A stretch of DNA of 64,000 nucleotides from Sulfurimonas crateris (lineage in GTDB: Bacteria > Campylobacterota > Campylobacteria > Campylobacterales > Sulfurimonadaceae). This document shows positions 1 to 64,000 of this stretch, one piece after another (the first letter of the stretch is position 1; each line of letters opens with the position of its first letter). The notes beneath the pieces are model-generated. The model saw only the letters and a list, made by a program, of their open reading frames with translations, did no database searches and was not told the DNA's origin. The position numbers and the translations under genes were made by a program. The stretch lies in assembly GCA_945883795.1 (NCBI GenBank), contig CAMCYC010000001.1, forward strand, positions 1 to 64,000. The letters are read 5' to 3'.

Positions 1-1164
1 AGCAGAACTGTAATTGTAGATGGAAATATAAAAACTATTACAGCAGTTATATTAGATGGAGTTACAGTTCCAGAGACTGACTATATTTTTGAAGTTGGAC
101 ACAATGTTATTTTGTTTAATGTAGAGATACTAGGAAGTGTTAAAGTAATTTATACAACGGTTGCAATAAAAACATATACACGATATGGGACACGAAAAAG
201 TGGCACCACTACTTACTTAATGACAGTTGCATATTTAAATCAGTATCTTGAATACGAATACACCCTGAATCAGACTACAACAGGAACAACAAGTTCAAGC
301 GAACAAACTTTTGAAGATTTGAACGGATGTGTAGTTCAATTTAAGCAAGGTGCTACAAAAGATACACAATTAGAGTTCTTTGTAAGTGGGGATATTACAA
401 GAGTTGTCTTTGTTGCAGATAATAATACAAGTACCGCAAAAATACAAAACCCTTTTTTAAGTCATCCTCTTTACGATAAAATGTATAGTGCTGGAACTTT
501 TGATAGTAGTTTTGTTACGGGCATAACTAAAGTTGATTCAACAATAACAGTTAGTGGAAATGCTACAATAGTTGAAATAAGTGAAGCTGATAGAAATTCG
601 ACTATGAGAACAGTGGGGATAATTGTTAATAAAGATATTATCTTATCGGATTTTAAAGTAGGGAGTAGAACTATTGCGTTAGAAAGAAGACCCAATAATC
701 ATCCATTTACAAAAGATTATGAAGTTTATATGATAGCTGATACTTCACTGCTGGGTAAAACTTGTACTTTTTTAAAGACTGTTAGTGGAGTAACTTATAC
801 TATCCCAGCAGTAGGTTTAAGCCCTATCAATGCCATTGATATTTACTCATCTTGCGATGGAATTACAAGCTTTAGTTATCCAGACAAAGAAAAAACTATC
901 GTTGATGATAATGGAGATGAGATTGTACAAATTGAGTCTTTTAATTTGCCACAAGACATTACAATAGATGTTGCAAAATTGTTTGGTGTTAGTGCAAGTT
1001 CTATTGTCGGTAAAACAATAGTAGGTTATGGAAATACTTACATAATAGATGCTTATGGAAAAATAACTGTAACTGTAGTAACAGCAGAATACATAACATT
1101 TGATGCTAGTAGTATTAAAACAGGTGCAGAAATATATCTTGATGCGAGGTGTGGAATTGTCTAA
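1..1164 (+). CDS. Phage structural protein (5'-truncated)
   Basis: The frame is open from the first base of the window, so the true start lies outside; a TTG at 112 is only an internal codon. About 387 residues are visible. The sequence is rich in Thr, Ser, Val and Ile with alternating beta-strand patterns and no signal peptide or membrane segment, which resembles a phage baseplate, tail or fibre component. The end overlaps the next gene by 23 bases, and the run of small overlapping genes that follows is typical of a phage morphogenesis module. I do not recognise the family, so the phage assignment rests on context and composition rather than on a motif. Confidence 0.6.
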   Translation, partial: SRTVIVDGNIKTITAVILDGVTVPETDYIFEVGHNVILFNVEILGSVKVIYTTVAIKTYTRYGTRKSGTTTYLMTVAYLNQYLEYEYTLNQTTTGTTSSSEQTFEDLNGCVVQFKQGATKDTQLEFFVSGDITRVVFVADNNTSTAKIQNPFLSHPLYDKMYSAGTFDSSFVTGITKVDSTITVSGNATIVEISEADRNSTMRTVGIIVNKDIILSDFKVGSRTIALERRPNNHPFTKDYEVYMIADTSLLGKTCTFLKTVSGVTYTIPAVGLSPINAIDIYSSCDGITSFSYPDKEKTIVDDNGDEIVQIESFNLPQDITIDVAKLFGVSASSIVGKTIVGYGNTYIIDAYGKITVTVVTAEYITFDASSIKTGAEIYLDARCGIV

Positions 1165-1486
1165 AACTTATTCAAGCACTGTAGAAAGTGCAATAACAAA
1201 TAATCAAATTGAAGTTGCTTACAATATAAACCGTGGCACTGAAACAATTACAATAAATGATGAAATGCTTACAACTGTTGAAGCTACTTTAGAGAGAGCT
1301 AAATCTATATTTTTAGAACAATCTTATACTCATAAAATTGTAAGTTTTGAAACTTATTATATAAGTAACTTCGACATTGGCACTATCATTGAAGTTGATA
1401 GTCTTTTATATTGTGTTATAGGTTGCACATATACAATTAACGGTGCAAGAGCAACTATGAAAGTAATAGCAAAAAGGTGGGAATAA
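1142..1486 (+). CDS. Small phage-type protein, 114 aa
   Basis: The reading frame opens earlier, but the ATG at 1142, inside the end of the preceding gene, is the most natural start (protein begins MRGVELSK); a GTG at 1151 is the alternative. The product is soluble, with a predicted mix of helix and strand, and contains a Cys-bearing strand near its C-terminus. It overlaps the upstream gene, and its stop codon TAA shares a base with the ATG of the next small gene. This coupling suggests one translational unit. I cannot name the family; a tail or baseplate accessory protein is likely from position only. Confidence 0.55.
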   Translation: MRGVELSKTYSSTVESAITNNQIEVAYNINRGTETITINDEMLTTVEATLERAKSIFLEQSYTHKIVSFETYYISNFDIGTIIEVDSLLYCVIGCTYTINGARATMKVIAKRWE

Positions 1487-1638
1487 TGGCGGATATTCAA
1501 AGTTCTTTAGTAGCAACACTACAAGATTTAGTAGCAAAAGAGATTAAGAAACAACAGCCGAGTGTTGATGATAAGATTCGCATTTTAGTAGATGCTACAA
1601 CTCCAATACCAATTTTGATAGAAGAGATTAGTTTCTGA
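1486..1638 (+). CDS. Short phage-type ORF, 50 aa
   Basis: This ATG-started frame runs between two phage-like genes and uses coupled junctions at both ends (TAATG upstream, TGATG downstream). The product begins MADIQSSLVATLQDL and is predicted to be helical at the N-terminus, followed by a strand-rich tail. The exact stop-start coupling on both sides is the main reason to believe it is translated. No family is recognisable. It could be a small linker or chaperone of the tail-fibre module. Confidence 0.5.
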   Translation: MADIQSSLVATLQDLVAKEIKKQQPSVDDKIRILVDATTPIPILIEEISF

Positions 1639-2102
1639 TGGGTTGCTTTGAAGTATCTACTAATTTAAAAGAAATTGGGTGTTTCAAAGTATCTACTAAT
1701 TTGAATGAGATTGGGTGCTTTAAAGTTGGGTTTTATACACAATATACAAGTTATTTAGAATTTTCAAGAGGTATAAACAATCAATATGGAACAATTTTTT
1801 TAATATTATCTAATTTTCAAGAAGCTTTTAATAACATTGATTTTAGCTATGAAGATAATCAAGAAGAAGAACCATATACTTATCTTAGACTTTTACCAGA
1901 TAATTCAGATTTTGGAAAATTAACATTAATAATTCCTTACTTAATAGAATATGGAATTATTGAAATAAATTTTTGGGATGAGAATAGAGAAGGTATATTT
2001 GATGGTTATGATACATTCAGCATACCTAGTGGAAACCTTTACATAACTATAAATAGAAATGGTTATCAAGACTATACAGTTAGTGTTAATTACGATACTT
2101 AA
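1638..2102 (+). CDS. Tail-fibre-like protein, N-terminal part, 154 aa
   Basis: The protein begins with a 12-residue repeat, GCFEVSTNLKEI then GCFKVSTNLNEI then GCFKV, followed by a Tyr/Asn/Ser-rich, strand-forming domain that ends in NYDT. The start overlaps the previous stop (TGATG). It stops just as the +1 frame begins a BspA-like domain, so it may be the front half of a single fibre protein of about 230 residues interrupted by one extra base near 2095-2105. Tail fibres and adhesins commonly carry such repeated and variable modules. The receptor-binding role is inferred from that architecture. Confidence 0.5.
   Translation: MGCFEVSTNLKEIGCFKVSTNLNEIGCFKVGFYTQYTSYLEFSRGINNQYGTIFLILSNFQEAFNNIDFSYEDNQEEEPYTYLRLLPDNSDFGKLTLIIPYLIEYGIIEINFWDENREGIFDGYDTFSIPSGNLYITINRNGYQDYTVSVNYDT
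1641..1727 (+). repeat. 36-bp tandem repeat, about 2.4 copies
   Basis: Two full 36-base units (1641-1676 and 1677-1712) and a partial third (1713-1727) encode GCF[E/K]VSTNL[K/N]EI. The units are imperfect at the DNA level but conserved in protein, which suggests coding selection or a recent duplication within the tail-fibre gene. Confidence 0.8.
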
Positions 2103-2328
2103 AGCACAATTACAACAAATGATTCATAATAATCAAGATGTTACAACTGTTAATGTGAGTTGTATTACTGATATGTCATGGCTATTTAACGAGTCTTATA
2201 CTAACGATTTCAATCAAGACATAAGCGGTTGGGATGTTGTAACATATTGTAAAAACTTTTCAGGAGATGCAACAGAACTAAATGCACATCCAGAATTTTT
2301 TCCAAATTTTACATGTAACCCTATATAA
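2059..2328 (+). pseudogene. BspA-like (DUF285) C-terminal domain, probably frameshifted from upstream gene
   Basis: The +1 frame relative to the preceding gene is open from 2053 (a TAA lies at 2050-2052) and encodes 89 residues from the ATG at 2059. It contains DMSWLFNE and FNQDISGWDV, the hallmark of BspA-like/DUF285 repeats found in surface proteins and some phage fibres. A linker-like segment (KAQLQQMIHNNQDV) that usually precedes the first repeat lies directly at the frame change. Removing one T near 2098-2102 would join NYDT to KAQLQQ. It may be a mutation, a sequencing error, or a programmed shift. An independent gene starting at 2059 is less likely. Confidence 0.55.
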
Positions 2329-2424
2329 AATTTTTAAGTAGTACCCCTTTACTAAAAGCACTTTTTAAACTATAGTAATAAAAAAGATGGTTGTGAGTGA
2401 GTATGAGGGAAGTTATAACGAGGG

Positions 2425-2458
2425 TTTTTTGTACCGTTTTTTGTACCGTTTTTTTGTA
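2425..2458. repeat. 12-bp tandem repeat TTTTTTGTACCG near prophage edge
   Basis: Two exact copies (2425-2436 and 2437-2448) are followed by a partial third. They lie in the 284-base gap between the phage genes and bamA, which otherwise holds no convincing gene. The position at the end of the phage module makes a phage-end or integration-scar role possible, but no second copy of an attachment core is visible in this window. Confidence 0.6.
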
Positions 2459-2545
2459 AGAGAGTTGGAAGAGTTTTAAGCAATTTTTGTTTACAGAGTT
2501 GCTAGTTGTTGAGTTTTCTTTTAATCTAAATTCAAAAATTTAACC

Positions 2546-2575
2546 TTGACTTAACTTCACATTAATGACATAAAA
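2546..2575 (+). promoter_or_regulatory. Candidate promoter for bamA
   Basis: A TTGACT hexamer at 2546-2551 is followed after 17 bases by CATAAA, a weak -10. It lies about 40 bases before the bamA start, in the gap after the phage remnant. The -35 is a good match for a housekeeping sigma factor and the -10 is poor. Confidence 0.35.
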
Positions 2576-2612
2576 GGTAGAATCTTCTCTTATTTTTGAC
2601 TATGGAACTTCA

Positions 2613-4835
2613 ATGAAAATTTATTCTGCACTTTTTTTAACTCTTTTGAGTGTACCTTTATCTGCAACCGCAATTAAAACAATTAAGTATAATGGGATGG
2701 TTCACCTATCAGAATCAGTAGCAATTAGAATGTTAGATTTTGAAGCTGGTGATAATGTGAGTGATGAGGCAATTGATATGGCAGTAAAAAAGTATTTTAA
2801 ACAAGGCTATTTTAATGATGTATGGGCTGAGATAGATTCTGGTGTTTTAACTTTCAATTTTAAGGAAAAACCAACTATTTCAAAGATAGAACTCAAAGGC
2901 TGGAAAGAGAGTGACAAAGAGATAAATGATAGCATTATCCAAATAAAACGGGGTTCATTGTATGATGAGAAAAAACTCGAAGCTGCAAAAAAAAGAATTA
3001 TTGAAGCTATCAGTAAAGATGGAAAAATAGACAGTGTGGTTGAGATAGAAAAAGAATATTTGGATAATGGTAGTGTTAAGGTTACTTTTGTAGTGAATGA
3101 AGGGGAAAAAATCATCATTAATAAGTTAAGTTATAGTGATGCTTTAGTTCTTAATACAGACCTTTTTGATGATGTTATTGCAAATAAAGAGCATGAGTTT
3201 ATGGGGTGGTTTTGGGGTCGTAATGACGGCAAAATGAGTTTGACCGATTTACAATATGACCCACTAAGAATCCGTGATTTTTACATGCAATATGGATATT
3301 TGGATGCAAAAGTAAATGAGCCTTTTGTAAGAGCCAATTTTGATAGTTATACAGCTGACATGAGTTATCAAATAGAAGAGGGTGAAGTTTATAAAATTAC
3401 TAAAGTTACGATTAATCAAGTTGTAAATGTTATTGATGAGAGTAAGATTAAAGAGGTTATTCATCTTAAAGATGGCGAGCCTTTTAATATTAAAACCTTT
3501 CGTGAGGATGCTCAAAATATTAAAACTATTATTGCCGATTTGAGTTACGCTTTTGTCGAAGTTGTCCCTGATTTGAAAAAAGATAAAGAAAATCATACGG
3601 TGGAAGTTGTTTTTAAAATTACTCCCGGTGAAAAGGTAAAAATTAGAGATGTGATAATCTCTGGAAACAATAGAACACTTGATAGAATTATTCGAAGAGA
3701 GTTGTATCTAGGACCAGGCGACATGTATTCACTTACAGATTTAAAAGATTCTCGTAGTGCACTTGGGCGACTTGGATTTTTTGATAGTAATACAGTTGAA
3801 GAAAAAAGAATAGATAACCAAAATATGGATTTGATTGTTAAGGTAAAAGAGGCTCCAACTGGAAATATTCAGTTAGGTGGCGGTTATGGTAGTTATGGCG
3901 GTCTTTTGGTAAGCGTTTCCGTTGAGGATAGAAACATTTGGGGTTCTGGAATCAATGTGGGTGTCAAAGCTGAAAAATCACAAATGACACAAAATTACTC
4001 TTTTAATATCTCCAATCCACGACTTAATGATACCGATTTTAGTGGTAATTTTTCAATTTATAAATCTGAGAATGACTACATTGATTATACGGTAAAGACA
4101 GAGGGCGTTAGTGTTGGAACAGGGTATAGATTTACAAGGTATTTGAGTGGCTATTTAGCGTATGGATATTCTGCAAATAGTTATAGTAATTATCTAAATT
4201 CAATTTATATAGATACCTATTATTTTGAAAATTATGCAAAAAGTTCCATGACAGTAAGTGTAAAATATGACAATACTGATGATTTTTATCTTCCTCGTGA
4301 GGGTGTTAATATTAGCCAAAGTGTTGAAAAAGCTGGAGTTGGTGCAGATGCAAATTTTGTAAAAACAAGAACAACTCTTGGAAAATACAATGGTCTTAAA
4401 GATTATGTTGGATTTGATGCGATTTTTAGGTACAAAGCAAAATATAACTTTGTAAAAGATACTGGCATGTTACCAATTGCAGAAAAATTTTACATGGGTG
4501 GTATAGGAAGTGTTAGAGGGTATCAATCTTACTCCTTATCGCCTCTTGATTCAAATGATGTAACAAGGCGAATGGGTGGAAAACAAACTTTTTCAAATAG
4601 TTTAGAGGTGAGTTTTCCATTAGTTGAAAAAGCTAAAATGAGAGTTGTGACCTATTTGGATTGGGGATTTATTGGGGAAGATTCTTTAACTGAAATTTCT
4701 CGTGGTGGTTATGGTGCAGGGCTTGAGTGGTTTTCACCAGTTGGACCAATACAGCTTATGTTTTCAAAACCTCTTAATCAACATGATGGAGATACAACCT
4801 CCTCATTTGAATTTACAATGGGTCAAAGATTTTAA
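2613..4835 (+). CDS. bamA: Outer membrane protein assembly factor BamA
   Basis: BamA is the essential outer-membrane barrel that inserts other beta-barrel proteins. The 740-residue product starts with a signal peptide (MKIYSALFLTLLSVPLSATA). An N-terminal region to about residue 415 contains several POTRA-like units, with repeats of the 'G...Y..A.V' and 'GE.VKI' type. This is followed by a 16-strand barrel domain containing GGIGSVRGYQ, the conserved VRGY/F loop that contacts the barrel interior. The chain ends in aromatic Phe (FTMGQRF), as outer-membrane barrels do. Length and order fit BamA better than TamA. It stands alone on the plus strand, converging with ppx. Confidence 0.93.
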   Translation: MKIYSALFLTLLSVPLSATAIKTIKYNGMVHLSESVAIRMLDFEAGDNVSDEAIDMAVKKYFKQGYFNDVWAEIDSGVLTFNFKEKPTISKIELKGWKESDKEINDSIIQIKRGSLYDEKKLEAAKKRIIEAISKDGKIDSVVEIEKEYLDNGSVKVTFVVNEGEKIIINKLSYSDALVLNTDLFDDVIANKEHEFMGWFWGRNDGKMSLTDLQYDPLRIRDFYMQYGYLDAKVNEPFVRANFDSYTADMSYQIEEGEVYKITKVTINQVVNVIDESKIKEVIHLKDGEPFNIKTFREDAQNIKTIIADLSYAFVEVVPDLKKDKENHTVEVVFKITPGEKVKIRDVIISGNNRTLDRIIRRELYLGPGDMYSLTDLKDSRSALGRLGFFDSNTVEEKRIDNQNMDLIVKVKEAPTGNIQLGGGYGSYGGLLVSVSVEDRNIWGSGINVGVKAEKSQMTQNYSFNISNPRLNDTDFSGNFSIYKSENDYIDYTVKTEGVSVGTGYRFTRYLSGYLAYGYSANSYSNYLNSIYIDTYYFENYAKSSMTVSVKYDNTDDFYLPREGVNISQSVEKAGVGADANFVKTRTTLGKYNGLKDYVGFDAIFRYKAKYNFVKDTGMLPIAEKFYMGGIGSVRGYQSYSLSPLDSNDVTRRMGGKQTFSNSLEVSFPLVEKAKMRVVTYLDWGFIGEDSLTEISRGGYGAGLEWFSPVGPIQLMFSKPLNQHDGDTTSSFEFTMGQRF

Positions 4836-4856
4836 GTGCTAATTAAAAAAGCACTT
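4834..4856. terminator. Hairpin between convergent bamA and ppx
   Basis: AAGTGCT at 4834-4840 pairs with AGCACTT at 4850-4856 around an A-rich loop. It overlaps the stop codons of the two convergent genes and could serve both strands. There is no long U tract, so termination strength is uncertain. Confidence 0.4.
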
Positions 4857-6303
4857 TAAATTTATTGATACCATCTAATTTATTGACAGCTTCTTTGCTT
4901 AAATAAAGGAGTTGTTTTGAATCCACTTTTAATACACCATCAGAAAATTTTAAATCAAAATCTATATTTCTAGGTCTATGGCTGATAAGAGCAACAGATA
5001 AAGAGAGGAGATAACTGAGTGCGTAGAGTGTTTTTTTGTCTGGAAGTAAAGAATTATACTCTTGGATATGAGCATCTGAGGGGAGTCTTTTTCTTGCAAA
5101 CCTTGTGAGTGTTGCTATTAAAAGGATTTGAGAGTGTGTAAATCCATATTCAAGTGCACTTTGTATGAGGTAATAACTATGTTTATTATTTGAGTAAAAG
5201 TGAATATTACTTCCTGCATTATAAAGTTTTGAGGCAATCGCTAAATCATTTCTATATTTTTTGTCTATATTGAGATGCTCATGCGTCATGTCAAACAGTT
5301 TTTTACTTAATAAGTTGAGCTGATTTGAAAAATTGATATCTGGAATATAAGCGTCTAAAATGTAGCGAACTGAAGTGTTGTAGTTATTTGGAAATCTGTC
5401 ATTTGAACTTCTGAGTAGGTCAGCGAGAAAAACACCTTCTCTTACACCAACACCACTTGTTATAAGATTACGAACAGGTACTTTTTTGAGAAGTCTACTT
5501 AAGATAAGTGCTCCTGGTTTAATAATATCAAATCTATCAGTTTTTATTCCAAGTTGTGCAAGTTTAGTATCATCAGCTTCTAAAACTAAGGATATAAAAT
5601 TTTCAAATTCAGCACTTGAACATTCAAATGCATGTAATTTATTGAGAGGATATTTTTTATTTTCCATAATTGCAGTAGAGATAGCTCTAAAAGTTCCACC
5701 AATTCCGATAATTGTAGAAATATTTTCAGCCTGAAGAATTTTTAGTTCAGAATCGATATGTTTTATAGCTTCACTCATTTTATCTTTATCACAAAAAAGC
5801 TCTTTGAGTCTCACTGTACCAAGATTTAAGGAGATGGTATTTGTAACATCTTTTTTATTTATAGTACTAAATTCTGTTGAGCCTCCTCCAATATCTATAC
5901 TTAAAGCATTAGTTTGTTCTGGAAGTAAATTAGCACAAGCAATACCACCAAAATAGGCTTCTTTTATACCATCTATCACTTTTATGTTGAGTTTTAATTG
6001 AGTTTTGACACGAAGGATAAAATCTTTTTTGTTAGGTGCATCTCGAAGAGCAGAAGTTGCAACACATAAAATTTTTTTGGTTTTAAAAGAGGCGGTGATT
6101 GTTAAAAAGTCATGAAGTGCGTCAAATGTTCTTTGCATGGGAATTTTCTGAAGATTCCCCTCATTTTTATAGGCATCTTCAGAAATCCGTACTTTACTTT
6201 TTGCTTCATGAAGTAAGTGAAAAGCAAAGCGGGAAGTTTTTTCATATATAACCATTCTAACAGAGTTAGAACCTATGTCTATGACAGCTATTCGCCTTGC
6301 CAA
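4843..6303 (-). CDS. ppx: Ppx/GppA family exopolyphosphatase
   Basis: This 486-residue protein belongs to the ASKHA-fold Ppx/GppA phosphatases, which remove phosphate from polyphosphate or from pppGpp. Visible motifs are the N-terminal phosphate-1 loop (AVIDIGSNSVRMV), the SIDIGGGSTEF phosphate-2 loop near residue 140 and the GIGGTFRAI loop near residue 200. A C-terminal helical part resembles the HD-like region of the longer members. It is followed after four bases upstream by the ferredoxin gene, so the two are probably co-transcribed. Ppx versus GppA substrate preference cannot be decided from sequence; both links to stringent response are plausible. Confidence 0.88.
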   Translation of the reverse strand: MARRIAVIDIGSNSVRMVIYEKTSRFAFHLLHEAKSKVRISEDAYKNEGNLQKIPMQRTFDALHDFLTITASFKTKKILCVATSALRDAPNKKDFILRVKTQLKLNIKVIDGIKEAYFGGIACANLLPEQTNALSIDIGGGSTEFSTINKKDVTNTISLNLGTVRLKELFCDKDKMSEAIKHIDSELKILQAENISTIIGIGGTFRAISTAIMENKKYPLNKLHAFECSSAEFENFISLVLEADDTKLAQLGIKTDRFDIIKPGALILSRLLKKVPVRNLITSGVGVREGVFLADLLRSSNDRFPNNYNTSVRYILDAYIPDINFSNQLNLLSKKLFDMTHEHLNIDKKYRNDLAIASKLYNAGSNIHFYSNNKHSYYLIQSALEYGFTHSQILLIATLTRFARKRLPSDAHIQEYNSLLPDKKTLYALSYLLSLSVALISHRPRNIDFDLKFSDGVLKVDSKQLLYLSKEAVNKLDGINKFKVLF

Positions 6304-6307
6304 AACT

Positions 6308-6559
6308 TTATTCTTCCTCTAAAATATTTTTATATTTAAACTGGAGTTCAGCAATCGTTTCAACATTATCTTTGTCAGGCACTATGCAATCAACAGGGCA
6401 GACAGAGATACAAGCCGGTTCATCGTACACACCGACACATTCAGTACAACGGTCAGGATCGATGAAGTAAATAGGATCACCTTCTTCTATTGCTGTTGTA
6501 GGACATTCTTCACGACATGCATCACATGCTATGCATTCTTCATTTATTATTAAAGCCAT
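6308..6559 (-). CDS. YfhL-type 2[4Fe-4S] ferredoxin
   Basis: The 83-residue protein begins MALIINEECIACDACREECP, giving the first CxxCxxCxxxCP cluster motif, and continues with CTECVGVYDEPACISVCP. The second motif has an insertion (CxxC followed by a longer loop), which is typical of Allochromatium-type or YfhL-like ferredoxins. It is a soluble electron carrier; the partner cannot be read from the sequence. The gene precedes ppx by four bases, an arrangement I would treat as co-transcription rather than functional linkage. Confidence 0.9.
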   Translation of the reverse strand: MALIINEECIACDACREECPTTAIEEGDPIYFIDPDRCTECVGVYDEPACISVCPVDCIVPDKDNVETIAELQFKYKNILEEE

Positions 6560-6671
6560 TGTCTAACCTTGTATTTAATTCATCTGTATTAATGTGCCCG
6601 ATTTATATCAGAAGTAAGCTTTATTGTTTTTGAAATTAGGATGATTTGTTTTTTTCAATAAACGACTAAGG

Positions 6672-7979
6672 TTACTTGTATTTTGGAAGAATACAAGAAA
6701 GTTTAGAGTTTAATTGCAAGGAAGCTCTTGTTCCATTTATTTCATCTGTTCTATTTTGAAGTTTTATCTTTGCACCTAATGCATCTGCAGCACTTTTTGC
6801 CAAAAATAAACCAAGACCAACTCCAGATTTATTCCCTTGTCTTTTAAATGGAGCAAATAAATCAACACTTTCATCTATGCCACACCCTTCATCAATCACT
6901 TCTATAAGGAGTCCGAAATCATCCTGAGAACTTCTAAGAGTTACGCTTTTACCTTTTGGTGTAAATTTGAGAGCATTTTGTAAAAAATTTTGCACAATTT
7001 GATTTAAAAGACTTACCTGAAGTGTCGCCATAAAACCATCTGGTTCAAAATGCATATGTAATTTTTTCCCCTCATGTTCTGCTAAAAGGGTAAAATCGTT
7101 TGCTTTTTGTTTGAGTACTTCAATAATATCCACTTTGGTTGGTTTATCAAGTTGCGCTCCCTCTTGACGACCAACATTGAGTATATTTGAGACAATGATA
7201 TTCATCTCATCTATTGTTTTATTTGTGATTTTAAGTGCTTCTATATACTCTTCTGGTGTCCGTTTTTTGATAAGCGTGACCTGATTTTTAAGCTTTATCA
7301 CTGCTAGAGGAGTTTTTAATTCATGTGCTGTTCCAATGAATAACTCTTTTTGATATTTTACAAAGTTCTGGATTCTTGAGATAAGATGATTGATTGTTGA
7401 CCCAAGTGATTCAAATTCTTGTGGTAACTCTTCAACACGAATTGGTTTTATAAGATTTTCATTCATGTCAGAAAGCCTTGCATTTAAAGTTTTTACAGGC
7501 ATAACAAGCATTTTTGAAAGTCCAACAGCATATAAAATAACAAGTAAAATACTAGCAATATTAATTACAAAAATATATCTTAAAATTTTCTCTAAAAGTG
7601 CTTTTGTTGATGTGATATCTTTTGTAATTTTGAGATAACTTTGCTCTTCAAGGTTAAAGGGATAAATTAAAGTAAGTAGAGTGTGTTTACTTTTTGTTCG
7701 TTCATATAAATCTATATCTTGATGAGAGTGTATTTTTTTTGGATAAATAACTTCTACGGTGATATTTAATCCATAATCAGATGTGAGCGTGTCATTAGCA
7801 AAAATTGATTTATCACTTGCTATATTTTTTGCATAGAGAATTAAATCATCTTTTTTTTCATCATAAATTGATTTTTCTATGTACAAATACAAAAGAGAAG
7901 AAAATATAAAGATGAGAGAAATAGAGGCAAACATGAGTTGGATAAAAAATTTCCCTCTGATACTTTTAGTTGAGAACAT
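6672..7979 (-). CDS. Membrane sensor histidine kinase of an OmpR-type pair
   Basis: The 435-residue protein has a transmembrane helix at about 11-33, a periplasmic sensor of roughly 95 residues, a second helix at about 135-155, a linker of HAMP type, and a HisKA domain with the phospho-acceptor His219 in TAHELKTPLAV. An HATPase follows with N box (NQIVQNFLQNALKF), DEGCGID and SGVGLGLFLA. It is encoded about 100 bases downstream of its response regulator. The sensor domain resembles no ligand-binding family I recognise, so the stimulus is unknown. Confidence 0.88.
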   Translation of the reverse strand: MFSTKSIRGKFFIQLMFASISLIFIFSSLLYLYIEKSIYDEKKDDLILYAKNIASDKSIFANDTLTSDYGLNITVEVIYPKKIHSHQDIDLYERTKSKHTLLTLIYPFNLEEQSYLKITKDITSTKALLEKILRYIFVINIASILLVILYAVGLSKMLVMPVKTLNARLSDMNENLIKPIRVEELPQEFESLGSTINHLISRIQNFVKYQKELFIGTAHELKTPLAVIKLKNQVTLIKKRTPEEYIEALKITNKTIDEMNIIVSNILNVGRQEGAQLDKPTKVDIIEVLKQKANDFTLLAEHEGKKLHMHFEPDGFMATLQVSLLNQIVQNFLQNALKFTPKGKSVTLRSSQDDFGLLIEVIDEGCGIDESVDLFAPFKRQGNKSGVGLGLFLAKSAADALGAKIKLQNRTDEINGTRASLQLNSKLSCILPKYK

Positions 7980-8081
7980 AATATCCCCTTTTTTAAGATG
8001 GATAGAATTATAACTGAGTAAATTTAAAGGGGAAAAGAAAAGTGTTACAAAAGAGAAAACTCTTTTGTAATATTGTATGGA

Positions 8082-8756
8082 TTAATTTACTTCTTTTGGA
8101 AAGCAAAAACGGTAACCACGACGACGAACAGTTTCAATCGTTGTAATTCCTAAAGGTTTATCCATTTTTTGTCTAATTTGATTAATAGCTACTTCAATTA
8201 CATTTGGAGTTACAAGTTCTGGTTCTTCCCAAATAGCATCAAGTAATTGCTCTTTTGAGACAATTTGGTCACGGTGACGCGCTAAATGAGTAAGCACTTC
8301 AAAAGGTTTACCTTTGAGTTCTATCTCTTGCTCTTTATAAGTAATTTTTTCCTCTTCTGGATTAATAATTAAATCGTCTATCTCTATAATATTACTACCA
8401 CCAAAACGAAGACGAGCTTCGATACGAGCAATAAGAACATCAAAATCAAAAGGTTTACGAATATAATCGTCAGCACCACTTCTAAGTGCTTCAATTTCAC
8501 TTTCATTATCATCTCTAGCTGAGAGAACAACGACAACAGTCTTTGGAGTTTTAGATTTAATATCTCCGATAATATCAACCGAATTTCCATCTGGAAGCAT
8601 CCAATCCATTAAAACTAAATCATAGTTACGGATATCTAAGTAATACTCTCCATCTTTAAGTGTTTCTACTACATCGCTTTGGTAACCAAATTCTTTTAGA
8701 CCCTCTGCAAGCATTTTATTTAATGTAACTTCATCTTCTATGATCAGAATGCGCAT
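8082..8756 (-). CDS. OmpR/PhoB-family response regulator
   Basis: The 224-residue protein has a receiver domain with acidic residues ED near positions 7-8, the phospho-acceptor Asp51 in LVLMDWMLPDG, and conserved Thr/Ser and Lys (VLSARDD and IRKPFDFD). A winged-helix DNA-binding domain follows, ending in the typical TIETVRRRGYRF. It is first in its operon, with the kinase following. A 7-bp inverted repeat overlaps the likely promoter just upstream, which is compatible with autoregulation. Confidence 0.92.
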   Translation of the reverse strand: MRILIIEDEVTLNKMLAEGLKEFGYQSDVVETLKDGEYYLDIRNYDLVLMDWMLPDGNSVDIIGDIKSKTPKTVVVVLSARDDNESEIEALRSGADDYIRKPFDFDVLIARIEARLRFGGSNIIEIDDLIINPEEEKITYKEQEIELKGKPFEVLTHLARHRDQIVSKEQLLDAIWEEPELVTPNVIEVAINQIRQKMDKPLGITTIETVRRRGYRFCFPKEVN

Positions 8757-8789
8757 TCATTTTTTCCTATTTAAGTGAATATTTTGGCG

Positions 8790-8806
8790 AAATCATATCA
8801 TGATTT
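8790..8806 (-). promoter_or_regulatory. Inverted repeat overlapping a -10 element upstream of the response regulator
   Basis: AAATCAT and ATGATTT are separated by three bases. On the minus strand the repeat contains TATGAT, a good -10 hexamer about 35 bases before the regulator start. An operator for the regulator itself or for another repressor is possible. Confidence 0.4.
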
Positions 8807-8860
8807 TAAGTTACTTTAAAGTTTTTTTTCAATTTTCTTTAAAAAATCTTTAACTTACAA

Positions 8861-9190
8861 TTAAGAAATGAAGTTGTACAAATTGCTAACACTTACCTTA
8901 CAGTTAGCTAAAATAGAGGGTTTTGTGATTTTTAAACTTAACGAGTCTATTATTAAAAACTGTTTTTTAAGTTTAAGAGAGAGTTTATTTAATGCATCTT
9001 CAAGAAGAAAATATTGATTTTCAACTAAATCAGTTTTAATACTATCAACTACATCTGCATAGTTAATAAAATTATCATGATATGTATAATCTATAGTGAT
9101 ATTTATAATAACATCTTGTGGGATAATTCTTTCAAAATCTAAAATTCCAATAATAGTTTGGAATTTTAAATCTTCTATATGTATTCTCAT
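8861..9190 (-). CDS. folB: Dihydroneopterin aldolase-like FolB
   Basis: The 109-residue product begins MRIHIEDLKFQTIIGILDFER, the FolB start motif containing the conserved G.l..ER region, and continues with INITIDYTY and a C-terminal KITKPSIL(A)NC segment typical of the T-fold aldolase/epimerase. The enzyme cleaves dihydroneopterin in folate synthesis. The start overlaps the stop of plsY (TAATG), so translation is probably coupled. FolB and PlsY are often adjacent in bacteria. Confidence 0.8.
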   Translation of the reverse strand: MRIHIEDLKFQTIIGILDFERIIPQDVIINITIDYTYHDNFINYADVVDSIKTDLVENQYFLLEDALNKLSLKLKKQFLIIDSLSLKITKPSILANCKVSVSNLYNFIS

Positions 9191-9804
9191 TAAATGACCC
9201 GTTTTTCTTTTCCTTGAAGGATTCGGATAATATTTGGGATATGTTTATAAAAGAGAATAAATCCAATTAAAACTATAGGTGCATGAGCGATTTGTGGATG
9301 AATATAAAAGCTTGAAATGATTAAAGCAAGTAATCCTAATAAAGATGAAAGGGAAGAAATTTTAATTGTTTTCGCTCCAACTGCCCATATAATAAGTGCA
9401 ATAACTGTCTCGTAAGGCAACATAAACATCATAACACCCATACCAGTTGCAACCCCTTTACCGCCTTCAAAGTTAAGATAAGGGCTAAAACAGTGTCCAA
9501 TCACAGCCAAAACTGCAATTCCCCAAAGTGTAGCTTCACTCAAACCAATAAAATAAGCAATAACAAGAACTAAAACACCTTTGAGTGCATCAAGTGCTAA
9601 AGTTGCAGCTCCTAGTTTTTTTGCTAAAGATGGATTATTCTCTTTAACAACTCGAAGTACATTTGTAGCGCCAATGCTTCCTGAACCATTCTCTTTAATA
9701 TTGACACCGGCAAATTTTTTTGCGAGTAATAATCCAAAAGGGATACCACCGATGAGATAAGCTGCAAGAAAAAACTGAACATTTGTGTTAAATAAAAAAT
9801 CCAT
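9190..9804 (-). CDS. plsY: Glycerol-3-phosphate acyltransferase PlsY
   Basis: PlsY transfers the acyl group of acyl-phosphate to glycerol-3-phosphate at the inner membrane. The chosen ATG (protein MDFLFNTNVQF, 204 aa) is preceded by AGAGGG at proper spacing; an upstream in-frame ATG would add nine residues without such a site. Motifs are AYLIGGIPFGLLLAK, GSGSIGATNVLR and GHCFSPYLNFEGGKGVATG, the three glycine-rich conserved loops, set between five predicted membrane helices. Confidence 0.93.
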   Translation of the reverse strand: MDFLFNTNVQFFLAAYLIGGIPFGLLLAKKFAGVNIKENGSGSIGATNVLRVVKENNPSLAKKLGAATLALDALKGVLVLVIAYFIGLSEATLWGIAVLAVIGHCFSPYLNFEGGKGVATGMGVMMFMLPYETVIALIIWAVGAKTIKISSLSSLLGLLALIISSFYIHPQIAHAPIVLIGFILFYKHIPNIIRILQGKEKRVI

Positions 9805-9897
9805 GATAACCCTCTTTAAAATTTGTCGCATTCTACTTGATATTTATTTACAACCATATAAAAGTTTTATAAAAAAATAGTGAACTCTATTAGTTGA

Positions 9898-9906
9898 TGC
9901 TATAAT
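9898..9906 (+). promoter_or_regulatory. Extended -10 promoter for the chemoreceptor gene
   Basis: TGCTATAAT gives a consensus TATAAT with an upstream TG one base away, 30 bases before the start codon. No good -35 is present, as is usual for housekeeping promoters in this phylum. Confidence 0.55.
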
Positions 9907-9936
9907 CCGCTTAAATTTTTTAGGTGAGAAAAAATA

Positions 9937-11574
9937 ATGAATTTACACAGTTTACGATTTAAAATTATGATTGCTACACTTTCTATTGCCACGGTAGCGA
10001 GTTTATTGTTTGTCATTTTTGTTTACAATGTCCAAAAAGAGCTTTACACACAAGGCGTACAAGAAAAACTTAATCTTGCGGCACAGGCAGGAAAACTTTA
10101 TCTTGGAGAAAGTTTAGTTGATACATTTGATAAACAACATCCGATGGATGAAGGTACGCATTTAAAACTTGTTCAAAAACTAAGTCAATATGCTCAAAAT
10201 AATAATATTGAATATATTTATATGATGGTAAAGGAGAAAGAGACAATTTATACAGTTGTTAGTAGTGCATCTATTGAGGAGCTTGAAAAAAAAGAATATG
10301 ACCTTTTTTACACTGAGTATGAAGCAAGCGAAGAGATTCAAAAAGCGTTTCTAGAGCAAAAAGATGAATATTCTTTTTATGAAGATACCATTGATAAATA
10401 TGGACATTTCCGTTCCTATTTACAGCTCAATAAATCGCTAGGTGGAACATCTTATTTGATAGGTGCTGATATAAGTATTGTTCATATAGAAAGTGCTTTA
10501 AATGTTTTATTAGGTAAAAGTTTTTTACTCTTTTTGGTTGTATTTTTGATTGCAAGTCTAATCTCTTTATGGGTATCAGGAGCTATTACTCGTCGTCTTA
10601 TAAAGTTGAATGTAGAGGTCAAGAGTCTTGTTCAAACACATGATTTGAAAATTTTATTGCACCAATCTGGTCATGATGAGATTGCTCAATTAGCAAATTC
10701 TTTAAATTATTTTCTTACATCAATTCATACTGTTGTGTCGGAAGCAGTGAGCGTATCTAGTGAAAATCTAACTTTAGCATCGCAAACTGTTTATGATGCA
10801 GATGAAGTAATAAAACAAATTTCCAATACGAGAAATCTTGTGCATGAAAATCTTACAGAAATTGGAACGATTAGTTCTCAGCTTCAAACTATGTCTAGCA
10901 TGACACTTGGTGTTGTTGCATCATTGAATCAAGCAAATAAAGAACTCCAAACAACAAGAAAAAGTATTCACTCTGTTGTAGAACAAGCCAAAAATAGTGC
11001 CAAAGAGGGTGAAAATATTGCACAACAACTGCGTCAACTCGAACATCAAGCTTCTCAAATTCGAACAATTTTAACTGTAATTGGGGATATTGCAGATCAG
11101 ACGAATTTATTGGCTCTTAATGCGGCTATTGAAGCAGCTCGTGCTGGAGAACATGGGAGAGGATTTGCCGTAGTTGCGGATGAGGTACGAAAACTTGCAG
11201 AAAAAACACAATCAAGTTTAACAGAAATAAGAGTAACCACAGATGTAATAGTGCGTTCAGTTGGTGACATATCCGAGATAACGAATGGAAGTTCAGATAA
11301 TATTATTGCTCTAGCAAAAACTTCGGAACTCTCCGAAGGTTTAATATCTAATGCATCCAATACGATGAGCCAAGCAGTTCGTGCCATGAATGAGGTTCAA
11401 AAAGATTATGCAACTCTTTTGAAACTTGGAGAATCTTCTTCTACTAAAATGGCGAATATTGATGCGTATTCTTCTGCAAATATAAATACAATGTCTTTAG
11501 TAGATGAGAAAATAACTAAAGTGAGCACTTTGTCTGCAGAATTAGGAAATAAACTCAATTATTTTAAAACATAA
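9937..11574 (+). CDS. Transmembrane methyl-accepting chemotaxis protein
   Basis: The 545-residue receptor has a first membrane helix at about 10-28, a periplasmic sensor of about 155 residues, a second helix at about 187-210, a HAMP region with [12 protein letters not shown], and a signalling domain whose tip reads [38 protein letters not shown]. The sensor resembles a single Cache-type fold ([16 protein letters not shown] and a YL.ADIS segment before the second helix), but I cannot name the ligand. It sits alone between plsY and nadA with its own promoter, away from the chemosensory cluster at 43-56 kb. Confidence 0.9.
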
Positions 11575-11634
11575 TAATTTGATTTTTAGGCTTAAATAGA
11601 GTAAAGATAAAAAGGGGGTTTGGTATTATTTTGA

Positions 11635-11640
11635 TATAAT
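11635..11640 (+). promoter_or_regulatory. -10 element upstream of nadA
   Basis: TATAAT occurs in a T-rich stretch 28 bases before the nadA TTG start and may drive the long downstream gene series. Confidence 0.5.
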
Positions 11641-11668
11641 TTCGCCCATTATTTAGAAGGACATTTCT

Positions 11669-12667
11669 TTGAAACTAACAAATGAAGAATTAAAACAAAA
11701 AATTATTGAGTTAAAAAATAGATTAAGCGTCACGGTTGTAGCACATTTTTATCAACGAGATGAAGTGTTTGAGATGGCAGATATTACTGGAGATTCACTA
11801 GAACTTGCCATGAAAACAAAAGATGATAATGCAGAGTTTGTAGTGTTTTGTGGTGTAGCTTTTATGGGACAAAGTGTAAAAGTTTTGAGTCCACACAAAA
11901 GAGTTGTTATGCCAAAAGCAGCATGTTGTGCTATGGCTCGAATGATTGATGGAATCTATTTTGATAACTCGATTAAGTTTTTAGAAGAGAGAGGGATAAC
12001 GAAAGAAAATATTTTACCAATCACTTATATCAATTCAAATGCAGATGTCAAAGCAAAAGTGGGTGAAATGGGCGGACTTGTGTGTACGAGTTCTAATGCA
12101 AAAAAAATTATCACTACAGCTTTAGGTGAGGGGAAAAAGATTTTATTTGTTCCTGATAGATGTTTGGGGCAAAATATTGCAAATCAGATGGGTTTAAAAT
12201 CTATGGTAATAGGTCATGAAGGAAATCCAAGTGAAGTAGATATTATTTGTTATGATGGATTTTGCTCAGTACACCAACTCTTTAGTGTGGATGATATAAA
12301 TTTTTACCGTAAAAAATATCCTGGAATTTTGATTGCAACACACCCAGAATGTGACCCTGCTATTTGTGATGCGTCTGATTTTGTGGGTTCAACTTCTCAA
12401 CTGATTAAATTTATTCAAGAGCTTCCAGCGGAGCAAAAAGTAGCAGTTGGAACAGAATTTAATATGGTAAATCGTTTACGACCAAAAAATACTTATATTT
12501 TATCCTCTACAAAGCCTGAATGTCCAACCATGAATGAAACCACTTTAGAAGATTTATATTTGACTCTAAAATCTATTGATGATGGTAAACCAATTAACGA
12601 AATAGAAGTAGATGAAACGACGCAAAAGTGGGCAAAGATTGCATTAGAAAGAATGTTGGCATTATGA
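11669..12667 (+). CDS. nadA: Quinolinate synthase NadA
   Basis: NadA condenses iminoaspartate with dihydroxyacetone phosphate to quinolinate using a [4Fe-4S] cluster. The start is TTG, preceded by AGAAGG eight bases away; no ATG fits the family's N-terminus. The 332-residue length fits the short NadA class. Motifs include AHFYQRDEVFEMAD, FCGVAFMGQSVK, AACCAMARM, GLVCTSSNAKKI and HPECDPAICDASDFVGST, which supply the cluster cysteines and substrate-binding residues. The stop overlaps the nadC ATG (ATGA), which links the two consecutive steps of de novo NAD synthesis. Confidence 0.95.
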   Translation: MKLTNEELKQKIIELKNRLSVTVVAHFYQRDEVFEMADITGDSLELAMKTKDDNAEFVVFCGVAFMGQSVKVLSPHKRVVMPKAACCAMARMIDGIYFDNSIKFLEERGITKENILPITYINSNADVKAKVGEMGGLVCTSSNAKKIITTALGEGKKILFVPDRCLGQNIANQMGLKSMVIGHEGNPSEVDIICYDGFCSVHQLFSVDDINFYRKKYPGILIATHPECDPAICDASDFVGSTSQLIKFIQELPAEQKVAVGTEFNMVNRLRPKNTYILSSTKPECPTMNETTLEDLYLTLKSIDDGKPINEIEVDETTQKWAKIALERMLAL

Positions 12668-13479
12668 TAGAAGCATTTGTAAGAGCAACACTTGCTGAAG
12701 ATGTAGGGCGTGGGGATTTATATGCTTTGGTTGAGCCAAGCGTAAGTGCGAATGCAAAAATTATTGCTAAAAGTGATGGTGTTATAGCGGGTCAAAAGTA
12801 TATTAATGTTTTAGCAGAGATAGAAAAGTTTCAGATTATTTGGAAAAAGAATGATGCCGAATTATTTGTAAAAGGGGATGTGCTAGCTACAATTCATGGA
12901 GATTCTCATACCATTTTAAGAATTGAGAGAACGCTTTTAAACATGCTTCTTCATGCAAGTTCAATCGCAACGCTGACAAGAAAATTTGTAGATATTATTA
13001 CCCCTTATGGTGTAAAACTTTTAGATACAAGAAAAACTCGTCCAATGCTTCGAGTGTTTGAAAAATATGCAACAAGAACAGGTGGAGCGGTAAATCATCG
13101 CATGGGATTAGATGATTCTTTGATGCTAAAAGATACTCATTTAAAAACAATTAAAGATTTAAAAGAATATATTATTCAAGCAAGAAAACAGATACCTTTT
13201 ACAACAAAAATAGAGGTGGAAGCTGAAAGCTTAGAGATGGCAAAAGAGGCGATGGATTCAGGAGTTGATATTGTTATGTGTGATAACATGACTCCTGAGC
13301 AGATAGTAGAAATAGTGAAATTTAGAGATGTTAATTTTAAACATATTCTTTTAGAAGCAAGTGGAAATATCTCGCTCGAGACAATAGAATTATATGCCAC
13401 AACTGGCGTTGATGCAATTAGTAGTGGTTCATTAATTCATCAGGCTAATTGGATAGATTTATCTATGAAAATAGATTGA
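12664..13479 (+). CDS. nadC: Nicotinate-nucleotide pyrophosphorylase NadC
   Basis: NadC converts quinolinate and PRPP to nicotinate mononucleotide. The ATG at 12664 overlaps the nadA stop and gives a 271-residue protein (MIEAFVRATLAEDVGRGDL); the frame is open further upstream but that part lies within nadA. Visible motifs are EDVGRGDL, ERTLLNMLLHASSIATLT, DTRKTRPMLR, GGAVNHRMGLDD and KIEVEAESLEMA, all characteristic of the type II phosphoribosyltransferase barrel. Confidence 0.95.
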   Translation: MIEAFVRATLAEDVGRGDLYALVEPSVSANAKIIAKSDGVIAGQKYINVLAEIEKFQIIWKKNDAELFVKGDVLATIHGDSHTILRIERTLLNMLLHASSIATLTRKFVDIITPYGVKLLDTRKTRPMLRVFEKYATRTGGAVNHRMGLDDSLMLKDTHLKTIKDLKEYIIQARKQIPFTTKIEVEAESLEMAKEAMDSGVDIVMCDNMTPEQIVEIVKFRDVNFKHILLEASGNISLETIELYATTGVDAISSGSLIHQANWIDLSMKID

Positions 13480-13508
13480 TTCTAAGTAGAAATAGGTAGG
13501 ATTTTCAC

Positions 13509-14567
13509 ATGGCAGATGATGCTGAAAAAACGGAAGAACCCACCGATAAGAAGATTGAGGATGCCCGAAAAGATGGGAATGTTCCAAAATCACAAGATGC
13601 TTCTGGAGTAGTTACTCTCTTTGTTGCGATACTTGCTTTTTTGATGTTATTTCCATTCATGGCAGAGCATGTTGTGCTTTTGTTTAAATATTATTTCTCA
13701 CTTATCGGACATCCTCTTGATAAGGCTTTTATGCTAGATGTGGCTATCATAACTATTAAAGAGTTACTGCTTATTATTATGCCTCTTGCAATTGCAGTTG
13801 CAGTTGCTGGTGTCATAGCTGCTGTTTCACAGTTTGGCTTTTTATTTACAACAGATGCAATTCAACCAAAATTTAGTAAGATAGACCCAATTAAGGGGAT
13901 GAAAAATCTTTTCTCTATGAAAAAACTGATTGAAGGTGTGAAAATAACATTTAAAGCTTTTATAACTTTGGGTGTTGGCTTTATATTTTTCTTTTATTTT
14001 ATTGTTGACCTTCCAACCGTTACTATGTTTAGTTTGGGCGACCAATTGGCATGGCTGAGAGATAAGGCGATAATTATTGCTTTTGTTATGCTATTGATTA
14101 TTTTTATTTTTGCAATTATAGATGTTGTCATTGTCCGAAAACAGTATTTTGATGGTCTTAAAATGAGTAAGCAAGAGATAAAAGATGAGATGAAAAATAT
14201 GGATGGGGACCCATTAATCAAATCAAAAATTCGTCAAATCCAGATGCAGGCTTCAAGAAAACGGATGATGTCAGAAGTTCCTCATGCAGATGTAGTTGTA
14301 ACTAATCCTACCCATTATGCAGTTGCTCTAAAATATGATGATAAAAAATCCCATGCGCCAATTGTTGTAGCAAAGGGTATGGACCATATTGCGCAACAAA
14401 TAAAAAAAATTGCTAGAGAAAGTAATGTACCCATTATACAAAATCCTCCACTAGCAAGAAGTTTGTATGCTGATGTAGAACTTGATAGACCAATACCAGA
14501 TGCACTTTTTGGTGCAGTTGCTGAGGTTCTTGCGTATGTTTATAAAATGAATAAAAAGAGGTTGTAA
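13509..14567 (+). CDS. flhB: Flagellar export switch protein FlhB
   Basis: FlhB is the inner-membrane component of the flagellar type III export gate and switches substrate class from rod/hook to filament. The 352-residue protein opens with DAEKTEEPTDKKIEDARKDGNVPKSQD, the conserved FlhB/YscU N-terminus. Four hydrophobic segments follow, and the cytoplasmic domain holds the autocleavage site NPTH in VVTNPTHYAVALKY. It is embedded in a housekeeping operon rather than in a flagellar one, as is common in Campylobacterota. Confidence 0.95.
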   Translation: MADDAEKTEEPTDKKIEDARKDGNVPKSQDASGVVTLFVAILAFLMLFPFMAEHVVLLFKYYFSLIGHPLDKAFMLDVAIITIKELLLIIMPLAIAVAVAGVIAAVSQFGFLFTTDAIQPKFSKIDPIKGMKNLFSMKKLIEGVKITFKAFITLGVGFIFFFYFIVDLPTVTMFSLGDQLAWLRDKAIIIAFVMLLIIFIFAIIDVVIVRKQYFDGLKMSKQEIKDEMKNMDGDPLIKSKIRQIQMQASRKRMMSEVPHADVVVTNPTHYAVALKYDDKKSHAPIVVAKGMDHIAQQIKKIARESNVPIIQNPPLARSLYADVELDRPIPDALFGAVAEVLAYVYKMNKKRL

Positions 14568-15506
14568 ATGAATGAAATTTTAGAAAGAATTCAACAATCA
14601 AGCCATATAACGGTAATTGCACATGTCAATCCAGATGCAGATTCACTTGGTGGTGCAAGTGCCATGTACACTCATATTTTAAGGCTTCATAAAAAGGTTT
14701 CTTTCTTTTGTGCGAGTACAAATCTTAATCAAAAACTCTCTTTTTTGCCATGGTTTGATAAAATACGCAGTTCATTTCCTCCTTCATCTGATTTAGCTAT
14801 CTCATTTGATTGCGCTTCGCAAGAGAGATTGGGGATAGACTTAGAGAGGGATTTGATAAATGTAGACCATCATAAAAGTAATATTCATTTTGGAAAATTT
14901 TCTTTAATTGATGCGAATTGTATAAGTACAACGGAAGTTTTGTATAATTTTTTTACTCAAAATGGGATTGAGATAAATAAAAAAATGGCTACAGCTTTAT
15001 ATGCTGGATTATTGGAAGACTCCAATGGTTTTATGAGTAATAAAGTTGATGGTACAACTTTTGCTTTGGGGAGTAAACTTATAGCACAAGGAGCAGATTA
15101 TAGAGTTTGTCATCAATTTATTATGCATTATTTGACACTTGGTGCTTTTCGACTCAAAGGGCTGATGCAAACAAATATGGAGTTGTTAAATGATGGGAGG
15201 ATTGCTATTTTTTGCGTGAGTAATGAAGATATGAAAAGAACTGGAGCCATTGGTACAGATTGTGAGTATGCCCTAGAAGAGGCACTGTATCTACCAACTG
15301 TTGAAATCTCGTTATTGTTACTTCAAAATTATGATCTAAGTATCAAAGGTTCTCTTCGTTCAAAAAATAGATTAGATGTATCTGCAATAGCATCACAACT
15401 TGGTGGAGGCGGACATCTCAACAGAGCGGGATTTAATATTAAAAATGGTGTTAGTTTAGAAAGCACAAAAATAGAAATGTTAAAATTAATTCATAAGGAC
15501 ATGTAA
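14568..15506 (+). CDS. DHH-family phosphoesterase (NrnA-like)
   Basis: The 312-residue protein starts immediately after the flhB stop. It has the DHH family motifs VIAHVNPDADSLGGA (motif I), FDCASQERLG (II), NVDHHKSN (III) and a C-terminal DHHA1 motif with LGGGGHLNRAGF. Family members such as NrnA degrade short oligoribonucleotides (nanoRNA) and can hydrolyse 3'-phosphoadenosine-5'-phosphate. That activity is inferred from the motif set. The product is soluble. Confidence 0.85.
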   Translation: MNEILERIQQSSHITVIAHVNPDADSLGGASAMYTHILRLHKKVSFFCASTNLNQKLSFLPWFDKIRSSFPPSSDLAISFDCASQERLGIDLERDLINVDHHKSNIHFGKFSLIDANCISTTEVLYNFFTQNGIEINKKMATALYAGLLEDSNGFMSNKVDGTTFALGSKLIAQGADYRVCHQFIMHYLTLGAFRLKGLMQTNMELLNDGRIAIFCVSNEDMKRTGAIGTDCEYALEEALYLPTVEISLLLLQNYDLSIKGSLRSKNRLDVSAIASQLGGGGHLNRAGFNIKNGVSLESTKIEMLKLIHKDM

Positions 15507-16880
15507 TTGAATAATAGAAATGGAAAAGTATCATTTGGAGTTTTAGTTATCTTTGGAGTGATAATAGCAGCTTCATTGTATGTTTATAACTCTTCAGTAT
15601 TTGAAAGAGATTTACCGGTTATTTCGCTTGAAAACAATGGATATTGGAACCTTAAAACACCAATGAAGGTTTCTATACAAGATAAAAGTGGGATAAAAGC
15701 ATATAAAATAATTTTTAAAAGTCAAGATGGTGATATAACTCTTAACGATGAAAAATTTATAGATATTAAAACTGGTGTAGAAACAGAAATTGTCCCACCA
15801 AGAAGTGCATTTTCGATAAAAGATGAAGATGTTAAAATTGTGATACAAGCATTAGATGGGAGTCGTTGGCATTTTTTTCAGGGCAATAGTGCGATTAAAG
15901 AGTTTCACTTAAAAATAGATAAAAACAGACCACGACTCAGTATAATCAGTAATACTTATAAAATTACAAAAGGTGGTTCGGCACTTGTTATATTTCAAGC
16001 TGGTGATGAGAATTTAAAAGATATTTATATAGAAACAGAGTTTAAAGATAAAAAGCAGTTTAAAGTTGAACCCTTTTATAAAGAGCGATACTATATATCT
16101 TTAATAGCTTGGCCTGCTACGGAGGCAAATTTCAAAGCAACAATAGTTGTAACGGATGAAGCGGGAAATAATGCAAAATCTTACATACCATTGTATCTCG
16201 AAGATAAAAATTATAAAGTATCAAATATCGAAATAACGGATCAGTTTTTGAAAGGTAAAATAGCTGAACTTGCAGAGGATTTTGATGAAACACAAGGTGT
16301 TACCGATTCTTTAAAACAGTTTAAAATAATTAATGAAGATGTAAGACTGAAAAATGAGGAAGTTATTCATAAAATAACATCTGAAGTTCCGACTGAAATG
16401 ATAAGTGATTTTAAGATTAATACAATGTATCCGCTTAAAAATGGTAAGGTTGTTGCTCAATATGGAGATCATAGAAAATATTCTTATGCAGGAAACCCTT
16501 TAAGTGAATCGTATCACATGGGACTTGATTTTGCGAGCAATGCCCAGTCTGAAATAAAGTCACAAAATGATGGAGAAGTAGTTTTTGCTGATTTTAATGG
16601 TATTTATGGGAATTTACCAATTTTAAGTCATGGTTTAGGACTCTATACTCTTTATGGACACTGTTCAAGCTTAGTTGTGGCTAAAGGGGACAAAGTAGTC
16701 CCAGGTCAGAACATAGCAAATACAGGTAAAACAGGCTATGCCATGGGAGATCATCTTCATTTTGGTGTCTTAGTTCAGGGTATTGAAGTTCGTCCACAAG
16801 AATGGATGGATGCACACTGGATAAAATTAAATATTTATGATGTGATTAAAAGTGCAAAAAGTACTATTGATAAAAGTTAA
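15507..16880 (+). CDS. Membrane-anchored M23 (LytM) peptidase
   Basis: The likely start is TTG directly after the previous stop. The 457-residue protein has one N-terminal membrane helix (about 10-28), a large periplasmic part with strand-rich domains, and a C-terminal LytM domain. Zinc ligands appear in HMGLDFA (HxxxD) and HLHFGV (HxH), with LYGHCSSL between them. M23 enzymes cut peptidoglycan cross-links. In Campylobacter and Helicobacter such proteins help set helical cell shape. It precedes lpxC, the same order as I recall in C. jejuni. Confidence 0.88.
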   Translation: MNNRNGKVSFGVLVIFGVIIAASLYVYNSSVFERDLPVISLENNGYWNLKTPMKVSIQDKSGIKAYKIIFKSQDGDITLNDEKFIDIKTGVETEIVPPRSAFSIKDEDVKIVIQALDGSRWHFFQGNSAIKEFHLKIDKNRPRLSIISNTYKITKGGSALVIFQAGDENLKDIYIETEFKDKKQFKVEPFYKERYYISLIAWPATEANFKATIVVTDEAGNNAKSYIPLYLEDKNYKVSNIEITDQFLKGKIAELAEDFDETQGVTDSLKQFKIINEDVRLKNEEVIHKITSEVPTEMISDFKINTMYPLKNGKVVAQYGDHRKYSYAGNPLSESYHMGLDFASNAQSEIKSQNDGEVVFADFNGIYGNLPILSHGLGLYTLYGHCSSLVVAKGDKVVPGQNIANTGKTGYAMGDHLHFGVLVQGIEVRPQEWMDAHWIKLNIYDVIKSAKSTIDKS

Positions 16881-16904
16881 TCTTAGAAACGAAAAGGTTT
16901 GTAC

Positions 16905-17789
16905 ATGTATCAAACAACTATCAAAAAATCTGTAGGTTTAGTAGGCATTGGACTTCACAAGGGTTCGCCTGTGCGATTAAAACTTGAACCATTAGAAGAC
17001 AATAGTGGAATTGTATTTTATAGAAGTGATGTGAATGTTTCTATAGCTTTGATTCCTTCTAATGTGGTGGACACCAAAATGGCTACTGTAATAGGCAAAG
17101 ATGGTTTTGTGATATCAACGATAGAACATCTTCTCTCTGCTATTTATGCATACGGAATTGATAATATCAAAGTCACAGTTGATGCTGATGAAGTGCCTGT
17201 CATGGATGGTAGCAGTGCTAGTTTTTGTATGCTTTTAGATGAAGCAGGTATTACAGAACTTCAATCACCAAAAAAAGTTATGAGAATTAAAAAAGATATC
17301 ATCATTCAAGAGGGGGAAAAATATGTCAAACTTTCTCCTTCACCTGATTTGAAATATGATTTTACAATTAAATTTCCTCATCCAGTGATTGCGAAGCAAG
17401 AGTTTGTTTTAGAATTTACAAAAGAGAGTTACAAAAAAGAGATTGCAAGAGCCAGAACATTTGGTTTTTTACACGAAGTACAGTATCTGCGTTCCAAAGG
17501 TTTGGCACTTGGTGGCTCTTTAGAAAATGCTATTGTACTGGATGATAAAAAGGTTTTAAATCCAGAAGGACTTCGATTTACTGATGAATTTGTAAGACAT
17601 AAAATTTTAGATGCAATTGGGGATATGTCTTTAATTGGAATGAATTTTATTGGTAATTATGAAGCAATGGCTGGGAGTCATGATTTAAATCATAAACTCA
17701 CTCTTGCACTTTTAAAAGAACCATCCAATTATGAAGTAATTGAACTCGTTGGTGAAAAAACAAAAGAGTTAGAAAAAGCGTATGCCTAA
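16905..17789 (+). CDS. lpxC: UDP-3-O-acyl-GlcNAc deacetylase LpxC
   Basis: LpxC performs the committed step of lipid A synthesis. The ATG at 16905 has AAAAGG seven bases upstream; the TTG at 16899 lies too close to that site. The 294-residue protein has the zinc-ligand helix [17 protein letters not shown], the [10 protein letters not shown] loop, the second-half segment [13 protein letters not shown], and the catalytic GSHDLNHKL. Its stop overlaps the next gene by eight bases. The motif set is complete, so I expect activity. Confidence 0.95.
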
Positions 17790-18240
17790 AAATGTTGATT
17801 TATTTTTCATAACACTTTCTTCACCACTTCTTATTGGTGTTTATGAAAATAATAAATTAATTGATAGCATAGTGAGTGAAGAAAAAAGTTCGGATGTCTT
17901 ACCTAGAATAGTTCAAGAGATGTTAGAAAAATATACTATCGACGGTTTATTTTATTTAAATGGACCTGGCAGTTTCATGGCAATTAAAATTGCATATATT
18001 TTTTTAAAATCTATTAGCATACTCAAAAATATACCATTATTTGCATCAGATGCTTTTAATTTTAATGAAAATAGTCCAATCAAAGCGATTGGAAAGCTAT
18101 ATTTTGTTAGAATTGGGTCAGAAATAAAAACTCAAAAATTAGAAATAGTTTCATCAGTAGATTTTAGACTACCAAGTGTACTAAAGTATAGTGAGTTTAA
18201 TAAGCAAAATGCACCTATGTATGGTATAGGTGCTGTATAA
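17782..18240 (+). CDS. Reduced TsaB-like protein, 152 aa
   Basis: TsaB is the non-catalytic partner of TsaD in making the tRNA modification t6A. This protein keeps the [11 protein letters not shown] segment, equivalent to the family's GPGSFTGLRIG, and a segment resembling 'I.a.DAr' regions ([14 protein letters not shown]). It is only 152 residues against about 220 for usual TsaB, and the N-terminal DTS motif is absent (it reads [15 protein letters not shown]). It probably keeps only the dimerisation half. It overlaps lpxC and thrB on either side, as does the unannotated gene in the same position in relatives. Confidence 0.6.
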
Positions 18241-18250
18241 TAGGAAAAGC

Positions 18251-19132
18251 ATGATAGTAAGTGTACCGGCTACAAGCGCAAATTTGGGCCCAGGATTTGA
18301 TTCTTTAGGTTTGGCAGTAGATTTAAGAAATAGAGTGGAGTTTAATCCATCTAGATTTTTTAGTGTGAGTATTAAAGGTGAAGGTGAAGATAACCCTAGA
18401 TTAAAAGGAAATAATCTTTTTATTAGTATTTTTAACGAACATTACAGCCGTTTGACGAAAAAAAGTCAAAATTTTAAATTTACATTTTATAATCAAATAC
18501 CGATGTCTAGAGGGCTTGGAAGTTCATCTGCTGTTATTGTGAGTGCAATTGCTAGTGCACATGAAGCAGCGGGGATTAGGGTTTCTAAAAGAAGAATTTT
18601 AAATCATGCACTCACTTATGAGGCACATCCTGATAATATTACACCTGCAGTTATGGGTGGGTTTAATGCAGCTACAGTTGAAAAAAATAAAGTTTTTTCA
18701 CAAAATAAACATTTACCAGATTATCTTCGAGCAGTTGTGACTATTCCAGATAAGCCAATAAATACAGCAAAAGCAAGAACTCTCCTTCCAAAATCTTATT
18801 CAAAAGAAAATGCAGTCTATAATCTTTCTCACACAGCCTTAACAGTTGCTGCGTTTTTTAATGAAGATTGGGAGATGCTTAAATTGTCCACTGGGGATAG
18901 ATTTCACCAAAGAACTAGAATGAAAACATTACCAGAACTTTTTAATGTTCAAAAAACTGCGTATGATAATGGAGCATTAATGAGTACACTTTCAGGTAGT
19001 GGTTCTACTTTTTTTTCCATGGCGTATGAAGAAGATTCAGAGATGTTGGCAAGTGTATTAACACAAAAGTTTCCAGATTTTATCGTAAAAATTTTGAATT
19101 TTGATAATAGTGGACTTATAATAGAGAGATAA
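18251..19132 (+). CDS. thrB: Homoserine kinase ThrB
   Basis: ThrB phosphorylates homoserine on the way to threonine. The ATG at 18251 has AGGAAA just upstream and gives a family-typical start ([20 protein letters not shown], 293 aa); the frame opens earlier within the previous gene. GHMP-kinase motifs are [15 protein letters not shown], the phosphate loop [12 protein letters not shown] near residue 85, and [11 protein letters not shown] near residue 250. The neighbours are translation genes, matching the conserved order of the phylum. Confidence 0.93.
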
Positions 19133-19142
19133 GCTCTATTAA

Positions 19143-19427
19143 ATGAAGTTAGATTTGGATACAATGTCGAAAATTTTTCATAAGCCAATCAGAATGTGTA
19201 TCTCTTGTAGAGAAAGAGCTACACAAAATAGCTTATATAGGCTTCAATGTATTGATTCAATTTTGAATATTTTTAGTGGTCATGGCAGAAGTTTTTATAT
19301 ATGTAAAGATTGTATTTGTCAAGAAAAAAAGGCTCTAAAAGTGATTATGCATCAGTGTAAAAGTGGGGATAGAGATAAATATATGAATAAACTACAGGAG
19401 GTCATCGCTGATGATAGAAAAAGTTAG
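19143..19427 (+). CDS. YlxR/DUF448-family RNA-binding protein
   Basis: This 94-residue basic protein has the DUF448 core [20 protein letters not shown] followed by [10 protein letters not shown], matching the family pattern of RTC..C and GRGAYvC...C. Family members lie next to nusA and infB and bind nucleic acid. Starts at 19143 or at the later ATG 19164 are both possible; I kept the first. It overlaps infB by 17 bases, and an AGGAGG-like site for infB lies inside it. Confidence 0.78.
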
Positions 19428-22017
19428 AGTACACGAGATTGCAAAAGAGTTGGGTATAGCTTCTAAAGATGTTGTTAAAAAAGCTTCAGATATGGGTATA
19501 GATGTTAAATCTGCACAGAGTACAGTGAGTATGGAACAAGCAGAGAGCTTAATGAATTTTATCATGAATGGTGAAAATACAGCAGAACAAAAAACAGAAG
19601 TAAAAGTACCTAATCAATTAAAAAGTGATACTCCAGAAATAGAACAAGCTCCTAAAGTAGAAAAAATAATTATAGAAAGTAGTATGACTAAAGAAATTAA
19701 AAAATTAGAGCCAAAAAATGAAAATACACCTTTAAATGTCAAAAAAGAGGATGTACAGTCAGCTGTAAATGTTGATAAAAAAGTAAATATAAAATCAACG
19801 CCTTCGACAATTGTACCCGTAACTACATTGACAAAAAGAAGTGGTCTAACTATTGTTAAAAAGAAAAAACCTAAAATTGAGGTTGAAGAAAAAACAGCCG
19901 TAGCACAAAAACAAACATCAGTTTCCTCTTATGGAAGAATGTCTGCTGAAGTTTTAGAAGAATTGGCTAAAAAGAAAAAAACAAAACAAAGTTCAGGAAA
20001 TGCACGCAAGCAAGAACAAGGTACAAAAATCGATATTTTTGGCGGTTCTATGAGTGATGTTTCTATGGATATGGACGACCAAATTGTACTTTTAGATTTA
20101 AACTCTACAGAAAGAGCTAAATTACCAGTTGATGAGCCTAAAAAAGCAAGAGAACCTAAACCAGCGGGAAGAAATGCGAATAAAAAAGCTGCTCCAAAAA
20201 GTAGAAAAGTTTCTCGTGATAAAAGAAAAATATATAAAAAAGAGAAACCAATTGATGAAATAATCACACATGTTGAAATTCCTGAAGATATTCGTGTTTA
20301 TGAATTTGCTGAAGCTTTGAATAGACCTATGTCAGAGATTATAAAAGTTCTTTTTGACTTAGGTCTTATGATGACAAAAAATGACTTTTTAGGTAAAGAT
20401 GAGATAGAAATTTTATCAGAAACATTTGATGTTGAAGTAAGTATTGTTGATCCAAAAGATGCGTTTAATTATGAAGAAGATTCAGAAGAAGATACAGATG
20501 AAAATAGTGTAGAAAGAGCACCAGTTATTACGATTATGGGGCATGTTGACCATGGTAAAACACTTCTTTTAAATGCTATTAGAAAAGCAAAAGTTAATAA
20601 CACTGAAGCAGGTGGTATTACTCAGCATATCGGTGCTTATACGATTGAACAAAATGGTAAAGCTATTACATTTTTAGATACTCCAGGACATGCTGCTTTT
20701 AGTTCTATGAGACAACGAGGTACAGATATTACTGATATTATTATTATTGTTGTTGCTGCTGATGATGGTGTGAAACCTCAAACGCTAGAAGTTATAAAAC
20801 TTGCAAAAGAATCAGGTGTGCCTGTTATTGTTGCTTTGAATAAAATGGATAAACCAACTGCAAATCCTGATATGGTTAAAAGTCAAATGGCTGAACAAGG
20901 GATGAATCCAGTTGAATGGGGTGGAGATATTGAATTTATCCCTGTTTCTGCAAAAACAGGTATGGGAATTGATGATTTACTTGAAAATATTTTAATAACA
21001 GCAGATGTATTAGAGCTTCGTGCAAATGAAAATGCAATGGCAAAAGCAGCTGTTGTTGAGAGCTCAGTTGAAAAAGGTCGTGGACCAGTTGCAACTGTAA
21101 TAGTTCAAAACGGTATCCTTAAAGTTGGTGATTATGTTGTTTGTGGTAGTGCGCATGGTCGTGTTAAAGCACTTATAGATGAGCACGCAAAACAGATAAA
21201 AAGTTTAAGACCAAGTCATACTGCGGTTGTTGTTGGTCTCAATGAAGTACCATCTTCTGGCGAAATCATGATGGCGATGAGCAGTGATAAAGAAGCAAAA
21301 GAGTATGCACTCAAGCGACATGAATATGATAGACATAGAGAGTTGTCAAGAAGTACAAAATCTACTTTAGAAGATATGACAACTATGATTGCTGAAGGTA
21401 ATTTAAAATCTTTAAAAGTTGTCCTCAAAACAGATGTTCATGGTTCACTTGAAGCTATTAAATCTTCACTCAATGAGTTGAGAAATGAAGAAGTTAAAGT
21501 GAATGTTATCTCTTCTGGTGTTGGTGGAATTACAGAAAATGATGTTGATTTAGTTTCAAATACTGAAAACTGTGTTCTATTAGGGTTTAATGTTCGCCCA
21601 ACTGGAACTGTAAAAGCTCTTGCTAAACAAAGAAATGTTGATATTAGAACTTATTCTATTATTTATCAACTTCTTGATGATATTACTGGCATGTTAACTG
21701 GAATGATGGCACCGAAATTTACTGAAATAAATACAGGTCAAGCTGAAGTTAGAAATGTATTTAAATCTCCAAAAGGTGCTGTTGCTGGATGTGTTGTTGT
21801 TGAAGGCAAACTTGTTCGTGGTGGTCTTGTTCGTGTTATCCGTGAGGGTGTTGTGGCATTTGAAGGGGAACTTACTTCTCTTAAACGATTTAAAGATGAT
21901 GTTGAAGAGATTGGTAACGGTTATGAGTGTGGTGTGATGGTCAAAGGTTATGACGATGTTATAGTTGGCGATGTTATTGAAACATTCAAAAAAGTTGAAC
22001 AAAAAGTTTCTCTGTGA
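19411..22017 (+). CDS. infB: Translation initiation factor IF-2
   Basis: IF-2 is the GTPase that positions initiator tRNA on the ribosome. The 868-residue protein starts with an IF2_N domain ([22 protein letters not shown]), then a long charged Lys/Glu linker, a second IF2_N-like region near residue 290-340 ([19 protein letters not shown]), and the GTPase domain with G1 GHVDHGKT near residue 377, DTPGHAAF, and NKMDKP. Domains II to IV follow, including the GMMAPKFTE region. ACAGGAGG precedes the ATG. Confidence 0.96.
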
Positions 22018-22370
22018 CCGAAGCTCAAATAAAGTTAAAAAGAACGGAATCAATCCTTTTAGAGTTGGTTCCAGAGGCACTCGGCACTCTTAATGATAAA
22101 AGATTTCATGAACTTAATGTGGTTGAAGTTAAATGCTCTCGTGGTAAAACGGATGCTAAAGTTTATCTTGACCCAGCTTCTTTTAGTGATGAAGAGAAAA
22201 AAAACTATATGAGTCTTTTACAAAAAGCCCGTCCTATCATAGAAACTCATTGCTTAAAAGACCAAGGTTGGTATCGTTGTCCAAAATTTACATTTGAATT
22301 TGATGAACAGCTTCAAAAATCAAAAAGTATAGAAGAACTTTTTAAAAAGATTGCTAAGGATGAAAAATGA
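22014..22370 (+). CDS. rbfA: Ribosome-binding factor A
   Basis: RbfA helps mature the 5' end of 16S rRNA in the small subunit. The start is GTG, overlapping the infB stop by four bases. The 118-residue protein has the KH-type fold pattern: an N-terminal helix ([23 protein letters not shown]), central strands around [18 protein letters not shown], and a C-terminal segment [23 protein letters not shown] that matches the family's PeL.F..D.S...... (i)d.ll. The infB-rbfA-rimP order supports the call. Confidence 0.9.
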
Positions 22371-22819
22371 GTTTAGAGAGTGATATAAAGTCATTTGTAA
22401 AATCAGTTGGTTTAGAACTTTATGATGCTGGTATTGTTACAGAAAATGAAGAAACTATTTACCGTGTAAGTGTAATTGCAACAAACTTAACAGAAGATGG
22501 AAAAAAAGTTGGTGTCAGTATGGAACAATGTGTCTCACTTACTCACATGATATCTCCATTTTTGGATGTAACACCACCAGTATCTGGTGACTATAGACTT
22601 GAGGTCGGAAGTGCGGGGATAGAGAGAAAAATTTCCAATATGGGTCAGTTTGAAAAATCTCTTGGTGAAAAAATCTCTATTTTAAAAAATGATAAACACA
22701 AATTAAAAGGGAAACTTTTAAAAGCTGAAAATAATAAAATATTTTTAGATACTGAAGATGGCGAAGTTATCGTCGATTTCTCTGAGATATCAAAAGCAAA
22801 AACATATTTTGAATGGTAA
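22367..22819 (+). CDS. rimP: Ribosome maturation factor RimP
   Basis: RimP acts in 30S subunit assembly. The ATG overlaps the rbfA stop. The 150-residue protein has the alpha-beta N-terminal domain (LYDAGIVTENEETIYRVSV, CVSLTHMISPFLDV) with the conserved YRLEVGSAGIERKI segment (family: Y.LEVSSPGldRpL), then a C-terminal SH3-like domain (GKLLKAENNKIFLDTEDGEVIVDFSEISKAKTYFEW). It overlaps ribD by seven bases. Confidence 0.9.
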   Translation: MSLESDIKSFVKSVGLELYDAGIVTENEETIYRVSVIATNLTEDGKKVGVSMEQCVSLTHMISPFLDVTPPVSGDYRLEVGSAGIERKISNMGQFEKSLGEKISILKNDKHKLKGKLLKAENNKIFLDTEDGEVIVDFSEISKAKTYFEW

Positions 22820-23835
22820 TAAATTCTAGCTTTTTTATGACTCAAGCCATTCATGAGGCTTGGAAATATCAAGGTTTAACTTATCCAAATCCCGCAGTTG
22901 GTTGTTGTATCGTTGGTGCAAAAGGGGAACTTTTAGCTATCAATGCACATCAAAAAGCAGGAAAGCCCCATGCCGAAGTTCTAGCACTTCAAGATGCGTA
23001 TGTAAAACTTACAAATGATTTTAAGATTTTAAATTTTACAAACTCATTTGAGATTCATAATTATCTTTTAGCAAATCACAACAATTGTTTTGAAAATATT
23101 TTTTTATATACAACACTTGAACCATGCTCTCATATCGGTAAAACCCCTTCATGCGCTTCTCTTATTTCTAATTTAAAAATTAAAAAAGTATTTGTAGGCT
23201 CGTTAGATTTCAATGAAGAAGCTTCCCAAGGAAATAAAAAACTTTTAGATTCTGGGGTAGAGGTCGAAAACTGCCTTATGCAAAATGAGTGTAATAAACT
23301 TTTAGAGCCTTTTTTGCAATGGAAAAAAAGCAATTTTATTTTTTTTAAATGGGCTCAACGCCTCAATGCAACAATAGATGACGGGATTATAAGTTCTACG
23401 CAATCAAGAAAAAATCTCCATGGGATGAGAAGTGTTTGTGATTTAATTGTTATCGGTGGCAATACTGTTCGAATGGATAGACCCACTCTTGATGCAAGAT
23501 TGGTTGATGGAAAAGCTCCTGATGTTTTGATATTCTCAAGACAAAAAGAGTTTGATACAACGATTCCTTTGTTTCATGTGGCAAATAGAAAAGTTTTTAT
23601 TGCTGATAACCTTTCTCTTTGTCATGACTATAAAAACATCATGATTGAGGGAAGTGCTAAAATGTTTGAACTTACCAAAGAGATTGTCGACTATTATTTA
23701 TGTTACATAGCACCAACTTTTGGTGGTAGTCATGGATTTGAAAATGTGAATGCAAAGTTTGATATTTTAAATCTACACCAAGATGAGATTGATATAATTA
23801 TGTGGATGAAAAGGATAGATAAAAATGATGAATAA
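22813..23835 (+). CDS. ribD: Bifunctional riboflavin deaminase/reductase RibD
   Basis: RibD deaminates and then reduces the pyrimidine intermediate of riboflavin synthesis. The deaminase half contains PNPAVGCCIVGAKGE, the catalytic GKPHAEVLAL, and zinc ligands in TTLEPCSHIGKTPSCASL. An insertion around residues 65-90 lengthens it compared with the usual enzyme. The reductase half from about residue 170 (FKWAQRLNATIDDGI, VIGGNTVRMDRPTLDAR) is shortened at the end. The start at 22813 overlaps rimP; the ATG at 22837 (MTQAIHEAW) is a credible alternative because the family normally begins there. Confidence 0.88.
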   Translation: MVINSSFFMTQAIHEAWKYQGLTYPNPAVGCCIVGAKGELLAINAHQKAGKPHAEVLALQDAYVKLTNDFKILNFTNSFEIHNYLLANHNNCFENIFLYTTLEPCSHIGKTPSCASLISNLKIKKVFVGSLDFNEEASQGNKKLLDSGVEVENCLMQNECNKLLEPFLQWKKSNFIFFKWAQRLNATIDDGIISSTQSRKNLHGMRSVCDLIVIGGNTVRMDRPTLDARLVDGKAPDVLIFSRQKEFDTTIPLFHVANRKVFIADNLSLCHDYKNIMIEGSAKMFELTKEIVDYYLCYIAPTFGGSHGFENVNAKFDILNLHQDEIDIIMWMKRIDKNDE

Positions 23836-24550
23836 AAAAGAGGAAAAACAGGCGAAGATTGTTTCGATGTTTGATGATATTGCACCTACTTATGATACTG
23901 CAAATCGTGTGATGAGTATGGGTGTCGATAAGAGTTGGCGACGAAAAGCTTGTGATTTGGCTTATAAATTTTACTCAAAAGAATCTCTTGATAAAATAGT
24001 TGATGTAGCTTGTGGTACAGGTGACATGATGGAGTTTTGGAGAAGTAGGGCGGAGTATTCTAATATCTCTTGTATGGAGATTGTCGGAGTTGATCCATCT
24101 GTTGGTATGCTAGATGTTGCACGCCAAAAATATCCAAACTTTAAGTATCATATTTCAAAAGCGACTCAAATTCCATTAGATGATAGCAGTGCTGACATTT
24201 TAAGTATCACTTATGGTATTAGAAATGTTGTTGAGAGAGAAGAAGCATTAAAAGAGTTTAAGAGAGTGTTGAAAAAAGATGGACTTGTAGTAATTTTGGA
24301 GTTTATGAAAAATGAAAATCCCTCTGTTCTTGGAAAAGTGAGAGATTTTTATATGAATAAAGTTTTGCCAAAAGTGGGTGGATTTATCTCTAAAAATTTA
24401 GAGGCGTATGAATATTTACCAAACTCTATAGAAGATTTTTCAACAGTTGAAAATATGCAATATGAATTAGAAACTGCAGGGTTTGAGATGTTATATTCAA
24501 AAAGCTTTTCTATGGATATTTCAACTCTGTTGATTGCACGCAAAAAATAA
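23825..24550 (+). CDS. ubiE: Demethylmenaquinone methyltransferase UbiE/MenG
   Basis: This SAM-dependent methyltransferase finishes menaquinone synthesis by C-methylation. The 241-residue protein has the family start (KIVSMFDDIAPTYDTANRVMSMGVDKSWRRKA), the SAM-binding VDVACGTGDMMEF near residue 55, DPSVGMLDVARQKYP, and the conserved SITYGIRNVVEREEALKEFKRVL. Two adjacent ATGs overlap the ribD stop. This phylum uses menaquinone-type quinones, so MenG activity is the likelier role. Confidence 0.92.
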   Translation: MMNKKEEKQAKIVSMFDDIAPTYDTANRVMSMGVDKSWRRKACDLAYKFYSKESLDKIVDVACGTGDMMEFWRSRAEYSNISCMEIVGVDPSVGMLDVARQKYPNFKYHISKATQIPLDDSSADILSITYGIRNVVEREEALKEFKRVLKKDGLVVILEFMKNENPSVLGKVRDFYMNKVLPKVGGFISKNLEAYEYLPNSIEDFSTVENMQYELETAGFEMLYSKSFSMDISTLLIARKK

Positions 24551-24574
24551 AAGAGTAATAAATTTTACTCTTTT
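24549..24574. terminator. Convergent terminator hairpin between ubiE and murA
   Basis: AAAAGAGTAA at 24549-24558 pairs perfectly with TTACTCTTTT at 24565-24574 around a six-base loop. A-tract and T-tract flanks on each strand suit bidirectional termination. The murA stop codon lies within the stem. Confidence 0.75.
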
Positions 24575-25827
24575 AATCTCTCGATTTTTGCACCAACACC
24601 TTCAAGTTTTTTTTCTAATTGGTCATAACCACGGTCAAGATGATAAATGCGGTGTATTTTTGTTTCTCCATCGGCTACAAGTGCTGCTAACACCAATGCA
24701 CTTGAAGCTCTTAAATCAGTTGCCATTATATCAGTTCCACTTAATTGACTTTGTCCGCTTACAGTTGCTACGCTTCCATTAAGCGAAATATTTGCTCCTA
24801 GTCTTTGGAGTTCACTTACATGCATAAATCTATTTTCAAATAATCTCTCTTCTATAATTGAAACTCCGTTTGCTTGTGTTGCAAGAGCCAAAAATTGGGC
24901 TTGCATGTCAGTAGGAAATGCAGGATATTCTTGTGTTACAATTTTGATTGGTTTGATGATTTGTGACGGATGGATAGTGATAGTATTTTTAGTAATTGTA
25001 AAAGAGCTTCCCATCTCTTCGAGTTTTGCTATGACAGCACCCAGATGTTTGGCATTAACATTTGTGAGCTTGAGCTCTGACTTGGTGATTGCTCCTGCAC
25101 AAAGGTAAGTTCCAGCTTCAATGCGGTCAGGAATAATTGAAAACTCATCTATATGTATTAATTTACCATGTGTTCCATGTATAGCTAAAACAGCCGTTCC
25201 TATACCTTCAATTTTCACGCCACTTGCATGAAGAACTTCGCAAAGCTGTACTACTTCAGGCTCTCTTGCCGCATTGATGATAGTTGTTACCCCTTTTGCT
25301 AAAGCTGCCGCCATGACAATATTCGCTGTGCCTGTAACAGTGATTTTATCAAAGATAATTTCACAGCCTTTGAGTCCATTGGGCGCACTTGCTTGAACAT
25401 ATCCTGATTTTATGTCTATTGTTGCACCCATTTGTTCAAGTGCTTTTAAGTGTAAATCAATTGGTCGCTGACCAATCGCACAACCACCAGGAAGAGAAAC
25501 TTCACAATGCCCAAATCTTGTTAAAAGTGGCCCAAGCACTAAAATAGAAGCACGCATGGTTTTGACAATATCATAAGTTGCTTTTGTTTCGGTGAGTTGT
25601 GTTGTATCTACAATAGTTTTTATTTTTTGAAATTCACAATTTGCACCAAGATTTGTCAAGAGTTTTAAGAGAGTTTTTATATCTGCGACATTAGGTAAAT
25701 TTTTTATACTAACACTATTTTTTGCTAATATAGTCATAGCAATAAGTGGAAGTGAAGCATTTTTAGCACCAGAAATCTTAATTGTGCCACTCAGTGATTT
25801 TATACCTTGTATTTTTAAATAGTCCAT
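24565..25827 (-). CDS. murA: UDP-GlcNAc enolpyruvyl transferase MurA
   Basis: MurA begins peptidoglycan synthesis by adding enolpyruvate to UDP-GlcNAc. The 420-residue protein starts [30 protein letters not shown] with the catalytic KN pair. It carries active-site Cys116 in [13 protein letters not shown], so it should be fosfomycin-sensitive by that criterion. [21 protein letters not shown] and [15 protein letters not shown] are also present. The gene is transcribed alone from a -10 at 25855-25860. Confidence 0.96.
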
Positions 25828-25854
25828 TCGTTTCTTTCATTCTTTTTTGTCGGT

Positions 25855-25926
25855 ATTATATCAAATATTCCATGATGGACTTGTAAAAAGTTTGTAAAAT
25901 CGAGTTATAATTTTTTTAGATATAAT
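25855..25926. promoter_or_regulatory. Divergent promoter region, murA and the 25.9-kb operon
   Basis: On the minus strand TATAAT (25855-25860 as ATTATA) lies about 30 bases before murA. On the plus strand TATAAT at 25921-25926 lies 22 bases before the next gene, with another TTATAAT about 16 bases earlier. The 120-base gap holds no gene. Confidence 0.5.
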
Positions 25927-25947
25927 TTTAAAATTACTAAAGGAAAT

Positions 25948-26376
25948 ATGATGAGTTCAGCCTTAGACAGATTAAAAAATTTAACAACTAAAATCTCAAG
26001 CTATGAGATGTCAAGAAAAGAAAATTTAAAAGTTTTAGAAATATTATATGACGAATTACAAATTAGTAAAAAAGTGGAATATTTTTCAGAACTTTTTGAT
26101 TTCAAGGCAATTAATCTTTCTGGAGCGTCCCTTTTAAATACAAATTTAGGTGAAATTAAAGAGGGTAAATATCTCCAAATACTAGCAATAGGCTATGATA
26201 AAGATGCAATTGTAAAGAGTAAAAATATCTCTTTGGGCTATTTTGGAAGAGCCGAACATGTAGATGTCACACTCAAAAATAAAGTGGTTGAATTTATTAT
26301 TCGGTACAGATTTGAAAAAAGTTTTATGACACTTGAACATTATTACGAGATGCTTGGACCTTTTGATACCAAATGA
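25948..26376 (+). CDS. Conserved-type hypothetical protein, 142 aa
   Basis: Two adjacent ATGs follow AAAGGAAA at good spacing. The soluble 142-residue protein has an N-terminal helical half (MSSALDRLKNLTTKISSYEMSRKEN) and a strand-rich second half ending in HYYEMLGPFDTK. I recognise no catalytic motif. The gene leads a tightly overlapping run (ATGA overlap with the next) that continues to rsmD, so it is likely co-expressed with a membrane protein and a DnaQ-like protein. Confidence 0.65.
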   Translation: MMSSALDRLKNLTTKISSYEMSRKENLKVLEILYDELQISKKVEYFSELFDFKAINLSGASLLNTNLGEIKEGKYLQILAIGYDKDAIVKSKNISLGYFGRAEHVDVTLKNKVVEFIIRYRFEKSFMTLEHYYEMLGPFDTK

Positions 26377-26912
26377 ATTTTAAGTTTTATCTTTTTTTAT
26401 GGTTCAAATGGGTTATACGATTAACCTTTTGTAGTTTGTTTTTAGCTGCTATTTTTGCTTTTTTGATTACTGCTTTTTTATATTTGAAGTTAGAGATGCC
26501 GATATTGAGTGCTGAGAACATGGTAGCACTTTTTGAGTTATTTAAATTTTGGTTTCAAATTAGTTGGAATGGAGCACTTTTAATTGCCATGTTTCGCAGT
26601 GTTAAATATATTTTTAATAATTGCAATCATGGATATCAATTTCAACTTCTCACATGCCAAGCAATAGTTATGCAAGAGATAGGATATGGAGATTTAGTAA
26701 AAGTTTGGAGAAGATGGCTCATGTTAATGATATGGCTTGTTGGCGCACAGATGATTGTTGCCTTGGCTTATACTTTACTTTTTACAAATATGACAACTGT
26801 TTTTGAGTGGTTTAATATTTATTGGCTATTTGGTTTTACTGTTTTTTCTGGATATATATCTTTTATTTTTCTTCCTAATAGATGTAAATTTGTAAGGTTG
26901 GCAAAATGTTGA
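26373..26912 (+). CDS. Integral membrane protein of unknown function, 179 aa
   Basis: The protein has about four predicted membrane helices: near residues 12-38 (FCSLFLAAIFAFLITAFLYL), 55-72, 115-135 (MLMIWLVGAQMIVALAYTLLF) and 145-165 (YWLFGFTVFSGYISFIF). Arg/Lys-rich loops suggest a cytoplasmic side with several basic residues. It overlaps both neighbours by a few bases, so translation is coupled. No family is recognised. Confidence 0.6.
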   Translation: MNFKFYLFLWFKWVIRLTFCSLFLAAIFAFLITAFLYLKLEMPILSAENMVALFELFKFWFQISWNGALLIAMFRSVKYIFNNCNHGYQFQLLTCQAIVMQEIGYGDLVKVWRRWLMLMIWLVGAQMIVALAYTLLFTNMTTVFEWFNIYWLFGFTVFSGYISFIFLPNRCKFVRLAKC

Positions 26913-27601
26913 TATTTGTCGATATTCAAACTACAGGCTTAGAGAAAGCGGATAAAATTGTTTCTATTGGCTTGGTTGTAGTTGATGGTGAGAATTTTTT
27001 TCACATGTACGATGAAGTAAATGAAGGTAAAAAAATACCTCCAAAAGCCTCAAGTATTCATCATATTACAAATGAGATGTTAAAAAATAAGCCTGAGTTT
27101 AAACAAAGTGATTCCTATAAATTTTTAGAACAAAATAATCTTGAGTCAACGACATTGATAGGGCATAATATAAAGTTTGATATTGAAAAACTCTCAGGAA
27201 GTGGCTTCGACTTTGTAGGAAAAATGATTGATACTCTCAAAGTTACAAAACATTTGATACCAGAATGTGAACGATTTTCCCTACAATTTTTGAGATATGA
27301 ATTAAAATTGTATCGTCAAGAAACACAAAAGTTTTGCTCTCATCATGCTTTAGGAGATGCTTTTACTTTAAAATTTCTTTTTGAATATTTAGCCGATATG
27401 ACGACAATAGAAAATATGTATCTATTGAGTTTTAAGCATGTCTTGATGCAAAAATTTGAATTTGGAAAATATGCAGACAGATATATAGAAGAAATTAGCA
27501 TGAATGATAAGGGATATTTAGAATGGATGCTGGGAAATATTATGGATTTAGATGAAGATTTACGATACAGTATTAATTATTATTTAGAAGGAAAATTATG
27601 A
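26906..27601 (+). CDS. DnaQ-like (DEDDh) exonuclease fold with altered motif I
   Basis: The 231-residue protein has the RNase H-like exonuclease layout: motif I VDIQTTGLEKADKIVSIG at the N-terminus, motif II IGHNIKFDIEKL with Asp92, and motif III HHALGDAFTLKFL with His146 and Asp151. In active DEDDh enzymes motif I reads DxE; here codons GAT ATT CAA give Asp6-Ile-Gln8, so one metal-binding acid is replaced by Gln. The rest is well kept, and the 'P.aS.iHhIt.eml' segment is typical. It may have reduced or altered activity, or act as a binding protein. The C-terminal 60 residues are not part of the nuclease core. Confidence 0.75.
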   Translation: MLIFVDIQTTGLEKADKIVSIGLVVVDGENFFHMYDEVNEGKKIPPKASSIHHITNEMLKNKPEFKQSDSYKFLEQNNLESTTLIGHNIKFDIEKLSGSGFDFVGKMIDTLKVTKHLIPECERFSLQFLRYELKLYRQETQKFCSHHALGDAFTLKFLFEYLADMTTIENMYLLSFKHVLMQKFEFGKYADRYIEEISMNDKGYLEWMLGNIMDLDEDLRYSINYYLEGKL

Positions 27602-27963
27602 AAGTTGCTGTTGTGTGCAGGTCTCCATTATTGCAAAAATCACTTGAAATTTTTCTATTTAAGTATTTAAGTTCATTAAAAAAGTGTGATATTGTAGTAA
27701 AAGACACATTTTGCCATGACGATGCAAGATGTTTTTATATTTCAAGTGATTCTAAAGCTGATTTAGTAAAACCATTTTCAAAATCGCAACTTATATTAGC
27801 ACTTGAAAAAAGGTACAAACTATTACAAAATGATGGATTTATAGATGATAGCACATTGCGAAATTCTAAAAATTTTGAGCTTTTAGAAAAAAGAATAGAA
27901 TATCTTACTATAGAATATCAACAAAACATCCTCAAATCTGTGAGAGCATTTTATGAAAAATAA
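27598..27963 (+). CDS. Hypothetical protein upstream of rsmD, 121 aa
   Basis: The soluble protein begins MKVAVVCRSPLLQKSLEIFL and contains ISSDSKADLVKPFSKSQLILAL, which is reminiscent of a degenerate receiver-like fold, with a Lys-Pro after a short strand. The phosphorylation residues are not obvious. A C-terminal helical segment (NFELLEKRIEYLTIEYQQNIL) could be a coiled coil. It overlaps its neighbours by 4 and 11 bases. The receiver-like idea is weak. Confidence 0.55.
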   Translation: MKVAVVCRSPLLQKSLEIFLFKYLSSLKKCDIVVKDTFCHDDARCFYISSDSKADLVKPFSKSQLILALEKRYKLLQNDGFIDDSTLRNSKNFELLEKRIEYLTIEYQQNILKSVRAFYEK

Positions 27964-28543
27964 CCAAATAATAAAAAAAATAATTATGGGCAAGTTCAAA
28001 GGTAAAACTCTAAAACTTCCTTCCAAAGAAACAACACGAAGTTCCAAAAATATCGTTTTGGAATCTTTTTTTAATACATTGCAATTTGAGATAATAGATT
28101 CTAATTTTGTGGAAGTTTTTTCAGGAAGTGGTTCTATTGGGCTTGAAGCACTCAGTCGTGGTGCTAAACGAATTTTTTTTATGGAGCAAGATAGAGACGC
28201 TCTTAAAGTTTTAAAAGAGAATATTTTAGTAACAGACCCAGTTGCATGTGCTGTGTTGAGTGGGGATAGTTTTGCTAATATAAAAGCAGTTGTGTCACAA
28301 CTCAAACGCAAAAATGAAAACGGATATTTTTATATAGACCCACCCTTTAGCATAAGAGAGGGGATGGAAAATATTTATGAAAAAACTCTAAATCTCATTG
28401 CATCTTTACCTGCGGATGTTGTCAAACTTATTATTATAGAACATATGAGTGGCTTGGAACTTCCCACTACAATTGGGGCATTTCAAATCAAAAAATCAAA
28501 AAAATTTGGAAATACAACGCTCTCTTATTTCGATTCTCTCTAA
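27953..28543 (+). CDS. rsmD: 16S rRNA (guanine966-N2)-methyltransferase RsmD
   Basis: RsmD methylates G966 of 16S rRNA. The 196-residue protein has IIMGKFKGKTLKLPSKETTRSSKNIVLESFFN, the family start (rviGG..rGr.l..P....tRPt...vrealFn), then the SAM motif VEVFSGSGSIGLEALSRGAKRIFFMEQD, and the catalytic motif YIDPPF. The C-terminus (IKKSKKFGNTTLSYFD) fits the 'k.yG.t.l.~y' ending. It precedes the flgI block, as I recall for C. jejuni. Confidence 0.9.
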   Translation: MKNNQIIKKIIMGKFKGKTLKLPSKETTRSSKNIVLESFFNTLQFEIIDSNFVEVFSGSGSIGLEALSRGAKRIFFMEQDRDALKVLKENILVTDPVACAVLSGDSFANIKAVVSQLKRKNENGYFYIDPPFSIREGMENIYEKTLNLIASLPADVVKLIIIEHMSGLELPTTIGAFQIKKSKKFGNTTLSYFDSL

Positions 28544-28544
28544 A

Positions 28545-28561
28545 GTGGAATAATTATTGCT
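28545..28561 (+). promoter_or_regulatory. Sigma-54 promoter candidate for flgI
   Basis: GTGGAATAATTATTGCT contains GG (28547-28548) and GC (28559-28560) separated by exactly ten bases, with TGGAA and TTGCT matching the -24/-12 elements. Transcription would begin around 28571, just before the ribosome-binding site AAGGAGAGG. Middle and late flagellar genes of this phylum are commonly RpoN-dependent. Confidence 0.65.
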
Positions 28562-28588
28562 AACTCTTTGGTAATTCAAGGAGAGGCG

Positions 28589-29629
28589 ATGAAAAAAGTT
28601 TTACTGTTTTTATTTATCTGTACTACTATATATGCTACGAAGATTAACGATGTTGCTAATATCGTAGGAGTTCGTGAAAATCAAATTATAGGATATTCAT
28701 TGGTTGTAGGACTTAAGAAAACTGGTGATGGTACAACCTCGAAATTTACACTTCAATCTATTGCAAACATGCTTAAAGCTATGAATATTGACATGAATCC
28801 TACTGACATTAAATCTAAAAATGTCGCAGCTGTTGTTGTAACTGCCAATCTTGGAGCATTTGCAAAGCAAGGTGATAAATTTGATATTACAGTATCTTCG
28901 ATAGGAGATGCCAAATCTTTAGAGGGTGGAACACTTCTTATGACACCTTTAAAAGGGGTTGATGGGAAAATTTATGCACTAGCACAAGGACCTGTAAGTA
29001 TTGGTGGAAAGAATGATGGTGGTTCTGAATCTCTGCCAACTACTGGATTAGTGTATGAAGGGGGTAATGTTGAGCGAGAAATCAGCATTGATTTATATAA
29101 CCAAAAATATGCAACTCTTTCTTTGAAAGAATCTAATTTTAAAAATAGTGTCTCAATCCAACAAGCTATCAACAGTTTTTATAATACGCAAGTAGCAGTT
29201 GCTATGGACCCTCGAACAATTAAACTTCAAAAACCAGAAAATAAATCTATGGTGGAATTTCTTGCAGAGGTTCAAGGACTTGATATGGATTATAATACCA
29301 AAAATAGAATTATCATCAACGAAAGAACAGGAACAATAGTTGCTGGTGTTGGGATAGAAGTAAAACCAATTGTTTTGACACAAGGCGGGATAACTATTAA
29401 AATCAAAGAGGAAGAAACGCCATCACAACCAGCAGGTTCCATGGTGATTGATGATGATTTGGTTATTGGACTCAATCAAAATGAGATTTATACAAAAAAT
29501 GGAACAACAACGGTGGCAAATTTGGTAAGAGCGTTACAAAAACTAGGTGCAACTCCAAAAGATATTATATCTATTTTGGAAACTATGAAAAGTGCGGGTA
29601 GTATATCTGCTGAATTGAAGGTGATATAA
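28589..29629 (+). CDS. flgI: Flagellar P-ring protein FlgI
   Basis: FlgI forms the periplasmic P ring around the rod. The ATG at 28589 follows AAGGAGAGGCG and begins a signal peptide (MKKVLLFLFICTTIYAT); an upstream in-frame ATG lacks such a site. The mature part contains IVGVRENQIIGYSLVVGLKKTGDGT, DVTVSSIGDAKSLEGGTLLMTPL-like sequence, GTIVAGVGIEVKP and LVRALQKLGATPKDIISILETMKSAGSISAEL, which are strong family marks. The length of 346 residues is typical. A flgJ-like gene follows after one base. Confidence 0.96.
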   Translation: MKKVLLFLFICTTIYATKINDVANIVGVRENQIIGYSLVVGLKKTGDGTTSKFTLQSIANMLKAMNIDMNPTDIKSKNVAAVVVTANLGAFAKQGDKFDITVSSIGDAKSLEGGTLLMTPLKGVDGKIYALAQGPVSIGGKNDGGSESLPTTGLVYEGGNVEREISIDLYNQKYATLSLKESNFKNSVSIQQAINSFYNTQVAVAMDPRTIKLQKPENKSMVEFLAEVQGLDMDYNTKNRIIINERTGTIVAGVGIEVKPIVLTQGGITIKIKEEETPSQPAGSMVIDDDLVIGLNQNEIYTKNGTTTVANLVRALQKLGATPKDIISILETMKSAGSISAELKVI

Positions 29630-29630
29630 A

Positions 29631-29939
29631 ATGGCTATTTCTAGTATAAACTCTTTGAATGCACAAACGGACATGATTGTAGAACAAAATACAATTCCAA
29701 AAATTGATTCAAAAGCAGAAAATGCGGAGTTGCGTAAACAAACAGACGCTTTTGAAGCAGTGATTATTAAGATGATGATGGATAATGCGATGCAAGAAGA
29801 GAAGAACATTTTCTCAGAACAAAACGACCCAGGGGATAAAATCTACAAGTCTATGTTTCGAGATGAACTCTCAAAAGCGAGTGCAGGAAGTTTTGGATTT
29901 TCACAAATGCTTTATGACTATTTGAGTCAAAAAAAATAA
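29631..29939 (+). CDS. flgJ: FlgJ N-terminal-type rod-binding protein, 102 aa
   Basis: Enterobacterial FlgJ joins a rod-capping domain to a muramidase. This 102-residue protein contains only the rod-binding part: LRKQTDAFEAVIIKMMMDNAMQEEKNIFSEQNDPGDKIYKSMFRDELSK, matching the family's aa..FEa..l..mlk.mr....~...D~.~.~ pattern. The wall-cutting activity must come from a separate enzyme. This short form is usual in Campylobacterota. It lies between flgI and flgM. Confidence 0.85.
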   Translation: MAISSINSLNAQTDMIVEQNTIPKIDSKAENAELRKQTDAFEAVIIKMMMDNAMQEEKNIFSEQNDPGDKIYKSMFRDELSKASAGSFGFSQMLYDYLSQKK

Positions 29940-29958
29940 GCATATAGGGGTTTTTGAA

Positions 29959-29985
29959 TTTATTTTTTTCACTTTTTGTCGATAT
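29959..29985 (+). promoter_or_regulatory. Possible sigma-28 (FliA) promoter for flgM
   Basis: CGATAT at 29980-29985 matches the -10 core of FliA promoters in this phylum (CGATWT). The expected TAAA-like -35 is replaced by TTTATT at about the right distance, so the match is only partial. It lies 47 bases before the flgM start. Confidence 0.3.
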
Positions 29986-30031
29986 ACTAAGAGTTAAAAA
30001 GAACGAGAATTATAAGCAAAAAGGATACAAA

Positions 30032-30241
30032 ATGGTTTCTCAGCTCAATAATATGTCAATTGCTAGTATTTATGCTGGTGGGGCGAATGGGTCTAAAAAT
30101 GTTGCTCAAAAAGAGGCAACAACAATTTCAAAACAGGGTGATATGAGTAAAGTCGATAGAATTAAAGAATCTGTTGATGCAGGCACATATAAAGTTGATA
30201 TTCAAGCTTTATCAGAAAAGATTGCTGAAGCGTTATTATAA
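30032..30241 (+). CDS. flgM: Anti-sigma-28 factor FlgM
   Basis: FlgM binds FliA until the hook is complete. The ATG at 30032 follows AAAAAGGA and gives a 69-residue protein; the upstream in-frame extension is hydrophobic and not FlgM-like. The C-terminal half VDRIKESVDAGTYKVDIQALSEKIAEALL is the conserved sigma-binding segment (ri.eik..i.~G.Y.vd...vAekia~~ll). The N-terminal half is Ser/Ala/Gly-rich and probably disordered. Confidence 0.9.
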   Translation: MVSQLNNMSIASIYAGGANGSKNVAQKEATTISKQGDMSKVDRIKESVDAGTYKVDIQALSEKIAEALL

Positions 30242-30270
30242 AAATTTTAAGCTAGAGAGGGGAGTTAATT

Positions 30271-30699
30271 ATGTTGTCTCATCATTTAAAGGGTGCTTTA
30301 ACAGATTTGAGGGATTTGATAAAAATTACTGAGTCAGATATGGAGGATATTCGTATCGCCAAACATGACCCACAATTTGAACGATTGTCTTTAAAAGAGG
30401 AAAAAATAAAAGCTTTTGAATCTAAAAAGGCGATGATTGACCATTCAATATCATCTCTAATGAGTGAAAATCCTAATAAAGACCTTACTGCACTTTTAAA
30501 TGAAGCGCAACATAAGCAGTTGGAAGAATTAAAACTAGAACTTTTGAATTTAAGAGAGATTAATAAAAAATATGCGAAATTAGTTTTAGCAGTTAGTAGT
30601 TTATATAATACATTTTTAGAAAGAATTGTTCCCACTGAGATGCAAGGTTATAATAAAGTTGCATCTAAAAAATCTTCAATTTTAGAAGTGAGAGTTTAA
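30271..30699 (+). CDS. flgN: FlgN-like flagellar export chaperone
   Basis: FlgN chaperones the hook-filament junction proteins FlgK and FlgL. The 142-residue product is entirely helical, with heptad patterns (LKGALTDLRDLIKITESDMEDI, KHKQLEELKLELLNLREINKKYAKLV) and a Ser-rich end. Direct position between flgM and flgK, with one base before flgK, supports the call more than sequence identity does. AGAGAGGGGAG lies before the start. Confidence 0.75.
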   Translation: MLSHHLKGALTDLRDLIKITESDMEDIRIAKHDPQFERLSLKEEKIKAFESKKAMIDHSISSLMSENPNKDLTALLNEAQHKQLEELKLELLNLREINKKYAKLVLAVSSLYNTFLERIVPTEMQGYNKVASKKSSILEVRV

Positions 30700-30700
30700 C

Positions 30701-32581
30701 ATGGCATCTATATTTAATGCACTCCATATTGGATATTCTGGACTTGATGTTGCTCAAAAAGCTGTATCTACTACTTCACATAATGTTTCAAATGCTGAAT
30801 CAGAAGGATATACAAGGCAAAGAGTAGTAGCAGAAGCTGCAACACCTATAAATCTTATTCCTGGACAAGTTGGAAATGGTGCAGAAGTTACAACTATTAA
30901 AAGAGTTTTTGATAATTTTGTATTTGATAAATATGCATCTATATCTGCTACAAAAGAATATAGTGATTTTGAAACAAAAACTTTGGACACACTCTCTACT
31001 TATTTTCCAGAAATTGATGGAGTAGGTATAAAAGCAGATTTACAAAAGTATTATGACATGTGGCAAAGTCTCTCCGATAACCCTGAAAATGATGCTGTAA
31101 AAGTGGCTTTAGGAAAACAAGCAGAACAACTCACAAAACATATTACACAAACTCAAGAGCAAGTTATAGGACTCCAATCACAAATAAATGAAGAATTAGC
31201 GGTAAATATTAAAGAAGTAAATACACTTGCAAAAGAGTTGTCTTCACTTAATCTGAGTATAAATGTTGCAGAAATGGCTTCAAATAATGAAGCTAACGAT
31301 TTACGAGATAGAAGAAATGTTATTGAAAAAACTTTATCTCAGCTCATAGGCAGTGATGTCAGTGTGGGGCAAATAGAATCAAATATGAAGATTGACAGTT
31401 CTTCAAATACAACAACAGGAAGCTATACACTCAGTGTAAATGGTTTTAATATTGTAGATGGTGCTTCATATCACCCTTTGGTTATCTCTAACACAAGTAA
31501 TGCCAATGGTTTTTATAATATTTCCTATGAAAGACAAGATGGCGTTTTAATTCCCATGGAAGAAGAGTTAGATAATGGCAAAATAGGTTCTATTTTGAAC
31601 CTTAGAGGTGGTGTTATTGATGCTCAAACAGGTATGCCTCAAAATGGTGTTATACAAAATGTTATTAATGAGATGAATTCTTTTGCTAAAGGTCTTATAC
31701 AAAGCACTAATAATTTATATGCACAATCATCCACTACCAGAATGGATTCAAATATTTTAGATACTACTGAAAAGAATCCTATTTTAAGCTCAGGATTAAA
31801 TGTCAAAGCGGGTTCTTTTAATGTTCTTGTATATGATATAGATGGAAATATTGCAGCTTCAAGAGCGATAAATATTAATAATTTAACTACTATGGGTGGT
31901 GTCGCAGGTTCCAATTCTATTGAAGGTCAAATGAGTGCACAAATAGATGATAACAGTGATGGAAACGCTAATAATGATATAGATAATTTTCTTAATTATA
32001 ATTGGGCCTCAACGGCAAATGGAAATAATTCTGTTGAATTTACGATGAATGCAGCACTTGAAGCCAAAGGTTATACTTTTGCTATTCAAGACAATCTCAA
32101 AGATGCATCTTTCTCTTCTGGGACAAACTTTGCTGGAGCTCTTGGATTGAGTAGATTTTTTGATGGAGATAGTGCAAAAAATATCGCTCTAAACTTTCAA
32201 ATCAAAGCCGACCCTCAATCAATGTCTGCGGCAGAATCTACGGCATCTGGAGATCATAAAGTAGCTCTTCAAATGATTCAGCAACAGTTTGAAAACTATG
32301 ATTTTGAGGTGAAGAGAAATACAAATACTACGACATTATATGGAATGTTTGATGTTATAGCAACGAATGTCGGAATTGCTTCAAATATTGCAAAAACTAG
32401 AAATGATACAATTAGTACGCAGTTTAACTCTGTAGAGATGGAATATTCCTCTGTTTCTAAAGTAAATATTGATGAAGAGATGACTAATCTTATTAAATAT
32501 CAAACATCTTATGGTGCTGCTGCAAAAGTTATTACTACTATTGACCAGATGATGCAAACATTACTTGGAATAAAGCAATAA
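30701..32581 (+). CDS. flgK: Flagellar hook-associated protein FlgK
   Basis: FlgK joins hook and filament. The 626-residue protein starts with the axial-protein helix IFNALHIGYSGLDVAQKAVSTTSHNVSNAESEGYTRQRV, includes an FLD-family rod region (YYDMWQSLSDNPENDAVK, NDLRDRRNVIEKTLSQLIGSDV), a variable middle with a calcium-loop-like NSDGNANNDID stretch, and the C-terminal helix SVNIDEEMTNLIKYQTSYGAAAKVITTIDQMMQTLLGI-type ending. It closes the flagellar block. Confidence 0.95.
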   Translation: MASIFNALHIGYSGLDVAQKAVSTTSHNVSNAESEGYTRQRVVAEAATPINLIPGQVGNGAEVTTIKRVFDNFVFDKYASISATKEYSDFETKTLDTLSTYFPEIDGVGIKADLQKYYDMWQSLSDNPENDAVKVALGKQAEQLTKHITQTQEQVIGLQSQINEELAVNIKEVNTLAKELSSLNLSINVAEMASNNEANDLRDRRNVIEKTLSQLIGSDVSVGQIESNMKIDSSSNTTTGSYTLSVNGFNIVDGASYHPLVISNTSNANGFYNISYERQDGVLIPMEEELDNGKIGSILNLRGGVIDAQTGMPQNGVIQNVINEMNSFAKGLIQSTNNLYAQSSTTRMDSNILDTTEKNPILSSGLNVKAGSFNVLVYDIDGNIAASRAININNLTTMGGVAGSNSIEGQMSAQIDDNSDGNANNDIDNFLNYNWASTANGNNSVEFTMNAALEAKGYTFAIQDNLKDASFSSGTNFAGALGLSRFFDGDSAKNIALNFQIKADPQSMSAAESTASGDHKVALQMIQQQFENYDFEVKRNTNTTTLYGMFDVIATNVGIASNIAKTRNDTISTQFNSVEMEYSSVSKVNIDEEMTNLIKYQTSYGAAAKVITTIDQMMQTLLGIKQ

Positions 32582-32604
32582 TTTTTTATGTTTAAATTTA
32601 TTTT

Positions 32605-33408
32605 ATGAACTCACCTAGATTTAGTATATTTCTACTCATTTTTATATTTATTTTTTCTTATTTTGGCTCATTGGTTTATGGTGTTGATGCTTATTCTCTC
32701 AATAGTGATAGCATATTATCAGCACCCTCTTTGAGTCATTTCCTCGGTACAGATAGGCTTGGTCGGGATATTTTAGCAAGATTGATAGAGGGTGGAAAAA
32801 TTTCATTGTTTATTGGTGTTGGAAGTGCTTTTATCGCTTCGTTTATAGGACTTTTATTTGGTTCCATGGCTGGTTATTTTAGGGGTAAAATTGATAAATC
32901 TTTTGTAGTTATTGTAGATATTTTTCTCACTTTTCCCACTTTTTTTCTTCTTTTAGCACTTGTGAGTTATGTGAATGCTTCGACATGGGTTTTAATAGTT
33001 ATTATTTCGATTACAGGTTGGATGACAACGGCAAGATTGGTCCGTTCTGAGAGTTTTAAAATTACAACACAACCTTATATCAAAATTTTAAACATCGCAC
33101 ATGTAAGTAAAATAAAAATACTTTTTAAATACTATGCACCAATTTTAGCACCAATCTATTTTGTGAGTTTTACTTTTGGTGTAGGTGGCGCAATTCTTGC
33201 AGAATCAGGTTTAAGTTTTTTAGGTTTGGGCATTGTTGCTCCACAAATGAGCTGGGGAACAATTCTCAGCAGTGGTAAAGATGTTATTGAAGTAGCATGG
33301 TGGGTGAGTTTTTTTCCAGGGCTTATGATATTTTTAGTCACTTTTTCGCTTATTAATATCTCTAATTATTTGCAACAATTAACAAACAAAAAACAAATAC
33401 AAGGATAA
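32605..33408 (+). CDS. OppC/DppC-type ABC transporter permease
   Basis: The 267-residue membrane protein has the peptide/nickel permease signature: HFLGTDRLGRDILARLIEGGKISLFIG near residue 45, and the EAA-like loop GGAILAESGLSFLGLGIVAPQMSWGTIL near residue 205. Five to six membrane helices are predicted. Its usual partners (OppB-type permease, ATPases and binding protein) are not adjacent; it is alone between flgK and a CopD-like gene. The substrate could be peptides or nickel and cannot be decided. Confidence 0.85.
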   Translation: MNSPRFSIFLLIFIFIFSYFGSLVYGVDAYSLNSDSILSAPSLSHFLGTDRLGRDILARLIEGGKISLFIGVGSAFIASFIGLLFGSMAGYFRGKIDKSFVVIVDIFLTFPTFFLLLALVSYVNASTWVLIVIISITGWMTTARLVRSESFKITTQPYIKILNIAHVSKIKILFKYYAPILAPIYFVSFTFGVGGAILAESGLSFLGLGIVAPQMSWGTILSSGKDVIEVAWWVSFFPGLMIFLVTFSLINISNYLQQLTNKKQIQG

Positions 33409-33440
33409 AAAATGCTAAAGAAAAAAAATGAGGCATTGAT

Positions 33441-33890
33441 TTGAATTGGGCGATACATTTTCATCTTATTGCAGCGATTGCTTGGATAGGTGGAGCCATG
33501 TTTATGTTTGTTTTGGGAATAACTTTACTAGACAAAAAAAAGCAACAAGAGGTGTATCCAAATATTGGTCCAATTTTTGGATATTTTGAATTGGGTTCAT
33601 TATTGATTCTCCTTGTAACAGGTGTTTTGATGATTATGCAGAATGGTTTATTTGAATTATTCTTGAGTGGTGAGACTCATGAAATCAAGCAACTTTTAGA
33701 AAAAAAATTATGGTTAGTTTTTATTATTCTCATAGCAACTGTAATCCATTTTTCTATTGCTCTTAAAACTAATGGAAAACAACGCACATCTTTAGAAAAC
33801 TTTTTTTCCAGAAGTTCATCCATGATTATCTTTTTTTTAAATCTCTTTGTACTCCATTATGCAATTGTTCTTCGCTCTATGTTGAGGTAA
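33441..33890 (+). CDS. CopD-like four-helix membrane protein
   Basis: The best start is TTG at 33441 with GAGGC upstream. The 149-residue protein has four membrane helices. The first carries HFHLIAAIAWIGGAMFMFVLG, resembling the conserved H..~~~~w~GG segment of CopD/HemJ-like proteins, where His residues may hold haem or copper; further His occur in helix 3 (VIHFSIAL) and helix 4 (LHYAIVL). Copper or haem binding is an inference from these His positions. Confidence 0.6.
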   Translation: MNWAIHFHLIAAIAWIGGAMFMFVLGITLLDKKKQQEVYPNIGPIFGYFELGSLLILLVTGVLMIMQNGLFELFLSGETHEIKQLLEKKLWLVFIILIATVIHFSIALKTNGKQRTSLENFFSRSSSMIIFFLNLFVLHYAIVLRSMLR

Positions 33891-33913
33891 AACGAAACAC
33901 TTCAGATTTCTTC

Positions 33914-33943
33914 TTGCAATTTACATCTTAACTTAGATAAAAT
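33914..33943 (+). promoter_or_regulatory. Promoter candidate for the hybrid kinase
   Basis: TTGCAA at 33914-33919 and TAAAAT at 33938-33943 are separated by 18 bases, about 65 bases before the kinase start. Confidence 0.4.
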
Positions 33944-34006
33944 ATTTTTTCTTTATAGTTTTGTTAAAAAATACCAAAAATATAAATTCATTTTATTGGA
34001 AAAAAT

Positions 34007-37000
34007 ATGGCAACCAAAAAATCACTATTTTTAATCGTAATAATAATCACACTTCTTTTTACCTTTTTAATGACAAGTATCATTGAAAAAGTCAAAGACG
34101 ACAACCTTCAATTGATATTTAAGAATAATCTTTTTGAATTAAAAAATAATTATGAAAATTTTTTACTCAACATTGGTGATATAGCGGATATTATCTATGA
34201 GGAAACTATTTTTACTCCAAAAGTGATAGATATTTTAACGCAAGCAGCTCAAGTAAAATCAGATAGTGTTCAACTTACTCTCTTAAGAGATGAACTTCAA
34301 AATATTTTGCAAAAAAAGTATGAAATTTATAAAAAGCACCATGTTGTGCAGTACCATTTTGTATTTTCAGATAATTCCTCTTTTCTTAGAATGCACAATC
34401 CCACACAATTTGGTGATAATCTTACCGATATAAGAACTGATTTTACTTATGTCAATACAAATAAAAAAGAGTTAAGAAAGTTTGTAACTGGCAAATTTAC
34501 TCAAGGTTTTCGAAATGTATACCCTCTTTTTGATAGTAATAATAATCATATAGGCGCTATGGAAGTTTCGTTTGATGCTTATATTTTAGAAGATTATTTT
34601 ACGAAAATTGGAAGTAAGCATCTTCATTTGCTTTTAAATAAAAATATAATTAATAAAACAGTATGGGTAAATCCAGATTTAGCTGTAAAATTTACACAAA
34701 GTCTTGAAAATAATAGTTATATGGCTCTACAATCTAAACAGAAAATTATTAAAGAATATGAATATTCATTAATAGAGAAACTGGATAAAGTGCGAACTCG
34801 ATTGGAAGCAAAAATGTTAAAAGCGGAAGAGTTCGGAATAGTTTTAGAAGATGATACACAATCCTTGATAGGCTCTTTTTATCCAATCAAACAAGGGTTA
34901 ACAGACAAAGTGTCTATTTGGATTGTTTCTTATGGTGAAAAAAGTTATTTTTCAGATGTAACGCATAAAACACTTAATATAATCGAAATACTTACTAATT
35001 TATTTTTTTTACTTTTGGCACTTTTTGTATATAAGCAAATGATTAGAAAGATTGAATCAAATAAGTTTGCTTTAGAACTCCAAGAGGAAAAATTAAAATA
35101 TAAACAAATCATGGAACTTGCATCAGATGGTGTGCATATTCTTGATACACAAGGAAATATTGTAGAATTTAGTCAATCTTTTTCAACTATGTTGGGGTAT
35201 TCATCTGCCGAACTTATAGGTCAACATGTGACTAAATGGGATGCTTTAATGTCTAAAGAGGATATAGAATCAAGGATAGATTTATTATCAGAAACACTGA
35301 TGACAGAGGTTACAACACATAGAAAAAAAGATGGCACTACTATAGATGTTGAGCTTACTGCAAAAGCAATTATGTTGGATGGTAAGAAATATGTTTATGC
35401 TTCATCAAGAGATATATCTCTTCTAAAAAAAGAGCAAGCATATTTTAAAACATTATCACTTCGTTTACAACTCGCACTTAAAAGTTCCAAGATTGGTGTA
35501 TGGGATTTAAATTTACAACGCAATACTCTTTCATGGGATGAAAGTATGTATACAATATATGAAACAACGCCAGAAGAATCTCCTCAGCAAACCCTTACAA
35601 ATGTATGGCATGAAGCTGTTGATATACAAGATAAAGTAAGAATTAATGAGAAGTTTAATATTTCTATTTTGACGCATACTGAATTCAATGAACAATTTTG
35701 GATTAACACCAAACAAGGGACAAAAAAATATCTCCATGCTATGGCACTCAATGAATATGATATTAATAATAAAGCATTACGGATGGTTGGTATAAATATT
35801 GATATTACAGAGCAATATCAACAACTCAAGAAAATTCAAGATACACAAGAAAAATTTCAAACAATTTTTGAAGAATCCATGGATGGAATAGCATTAATAA
35901 GTCCATTGACCCAACATATATTAGAGTTTAATACGGCGGCACATGAAATGCTTGGATATACTTCCCAAGAATATGGATATTTAACTACGAAAGATATTGA
36001 TGCTTTTCAAACAGAAGATGAAATTATAAAGGTGCAACAACATATTATACAAGAAGGGTGGGCACAGTTTAAGACAAAACATAAAACAAAAAGTGGGCTT
36101 TTAAAAGATATTATTGTTGGAGTACGCACAATTATAATTAATGAAGAAGTTGTACTTTATGCAGTTTTTAGAGATATTACCAAAGAAAAAGAGTTAGAAG
36201 TACAGCTTATTCAGGAAAAAGAGAATGCTCAAGAAGCAAACAAAGCAAAATCCTCATTTTTGGCAAATATGTCTCATGAGATACGGACACCTTTAAATGG
36301 AATTATTGGTTTGACAGACTTGGTACTCAAAACACAATTAACTCCTTTACAGCAAGATTATTTGAAAAAAGCTAAATCTTCTTCAAATGCACTTTTAAAT
36401 ATTATTAATGATATTTTAGATTATTCAAAAATAGAAGCTGGCAAGGTAGTCCTTGAGTCTAAAGAGTTTGAGTTTCAAGAGTTACTTGAGAATGTGTCAA
36501 GCTTATTTGCATATCAAATAGAAGAAAAGAATCTTGAGTTTGTTTTGAATATTGATGAAAAAATTCCTGCTATTTTAGTGGGTGATAAATTTAGAATTTT
36601 ACAAGTTCTTAATAATCTTGTGGGCAATGGATTAAAGTTCACAAAAAAAGGTCATATTATTTTAGATGTGCAACAAATAAAAAAAGAGAAAGAAAAAGTA
36701 GAACTTTTATTTTGTATACAAGATAGTGGTATCGGTATAAGTGAAATTAGCATAGAAAAACTTTTTCAACCATTTGAGCAAGGTGACAACTCAAATACCA
36801 AAAAATACGGTGGAACAGGTCTTGGACTTTTAATATCTAAACAAATTATAAACCTAATGCATGGAGATATTTGGATAGAAAGTGTTTTGAATATTGGCAG
36901 TAAATTTTATTTTAATATTATAATAGAGTATCAAGAACAAAGTTCTTCCCTAAAACAACTTACAAACGCAGTAATCACAGATAATCCAACTCTTAAGGCA

Positions 37001-37354
37001 AAAGGGTTTGTGTTATTAGTAGAAGATAATGAGATAAATCAGATAGTTGCTGAAGAAAATTTGATAAATTATGGTTTTGAAGTAGATATTGCTTCTGATG
37101 GTCTTCAAGCAGTTCAAATGGCACAGAAAAAGCAGTATGATATTATTTTCATGGATTTACAAATGCCTATCATGGATGGGTTTGAGGCAACTCAAAATAT
37201 TCGAAAATTTGATACAAAAACCCCTATTATTGCCTTTAGTGCAGCAGTATTGGAAAAAGATAAAGAACTTACTTTTGCCGTTGGGATGAATGAGCATATT
37301 GCAAAACCTTTGAATGTAGAAGAGCTTGAAAGTGTTTTGTCAAAATATTTTTAG
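34007..37354 (+). CDS. Hybrid sensor histidine kinase with triple PAS
   Basis: The 1115-residue protein has an N-terminal membrane helix (8-27), a periplasmic double-Cache-like sensor to about residue 325, a second helix (about 328-345), and three PAS-type domains (about 365-480, 485-605, 615-735). The second and third are marked by SKIGVWDLNLQ and EESMDGIALISPLTQHILEFN. Then come a HisKA domain with its His near residue 757 (NMSHEIRTPLNGIIGL), an HATPase with NLVGNGLKFTKKG and GGTGLGLLIS, and a receiver with Asp near residue 1050 (IIFMDLQMPIMDGF). No output domain follows, so a separate partner must pass the signal. The ligand is unknown. Confidence 0.9.
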   Translation: MATKKSLFLIVIIITLLFTFLMTSIIEKVKDDNLQLIFKNNLFELKNNYENFLLNIGDIADIIYEETIFTPKVIDILTQAAQVKSDSVQLTLLRDELQNILQKKYEIYKKHHVVQYHFVFSDNSSFLRMHNPTQFGDNLTDIRTDFTYVNTNKKELRKFVTGKFTQGFRNVYPLFDSNNNHIGAMEVSFDAYILEDYFTKIGSKHLHLLLNKNIINKTVWVNPDLAVKFTQSLENNSYMALQSKQKIIKEYEYSLIEKLDKVRTRLEAKMLKAEEFGIVLEDDTQSLIGSFYPIKQGLTDKVSIWIVSYGEKSYFSDVTHKTLNIIEILTNLFFLLLALFVYKQMIRKIESNKFALELQEEKLKYKQIMELASDGVHILDTQGNIVEFSQSFSTMLGYSSAELIGQHVTKWDALMSKEDIESRIDLLSETLMTEVTTHRKKDGTTIDVELTAKAIMLDGKKYVYASSRDISLLKKEQAYFKTLSLRLQLALKSSKIGVWDLNLQRNTLSWDESMYTIYETTPEESPQQTLTNVWHEAVDIQDKVRINEKFNISILTHTEFNEQFWINTKQGTKKYLHAMALNEYDINNKALRMVGINIDITEQYQQLKKIQDTQEKFQTIFEESMDGIALISPLTQHILEFNTAAHEMLGYTSQEYGYLTTKDIDAFQTEDEIIKVQQHIIQEGWAQFKTKHKTKSGLLKDIIVGVRTIIINEEVVLYAVFRDITKEKELEVQLIQEKENAQEANKAKSSFLANMSHEIRTPLNGIIGLTDLVLKTQLTPLQQDYLKKAKSSSNALLNIINDILDYSKIEAGKVVLESKEFEFQELLENVSSLFAYQIEEKNLEFVLNIDEKIPAILVGDKFRILQVLNNLVGNGLKFTKKGHIILDVQQIKKEKEKVELLFCIQDSGIGISEISIEKLFQPFEQGDNSNTKKYGGTGLGLLISKQIINLMHGDIWIESVLNIGSKFYFNIIIEYQEQSSSLKQLTNAVITDNPTLKAKGFVLLVEDNEINQIVAEENLINYGFEVDIASDGLQAVQMAQKKQYDIIFMDLQMPIMDGFEATQNIRKFDTKTPIIAFSAAVLEKDKELTFAVGMNEHIAKPLNVEELESVLSKYF

Positions 37355-37378
37355 TTTTTTTATTGTTAATTTAAATAT

Positions 37379-37403
37379 AGAACTTTACCCTTTAAAAAGT
37401 TCT
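37379..37403. terminator. Hairpin between convergent hybrid kinase and photolyase genes
   Basis: AGAACTTT at 37379-37386 pairs with AAAGTTCT at 37396-37403. It overlaps the photolyase stop. A T tract (TTTTTTTA) lies before it on the plus strand rather than after, so only the minus-strand role is partly supported. Confidence 0.35.
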
Positions 37404-38722
37404 ACCGCTTTTTTTGCTGCTTCTTTATGAAAAACTAGAGGTTTTGGATAATTTAGGGTTGTGTGGCTTAAAAGATAGTTCTCATCATGGAGATATTTTG
37501 CTTCTACATGTAGTAACTCTGGAATATTTTTTTTGATATAAAGTGCATCTTTGTCAAATTTTTTGCTTTGTAAATAAGGATTAAAAACTCTAAAATACGG
37601 TTGTGGGTCCACACCAGTTCCTGCACTCCATTGCCATGAGAGTACATTACTCGCTTTATCAAAATCGAGTAGATATTTCGCAAAAAACAGCTCACCCCAT
37701 TGCCATGGTAGAAGTAAATCTTTCGTAAAAAATGAAGCCACTATCATGCGTACTCGGTTGTGCATATTGCCTGTTTGTAAAAGCTCACGAACTCCAGCAT
37801 CAATAATAGGCACACCTGTTTTTGCTTCGCAAAAGAGTTGGTATTTTTCTTTATCTTCTATTCCATTAAATTTGTATTTGTAATTTTTAGTTTCTATATA
37901 GGGAAGATGAAATAGTAGGGAAGCATAAAAATCTCTAAAAATAAGTTGTCTGATAAAAGGCTCAATCTCTTGTGAAGCATTCGCAAATAAAAATCGTAAA
38001 ATTTCTCGCACACCGATTGTTCCAAAGCGTAAATCAACACTTAAATTGGAGGTGATGTTGAGGTTGAGATAATCCCTTTGTTCTTGATAATTATTGATAT
38101 TTAATTTGAATATCTCTAGTTTTTCTTGCGGTGTTTGTATCTCCATGGCAACTTCGCTAAAGCCGATACTCTCAAGGCAAAGCGGAAGGATTTGAATATT
38201 GGTATCTATTTTTGTAATTCCATCATAACTCTCAGGCACTAAAATATGCTTTGCAATGGGTGAGGGTTGTATATTTTTATTGTCTAAAATCACTCTTGCT
38301 TTTTTATAATAGGGAGTAAAAACATAATAGGGCGTTCCATCTACTTTGAGTACCTCGTTGTGTTTAAAAATATAGGTGTCTTGAATATATCGAAAGTGGA
38401 GTTTATGAGAGATTTCTAAATCTCTTTGTTTGGCATAGCTATCATAATCTCCAGTGGCAACTACTTCATCATAGTTTTGAAGATACTCAAATACTGCTTG
38501 TGGTTTTGCATAAAAAACTTTTAGCTCTAGTCCAATAGATTGAAGCTCTTCCTTTAGTTTTTGCACATGATAAAAGATAAAATTCACCCGTTTATCATCT
38601 TTTTGCAGACGATGTAAAATATTGGTATCAAAAATAAAAATGGGTAAAACCTCGCCACCTAGAGATAAAAGTGGATTATCTCTAAGGCGTAAATCTCTTC
38701 TAAACCATAAAATCCGTTTCAT
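37385..38722 (-). CDS. phrB: Deoxyribodipyrimidine photolyase
   Basis: This FAD enzyme repairs UV pyrimidine dimers with blue light. The 445-residue protein starts MKRILWFRRDLRLRDNP, the antenna-domain signature. The C-terminal FAD domain has LIFRDFYASLLFHLP, NMHNRVRMIVASFFTKDLLLPWQWGELFFAKYLLDFDKASNVLSWQWSAGTG-type sequence (the Class I signature region with Trp electron-transfer residues) and DPQPYFRVFNP. Cryptochrome-like use cannot be excluded, but the motif set fits a CPD photolyase. It suggests at least occasional light exposure. Confidence 0.92.
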   Translation of the reverse strand: MKRILWFRRDLRLRDNPLLSLGGEVLPIFIFDTNILHRLQKDDKRVNFIFYHVQKLKEELQSIGLELKVFYAKPQAVFEYLQNYDEVVATGDYDSYAKQRDLEISHKLHFRYIQDTYIFKHNEVLKVDGTPYYVFTPYYKKARVILDNKNIQPSPIAKHILVPESYDGITKIDTNIQILPLCLESIGFSEVAMEIQTPQEKLEIFKLNINNYQEQRDYLNLNITSNLSVDLRFGTIGVREILRFLFANASQEIEPFIRQLIFRDFYASLLFHLPYIETKNYKYKFNGIEDKEKYQLFCEAKTGVPIIDAGVRELLQTGNMHNRVRMIVASFFTKDLLLPWQWGELFFAKYLLDFDKASNVLSWQWSAGTGVDPQPYFRVFNPYLQSKKFDKDALYIKKNIPELLHVEAKYLHDENYLLSHTTLNYPKPLVFHKEAAKKAVELFKG

Positions 38723-38768
38723 TTAATCTTCTTCATCGAGTATTTTTCTCTCACTAAAACTGCTATTT

Positions 38769-39557
38769 TCATAAAGCTACACGAACTCCACCAGCTTTAT
38801 GGTTGATAGGTTTGTGACCACCTTTGCCAATTTGCGGTGCTTTTAAAAGGGCTTCGTTGATAAACTCTTTTGCACTTTGGATTGCACCTTCGAGTGATTT
38901 TCCCAGTGCTAAATTTGCAGCAATTGCACTTGAATAAGAACAACCAGTTCCATGTAAGTTATTCGTTTCTATAAAAGGAGTTTGAAAAATACGCTTTTGA
39001 TGATGAAAAAAGAGTTGGTCAATCGAGATTTTTTTATCACCCATCTCTAAAACATGATTTTTAACAAGCACTGCACATGGTTGCTCTATAATTTGCTTTA
39101 ACGAAGTAGAATCTCCAAATTTATAACCAAAAAGTGCATGTGCTTCAAACTTATTTGGTGTGATAACAACCGCATACTGAAATAACTCTTTCATCATTTT
39201 TATGGCATCTTCTTGAATCAGATGCGAGCCTGCTTTTGAGATAAAAACGGGGTCTAAAACTATTGGAATTTTTAAATCAGAGATTGACTCTTTGACTGCT
39301 TGGATAATCTCTTTTGAATAAAGCATCCCAATTTTTATCGCTACAACATCAAAATCACTCAGCACTGCTTCAATTTGGGCTTTTACAAAAGATGATTGTA
39401 CTTCAGCTATTGCAGTCACACCTGTTGTATTTTGGGCTGTAAGGACTGTGATAACAGAGGTGCCAAACAATCCAAATGCTTCAAAAGTTTTTAAATCAGC
39501 TTGAATTCCCGCTCCGCCACTTGAATCAGAACCAGCTATTGTAAGAATAACTTTCAT
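38769..39557 (-). CDS. thiD: Hydroxymethylpyrimidine kinase ThiD
   Basis: ThiD phosphorylates HMP and HMP-phosphate in thiamine synthesis. The 262-residue ribokinase-fold protein begins MKVILTIAGSDSSGGAGIQADLKTFEAFG, the family signature, and has TAQNTTGV, VLDPVFISKAGSHL, ITPNKFEAHALFG and the anion-hole NNLHGTGCSYSSAIAANLALG. Transcription is from a TATAAT at 39612-39617 on the minus strand. No other thiamine gene is nearby. Confidence 0.94.
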   Translation of the reverse strand: MKVILTIAGSDSSGGAGIQADLKTFEAFGLFGTSVITVLTAQNTTGVTAIAEVQSSFVKAQIEAVLSDFDVVAIKIGMLYSKEIIQAVKESISDLKIPIVLDPVFISKAGSHLIQEDAIKMMKELFQYAVVITPNKFEAHALFGYKFGDSTSLKQIIEQPCAVLVKNHVLEMGDKKISIDQLFFHHQKRIFQTPFIETNNLHGTGCSYSSAIAANLALGKSLEGAIQSAKEFINEALLKAPQIGKGGHKPINHKAGGVRVAL

Positions 39558-39611
39558 ATTTTTCCCTCCTAGAGTTTAATAAACTCAAAAATTCTTTGAA
39601 ATTTTGACTTT

Positions 39612-39617
39612 ATTATA
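39612..39617 (-). promoter_or_regulatory. -10 element for thiD
   Basis: On the minus strand this reads TATAAT, 55 bases upstream of the thiD start codon. No clear -35 is present. Confidence 0.4.
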
Positions 39618-39663
39618 ACTATGATAGAGTATTTTTGGTATTCTTTTTTTGTTCATTCATTAT

Positions 39664-39686
39664 TAATTATGTATTAATCATAATTA
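39664..39686. promoter_or_regulatory. Inverted repeat upstream of the EF-hand gene
   Basis: TAATTATG (39664-39671) and CATAATTA (39679-39686) form a perfect 8-bp dyad with a 7-base spacer, about 32 bases before the gene start. The spacing of half-site centres (15 bases) suits a dimeric repressor or activator rather than a terminator. Confidence 0.4.
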
Positions 39687-39718
39687 TGAAAGAATGCATA
39701 AAACACAAGGAGTTCGAT

Positions 39719-40036
39719 ATGAAAAGTTTAATAGTAGTAGGTTTGTTACTTAGCAGTATATTATCAGCAAGAATGGGGGGAAATCTTCCACAATATGCTG
39801 ATTTTGATAGTGATAAAGATGGTAAAATAACCAAAACAGAGTTTGAAGATGCGCAACAAAGACACATGACAAAAAATGCAGAAGAGGGAAGAATGCTGCG
39901 AAATGCTGGAAATATGCCAATATTTGAAGATATTGATACAAATCATGATGGCTCTTTCGATGCAGCTGAATTTAGCAAACATCAACAAGAAAGAAGAGAG
40001 AGCATGATGGGAATGGGACAAGGTCAAAATAAATAA
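39719..40036 (+). CDS. Secreted EF-hand protein, 105 aa
   Basis: The ATG at 39719 follows AAGGAG and starts a signal peptide (MKSLIVVGLLLSSILSA); the upstream open frame is rejected. The mature part holds two EF-hand loops, DFDSDKDGKITKTEF and DIDTNHDGSFDAAEF, each with the canonical D-x-D-x-D-G spacing and a final Glu, so calcium binding is likely. The chain ends in Gly/Met/Gln (MMGMGQGQNK). A periplasmic calcium-binding role is inferred. Its own upstream dyad suggests regulated expression. Confidence 0.8.
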   Translation: MKSLIVVGLLLSSILSARMGGNLPQYADFDSDKDGKITKTEFEDAQQRHMTKNAEEGRMLRNAGNMPIFEDIDTNHDGSFDAAEFSKHQQERRESMMGMGQGQNK

Positions 40037-40049
40037 CCCGAAAATTACC

Positions 40050-40976
40050 ATGCCATATAATTTAAGCAACAAATTAGTAGTAGCGGTGAGTTCAAGAGCA
40101 CTTTTTGAACTTGAAGAGGAAAACAGGATATTTGAAGAAAAAGGTCTTGATGCTTATTATCAATACCAATTAGAGGTTGAGTATAAACCTTTGGAAAAAG
40201 GGACAGGTTTTAGGGTTGTAGAAAATCTCTTAAAAATCAATAACCATTTTTCAAAAGAAGATAAGCAGGTTGAGGTGATTATTCTCTCCAAAAATAATGC
40301 AGCAACGAGTTTGAGAATCACTAATGCAATCAATGCTTATAATCTTGATATTATCCGCTCAGGCTGGACAAGCGGTACGAATATTGCCAACTATTTACAA
40401 GCTTTTAAAGTTGACCTTTTTTTGAGTGCTGATGATAACGATGTGATTCATGCACTTAAAAACGGTGTTGCAGCTGCAAAGATACTCCATTCTCGGCAAG
40501 ATATTCATAATTCCAAAGGGGAACAAGTGAGGATTGCATTCGATGGAGATGCAGTCCTCTTTAGCGAAGAATCAGAACTTGTTTACAAAGAGCATGGTCT
40601 TGAAGCGTTTATAGAACATGAAAAACTTAACCGTAACAATCCGCTGGCACAAGGTCCATTTGCAAAACTGCTTCAAACAATTTCAACGATACAAGATAAA
40701 TTCAAAGGCAAACCCTCTCCTATACGAACAGCACTTGTAACTGCAAGAAGTGCGCCAACACATGAAAGAGTGATTAAAACACTTAATGTTTGGGGTGTGA
40801 GAATAGATGAATCTTTTTTCTTAGGTGGAAGTGAAAAGTTTGAAGTGCTTGAAGCGTTTGGTGCAGATATATTTTTTGACGACCAAGATGAGCATCTAAA
40901 TAAATCAACTTCTGTGGTACCAAGTGCAAAAGTGATTCATGAGAATATGCAACATAATTGCAACACTAATGGGTAA
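40050..40976 (+). CDS. Cytosolic 5'-nucleotidase family protein
   Basis: The 308-residue protein matches the bacterial 5-nucleotidase family related to cytosolic 5'-nucleotidase 1: KLVVAVSSRALFELEEENRIFEEKGLDAYYQYQ at the start, then VEVIILSKNNAATSLRI, FLSADDNDV, a HAD-type IAFDGDAVLFSEESE near residue 175 and a FFLGGSEKFEVLEAFGADIFFDDQDEH end. The DGDAV motif supplies the nucleophile Asp. It probably dephosphorylates nucleoside monophosphates. It is followed by a PhnD-like gene whose upstream frame overlaps it slightly. Confidence 0.85.
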   Translation: MPYNLSNKLVVAVSSRALFELEEENRIFEEKGLDAYYQYQLEVEYKPLEKGTGFRVVENLLKINNHFSKEDKQVEVIILSKNNAATSLRITNAINAYNLDIIRSGWTSGTNIANYLQAFKVDLFLSADDNDVIHALKNGVAAAKILHSRQDIHNSKGEQVRIAFDGDAVLFSEESELVYKEHGLEAFIEHEKLNRNNPLAQGPFAKLLQTISTIQDKFKGKPSPIRTALVTARSAPTHERVIKTLNVWGVRIDESFFLGGSEKFEVLEAFGADIFFDDQDEHLNKSTSVVPSAKVIHENMQHNCNTNG

Positions 40977-41022
40977 TAATACCAATTTAAGTTTACAAAA
41001 ATTCACATCACAAGGAAAAATG

Positions 41023-41847
41023 ATGAAATTCTTTTTCGTAATTTATACACTAGTTGCACTTTCATTTACAAGTGCGTTCGCATCTTCGCAAAAATACATA
41101 GTTTCTGTTGTTCCACAACTACAAACTACAGATATTCAAAAAACTTGGGGGTCTTTTTTAAGAGAACTGAGTAAACAAACTGGCTTTGAATTTGAGATTA
41201 AACATTATGCGACCATTCCATTATTTGAAAAAGGTCTTGAAAATGGAGAACCTGATATTGCTTTTATGAACCCTTATCATGCAGTTATGGCGTATGAATG
41301 GAATAAATACGAACCAATTATTCATGATAAAGAATCTCTTGTTGGTATTTTAGTTGTCAAAGAAAATAGTAGCATCAAGGAGCTTTCTGAGCTAAATAAT
41401 ACAACATTAGCTTTTCCTGCACCAAATGCTTTTGCCGCTTCTTTGTACATGAGAGCTTTATTAGAACAAGAAGAACATGTTACATTTACGCCTATTTATG
41501 TTAAAACTCACTCAAATGTATATCGAAATGTTCTTTTTGGCAAATATCCAGCTGGTGGTGGAGTGAATAATACACTTATGAGAGAAGCTCCAAGTGTTAC
41601 AGCACAACTTAGAACTCTTTATACAACAGCACCAACAGCACCTCATCCACTTTGTATTCACCCTAGAGTTTCAGATAAAACAAAACTTATTATCAAAAAT
41701 GCTATTTTGAAGATGGGAGAAGATTCAAAATTTAAAGATTTACTTAACGATATACAGATACCAAATCCTGTACATGCAGACTACAATAGTGAATATTTAA
41801 AACTTCAAAAACTGAATCTAAAGAACTATATTGCTACAGAAAATTAG
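41023..41847 (+). CDS. PhnD-like periplasmic binding protein
   Basis: The start at 41023 has AAGGA six bases upstream and begins a signal peptide (MKFFFVIYTLVALSFTSAFASS). The 274-residue protein is a type-2 periplasmic binding fold of the phosphonate/phosphite PhnD family: VVPQLQTTDIQKTWGSFLRELSKQTGFEFEI, EPDIAFMNPYHAVMAY, and AFPAPNAFAASLYMRALL. No ABC permease or ATPase is adjacent; instead the gene overlaps a sensor kinase by 17 bases. A sensory binding protein for an oxyanion or small ligand, feeding the kinase, is therefore more likely than import. Confidence 0.85.
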   Translation: MKFFFVIYTLVALSFTSAFASSQKYIVSVVPQLQTTDIQKTWGSFLRELSKQTGFEFEIKHYATIPLFEKGLENGEPDIAFMNPYHAVMAYEWNKYEPIIHDKESLVGILVVKENSSIKELSELNNTTLAFPAPNAFAASLYMRALLEQEEHVTFTPIYVKTHSNVYRNVLFGKYPAGGGVNNTLMREAPSVTAQLRTLYTTAPTAPHPLCIHPRVSDKTKLIIKNAILKMGEDSKFKDLLNDIQIPNPVHADYNSEYLKLQKLNLKNYIATEN

Positions 41848-43393
41848 AGATTTTTTACTTCCAAAAACTTTATTTGGAAGATTAATTTTACTTCCATCTT
41901 CAGCAATTTTTTTTGGGTTTTTACTCATTACAATTGTTGTTGGATATAACCAGTATATATATGTCAAAAATGAAATACACCATGATTCAAAAGTTATACT
42001 CAAAGAGTTATCTGCGAGTATAGAAAAATATTTACTTCTTGATGATTATGCAGAAATAGAATCTGTTATGAGAAGATTTTGCCTCCTTGAATCGGTAAAA
42101 TCTATCTCTCTTATCAATCCTGAATTTAACACGCTCATTAAGATAGATAAAGATGAAACAAAATATCTCCATGTTATTATTAACCCAAACACCAAATATC
42201 AAGATATAAAAAATCAGTTTGCGGTGTTTATTCAAGAAGATGTTCATGCATATATCTCATTCTATCCCATTGGTGAAAGAACACAACAGCATTGGATACG
42301 CTTAGAAATTAGCAAAGATGTCCTCTATGCTAAACTAATTGACTTACTTTTATTTGCAAATGCTATAGCAGTTGCTTTAATTGTCTTACTCTCTATTTTA
42401 ATTTATAAAATCATTAATAGACCTCTTCAAGATATTGCAACTTCAACAGAATTTTCATTAAAGCTTGATATGAATATTGGTTCTTATTGTCGTGTAGATA
42501 GCTCAATTGAAGAGATAAGCAATTTAGTTAATAGTCTTAATCAACTCTCCCAAAAACTTTTGAAAAACCAAAATGTTATGAATGAGCAAAATCAAGAACT
42601 CCAAAGATTTAATCATGAACTAACTTCAAGAGTTGAAGAAGAAGTACAAAAAAATCGGGAAAAAGATATTACGATATTAAACAATGCTCGTTTAGTAGCC
42701 CTTGCAGAGATGATAGGTAATATAGCACATCAATGGAGACAACCACTCAACGCAATAGCACTCTTAATACAATCAGTACAAATATCTTATGAAATTGAAA
42801 CATTAACTCCAGAAGAGTTTGATGAATTTGTCAAAGATTCTCTCATGCAAGTCAATTACCTCTCCCAAACTATAGATGATTTTAGAGATTTAATCAAAGA
42901 GGATAAAATTCATGAATCGTTCAATGTTTCAGAAGTGATACACAAAACATTTAAACTCGTAGAACCCTCACTCAAAAATAGTGCAATTAATACAAGTTTA
43001 GATATAGAAGAGAATATCATAGCAAGTCGTTCCAATGCCAATGCACTTTCTCAAGCGTTTATTAATATATTAAATAATGCAAAAGATGTACTTCTTCAAA
43101 AACACCCAAATGACAAAATTTCTAATAATAAATTTATCAAGATACAATTAAAACAAATTGATGGTAAGGCTAAGATTACTATTTGTGATAACGGAGGCGG
43201 TATTCCACAAGAGATAATTGCAAAAATATTTGACCCATATTTTACAACGAAACATCAATCAAATGGTACTGGTTTGGGACTCTATATTTCTAAAAAAATT
43301 ATAGATAATGAGATGGGTGGAATATTACATGTTCAAAATACAGTGGATGGTGCTTGTTTTAGTATTGAATTTGAATCACAAAAAAGTAATTGA
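41831..43393 (+). CDS. Membrane sensor histidine kinase paired with a PhnD-like protein
   Basis: The start is TTG inside the previous gene. The 520-residue protein has membrane helices at about 16-38 and 170-193, a periplasmic sensor of about 130 residues, a linker and coiled coil (QNQELQRFNHELTSRVEEEVQKNREKD, about 250-285), and a kinase core. The phospho-acceptor lies in GNIAHQWRQPLNAIALL near residue 300. The HATPase has INILNNAKDVL and GTGLGLYISK. No response regulator is adjacent. The overlap with the binding-protein gene suggests co-translation and direct partnership. Confidence 0.87.
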   Translation: MLQKIRDFLLPKTLFGRLILLPSSAIFFGFLLITIVVGYNQYIYVKNEIHHDSKVILKELSASIEKYLLLDDYAEIESVMRRFCLLESVKSISLINPEFNTLIKIDKDETKYLHVIINPNTKYQDIKNQFAVFIQEDVHAYISFYPIGERTQQHWIRLEISKDVLYAKLIDLLLFANAIAVALIVLLSILIYKIINRPLQDIATSTEFSLKLDMNIGSYCRVDSSIEEISNLVNSLNQLSQKLLKNQNVMNEQNQELQRFNHELTSRVEEEVQKNREKDITILNNARLVALAEMIGNIAHQWRQPLNAIALLIQSVQISYEIETLTPEEFDEFVKDSLMQVNYLSQTIDDFRDLIKEDKIHESFNVSEVIHKTFKLVEPSLKNSAINTSLDIEENIIASRSNANALSQAFINILNNAKDVLLQKHPNDKISNNKFIKIQLKQIDGKAKITICDNGGGIPQEIIAKIFDPYFTTKHQSNGTGLGLYISKKIIDNEMGGILHVQNTVDGACFSIEFESQKSN

Positions 43394-43468
43394 CAACATA
43401 ATAGAATTGTTATAGTTTTATCTACTCTGTTAGAGTGTTATCATTTTTTAAAATTCAATAAATTATTG

Positions 43469-43495
43469 TTGGACTGAGCATTATTAATAGTCCAA
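43469..43495. repeat. Inverted repeat before the chemosensory cluster
   Basis: TTGGACT (43469-43475) pairs with AGTCCAA (43489-43495) around 13 bases, in the 155-base gap after the kinase. It could terminate upstream transcription, but there is no T tract. A weak -10 (TATAGT or GATAAT, 43512-43523) follows and could start the cluster. Confidence 0.35.
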
Positions 43496-43548
43496 ATAAA
43501 CTATTTTATGATATAGTGATAATCTAAAAAAAATAATATGGTGAAGTG

Positions 43549-44577
43549 ATGAGTGTAACTAAAAATGATAAGTTGGCTGTAATATTAACGCAACATCATG
43601 ATTTAATACTTGAGCGTTGGAAAAGAAAAGAGAGTGTTTTAGAAATTTTAAAAAGCAAAAAAATTGAAGCAGATTTTTTTATTAAACACTTTGGTTCTCG
43701 TGTAGTTGATTTTTTTATTGGTGTTTTAGAAGGTCAAAATACAGCTGGTCAGTGTCCCGTCATCTCCGTTATGCTCCATTTTTTCAATAAACGAGGTTTA
43801 ACGCTTGATGAAGTATATGTTATTTGTGCTGGGATGAGAAACTCGTTTGTTGATATTTTACTTGAAAATGATATTAAACATTCAGACGAAATTTTTACAA
43901 TAACAATCAACCTATTTGATTTAAATTTTGCAGGTGTCATTAAAGAGTATTTAGAGCTAACATTTGAACAAAATGAAAAAAATTTTTCACAATATGTAGA
44001 GGTGCTTGAACTTGCCTCTTCTGATAAATCCATAGAAGAAAAAAATATCCTTCAATACACCTCTTTAGTTACAGACAAAATAAAAAATACAACTTTAGAT
44101 GAATATTTTGCAAAAGATGATGAACAAGGAAATAATATAGTTTTTCGAGATGATGATGCAGATGACATGCTAGAGTATTTCAATGAGATTCCCCAATTAC
44201 TGATAATAGCTATGAATGAAACTAACTTTCGTAAAATTGAGAAAGTTGCAAATATCCTTTCAAAAACAAGTTCAATTTTATTACATTACTCTCCATATCT
44301 TGATACGCTTGCTGCAGTTATGGAAGAGTTAGCACAATCGTTACGAATTTATCATAATGCCTTTATGGAAGTTTTACAAAACAGTGAAGGAGCTTTATTA
44401 AAACTTTTTGACGCAATTAGTCTTGATATGGATAAATATATCCAACGCTTTAGTGTTGAAAGTCTAGCGATGAGAAACTCACATCATATTCATAATCCAA
44501 CCACTTTGAGTATAAAACAAATTATCTCTATGTTCTCTCCAGAAGAATTTGAAGATGGTGAAATGGACTTTTTTTAA
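43549..44577 (+). CDS. All-alpha protein of unknown function heading the chemosensory cluster, 342 aa
   Basis: ATG at 43549 is preferred to the adjacent GTG. The protein is soluble and almost entirely helical. Its first half (LAVILTQHHDLILERWKRKESVLEIL ... FFNKRGLTLDEVYVICAGMRNSFVDIL) resembles the layout of globin-like or RsbR-N-type sensor domains, with buried Trp/Phe and a conserved-looking 'gl.ldEv' segment. This is a weak comparison. The second half ends with a short acidic tail (EEFEDGEMDFF). Its position 32 bases before the HEAT-repeat gene suggests it works with the chemotaxis proteins. Confidence 0.55.
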   Translation: MSVTKNDKLAVILTQHHDLILERWKRKESVLEILKSKKIEADFFIKHFGSRVVDFFIGVLEGQNTAGQCPVISVMLHFFNKRGLTLDEVYVICAGMRNSFVDILLENDIKHSDEIFTITINLFDLNFAGVIKEYLELTFEQNEKNFSQYVEVLELASSDKSIEEKNILQYTSLVTDKIKNTTLDEYFAKDDEQGNNIVFRDDDADDMLEYFNEIPQLLIIAMNETNFRKIEKVANILSKTSSILLHYSPYLDTLAAVMEELAQSLRIYHNAFMEVLQNSEGALLKLFDAISLDMDKYIQRFSVESLAMRNSHHIHNPTTLSIKQIISMFSPEEFEDGEMDFF

Positions 44578-44609
44578 AATTAAAATTTTCAACAATTATG
44601 GAGTAATTT

Positions 44610-45233
44610 ATGGCGTTAATAAAGAATCATGTAGCTCAAAAAATAGAAGAGCTTCCAACCTTTTCAACTCTTGATGAGGCAATAAAATTTTTCAAATATA
44701 ATACAGATTTAGATAAAAAGTATTATGTTATAGAAGAGATTTCTAAACTAGCTGGTGGATTGGATTATTTATTATCTTATCTAGCTGATGATGGGTGTGA
44801 CCAAAATATATCTACAAGAATAGCAACTGTTATATCGGCTTTACCTCCCCAAAAAGCACCTGTCGAATCTATTATGAATCTTCTTAAATTGAAAAATGCT
44901 TATGTAAGAAATTTGGGTATATCGATGCTAACGCATTTTGGAAGTGCTATAAAATATCATATAGTTAAATTTTTGATAGGAGATGATAAAGATTTAAGAA
45001 TATTTGCAATTAATGTTTTAGGTGATGTAAATTTTCCAGAATCAAGAGAGATGCTTGTTGAGCTTTTAGAAACCGAACGCAATATCAATGTAGCTATGAC
45101 GGCAGTTGATTATATGGCAGAAATTGGTAAACCTGAAGATATTCCTCTTTTGGAATCTGTGAAACAAAGATTTAAAGGTGAATTTTATGCAGAATTTGCT
45201 GTTGATAATGCTATTCATAGCATTCAAGGTTAG
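44610..45233 (+). CDS. HEAT-repeat protein, 207 aa
   Basis: The protein is built of two-helix repeats, clear in KLKNAYVRNLGISMLTHFGSAIKYHIVKFL, DDKDLRIFAINVLGDVNFPESREMLVELL and NINVAMTAVDYMAEIGKPEDIPLLESV, the standard HEAT/PBS-lyase-like pattern. Such scaffolds bind partner proteins; they recur in some alternative chemosensory clusters. It sits five bases before cheR. Confidence 0.75.
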   Translation: MALIKNHVAQKIEELPTFSTLDEAIKFFKYNTDLDKKYYVIEEISKLAGGLDYLLSYLADDGCDQNISTRIATVISALPPQKAPVESIMNLLKLKNAYVRNLGISMLTHFGSAIKYHIVKFLIGDDKDLRIFAINVLGDVNFPESREMLVELLETERNINVAMTAVDYMAEIGKPEDIPLLESVKQRFKGEFYAEFAVDNAIHSIQG

Positions 45234-45238
45234 TTAAC

Positions 45239-46069
45239 ATGGCATATCTTTTATCAACAGAAAATTTTTCAAAAATGAGTGAATTAGTTTATAGAAGAAG
45301 CGGGATTTTACTTCAAAATGAGAAACATTTTGAAAAATTAGCAAAATTCATTGATGCTCGTGCATTAACATTAGGATTAGATAGTTTTAGAAAATATTTT
45401 TATAAACTCCGTTTTGATGATAATGATGAATCAGAATTTCAAGAATTGATGAATGCTATAACTGTAAATGAAACATATTTTTATAGAGAAAAAGACCAAT
45501 TTGAAGTTTTAGTCAATAATGTTTTACCAGAATTAGACACAAATACAAAAGACTTAAGACCTCTAAGAATTCTCTCTGCACCATGTTCAAGTGGAGAAGA
45601 AGCATATTCTATTATTTTGCATATCTTAGAAGAGGGTGTTGTTGTTGAAAAAAGAGATATAGAAGTTGTAGGTATTGATATAGATTCAACAGTGATAAAA
45701 AAAGCAATTCAAGGCTCATTTAGTGAAAGATCAGTCCATGCAATACCAAAAAATATTTTGGCAAAATGGTTTAAAAAAAGAAGTTTATCTTATGATATTC
45801 ATGAAAATTTACGGGGTACAATTGACTTTAAAGTAGCAAATGTATTTGACAAAATTCAGATGAGAAAACTTGGAAAATTTGATGTTATCTTTTCGAGAAA
45901 CATGATGATTTATTTTGATGATGAATCCCGTAAACAAGTAGCCATGACATTTTATGACATGTTAAATCCCGGTGGATATGTTCTTTTAGGACATGCTGAA
46001 TATATGAGTCGTATTGTCTCTGTTTTTAATGCAAAAAAAATTGACACTACTTTAATTTATCAAAAATAG
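45239..46069 (+). CDS. cheR: Chemotaxis methyltransferase CheR
   Basis: CheR methylates receptor glutamates using SAM. The 276-residue protein has the N-terminal helical domain, ITVNETYFYREKDQFEVLVNNVLPEL (family: vT.NeT.FFR), the SAM loop LRILSAPCSSGEEAYSI, DIDSTVIKKAIQG, and FDVIFSRNMMIYFDDESR. It ends with GGYVLLGHAEYM. Its substrates are probably the soluble receptor encoded in the same cluster. No tetratricopeptide extension is present. Confidence 0.94.
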   Translation: MAYLLSTENFSKMSELVYRRSGILLQNEKHFEKLAKFIDARALTLGLDSFRKYFYKLRFDDNDESEFQELMNAITVNETYFYREKDQFEVLVNNVLPELDTNTKDLRPLRILSAPCSSGEEAYSIILHILEEGVVVEKRDIEVVGIDIDSTVIKKAIQGSFSERSVHAIPKNILAKWFKKRSLSYDIHENLRGTIDFKVANVFDKIQMRKLGKFDVIFSRNMMIYFDDESRKQVAMTFYDMLNPGGYVLLGHAEYMSRIVSVFNAKKIDTTLIYQK

Positions 46070-46078
46070 GAGAAAAAA

Positions 46079-46453
46079 ATGCCATTAGTAATATTTGTAG
46101 ACGATAGTGAAACAGCCTTAGCTTCAACAAGGATGGTAACAAGTTCGATGCCAATTGAAGTAAAACAATATACAGAAGCAACAGTTGCCTTAGCACAAAT
46201 TCAAGCAGGTATGACACCAGATTTAATTATTACAGATTTGAATATGCCAGTTATGAATGGTTTTGAATTTTTACAAGAGTTGAGAATGATTCCTGCAACA
46301 AAAAGAACACCTGTTTTAATGCTTACAACTGAGACAAAAGATGAACTTAAACAACAAGGCAAAGCGTTAGGTTTAACAGGATGGATTGTCAAACCATTTA
46401 GCCCACCACAACTCAAACAAGCGATAACGAGAGTATTAAGACTACCAGCATAG
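46079..46453 (+). CDS. Single-domain response regulator (CheY-like)
   Basis: The 124-residue receiver has acidic residues DD at 8-9, phospho-acceptor Asp53 in LIITDLNMPVMNGFEF, Thr in MLTTET and Lys in GWIVKPFSPPQL. It matches the CheY type found in chemosensory clusters and lacks an output domain. A second receiver follows after 38 bases. One could act at the motor or another target and the other as a phosphate sink. Confidence 0.9.
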   Translation: MPLVIFVDDSETALASTRMVTSSMPIEVKQYTEATVALAQIQAGMTPDLIITDLNMPVMNGFEFLQELRMIPATKRTPVLMLTTETKDELKQQGKALGLTGWIVKPFSPPQLKQAITRVLRLPA

Positions 46454-46491
46454 TTTTATAAGCAAAAAGATTATTTTTTAGGAGGTAAGAC

Positions 46492-46857
46492 ATGGGAACA
46501 ATAATGATAGTAGATGATTCAAAAACAGTAAGAAGTTATCATGGTTCAATCGCAAAATCAATGGGATTTGATGTTTTAGAAGCAGTCAATGGGATGGAAG
46601 CCTTAGAAAAAAGTTTAACAGCTAATATTGAGCTTTATCTTGTTGATGTCAATATGCCTATCATGGATGGATATACCTTTATTGGTGAGTTGCGAGAACA
46701 ACCCAGCCGTAAAATAGTACCTATTATCATGGTCACAACCCAAGAGAGTGAAGAAGACAAAATTGCTGCGTACAAAGTTGGTGCAAACTTTTTTGAAACA
46801 AAGCCAATTAATCCTGATAAATTAAAAGCCTATATTCAGCTTTTACTCAAAAACTAG
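46492..46857 (+). CDS. Second single-domain response regulator (CheY-like)
   Basis: The 121-residue receiver has DD at 8-9, phospho-acceptor Asp52 in LYLVDVNMPIMDGYTF, MVTTQESEEDK and FFETKPINPDKL with the conserved Lys. It is clearly different from its neighbour, so this is not a recent duplication. GGAGG precedes the start. It lies just ahead of cheA, as expected for a direct CheA substrate. Confidence 0.9.
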   Translation: MGTIMIVDDSKTVRSYHGSIAKSMGFDVLEAVNGMEALEKSLTANIELYLVDVNMPIMDGYTFIGELREQPSRKIVPIIMVTTQESEEDKIAAYKVGANFFETKPINPDKLKAYIQLLLKN

Positions 46858-46868
46858 GAGTTTATAGT

Positions 46869-49619
46869 ATGGATTCATTACTAGAACAATTTTTACAAGA
46901 AGCAAGAGAAAACTTAGCCTTTATAGACCAACATATAGAAGAGATTAGCCCCAATGACCCTGAGCTTTTAAACTCTATTTTTCGTGCTGCACATACTTTG
47001 AAAGGGGGAAGTGGAATAGTTGGTTTTGATTCGGTAAAAGATATTACCCACTATGCTGAAGATTTATTAGATATGCTCAGATCTGGAAAAATTGAATTTA
47101 AAAACAGCATGAAAGAAGCACTTTTTGATGCTTTTGATGAAGTTATGAATCTCATTGAAGCAGCCGAAGAGAGTGGAAATGTAGTTGAGGCAAACCAAAA
47201 TATAGTTACAAAAATCATCACTAAATTAAATCAAGAGATGGGTAAAAATACTTCTATTAAACAAGCATGGAAAATCCCATTTACTCTTGTCGAAGATGTC
47301 GAACATCTTATAAATATACCTTTATCAATTTTAAGAAATATCAATTCTATAAAACTTCCTTTTAAAAATTTACCTATAGATGAAATGTTTTGTACAAAAG
47401 AACAACTATTCGCTATTATCTTTGATGTTGATAGTTCTTGTATGGTTTATGGAAATGACCCACTCTATGCGTTATCTCTTTTGGAAGAAAAAGTATTGGG
47501 AGTTTTTACATGTATGACTGACGAAAACTCAAAATCTATTTTAAGTGGCATGGAAGATGAGGATGGATTACTTCTAAAATCTTACATGGTTGCTTATGTT
47601 TATGGGAAATATGAGCATATAGAAGATTCGCTTTTTAACTTTATAGATGAGTTACAACTATTACCGCTTGATATAGCTTCTCTTCTTTGTATTAATATTG
47701 GTGAAAAAGGACATAAACTTGACCTTTTAAAAGAGTTATCGTCTTTAAGCTATAGTCATGGCACTTCTGAGATAGTTGCAAAAATTAAAAAATCTATAGA
47801 ATTAGTTGGCAAAGATACTATCCAATATGCACAACTTCAAAGATTTTTAGATATTGCTAATTTTATTACAGAAAATGAACTCTCCCAATTAAATAGTTTT
47901 TTTACAACACTTTACAAAGGGGAAGTTTATACGGGGAAAGAAAATACTCAAGCTATCACACCGCCTCAAGAGGAAACTCCAAAAAAAGAAACCTCACAAG
48001 CTCCAGTAATACAACCAATAGAAAAAACCGTTGTTGAAATGAATGAACACATGAAATCTTTACTTTTAGAGATGATAAAACAACAGTACGAATCACTTAG
48101 AATTATTGCAGGTGGAGATGAAATAGAAAGAGTCTCTTCTATTTTAGACACTCTTAGAAAATTTATTCCCCAGATGCCAAAAAAATTTGAATCTAAAGAT
48201 GACATAATCCATTTCTTAAAATCACAGCTATCTATACCTTCAGAACCAAAACCTCAAGCTCCTATAGAACAAAAACCTATAGAACCAAAAACAATACCTC
48301 AACCAGCTAAAGAAAAGATAGTAAATGAGGAAATACTAAATAATGAGGATTTATTTACTCAAGAAGATGCTCCAACACGCAATTCAGCAAAAAGACAAGA
48401 TGCTTCTAGTAAATCTGTTGTTGGTAAAACAGTCAAAATAGAGCAAGAATCTATAGACTCTCTTATGAATGTCGTTGGAGAACTCTTAGTTGCTAAAAAC
48501 TCTCTTCCATATCTTGCTGATAATGTTTTTGATATGACTCCAGAGATGATTAAGCGAGGGATTATGGAAAAATATATCTTTATCAATCGCCTCTCAGAGC
48601 AACTCCAAGATTTAATTATGAGCATGAGAATGCTTCCTATCTCTTATGTTTTTGATAGATACCCAAAACTTGTACGAGACATATCAAAAAAACTTGATAA
48701 AAAAGTAAACCTTGAAATGGACGGTGGTGAAACAAAACTCGATAAAAATATGATAGAGATGTTAGCCGACCCTATGATACATATCATGAGGAACTCTCTT
48801 GACCATGGGATTGAAACTCCAGAAGTAAGGTCAGCGAAGGGGAAAAATCCAGAAGGGACTGTGCGTTTACATGCGTATGCAGAATCTGATAAAATTATTA
48901 TTGATATTATAGATGATGGAGCGGGTATTGATATTGAAAAACTTACACATAAAGTTTTAGAAAAAGGGCTTTTGTCAATTGACCAAATAGATACATTAAC
49001 CGAAGATGAAAGAGCAGAATTAGTTTTATTGCCAGGTCTTTCTACTGCTGATACCATTAGTGAATTTAGTGGTCGTGGAGTTGGCATGGATGTTGTTAAA
49101 AAATCTATTGAAGGTTTTGGAGGCACTATTAAAATCAAAACGAAAAAAAATAGAGGTACAACAATTACTCTTTCTATCCCTGTTTCATTGGCTGTTACAT
49201 CACTTTTACATATTCAAATGAACGATATAAACTATGGTGTACCTATGGATAGTGTCTCTGAAACTGTAAAACTCCAAAGAGATAAAATTGAGTATCTACA
49301 TAATGAACCATTCATATACATAAGAGGAGAAGTTATCCCATTACTTTTCATCAAAGCAATGCTCAGTGAAGATTCTATGAAAGATGATACGCTCTCTATT
49401 GTTATTCTAAATATCAAAAACAACCTTTTAGCAGTAGTTGTGAATAAATTTTTAGGGCAATTAGATGTCGTACAAAAACCTCTCGCTGGTATTTTTGAAC
49501 ATCACCCTATTTTTACAGGAACAGCACTTTTAGGTAATGGGCAAATCATCATGGCAATTGACCCGATTGGATTGCTAGGTATATCTCAAAAATTAAAAAC
49601 AGATATTAAAGCAGCATAA
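46869..49619 (+). CDS. cheA: Chemotaxis histidine kinase CheA, enlarged
   Basis: The 916-residue kinase has an HPt domain with His42 (RAAHTLKGGSGIVGF), then a long middle region. Around residues 175-215 this contains FDVDSSCMVYGNDPLYALSLL, which resembles the 'GnDPL..L' P2-like module of CheA proteins in non-motility systems. A Pro/Lys/Glu linker follows (about 365-390 and 455-490), then the dimerisation helices from about residue 525 (LMNVVGELLVAKNSL), the ATPase with MIHIMRNSLDHGIETPEVR, DDGAGID and GRGVGMDVV, and a C-terminal CheW-like P5 domain. No receiver is fused. The product is soluble. Confidence 0.94.
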   Translation: MDSLLEQFLQEARENLAFIDQHIEEISPNDPELLNSIFRAAHTLKGGSGIVGFDSVKDITHYAEDLLDMLRSGKIEFKNSMKEALFDAFDEVMNLIEAAEESGNVVEANQNIVTKIITKLNQEMGKNTSIKQAWKIPFTLVEDVEHLINIPLSILRNINSIKLPFKNLPIDEMFCTKEQLFAIIFDVDSSCMVYGNDPLYALSLLEEKVLGVFTCMTDENSKSILSGMEDEDGLLLKSYMVAYVYGKYEHIEDSLFNFIDELQLLPLDIASLLCINIGEKGHKLDLLKELSSLSYSHGTSEIVAKIKKSIELVGKDTIQYAQLQRFLDIANFITENELSQLNSFFTTLYKGEVYTGKENTQAITPPQEETPKKETSQAPVIQPIEKTVVEMNEHMKSLLLEMIKQQYESLRIIAGGDEIERVSSILDTLRKFIPQMPKKFESKDDIIHFLKSQLSIPSEPKPQAPIEQKPIEPKTIPQPAKEKIVNEEILNNEDLFTQEDAPTRNSAKRQDASSKSVVGKTVKIEQESIDSLMNVVGELLVAKNSLPYLADNVFDMTPEMIKRGIMEKYIFINRLSEQLQDLIMSMRMLPISYVFDRYPKLVRDISKKLDKKVNLEMDGGETKLDKNMIEMLADPMIHIMRNSLDHGIETPEVRSAKGKNPEGTVRLHAYAESDKIIIDIIDDGAGIDIEKLTHKVLEKGLLSIDQIDTLTEDERAELVLLPGLSTADTISEFSGRGVGMDVVKKSIEGFGGTIKIKTKKNRGTTITLSIPVSLAVTSLLHIQMNDINYGVPMDSVSETVKLQRDKIEYLHNEPFIYIRGEVIPLLFIKAMLSEDSMKDDTLSIVILNIKNNLLAVVVNKFLGQLDVVQKPLAGIFEHHPIFTGTALLGNGQIIMAIDPIGLLGISQKLKTDIKAA

Positions 49620-49635
49620 AAAGGAAGTCAAAATT

Positions 49636-50409
49636 ATGGATGTAATTGTTTTTCGTGTAGGAATTAATCATTATGCTCTGAATATAGAAAATATTCAGAG
49701 AATTGTTCAAGCCGTAGAACTCACAAGTGTGCCTGGTTCTCATAGACTTATAGATGGTATGATGAACTATGAAAAAAATGTTGTCAAAGTTTTTAATTTT
49801 AGAAAATTAATTGAGCTACCTATTTATGAAGAGGAGCTTCAAAAAGATTTTATAGCGATAAAAAATGGGCATGAAGCGTATGTAGCAGACCTTGAAAACT
49901 CAGTATTTCATGATGCGGCATTTTTACGCTCCACAAGTCCCTATACATGTTCTCTTGGAAAATGGCTTGCTACTTTTAACTCCCATGATGATGATATATC
50001 TAAATTATTAAAACATCTTGTTTTACATCATAGAAATTTTCATAATATCTCCGCAAATATTTTAGAAATCCATAAAAATAATAAAGAAGAAGCTATAGCA
50101 CTCTATAAAAAAGAGATAAAAAATGCGATTACCACCGTACTTGGAGATATCAACACTTTAATTCAAGAACGCAAAACTGTTGCAAATTCTCTTCAGAAAT
50201 TAGTAATTTATGAAAATAATGGTAGCCAATTTGCTATTAAGGTTGATGCTATAGAAGATATTGTCAATGTGAATGAAAAAAAAATAATTTATTCAAGTGA
50301 TAATATAGGGGAAACTGAACTTCTTGGAATTTTAGACATTAAAGGTGTTTTAGTTAATATTATCAAAAGTGTCAAACTACCAACTAAAGGAGATAAATAT
50401 GGCAATTAA
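49636..50409 (+). CDS. CheW adaptor interrupted by a CZB zinc-binding domain
   Basis: The 257-residue protein starts as a CheW (VIVFRVGINHYALNIENIQRIV ... VVKVFNFRKLIELP) and resumes CheW sequence near residue 188 (LVIYENNGSQFAIKVDAIEDIV ... LLGILDIKGVLVNIIKS). Between them, residues about 71-185 form a CZB domain: His79, Cys105 in CSLGKWL, His132 and His136 in LHHRNFH. The spacing of 26, 27 and 4 fits the 3His-1Cys zinc site of CZB proteins such as DgcZ. CZB domains sense zinc or hypochlorous acid through the Cys. Here the sensor would act directly on the adaptor. AAGGAAG precedes the ATG. Confidence 0.85.
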   Translation: MDVIVFRVGINHYALNIENIQRIVQAVELTSVPGSHRLIDGMMNYEKNVVKVFNFRKLIELPIYEEELQKDFIAIKNGHEAYVADLENSVFHDAAFLRSTSPYTCSLGKWLATFNSHDDDISKLLKHLVLHHRNFHNISANILEIHKNNKEEAIALYKKEIKNAITTVLGDINTLIQERKTVANSLQKLVIYENNGSQFAIKVDAIEDIVNVNEKKIIYSSDNIGETELLGILDIKGVLVNIIKSVKLPTKGDKYGN

Positions 50410-50668
50410 CTTTCAAAACAACGAAGTAAGATTTGAAGCAGTTATTTATGAAGATGAAATAATCTCGTTAAGAAATTTTTTACAAGAAAATGGTGGTAAT
50501 GAGATAAACTTTGTTTTTACTGAATGTGATGATATCCATTTTGCAATTTTACAATTAATCATGGCTTATAAAAAAAATTATGATTGTCTCTATGAGTTTG
50601 GTGATGAAAATAAAATTTATGCAAAAGTTTTAAAAGGGTTCAGCACAAGTGAAGACAATTGTAATTAG
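50399..50668 (+). CDS. Small STAS-like protein, 89 aa
   Basis: The ATG at 50399 follows AAAGGAG and overlaps the stop of the CheW-CZB gene. The 89-residue protein has an alternating strand-helix order (VRFEAVIYEDE, ISLRNFLQEN, INFVFTECDDIHFAILQLIMAYKKNY, KIYAKVLKGF) that resembles the STAS/anti-sigma-antagonist fold, with the DD before the helix in place of the usual D-S/T. No conserved phosphorylatable Ser is evident. It overlaps the ParA gene by 20 bases. The fold call is by pattern only. Confidence 0.45.
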   Translation: MAINFQNNEVRFEAVIYEDEIISLRNFLQENGGNEINFVFTECDDIHFAILQLIMAYKKNYDCLYEFGDENKIYAKVLKGFSTSEDNCN

Positions 50669-51413
50669 TAATCGTAAAGGTGGTTCTGCAAAAACTACAA
50701 CTGCTGTAAATATCGCAAGTGGATTGGCAGAACATGGTTCAGTATTACTTTTAGATTTTGATACACAAGGGCATGCTTCTATCGGTGTGGGTTGTGATGT
50801 TAATGAAGAGTTGGGTGTCCACTCTATTTTTAGTGGTAAAACTTTGAGTGAATCGTTTATGCCTACAGTGCATAAGAATCTAACACTCTCACCTGCTCTA
50901 GCCTTTTTTGATGTTTATGAATATTCTGATTTAAGTGGTGTTTTAAAAAATAGATTTAAAGTGGAAAGTATTGCAGAATTTTTTGATTACTGCGTTATAG
51001 ATACACCACCCACTTTTGACGCTATTCTTAAAAACTCTTTAGAGGTAGCAGATAGTGTTGTTATCCCTTTTGTACCTCACTATCTTGGTGTTGTAGCCGT
51101 TGGTCAAATGCTTCGTGCATTGTATCAAAGTGCAACACATTTGAGAAGAAATATAGCAGAGGTTTATATACTTCCTGTTATGTATAATCCACATATAAAA
51201 GAGCATCAAGAATCAATAAATAAAGTAAAAAAATCTTTTGGAGAGGCAAAAATGCTCTCCCCTATAGGCGTTGATATTAAGCTCTCACAACAATTTGAAT
51301 CGGGGAAACCAATTATTTTAGATACAAAACGCTCACGAGGTTTGCATGATTATGAGAGATGTATAGCAGAACTTTTAGAAAGATTTAGGGAGGTTGATAT
51401 GTGCAAAATATAA
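50649..51413 (+). CDS. ParA/MinD-type ATPase of the chemosensory cluster
   Basis: The start is GTG within the preceding gene. The 254-residue protein has the deviant Walker A NRKGGSAKTTT with signature Lys10 and Lys15, LLLDFDTQGHAS, and VIDTPPTFD (Walker B). ParA relatives in chemotaxis operons (ParC of Vibrio, PpfA of Rhodobacter) position or segregate receptor clusters. Without a nearby parB or plasmid genes this role fits best. The N-terminal part ends near the central fold with no extra DNA-binding domain. Confidence 0.85.
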   Translation: MKTIVISNRKGGSAKTTTAVNIASGLAEHGSVLLLDFDTQGHASIGVGCDVNEELGVHSIFSGKTLSESFMPTVHKNLTLSPALAFFDVYEYSDLSGVLKNRFKVESIAEFFDYCVIDTPPTFDAILKNSLEVADSVVIPFVPHYLGVVAVGQMLRALYQSATHLRRNIAEVYILPVMYNPHIKEHQESINKVKKSFGEAKMLSPIGVDIKLSQQFESGKPIILDTKRSRGLHDYERCIAELLERFREVDMCKI

Positions 51414-51486
51414 ATACCACTAAAGAGATTATTATGTTAAATATATACAAAAGTGTGCTTAAATCAAATTTTATGGAGGGTTTAAA

Positions 51487-51915
51487 ATGATAAAGAGTAA
51501 AAGAGAAATTGATACAAAAGGATTAACTTTCTTAGAAGACGGTGAGGTTTTGTTTAACGATTTATACCTTCTATCTGAGACAGATGAAAAAGGGATAGTG
51601 GAATATGCAAGTGACTCCTTTTTAAGAGTAGCAAATATGAGTGAAGATGAACTGATTGGTCAACCGCATAATATAGTGCGACATCCTGATATGCCTCGTG
51701 CAGCATTTAAGTCACTTTGGGATGATGTTCGAAAAAAAGGTTTTTGGACAGGGTATGTAAAAAATGCTCGAAAAGGTGGAGGTTTTTACTGGGTTTATGC
51801 AACTGTGCTTCGTTCAGTGGATAAAAATGGGAAAACAAAATATGTTTCTATTCGGATAAAACCTTCTAGAGAAGATATTAAAAAAGCACAACAGCTTTAC
51901 GCAACACTAGTTTAG
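51487..51915 (+). CDS. Aer/CetB-type PAS protein
   Basis: The 142-residue protein is a single PAS domain with the energy-taxis signature YASDSFLRVANMSEDELIGQPHNIVRHPDMPRAAFKSLW followed by GYVKNARKGGGFYWVYATV. Aer and C. jejuni CetB use this domain to bind FAD and sense redox state, and CetB acts as a separate PAS protein with the receptor CetA. Here the neighbour 19 bases downstream is a soluble receptor, so a similar two-protein sensor is likely. GGAGGG precedes the ATG. Confidence 0.85.
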   Translation: MIKSKREIDTKGLTFLEDGEVLFNDLYLLSETDEKGIVEYASDSFLRVANMSEDELIGQPHNIVRHPDMPRAAFKSLWDDVRKKGFWTGYVKNARKGGGFYWVYATVLRSVDKNGKTKYVSIRIKPSREDIKKAQQLYATLV

Positions 51916-51934
51916 TAGTAAAAGGATTTTATAA

Positions 51935-53824
51935 ATGGCATTAATTAATAAGACTACAGCAGCAATACCATCATCAGTAACAACTGCCTCTGGCGGAGAC
52001 AAACGAAGACAAAGAACATTGGCAAAGCAACAACAAATTAGTGAAAGTATCGCTGGCATTGCTATGACTATACTTGAGAATGCACAAGAAAGTGTAAGTG
52101 CAATTGAGCAATTAAAATCATCTATGGAACAAATTGCAACGGCAGCTGAAGAAAATAGTGGTGCAAGTGAACAAGCTCTTCTTAATGTAAATAATATCAA
52201 TTCAAATATCAATAGAATGACTTCAACTATAGACACTGTAATATCATCTACTTTAGCCGCTGGTGATAATATTATTGCATCAGTTGGAAAAATTAATGAT
52301 TCAGTTTCAAGAATGGACATGGCAGTTAGCGTTGCACAAGCCTCATCAACAAAAAGCGAAGAGCTTAAAGTATCATCACAAAATATTGGTGATGCGGTTA
52401 GTTTTATTGCAAAGATTGCAGACCAAACAAATTTACTTGCACTTAATGCTGCAATTGAAGCAAGTCGTGCAAAAGAGCATGGAAAAGGGTTTGCAGTTGT
52501 TGCAGATGAAACAAGAGCTTTAGCTGGAGAGAGTGAAAAAAATGCTGAATTTATCTCTGAACTTGTCAATAAAATACAAGGAAGTATTGATAATATTATC
52601 ACAAGTATTGGACTCACAACTACAATTATTTCAGATAATGGGAAAAAAGGAAACGCCCTTAGTTTTAAAATGGATGAGCTTACAAAAATAGCTGTTTATT
52701 CTGTTGAAGCTGCAAGAAGTGTCAATACTTATACAAAAACATTAAGTGATTATGTTGGTAAAATCAACGAAGGTTCAAAAGAGATTGCCAGAGCGTCAAC
52801 TGAAATAGCACAATCCGTTGAAAAAACACTCAATGGAGTTGAAGTACAATCAGACGCTCTCTCGCAAACAGAAGATGATATTAAAGAATTATCGTCTTTA
52901 GCAGAAGAGTTAAAATTTTCTACAGATAGCATAAAATCAGCCGAAGACATTGCATCGTCTGCAGACACAATTAGTAACTCCATGGAAGATATTCAAACTG
53001 CACTTGCAGATGTAACAACTGCCTTAAATCAAATCGAATCTTCTTCCCATGCAACCAATAAAAGTGCACTTAACAATAAAGAGATGATTGTCATAGGTAT
53101 TGAAGCAGCAAGAGATATAGATAAACTGATTGAAATTGCTCGTAGAAATTTCGATTTACTCAAAGTCTCTTTTAATATTGTAAAAAATAGCGTAGCAGAG
53201 ATTCGTGATTCTTTTAGTGATTCTATCTCAAAGGGAAATAGTGCCGCTTCTGAACTCAATGTGATTGTCAAAGAGACAAAAAGTGTTGATAAAACAGTTG
53301 GTAATATTTCAAAATCTATCGTACAATTAAATATGCTTGCTATTAGTGGTTCAATTGAAGCAGCACGAGCTGGAGATTTTGGAAAAGGGTTTGCAGTTGT
53401 TAGTTCAGATATTAGAAACCTTGCAAAAGATTCAGAATCAAATACTGAAAAAATTAATGATATTGTAGAATCTATGAATTCTGAAATTGATACAGTCAAA
53501 ACTGATTGGAACAATCTTTTAACTTCTCAAGGTCATGAACAAAAAAGTATTAATAATCTCATCAATGATATTACAAAAATTATCGATATGCTTGTTGATT
53601 TATTGGATAGATATACAGGTCTTAAAACTATTAATAACCAAAATTTAGAAGGGATGAATCAAGTTATGATAGGAATCAATGAAATTCAAAAAGCAGTAGA
53701 ACTCAGTGCTAGAAATGCTATGGAATCTCGTAAAGCTAGTGAACTTATTATCGAAACAGTATCTCATATTAGTTCTGGTGTAGAAGATTTAGCTGTCATG
53801 GCAGATGAACTTCAACAAGGCTAA
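51935..53824 (+). CDS. Soluble chemoreceptor with two tandem signalling hairpins
   Basis: The 629-residue protein has no membrane segment, HAMP or ligand domain. A first complete hairpin has its tip at residues 160-200 ([19 protein letters not shown], then [18 protein letters not shown]). A second has its tip at 460-500 (SIVQLNMLAISGSIEAARA, then GKGFAVVSSDIRNLAKDS). The conserved Glu of each IEA lies at 175 and 475, so the offset is exactly 300 residues. Both have arms of about 125-135 residues. The first tip keeps the CheA/CheW contact consensus; the second has lost QTNLLALNA, so it may be structural or have a different partner. No CheR-binding tail pentapeptide is present. Confidence 0.88.
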   Translation: MALINKTTAAIPSSVTTASGGDKRRQRTLAKQQQISESIAGIAMTILENAQESVSAIEQLKSSMEQIATAAEENSGASEQALLNVNNINSNINRMTSTIDTVISSTLAAGDNIIASVGKINDSVSRMDMAVSVAQASSTKSEELKVSSQNIGDAVSFIAKIADQTNLLALNAAIEASRAKEHGKGFAVVADETRALAGESEKNAEFISELVNKIQGSIDNIITSIGLTTTIISDNGKKGNALSFKMDELTKIAVYSVEAARSVNTYTKTLSDYVGKINEGSKEIARASTEIAQSVEKTLNGVEVQSDALSQTEDDIKELSSLAEELKFSTDSIKSAEDIASSADTISNSMEDIQTALADVTTALNQIESSSHATNKSALNNKEMIVIGIEAARDIDKLIEIARRNFDLLKVSFNIVKNSVAEIRDSFSDSISKGNSAASELNVIVKETKSVDKTVGNISKSIVQLNMLAISGSIEAARAGDFGKGFAVVSSDIRNLAKDSESNTEKINDIVESMNSEIDTVKTDWNNLLTSQGHEQKSINNLINDITKIIDMLVDLLDRYTGLKTINNQNLEGMNQVMIGINEIQKAVELSARNAMESRKASELIIETVSHISSGVEDLAVMADELQQG

Positions 53825-53827
53825 AAA

Positions 53828-55189
53828 ATGGAAGTCCGAGAGATTTTAATTATCAAAAATGGTGTTGAGAGTTACGGAATATCAACTGAAAACATAAATC
53901 AGGTTTCGAGAGTTCCAGCTCTTATGCCTCTTCCACTAAGACCATTTGGTGTTAGAGGACTTTGTTCTGTAGGTGGAAATATTGTTACTATTATTGATAT
54001 GAATCTTCTATTGGATATGGATGAAATCGATTATAATGCTTCCTCAAGCAGACTGGTGAGTTTCAATGGCAATCACTACTCTGTAGCACTTTTAGTCACC
54101 GAAGTATATAATATAGTAGAGGTTGAACAAAGTAATACTGAGTACATGGAAAATCAAAATGAGCTTTTAGCAATTTATAAATATGAAGACTTATTGGTAC
54201 AAATTTTATCTTTAGATTTGTTGATTACAAAAATAAAGAAAGTATCAATACCATCAAAAGAGATTAAAAGTGGTAAATCTGAAGATAAAGTTTCTCTGGA
54301 AGAAAATGGCAAAAGATTTCTTATTTTTGCTATGGGTAAAGAAAAATTTGCTATAAATATTGATTATTTACGAGAGATAATTATGGCTGATGTTACTTTT
54401 ACAGAGATTACAGACAGTTCGGAAGATGTATTAGGGTTAATAAATCTCAGAAATGAACTTATTACTGTTATTGATTTACAAGCCTATTATAACTTTCAAC
54501 AAACACCAAGCTATAAAAATCGTATTTTAATAGTAAGCCATAATGGTGGAACTCTTGGTCTTTTAGTCGATAGCATTATAGATATAAAAAATATTTTAGT
54601 AAAAAATATCGAGTATATGAATGATAGTTTTGAGGATAAAAAAATCACTGGTATTATCCATGACAATAAAAACTTAATATCATTTTTTGATACAACTGTT
54701 TTAAATGATTTATTTAGTAAAAACAAAGAGTTTATTGATGCCAAAATTTCTGTAAAAGAGATGTATCGCCTCAATGAATCAGCATTAGAAGTGATTATAT
54801 TTGAACTCGCAAAAAAAGAGTATGCATTTCGTGTAGAGAGCGTAGCTGAGATTGTTGATATGGTAAAATCTACAACCATGGCATATACAAGTGAAGCAAT
54901 AGATGGAATTATCAATATAAGAGGTCAAATTATTACTGTAGTTTCCCTCTTTTATAAATTGGATATACAAAGAACAGTTCATGAAAATTCTAAAATCATT
55001 ATATGTAATATCAATAATAATAAAATAGGATTCATCGTAGATAGTGTCAGTGATATTTTACATATATCAAAGGATGAAATAAGAGAACAAGACGACCCTC
55101 TTTTTACAAATATATTGCACTTAAACAAAGGAAAAAGACTAGTTTTATGCATGGATATAGAAAAAATATTATTAAACGGGGATAAATAA
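53828..55189 (+). CDS. Triple-CheW adaptor protein
   Basis: The 453-residue protein is three CheW-like domains in a row: about residues 1-140 (ILIIKNGVESYGISTENINQV ... VRGLCSVGGNIVTIIDM), 160-295 (FLIFAMGKEKFAINIDYLREII ... VLGLINLRNELITVIDL) and 315-450 (VIIFELAKKEYAFRVESVAEIV ... IDGIINIRGQIITVVSL). Ordinary CheW has one domain. A three-domain adaptor could cross-link receptors or kinase rings. It lies between the two-headed receptor (4 bases) and cheB (overlap of one base), so co-assembly is likely. Confidence 0.9.
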   Translation: MEVREILIIKNGVESYGISTENINQVSRVPALMPLPLRPFGVRGLCSVGGNIVTIIDMNLLLDMDEIDYNASSSRLVSFNGNHYSVALLVTEVYNIVEVEQSNTEYMENQNELLAIYKYEDLLVQILSLDLLITKIKKVSIPSKEIKSGKSEDKVSLEENGKRFLIFAMGKEKFAINIDYLREIIMADVTFTEITDSSEDVLGLINLRNELITVIDLQAYYNFQQTPSYKNRILIVSHNGGTLGLLVDSIIDIKNILVKNIEYMNDSFEDKKITGIIHDNKNLISFFDTTVLNDLFSKNKEFIDAKISVKEMYRLNESALEVIIFELAKKEYAFRVESVAEIVDMVKSTTMAYTSEAIDGIINIRGQIITVVSLFYKLDIQRTVHENSKIIICNINNNKIGFIVDSVSDILHISKDEIREQDDPLFTNILHLNKGKRLVLCMDIEKILLNGDK

Positions 55190-56250
55190 TGAGAAAAAAA
55201 ATACTTATTGTAGATGATTCTGCGTTAGTAAGAAAGCAACTAAGTGAAATCATATCCATGTTGGATTTTGATATTGAGTTTGCAAAAAATGGTAAAGAAG
55301 CACTTGATAAAGCCATTGCAACACAATATGATATTATCACTATGGATATCAATATGCCCATTATGAATGGTCTTGAAGCTGTAAAAGAGATAATGGCACA
55401 AAAACCTACACCCATTTTAATGATTAGTTCTTTAACGACTGAAGATGCATCTATTACTATGGATGCACTTGATTTGGGAGCTATTGATTATATTTCCAAA
55501 CCAGGGACTATGAATATTGGTAAACAAGAAAATCAAGAAGATATTTTGGAAAAAGTGCAATATATTAGTTCCATTCCAATACGAAGACTTAAAAGACAGG
55601 TTCAAAGAGGTGCACTCAGAGAAAGAAAACGGGCTGTCACTCCTGAAAAAATAACACAAGCTACAGATTCTAAAGATATTACAAAAATTGTACTTATAGG
55701 TTCTTCAACAGGTGGCCCAGGTTTGATAGAACAAATTTGTTCCTCTTTACCAAGAGATTTTCCATTTCCTGTGTGTGTTGTACAACATATGCCTGCACAA
55801 TTTACGAATGCGTTTGCGATGCGACTCAATAGAAGTAGTGTATTAAATGTGCATGAAAGCGCACACAATATGGAAATTTTACCAGGAAATATCTATGTAG
55901 CTCATGGTGGAGTTCATATGAACTTTACAAAAAAAGTATCTGGAAAAATCATGATACGAGAAGATAAAGAAAAAGGAAAAAACTTTTTTCAACCAAGCGT
56001 CAACGAGATGCTATATAGTGCCTTAGAGGTGTTTGATGGTGTCAATATTATTGGAGTTATTTTAACAGGCATTGGTGATGATGGAGCTGATGGGATGGTA
56101 AAACTCAAAAAAGCGGGAGCTTATACTTTGGGTGAAAGTGAAAAAACTGCTGTTGTTTACGGGATGCCAAAAGAAGCATATGAGCGAGGTGGAATAACAG
56201 AACAGTTAGATTTTCCACAAATATTAAAAAAACTTGCAACACTGAAGTAA
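55189..56250 (+). CDS. cheB: Chemotaxis methylesterase CheB
   Basis: CheB removes receptor methyl groups when phosphorylated. The 353-residue protein has a receiver with Asp53 (IITMDINMPIMNGLEA) and SSLTTEDASITMDALDLGAIDYISKP, a linker, and a C-terminal esterase with the catalytic triad Ser (IGSSTGGPG), His (VVQHMPAQFTNAFAMRLN) and Asp (GIGDDGADGM). It ends with AVVYGMPKEAYERGGI. The overlap with the triple-CheW gene closes the cluster. Confidence 0.95.
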   Translation: MRKKILIVDDSALVRKQLSEIISMLDFDIEFAKNGKEALDKAIATQYDIITMDINMPIMNGLEAVKEIMAQKPTPILMISSLTTEDASITMDALDLGAIDYISKPGTMNIGKQENQEDILEKVQYISSIPIRRLKRQVQRGALRERKRAVTPEKITQATDSKDITKIVLIGSSTGGPGLIEQICSSLPRDFPFPVCVVQHMPAQFTNAFAMRLNRSSVLNVHESAHNMEILPGNIYVAHGGVHMNFTKKVSGKIMIREDKEKGKNFFQPSVNEMLYSALEVFDGVNIIGVILTGIGDDGADGMVKLKKAGAYTLGESEKTAVVYGMPKEAYERGGITEQLDFPQILKKLATLK

Positions 56251-56253
56251 ATC

Positions 56254-56589
56254 ATGAAACTTCCAAAAGGTTTTGGTAAAAACTATTTTACTTTGAGTGC
56301 TATTACTGCCACTGTCAATCAAGTAGCACTCCATGCTAAAATTTCAAGAATCAACAACTTCCACATGTTACGCTTTGAGAATGATGAACTTGAAGAACTC
56401 GAAGAAGAGGAGGAACTCGCCCCCTTTTGCCTATTGGATACAAAGCCTTGCCATTGTAATAAATATTTTTTAACATACACCCGTAAAACACTCAAACTCT
56501 ATTACAATCAAAAACTTTTTTTCAACTACTTTAAAAATTTAAATAACTCTTCACCACCTTTTTTTATTTTTTATCTCATACTCAAATAA
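56254..56589 (+). CDS. Hypothetical protein with acidic run and Cys pair, 111 aa
   Basis: This frame starts three bases after cheB. It has an unusually acidic stretch (DELEELEEEEELAPFC) and a Cys-rich motif (CLLDTKPCHCNK) that could bind metal, then an aromatic, hydrophobic end (NSSPPFFIFYLILK). The TonB-receptor gene begins 23 bases later. The closeness to cheB and the open frame support it, but composition in the last 30 residues is odd, so the real C-terminus or the gene itself is uncertain. Confidence 0.4.
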   Translation: MKLPKGFGKNYFTLSAITATVNQVALHAKISRINNFHMLRFENDELEELEEEEELAPFCLLDTKPCHCNKYFLTYTRKTLKLYYNQKLFFNYFKNLNNSSPPFFIFYLILK

Positions 56590-56612
56590 AAAATAATTCA
56601 GGAAAAATAGAC

Positions 56613-58436
56613 ATGACAAAAACAATACAACTATCCCTTTTATCAGTCGCTCTTTTGAGCCAACTCCATGCAGAACAATCTATCAAATTAGATACTATCA
56701 CAGTTATAAGTGCTACAAAAACAGAGCAATCACTCCAAGATATAACAGCAAATGTAAATGTAATCACAAGTCAAGAGATTGAAGAAAAGCACTATACAAC
56801 CGTGACAGAAGCACTGAGTAGTGTCGCTGGAATTCATTTTACTAGCAGTGGTGGAATGGGACAAGCAACGGCTGTATATCTTAGAGGATTTGATTCTCAA
56901 AAAGTCTTAGTGCTTATAGATGGCATTCGTTACAACGATGTCACAGGACTTACAGGTGCTCCTTTTGAGAATTTAATGATTGGGGATATAGAACAAATTG
57001 AGATTGTAAAAGGTGCACAATCAGGTGTTTGGGGAGCAGATGCTACTGCGGGGGTGATTAATATTATTACAAAAAGTGCACAAGATGGACTTCATGGAGA
57101 AGTTATTGGAGAATTTGGAAGTTTTAATACCAAAAAATTTGGTGCTTTAGCTTCTTATAAAACAGACAACTACTATCTAAAAATTGGTTCTCAAAAAATC
57201 ACTACAGATGGATTTAGTGCCAAAGCTCCACGAGGTTCAGATATGAATGATTTTGAAAAAGATGGTTATATTAATACAACTTCAAATATAAAACTCGGAT
57301 TTCACCTCAACGAAACAAATAAAATTGATATATCTCATACGATTATAAGTGCAGAAAATGCCTTTGATAGTTACGATGCAGACCCAATTATTGCTGCAAA
57401 TTCTCATGCCACTTCACAAACAAAAGACAATTTTACAAATATTAATTTTAATCATGTAGATAGTTTTAACACAGTAGATATTTATGCCAAAAAATCTGTT
57501 TTTGATAGAAATTATCCAAATGGATATACACAAGAGTTTGATGGAGAAGTATATGAATATGGGATAAAATCACAAATAGCTTATCAAGAGCAAGATTTTA
57601 TCTTACTTGGAGGCGATTATAAAACCTTTGAGCATAAAAATGAGATAAACAAGAAATATACAAATAAAGGTTTATTTGTAACAAACAACAATATCTTTGA
57701 TTTTAGCGGTAAAACAATAGTAACAGAGTCGCTAAGAACTGATATGTATGATAAATTTGATGATAAAACAACTTGGAAACTTGGTGTAAAAAATATCAAT
57801 CAAAATATAGAAGGATTAATTCTAAGTGCAAATATTGGAACTGCCTATAACGCACCCACTATTTATAATCTTTATTCAGATTATGGAAGTATAAACCTCA
57901 CACCCGAAAGCACAACAAGTTATGACATTTCTATTGGTTATAAAAATATAAAATTGACATACTTTCATAGTGTTATTTCCGATATGATTGATTTTGACAT
58001 GACAACATATACCTATAATAATCTTGATGGCGAATCAAAAATTCAAGGTGTTGAGATTGAATATACTAGAGAGCTTTTAAATGAGTTATTATTCACAGCA
58101 AACTATACAAAAACTGATGCAAAAAATAGCAACAAAGAAGTTTTAGGAAGACGAGCAAAAGATAATTATAAATTAAGTCTTGATTATTACGCTATTTCAA
58201 ATCTCCATGTAGGGATAAATGGAGAATTCATTGGGAAAAGATTTGACAGTGTAAATGAGCAAGGGGTGCAAACAGGAGAATATGCCGTTGTCAACTTGGT
58301 GGCAAATTATAATATAAGTAAAAACTTTTCCACATATCTTAAAGTTGATAATATTTTAGATAGATACTACCAAACAGTAGATGGATTTGCAAGCGCACCA
58401 CTAAGTGGCTATTTAGGAATAAAGGCTAAATTTTAA
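56613..58436 (+). CDS. TonB-dependent outer membrane receptor
   Basis: The 607-residue protein has a signal peptide (about 21 residues ending in LHA), a TonB-box-like DTITVISATKTE, a plug domain with VYLRGFDSQKVLVLIDGIRYND and GVWGADATAGVINIITK, and a barrel ending in Phe (YLGIKAKF). Its size and plug motifs resemble the BtuB-like class, which imports cobalamin or siderophores. No cobalamin riboswitch precedes it, and no ABC importer is adjacent. The substrate is therefore open. Confidence 0.9.
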   Translation: MTKTIQLSLLSVALLSQLHAEQSIKLDTITVISATKTEQSLQDITANVNVITSQEIEEKHYTTVTEALSSVAGIHFTSSGGMGQATAVYLRGFDSQKVLVLIDGIRYNDVTGLTGAPFENLMIGDIEQIEIVKGAQSGVWGADATAGVINIITKSAQDGLHGEVIGEFGSFNTKKFGALASYKTDNYYLKIGSQKITTDGFSAKAPRGSDMNDFEKDGYINTTSNIKLGFHLNETNKIDISHTIISAENAFDSYDADPIIAANSHATSQTKDNFTNINFNHVDSFNTVDIYAKKSVFDRNYPNGYTQEFDGEVYEYGIKSQIAYQEQDFILLGGDYKTFEHKNEINKKYTNKGLFVTNNNIFDFSGKTIVTESLRTDMYDKFDDKTTWKLGVKNINQNIEGLILSANIGTAYNAPTIYNLYSDYGSINLTPESTTSYDISIGYKNIKLTYFHSVISDMIDFDMTTYTYNNLDGESKIQGVEIEYTRELLNELLFTANYTKTDAKNSNKEVLGRRAKDNYKLSLDYYAISNLHVGINGEFIGKRFDSVNEQGVQTGEYAVVNLVANYNISKNFSTYLKVDNILDRYYQTVDGFASAPLSGYLGIKAKF

Positions 58437-58440
58437 TCTC

Positions 58441-59025
58441 ATGTACAAACTCAACATTAGAGAATTCATCAAATACAAACTTCTAAACTCTCTCTTTTTA
58501 GGTTTTAGCGTTGGCACTATATTTTTTATATACACGCCACTTTCCCCATCCATATATAGTATGGGTGGGATTTTACTCGCTATTGGGATGTTGTTTATTG
58601 CAAAGTTTTACTACAAGATTTTAAACATGCACTATTTTTATAAAATTTCACTGTTTGTTGAGGTTATTTTACTCTTTGCAATACTCTACTTTTTAATTTT
58701 TTCCTATAGCTACACAACCGCCCTATTCTATTATATTGGCTATCAATTCACTTTTAGTTTTGGTTCTTACCTTGTTAGAGCGGAAACACTTTTTTTGAAA
58801 AAAGCAAAAAACATCACTTTAGTAGATGTCGCAAAACAAAAAGGGTATCTTATCGGGATGTTTTTATCGTATCTATTTTACAGATTTTTGGAGAAGTTTT
58901 TAGAAGTAACCGATAAAGACACGCAAATATATGATATTCATTATTTGCTCTTAGCAATACAAATTATCATAATCTGGTATCTTTTTAAATCATTTAAATT
59001 TGAATATCTGGCATCTCAACCATGA
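58441..59025 (+). CDS. Membrane protein of unknown function next to the TonB receptor, 194 aa
   Basis: The protein has about five membrane helices (near 15-35, 38-55, 65-90, 95-115 and 165-185) with aromatic-rich loops. It begins two bases after the receptor gene, so the two probably share a transcript and perhaps a substrate. I recognise no transporter signature. Its 3' end overlaps the convergent SCP2-like gene by 32 bases. Confidence 0.55.
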   Translation: MYKLNIREFIKYKLLNSLFLGFSVGTIFFIYTPLSPSIYSMGGILLAIGMLFIAKFYYKILNMHYFYKISLFVEVILLFAILYFLIFSYSYTTALFYYIGYQFTFSFGSYLVRAETLFLKKAKNITLVDVAKQKGYLIGMFLSYLFYRFLEKFLEVTDKDTQIYDIHYLLLAIQIIIIWYLFKSFKFEYLASQP

Positions 59026-59380
59026 TTTCTATACTTCGTTCAAAGCCACCCATATTCATCATAGCTTTTAATTTAGGACCTTTAAAACCAAATCCTTTAC
59101 TCACCATCGCTTTTTTAACACTAATCTCATGATTAAAAACTCTCTGCCAACTTGCAGTATCAGCCCATAAATCAAATTCTATATTGTCATATTGTTCAGA
59201 AGTACCAAAAGTAGTACAAATACCTTTTTCTACTTCTATAACAACTGAAGGCAAATCACCTCTGTCACTAATGCTATATTTAAAAACTGTACTAAAGTTC
59301 TTCAACTTTTTCATAACTTTTTCATCATTATTCCAAGCTTCTGTATAAGCTGCTGCCCATTCTGGTGTCATTAATTGCAT
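58994..59380 (-). CDS. SCP2-like protein, copy A, 128 aa
   Basis: The soluble protein has the layout of SCP2-like (sterol-carrier) domains: VVIEVEKGICTTFG, NIEFDLWADTASWQRVFNHEISVKKAM and KLKAMMNMGGFERSIEIMVE. The 'W...f....~..A' strand-helix pattern and final amphipathic helix fit the hydrophobic-ligand fold. A paralogue lies just upstream on the same strand; the two are about 58 per cent identical by eye. Ligand and role are not predictable. It overlaps the end of a convergent membrane protein gene. Confidence 0.6.
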   Translation of the reverse strand: MQLMTPEWAAAYTEAWNNDEKVMKKLKNFSTVFKYSISDRGDLPSVVIEVEKGICTTFGTSEQYDNIEFDLWADTASWQRVFNHEISVKKAMVSKGFGFKGPKLKAMMNMGGFERSIEIMVEMPDIQI

Positions 59381-59519
59381 ATCAATCCTTTTATATGATG
59401 ATTGATTATATTTATTGGTATCTTAAAACAAATTAAATTGAGTCAATTATCTTCATGATAAGAATAGATAATGGTGTTCATGGGAACTTTTGTAATATTT
59501 TTTTACTCAAAACTTCCGT

Positions 59520-59906
59520 TTAAACTGTTACGCCTTCCATACGAATCAAAAGCTCAACACTTCTTTCAAGCCCTTTTTTGTTCAAAACTGCTTTTATTTT
59601 TGGACCTTTAAAATCAAATCCATCTAAATCCATAGCATGTTTAATCTCTTTAGCATTTTTAAAAACTTCTATCCAACTTTTAGAATCTGCCCAAATTTCA
59701 AATTCAATATGTTGATATTGCTCTGGCGAACCAAAAGAGATACAAATTCCATGTTCTACTTCTATAACCACTGGTGCTAAATCTTTTCTATCTGTAATAG
59801 AGTATTTCAAAGTAGAACTAAATTTTTTTAATTTTTTAACCACTTGTTCGTCATTATTCCAAACTTCTGTATAAGCTATTGCCCACTCTTGTGACATCAA
59901 TTGCAT
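59520..59906 (-). CDS. SCP2-like protein, copy B, 128 aa
   Basis: This paralogue of the adjacent copy shares the start MQLM, the IAYTEVWNNDEQVVKKLKKF helix, VVIEVEHGICISFG, IEFEIWADSKSWIEVF and FKGPKIKAVLNKKGLERS. Both are exactly 128 residues. It begins two bases after the DEAD-box helicase stop. Between the copies 139 bases contain no gene. A tandem duplication with retained length suggests both are functional. Confidence 0.6.
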   Translation of the reverse strand: MQLMSQEWAIAYTEVWNNDEQVVKKLKKFSSTLKYSITDRKDLAPVVIEVEHGICISFGSPEQYQHIEFEIWADSKSWIEVFKNAKEIKHAMDLDGFDFKGPKIKAVLNKKGLERSVELLIRMEGVTV

Positions 59907-59908
59907 AT

Positions 59909-61153
59909 TTATCCTTTATTATTTTTCTCTATTATGGCTTGTTGTTCTCTTGCCTTGTCTTTTTTACTTTTACGCTTCCCTTTGATAGGAGCTTCCCCTT
60001 TGACTTTTCTTAACGCTTCCCCTTGTATCTCAAAACCTGCTATTTGTTCAAATTCGATACTTACTTTACATCGTTTTTGAATAATGGCAAAATGCTCCTT
60101 ATCCTCATGACAAATAAAAGATACCGCTACTCCAGATTTACCAGCTCTTGCTGTTCTTCCAACCCTATGAATATAATCAGTAGGGGAGCGAGGTAAATCA
60201 AAATTTACAACACATGAAATATCATTAATATCTAATCCTCTTGCTGCTATGTCTGTAGCAAATAAGATACCAATTCTCTTATTTTTAAATTGTTCTAATG
60301 TAAAAATTCGCTCTTCTTGCGTCAAGTCTCCATGAAAAGACTCTGCATTAATCCCATATTTCTTGAATTTTAGAGCAATATTATCGGTTGCTCTTTTGTT
60401 TGCCATAAAAACTAAAACTTGTTCCCATTTCTCACTTTTGAGCAAATGTCTCAAAAGTGGTCCTCTGTTTTGAGCATTAACCTCAATAGCTCTTTGTACT
60501 ACATTTTCAACGGTAGCAGTTTTATTTTCAATTTTTACCTCAACTGGATTTGTTGTTATTTTAGAGGCAATAGCCAATATTTTTGGGGGATAAGTTGCCG
60601 AAAAAAGTAAATTTTGTCGCTTTGTCGGAAGCTCTTTGAGAATAAGCTCAAGCTCCTCTGCAAACCCAAGATTCAGCATTTTATCCGCTTCATCAAGTAC
60701 AAAAAACTCTACAAAAGAGAGGTTCATTTGCTTTTTACTTATCACATCAAGCAACCGCCCAGATGTTGCAACTAAAATATCACACCCTTGCTGAATAGCG
60801 TACAATTGTTCCCCAATCCCTTCTCCACCAATAACACTTACCACTTTTGGCTTTTTGAGTAAAAACTCCCCAAAAATCTCAAAAGTTTGTGCCACTTGAA
60901 GGGTAAGTTCTCTTGTAGGTGTGATAACAAGCACTTTTATTTTTGCTTTACCTTGTGTTTGATGTTGTATCAAATATTCCAAAATTGGTAAAATAAAACT
61001 AGCACTTTTACCGCTTCCAGTTTGAGCGTTTGCCATGACATCACGCCCCAAAAGAACAAGTGGAATCACTTGTTGTTGTATAGGCGTAGGCACTAAAAAA
61101 TTGTTTTTTTGTAGTGATTTTTGTATTGAAAGTGAGAATTGAGAAAAAGACAT
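59909..61153 (-). CDS. DEAD-box RNA helicase, RhlE-like
   Basis: The 414-residue protein has all standard motifs: PTPIQQQVIPLVL (Q motif), AQTGSGKSASF, PTRELTLQV, VLDEADKMLN, LFSATY, the second domain ATDIAARGLDINDISCVVNFDLP and HRVGRTARAG. A basic tail rich in Lys/Arg (GKRKSKKDKAREQ) may help RNA binding. RhlE-type helicases remodel ribosomal RNA and structured mRNA, often at low temperature. It leads the operon with the two SCP2-like genes. Confidence 0.93.
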   Translation of the reverse strand: MSFSQFSLSIQKSLQKNNFLVPTPIQQQVIPLVLLGRDVMANAQTGSGKSASFILPILEYLIQHQTQGKAKIKVLVITPTRELTLQVAQTFEIFGEFLLKKPKVVSVIGGEGIGEQLYAIQQGCDILVATSGRLLDVISKKQMNLSFVEFFVLDEADKMLNLGFAEELELILKELPTKRQNLLFSATYPPKILAIASKITTNPVEVKIENKTATVENVVQRAIEVNAQNRGPLLRHLLKSEKWEQVLVFMANKRATDNIALKFKKYGINAESFHGDLTQEERIFTLEQFKNKRIGILFATDIAARGLDINDISCVVNFDLPRSPTDYIHRVGRTARAGKSGVAVSFICHEDKEHFAIIQKRCKVSIEFEQIAGFEIQGEALRKVKGEAPIKGKRKSKKDKAREQQAIIEKNNKG

Positions 61154-61186
61154 AAAATTTCCTAATAAGATAATATCTCTAATTAT

Positions 61187-61202
61187 AGCTTTATATAAAG
61201 CT
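61187..61202. promoter_or_regulatory. Perfect 16-bp palindrome in the divergent helicase/ABC-F gap
   Basis: AGCTTTATATAAAGCT is a perfect palindrome between divergent genes. Nearby, GATAATATC (61169-61177) and GATATTATC (about 61232-61240) are inverted copies that bracket it, and AAAGCTC recurs several times. The 161-base gap otherwise holds no gene. It may contain a shared operator or a structured leader for the helicase. Confidence 0.4.
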
Positions 61203-61314
61203 CAATATCTATTTAAAGCTCTCTTAACGACATATACGATATTATCTCAAAGCTCTATTTAAGTACAAATAAAATCTTAATAAAGCCCAATAACAAGGGA
61301 AATAAAAAATACAC

Positions 61315-63258
61315 ATGGCACTCATTGATTTACAAAACATCTCCAAACATTATTCCGCACAAAAGATACTTACAGAAATCAACTTTCATGTAGATATAGG
61401 GGAGCGAATCGTTATTATCGGTAAGAATGGGAGCGGTAAATCTACTCTTATGAAAATCGTTCATGGTACACTCGATACTGATGGTGGAGTGAGAATTACA
61501 CAAAATGATTTAGAGATAAAAATGCTCGACCAAAGACCCAATTTTAAAGAAGGTGCAACGGTCAGACAAGCTGTGGAAGATGGACTTGATGAACTCAATC
61601 AAGCAAAAAAACGGTATGAAGAACTCTCTTTATCTTTAGCAGATGATTTTAATAATAAAAAAATAATAGACGAACATGAAAAACTCTCTCGTTATATTGA
61701 ACATCATAATGCTTGGAATCTTGATGATAAAATAGAGAGAATTATCCACCACTTCGACCTCAAACAATATGAGGATAAACCAATAGCACTTTTAAGCGGT
61801 GGCGAACAACGCCGAGTTGCTCTTGCCTCGTTACTCCTGCAAAAACCAGATATTTTACTTCTTGATGAACCTACGAATCATTTGGATGTTTACATGGTTG
61901 AATTTTTGAAAGAGCTTATTTTAAAGGAAAAATATACGCTTATTTTTATCTCGCATGATAGATATTTTATAGATAAAATTGCTACAAAATCTATAGAAGT
62001 TGAGGATTGTGCTTTAAGAGAATATAGTGGCGGATATAGTGATTACCTCACCCAAAAAGCGGAATGGATGAGAACTTTACAAAAGCAACATGATAATTTA
62101 TTAGGTATTTTAAAGCGAGAAAACGAATGGTATGCAAGGGGTGTTCGTGCAAGGCTCAAACGCAATGAAGGGAGAAAAGAACGACTTTTGGAGATTCGTG
62201 AAGATGCAAAAAATAACCCTGCAAAAATACGACAAATCTCTCTTGAACTCCAAAGAGAAGCAAAACACTTCAACCGTGATAAAAGTGTCAACAGACAAAA
62301 AATGCTTTTTGAAGTGGAAGATTTGTGTATCACTCTTGGCAATAAAGAACTTCTAAAAGATTTTACTACTCGTATATTGCAAAAAGATGTTATTGCCATA
62401 GTTGGACCAAATGGAAGCGGAAAATCAACACTTTTAAAAGTACTTCTTGGACGAATTCAACCCACAAGTGGAAAAATTAAACAAGGAGATTTTAAAATTG
62501 GGTATTTCGACCAACATCGAGAACTCTTAGATGATAGTAAAAATCTCATCGAAACTTTTTGTCCAAATGGGGGCGATAGAGTAAATGTGCGTGGAGCTGA
62601 TATGCATGTGTATGGCTACTTGAAAAACTTTTTATTTCCACGAGAATTTTTAGATAAAAAAGTGGGAGTGCTTAGTGGTGGTGAAAAAAATAGAATTGCC
62701 CTTGCTTTACTTTTTACAAAAGATGTTGATATTTTAATTTTAGATGAACCTACAAATGATTTAGATATTCCAACTATTAATATTTTAGAGGAGCAACTCA
62801 CTAACTTTTCTGGAGCAGTTATTATTGTAAGTCATGATAGATATTTTGTGGATAAAATTGCCAAAAAGCTTTTTATTTTTAAAACAGATAAGCATATCGA
62901 AGAATCGTACCAACAATATTCTGAATATTTGGAGTTTGAAAAAGAGTTACAAGAACTCGAAAATATGCAAAATAATGCTCAAGAAGAAAAACCAAAAGTG
63001 ATAATTAAAGAGAAAGAAAAAGTTTTAAAACTCTCGTTTAAAGAAAAAATTGCTCTTGAAAAACTCCCTCTTGAAGTGGAAAATTTAGAGATGCAAATAG
63101 ACAAATTAAATACATGCCTAGCAAATCCAAAATGTTATGAAGAGATTGGAATCTCAAAACTTGCAAAAGATTTGGCAGATTTAAAAATAGTTTATGACAA
63201 TAAGGTTGAGGAGCTTTTAGAGCTTCAAGAAAAAGAGGAAGAGATTAATAACTCATAA
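61315..63258 (+). CDS. ABC-F family ATPase (Uup-like)
   Basis: ABC-F proteins are soluble twin ATPases that act on ribosomes or DNA repair. The 647-residue protein has two nucleotide-binding domains with GKNGSGKST and GPNGSGKST, signatures LSGGEQRR and LSGGEKNR, DEPTNHLD and DEPTNDLD. The inter-domain linker is highly basic (RLKRNEGRKERLLEIRED). A C-terminal coiled coil (about 545-640) fits Uup better than the shorter EttA. There are no membrane segments. An antibiotic-resistance role is not indicated by the sequence. Confidence 0.92.
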   Translation: MALIDLQNISKHYSAQKILTEINFHVDIGERIVIIGKNGSGKSTLMKIVHGTLDTDGGVRITQNDLEIKMLDQRPNFKEGATVRQAVEDGLDELNQAKKRYEELSLSLADDFNNKKIIDEHEKLSRYIEHHNAWNLDDKIERIIHHFDLKQYEDKPIALLSGGEQRRVALASLLLQKPDILLLDEPTNHLDVYMVEFLKELILKEKYTLIFISHDRYFIDKIATKSIEVEDCALREYSGGYSDYLTQKAEWMRTLQKQHDNLLGILKRENEWYARGVRARLKRNEGRKERLLEIREDAKNNPAKIRQISLELQREAKHFNRDKSVNRQKMLFEVEDLCITLGNKELLKDFTTRILQKDVIAIVGPNGSGKSTLLKVLLGRIQPTSGKIKQGDFKIGYFDQHRELLDDSKNLIETFCPNGGDRVNVRGADMHVYGYLKNFLFPREFLDKKVGVLSGGEKNRIALALLFTKDVDILILDEPTNDLDIPTINILEEQLTNFSGAVIIVSHDRYFVDKIAKKLFIFKTDKHIEESYQQYSEYLEFEKELQELENMQNNAQEEKPKVIIKEKEKVLKLSFKEKIALEKLPLEVENLEMQIDKLNTCLANPKCYEEIGISKLAKDLADLKIVYDNKVEELLELQEKEEEINNS

Positions 63259-63262
63259 AACA

Positions 63263-63388
63263 ATGAACTTAATAACACCTCTTTTAATTCTAACAATTAT
63301 TTTTATTTTTGACTTTACAAATGGGTTTCATGACGCACCAGATATGGTTGCAACCGCTATTGCTTCTCATGCTTTGAAAAAGGGGTAG
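63263..63388 (+). pseudogene. N-terminal fragment of a Pit-type phosphate transporter
   Basis: A 41-residue ATG-started frame begins MNLITPLLILTIIFIFDFTNG and continues FHDAPDMVATAIASHALKKG before TAG. It matches the conserved first helix of inorganic phosphate transporters of the PiT family (NGFHDAxNxVAT). Full-length Pit is about 400-500 residues, so only the first part remains, and a different gene starts three bases after the stop. It is most likely a remnant of a gene broken by deletion or insertion, starting two bases after the abc-F stop. Confidence 0.7.
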
Positions 63389-63390
63389 CC

Positions 63391-64000
63391 ATGTCTACTA
63401 TAAAAAAAATTATTTATTTTTCAATTTTCATCTATTTACTAATGAGTGGACTCATCATTTTTTATTCAGAGAGTATAAAAAATCTTGCAAAAGAGCAGGC
63501 AAAAACTGCGGCACAGTCACATTTTAATCTTATGGTTGACACAAGGAGTTGGAATGCAGAATATGGTGGTATATATGTAAAACAGCATTCTGGTATAGAG
63601 CCAAATAAGTATCTCAAAGATAATATTCTCAAAAGCGATAAAAATGAGACACTTGTAAAAATAAATCCTGCATGGATGACAAAGCAAATCTCTGAAATTA
63701 GTAATAAACGGCATAAATATTACTTTCATATCACTTCCCTTAAACCTATAAACCCGACAAATAAACCTGATGATTTTGAGATAGAAGCATTGAATTATTT
63801 TGAAAAAAATAAAAATAAAGAATATTATTATAAGTTTAAAAACAATACTAACGAAGAGATGCATCTTGATTTTATTGGTGCACTTATTACAAAACAAGAG
63901 TGTTTAAAGTGCCATGCAGAAGCGGGTTACAAAGAGGGTGATATCAGAGGTGGTATTAGGATTACAGTTCCGATGAATGAATATAATACTAAAATGACTC
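63391..64000 (+). CDS. DUF3365/Tll0287-like c-type haem sensor (3'-truncated)
   Basis: The frame is open to the window end, with 203 codons visible. It begins MSTIKKIIYFSIFIYLLMSG, an N-terminal membrane helix or signal anchor, followed by a periplasmic domain (FNLMVDTRSWNAEYGGIYVK, PAWMTKQISEIS) and ECLKCHAEAG with the haem-attachment CxxCH at 63901-63915, then GGIRITVPM. This matches the DUF3365-type sensor domain found ahead of histidine kinases, cyclases or receptors. The output domain lies outside the window. Haem binding would allow gas or redox sensing. Confidence 0.82.
   Translation, partial: MSTIKKIIYFSIFIYLLMSGLIIFYSESIKNLAKEQAKTAAQSHFNLMVDTRSWNAEYGGIYVKQHSGIEPNKYLKDNILKSDKNETLVKINPAWMTKQISEISNKRHKYYFHITSLKPINPTNKPDDFEIEALNYFEKNKNKEYYYKFKNNTNEEMHLDFIGALITKQECLKCHAEAGYKEGDIRGGIRITVPMNEYNTKMT

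Follow-up and report, generated by a model that had tools for sequence, protein, structure and literature searches.

The 13 co-directional genes at positions 43546 to 56250 on the + strand of the window (the whole 64,000-nucleotide stretch of DNA analyzed here) probably encode, on balance, a complete Sulfurimonas chemosensory system of class F9, whose genes suggest that an array is assembled and that its inputs come from soluble modules. Open reading frames (ORFs) and Pfam matches revealed nearly abutting genes; the first-pass annotation had counted fifteen features in this region instead of 13 genes, while those it had named (CheR, two CheY-like proteins, CheA, CheB, HEAT protein, ParA, PAS protein, receptor, and triple-CheW) were all recovered on the + strand. 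The features are as follows.

43546..44577, + strand: protein A, helical (start GTG at 43546 or ATG at 43549; no Pfam match)
44610..45233, + strand: HEAT-repeat protein with the N-terminus MALIK (HEAT_2, E=4.6e-13)
45239..46069, + strand: CheR methyltransferase (PF01739, E=2e-52)
46079..46453, + strand: CheY1, one receiver domain (PF00072)
46492..46857, + strand: CheY2, one receiver domain (PF00072)
46869..49619, + strand: CheA kinase (Pfam order: Hpt, an unassigned stretch of ~400 aa, dimerisation, ATPase, CheW)
49636..50409, + strand: CheW adaptor with internal CZB (Pfam CheW and CZB; AlphaFold; Foldseek)
49825..50193, + strand: CZB helical insert, adaptor residues 64-186 (secondary structure of the model)
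50399..50668, + strand: small STAS-like protein, 89 aa (alignment; weak STAS_2 matches)
50649..51413, + strand: ParA ATPase with a GTG start, overlapping the STAS-like gene (AAA_31, E=1.5e-29)
51487..51915, + strand: stand-alone Aer-type PAS protein (best solved match 8dik)
51935..53824, + strand: DosM, soluble two-tipped MCP (two MCPsignal stretches)
53828..55189, + strand: CheW3, triple CheW (three CheW stretches in 453 aa, E=3.4e-67)
55189..56250, + strand: CheB methylesterase with receiver domain (PF01339, E=9e-55)

The search for this gene set across Campylobacterota that the first-pass annotation had proposed was positive for 9 of 397 genomes, and the set was also present in ~30 Sulfurimonas loci; given this recurrence, the genes have not come together by chance. 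No relatives were found in viral contigs and no triple-CheW on plasmids, while promoter and terminator scans of the cluster gave results close to the shuffled expectation.

In Vibrio cholerae, the arrays of the F9 class are cytoplasmic sandwiches (PMC9321776, PMC7534058), and DosM and CheW3 have been described as unique to this class (PMC9321776). Both are encoded here: DosM carries two signalling domains in tandem and no sensor domain, and is 28-32% identical to gammaproteobacterial DosM over ~625 residues (full length), with both tips conserved, while CheW3 comprises three concatenated CheW domains, and its profile also finds triple-CheW proteins in gammaproteobacterial F9 loci. Moreover, the cluster has its own CheA, CheY, CheB, and CheR, making it a full rather than a partial F9 system. 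The claim that none of the products has a membrane helix holds for all 13 proteins, whose maximum 19-residue Kyte-Doolittle mean was at most 1.67, versus 2.9 in two membrane controls. A cytosolic array, as had been proposed, is the best reading of these sequences, because DosM and CheW3 are hallmarks of the cytoplasmic F9 class. The further idea that the combination of genes is undescribed was mostly wrong, since the F9 class has been published and is listed among the chemosensory classes of free-living Campylobacterota (PMC9239204).

Two of the parts regarded as atypical, HEAT and STAS-like, are standard F9 neighbours in gammaproteobacteria, where the cluster order is DosM-CheW3-CheB-HEAT-CheR-CheY-CheA-STAS. 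The HEAT gene occupies the same place in those clusters, and its product shows a mean column identity of 74% among 15 Sulfurimonas-clade sequences. Alignment of the STAS-like protein revealed E20, C43, and H47 to be invariant in two phyla; STAS_2 was its commonest weak match (8 of 18 members, best E=0.005), no solved relative was found, and the STAS assignment of this 89-aa protein is weak. The parts left as unusual are the CZB domain inside the single-CheW adaptor, the Aer-type PAS protein as a putative DosM partner, and the possibly globin-like protein A. As DosM lacks a sensor domain, input must come from outside it, which makes these three parts concrete candidate inputs for F9 arrays; DosM reportedly depends on further sensory proteins for its input (PMC9321776), and deletion of the F9 CheA of V. 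cholerae gave no phenotype under standard conditions (PMC7534058).

Our working model is that DosM is probably a membrane-free rod spanning two CheA/CheW baseplates, which would be built by CheW3 and CheA following the V. cholerae F9 precedent established by others. Input would be supplied by the cluster's own soluble modules. In the single-CheW adaptor, CZB would bind zinc and switch between states according to zinc or redox conditions, thereby altering CheA from within the baseplate, while the Aer-type PAS protein may bind DosM and report redox or oxygen state, by analogy with the stand-alone PAS proteins that serve Tlp9 in Campylobacter. DosM would be adapted by CheB and CheR, output would pass through CheY1 and CheY2, and the F9-type ParA may use the nucleoid to position or segregate the array, a role that PpfA has for the cytoplasmic cluster of Rhodobacter. 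Array assembly, zinc binding, the direction of the signal, and its output are all what we infer from this arrangement. Our tentative proposal is that the stimulus enters Sulfurimonas F9 arrays through the baseplate, where the CZB-bearing CheW (zinc/redox) would drive CheA, with PAS as a second redox input and the two-headed receptor as a sensorless scaffold, the sensor having been cleanly deleted from orthologues more than once. In this way, the connector could itself do the sensing through its internal CZB.

The adaptor had been described as a CheW-CZB protein; both domains are indeed present, but not as a CheW domain followed by CZB, since a CZB domain of ~120 residues interrupts the CheW fold (split Pfam match; AlphaFold pLDDT 92). 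Foldseek matched the model to the CheW double barrel of 2ch4_Y (E=5e-8, TM 0.78 by target length) and to the CZB helical bundle of DgcZ, 3t9o_B (TM 0.75 by target length), and the Pfam match to CZB (E=9e-7) was just over its cut-off. Ligand alignment showed a complete 3His/1Cys zinc motif in the window copy (H79, C105, H132, and H136). The H-C-H-H ligands are retained in 27 of the 32 full CZB copies, including both copies in each of the tandem CheW-CZB loci L070 and L072, which would be surprising in a relic; the 5 copies that have lost them include L025 and L027, the two nearest relatives of the window. At the same locus, the orthologues without CZB encode a clean, uninterrupted CheW of ~143 aa with at least 4 different junctions, and they are scattered over the CheA tree. 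Several Sulfurimonas F9 orthologues being without CZB, the domain is not required for the F9 system. Such losses of domain and ligands would also be expected of an ordinary F9 array whose CZB insertion is purely structural or a relic, with sensing left to other soluble receptors from different parts of the genome; this genome has further receptors that lack membrane helices, of which two carry a CZB motif. Considering the retained ligands, we regard this explanation as unlikely, although it is the most serious of the alternatives to input through the CZB-bearing adaptor.

The position of the adaptor gene bears on which array it serves. In Sulfurimonas loci, it lies between CheA and STAS/ParA, with STAS first in L028, L051, L052, L078, and L082. 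In G134 and G394, both genomes from other families of Campylobacterota, a DosM-like two-headed receptor gene directly adjoins it, and triple-CheW was found in neither genome; this adjacency without triple-CheW favours CheW-CZB working with two-headed receptors. The same cell has several chemosensory loci, dozens of MCPs, and CheA-sized CheW-bearing genes at five places in the genome, and CheW folds should be interchangeable in principle, so the adaptor could instead couple the F9 cluster to another array by entering the membrane arrays of F3 or other systems with a zinc/redox signal. However, its gene sits inside the F9 operon in Sulfurimonas and next to the DosM-like gene in G134 and G394, and mixing between the chemosensory classes of Campylobacterota is reportedly rare (PMC9239204), making such coupling improbable compared with action in the F9 array itself.

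The window ParA contains the deviant Walker A motif KGGxxK[ST] (as KGGSAKTTT), and its nearest solved structure is the Soj-type segregation protein 1wcv. The F9 ParAs of Sulfurimonas and a gammaproteobacterium group together in a clade (support 100/100) that is separate from chromosomal Soj, indicating a distinct ParA clade tied to F9 arrays in two phyla. Because these ParAs group in one clade across two phyla, the ParA-positioned array suggested by the first-pass annotation gains support as a plausible model. ParA is present in all Sulfurimonas-type loci with the region visible, where its gene overlaps or lies next to that of the STAS-like protein or of CheW, and the PAS gene lies directly before DosM in every locus in which the whole gene is visible (9 of 9). 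The PAS protein matches the Aer PAS domain 8dik with E=7e-29 in an alignment that spans residues 22-141 and takes in the RHPDMP stretch. These constant positions, together with the shared ParA clade, make it very improbable that ParA, PAS, and protein A ended up beside the array genes by chance and stand outside the array, even though ParA is missing from some gammaproteobacterial F9 loci and 3 of 6 gammaproteobacterial F9 genomes yielded no F9-type ParA (one without a close match and two with Soj-level matches only).

For protein A, the chance-neighbour reading is hard to exclude: it opens this version of the cluster, whereas Sulfurimonas F9 loci of other layout lack it, and it also occurs alone elsewhere in G333. 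It consists of an N-terminal part (about residues 14-142) and a helical C-terminal module with GEMDFF as its last residues. In a protein A model of moderate confidence (pLDDT 68), fold matches of the N-terminal half to the sensor-globin-fold structures 3pmd/3pmc and globin-coupled sensors (E>=0.1) suggest, for this half alone, that protein A may be globin-like. Other Sulfurimonas loci have the C-terminal module joined to REC domains; shared C-terminal motifs had suggested that protein A might be homologous to the REC-x protein of such loci, but this was rejected, as the profile comparison was not significant (hhalign probability 0.4%).

As for novelty, the F9 class, HEAT, STAS-like, and the CheW-CZB architecture were already known, the last accounting for 1.4% of CZB proteins and being most abundant in Clostridia (PMC8262984). 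No report of CheW-CZB in F9 was found in the literature, and as far as we found, its occurrence within F9 appears to be unreported; our CheW-CZB list comes from one peptide-pattern scan of genome contigs, which is no census and would miss clostridial proteins.

The closest known system is V. cholerae F9 (cluster I; DosM VC1403, CheW3 VC1402), which likewise combines a two-headed soluble receptor, triple CheW, CheA, CheB, CheR, and CheYs in one cluster, with no membrane helix; arrays have been seen there, whereas the cluster here is known from its genes and was compared with V. cholerae by description. The cluster here has a gene order, including HEAT and STAS-like, in common with gammaproteobacterial F9 loci. 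Relative to V. cholerae F9, the cluster here has an extra single CheW with internal CZB, an Aer-type PAS before DosM, an ever-present ParA, protein A at the front, no membrane MCP gene, and a permuted gene order. The CheW-CZB proteins of PMC8262984 also hold CheW and CZB in one polypeptide with the 3His/1Cys motif, while here the protein lies inside an F9 operon and CZB interrupts the CheW fold; that work counts the architecture, and neither it nor a later paper describes its function or a link to F9. The cytoplasmic cluster of Rhodobacter sphaeroides (PpfA/TlpT; PMC3964821) shares a soluble chemoreceptor array and a dedicated ParA gene beside the receptor gene, but its gene content is not F9, its CheA is split into CheA3/CheA4, and neither a two-headed DosM nor a triple CheW is described. 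Treponema CheWS (PMC10653840) is similar in that a sensor domain fused to a CheW adaptor signals from the baseplate, although its domain is SAM-binding, CheR-like, and C-terminal, and its array is membrane bound. Finally, Campylobacter jejuni Aer1/Aer2 with Tlp9 (PMC9665402) resemble the PAS protein here in that a PAS-only protein serves a receptor without its own PAS, whereas the putative partner here is a two-headed soluble scaffold receptor.

The chemosensory genes form a single cluster in which all the genes named by the first-pass annotation were present, although the count was 13 rather than fifteen.

43546-56250, + strand: 13-gene chemosensory cluster, in the order protein A, HEAT protein, CheR, CheY1, CheY2, CheA, CheW with internal CZB, STAS-like protein, ParA, PAS protein, two-headed MCP, triple-CheW, CheB

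As had been proposed, no membrane helix was found in the cluster: 0 of 13 proteins contained a sufficiently hydrophobic stretch, while two membrane-protein controls scored far higher. Pairing a two-headed soluble receptor (DosM, with two signalling domains) with a triple CheW (CheW3) has been described as unique to chemosensory class F9 (PMC9321776), which in V. cholerae forms purely cytoplasmic double-layered arrays, with DosM bridging two CheA/CheW3 baseplates (PMC7534058). F9 is among the classes reported in free-living Campylobacterota, where extra classes were gained by horizontal transfer (PMC9239204), and partial F9 sets were emphasised for Nitratiruptor and Nautilia (PMC9321776). A CheW3 profile built from Sulfurimonas matched six of 369 gammaproteobacterial genomes, and the loci long enough there followed the order DosM-CheW3-CheB-HEAT-CheR-CheY-CheA-STAS-CheY, with ParA within the cluster of one. 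DosM of Sulfurimonas and of gammaproteobacteria shared 28-32% identity over about 625 residues, both signalling tips being conserved. Because these loci also carry the HEAT and STAS-like proteins, both count as ordinary components of F9, and taken as a whole the cluster is nothing new; with the class already published, the earlier view of an undescribed gene combination is not supported. The cluster belongs to an established class but varies on its input side. In the STAS-like protein (50399-50668), C43 and H47, spaced by four residues, are invariant in both phyla and are candidates for a metal or redox role, and about 400 residues of CheA (46869-49619), ~110-520, between Hpt and the dimerisation domain, had no Pfam match.

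Across Campylobacterota, the gene set recurred in 9 of 397 genomes, with the HEAT protein as the marker for the F9 system; all nine belonged to the window's family and eight to its genus. The usual Sulfurimonas order was PAS-DosM-CheW3-CheB-HEAT-CheR-CheY1-[130 aa protein]-CheY2-CheA-CheW-STAS-ParA-REC-x, while the window and two relatives (locus L025 with L119; L027) had a permuted order, protein A first, lacking the 130 aa protein and REC-x. Loci L030 and L033, from two genomes of other families (G134 and G394), held a cluster of CheA, a DosM-like two-headed receptor, CheW-CZB, CheB, CheR and CheY; a triple-CheW was looked for in both genomes and found in neither, so that they apparently have a two-headed receptor system without CheW3.

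The CheW at 49636 gave two separate Pfam CheW matches with a CZB between them. Its AlphaFold model (pLDDT 92, from a 31-sequence alignment) had CheW strands to residue 54, helices at 64-186 and CheW strands again at 188-246, and Foldseek returned CheW (2ch4) as well as the DgcZ CZB (3t9o). This architecture was counted earlier as 1.4% of CZB proteins (PMC8262984) and is among the known ones listed in PMC10653840; the literature searched yielded neither an experimental study of CheW-CZB nor a report of it in an F9 system. The zinc ligands H-C-H-H were kept in 27 of 32 full CZB copies in the alignment, the five exceptions including the window's two nearest relatives. Both retain the CZB segment, yet two of four ligands are gone in L025 and three of four in L027.

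In L031, L032, L034, L075, L077 and L080 the CheW orthologue at this locus has no insert, that of L077 being 83% identical over the CheW part to the insert-bearing L074 copy. The plain copies fell in five separate places on the CheA tree; since L031, L032 and L075 share a junction of the same kind, at least four events is a safer count, or three without L080, whose in-frame stop may mark a broken gene or an error. Loss of the insert seems more likely than gain, because it is present in two genomes from outside the genus as well (G134 and G394); exchange of cheW could instead have produced the plain copies.

Other candidate inputs were also present. By its match to 8dik (E=7e-29), the PAS protein belongs to the Aer type, and its gene lay directly 5' of DosM in all nine loci with the whole gene visible. 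In Campylobacter, PAS-only proteins serve a PAS-less receptor (PMC9665402). A structural model of moderate confidence gives protein A a putative globin-like fold and a C-terminal module, the latter fused elsewhere in the genus to receiver domains and ending in EIEFF or a close variant. In other Sulfurimonas loci, the 130 aa protein combines a tail of this kind with a DxxxQ stretch, which is reminiscent of the CheZ active site. Across L026, L028, L029 and other loci, acidic tails ending in FF (EIEFF, EMDFF) close the 130 aa protein and the receiver-fused relatives of protein A, as they do protein A itself (43546-44577), and are possibly a shared docking peptide; REC-x ends in DDIFDF. In most Sulfurimonas loci DosM (51935) and HEAT (44610) begin alike, with a peptide of the MAL(V/I/M)K type, found also in gammaproteobacterial L121 and L122, with MAIVKK/MSIVKK in L124; the same N-terminal peptide on two unrelated proteins suggests a common binding partner.

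The F9 ParA proteins of Sulfurimonas and one gammaproteobacterium (L125) formed a clade (support 100/100) separate from the Soj proteins that these genomes also encode. ParAs 49-51% identical to that of L125 occurred in two further F9 genomes of gammaproteobacteria, each adjoining a receiver gene: in G732 about 6 kb beyond the F9 cluster and in G616 on a different contig. None at that level was found in the remaining three of the six, of which two had Soj-level matches only and one no close match; absence from one of these three, G693, is weak evidence, its F9 genes lying on a 3.9 kb contig. Given this clade and Rhodobacter PpfA, the dedicated ParA of a cytoplasmic chemoreceptor cluster (PMC3964821), array positioning is the leading guess for its function.

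In the window's genome, Pfam matches placed CheW domains on six contigs, on five of these within CheA-sized frames, alongside 38 MCP-domain matches and one FliG, so that the F9 cluster is one among several chemosensory systems in a probably flagellated cell. The MCP match at 10978-11421, far from the F9 cluster, has two predicted membrane helices and is probably the "9.9-kb receptor" of the first-pass annotation.

Already known from other systems are the F9 class, its HEAT and STAS-like parts and the CheW-CZB architecture. The most useful new statement is a candidate one: judging from architecture and conservation, a zinc/redox domain housed in a baseplate adaptor may be the route by which an F9 array receives its signal.
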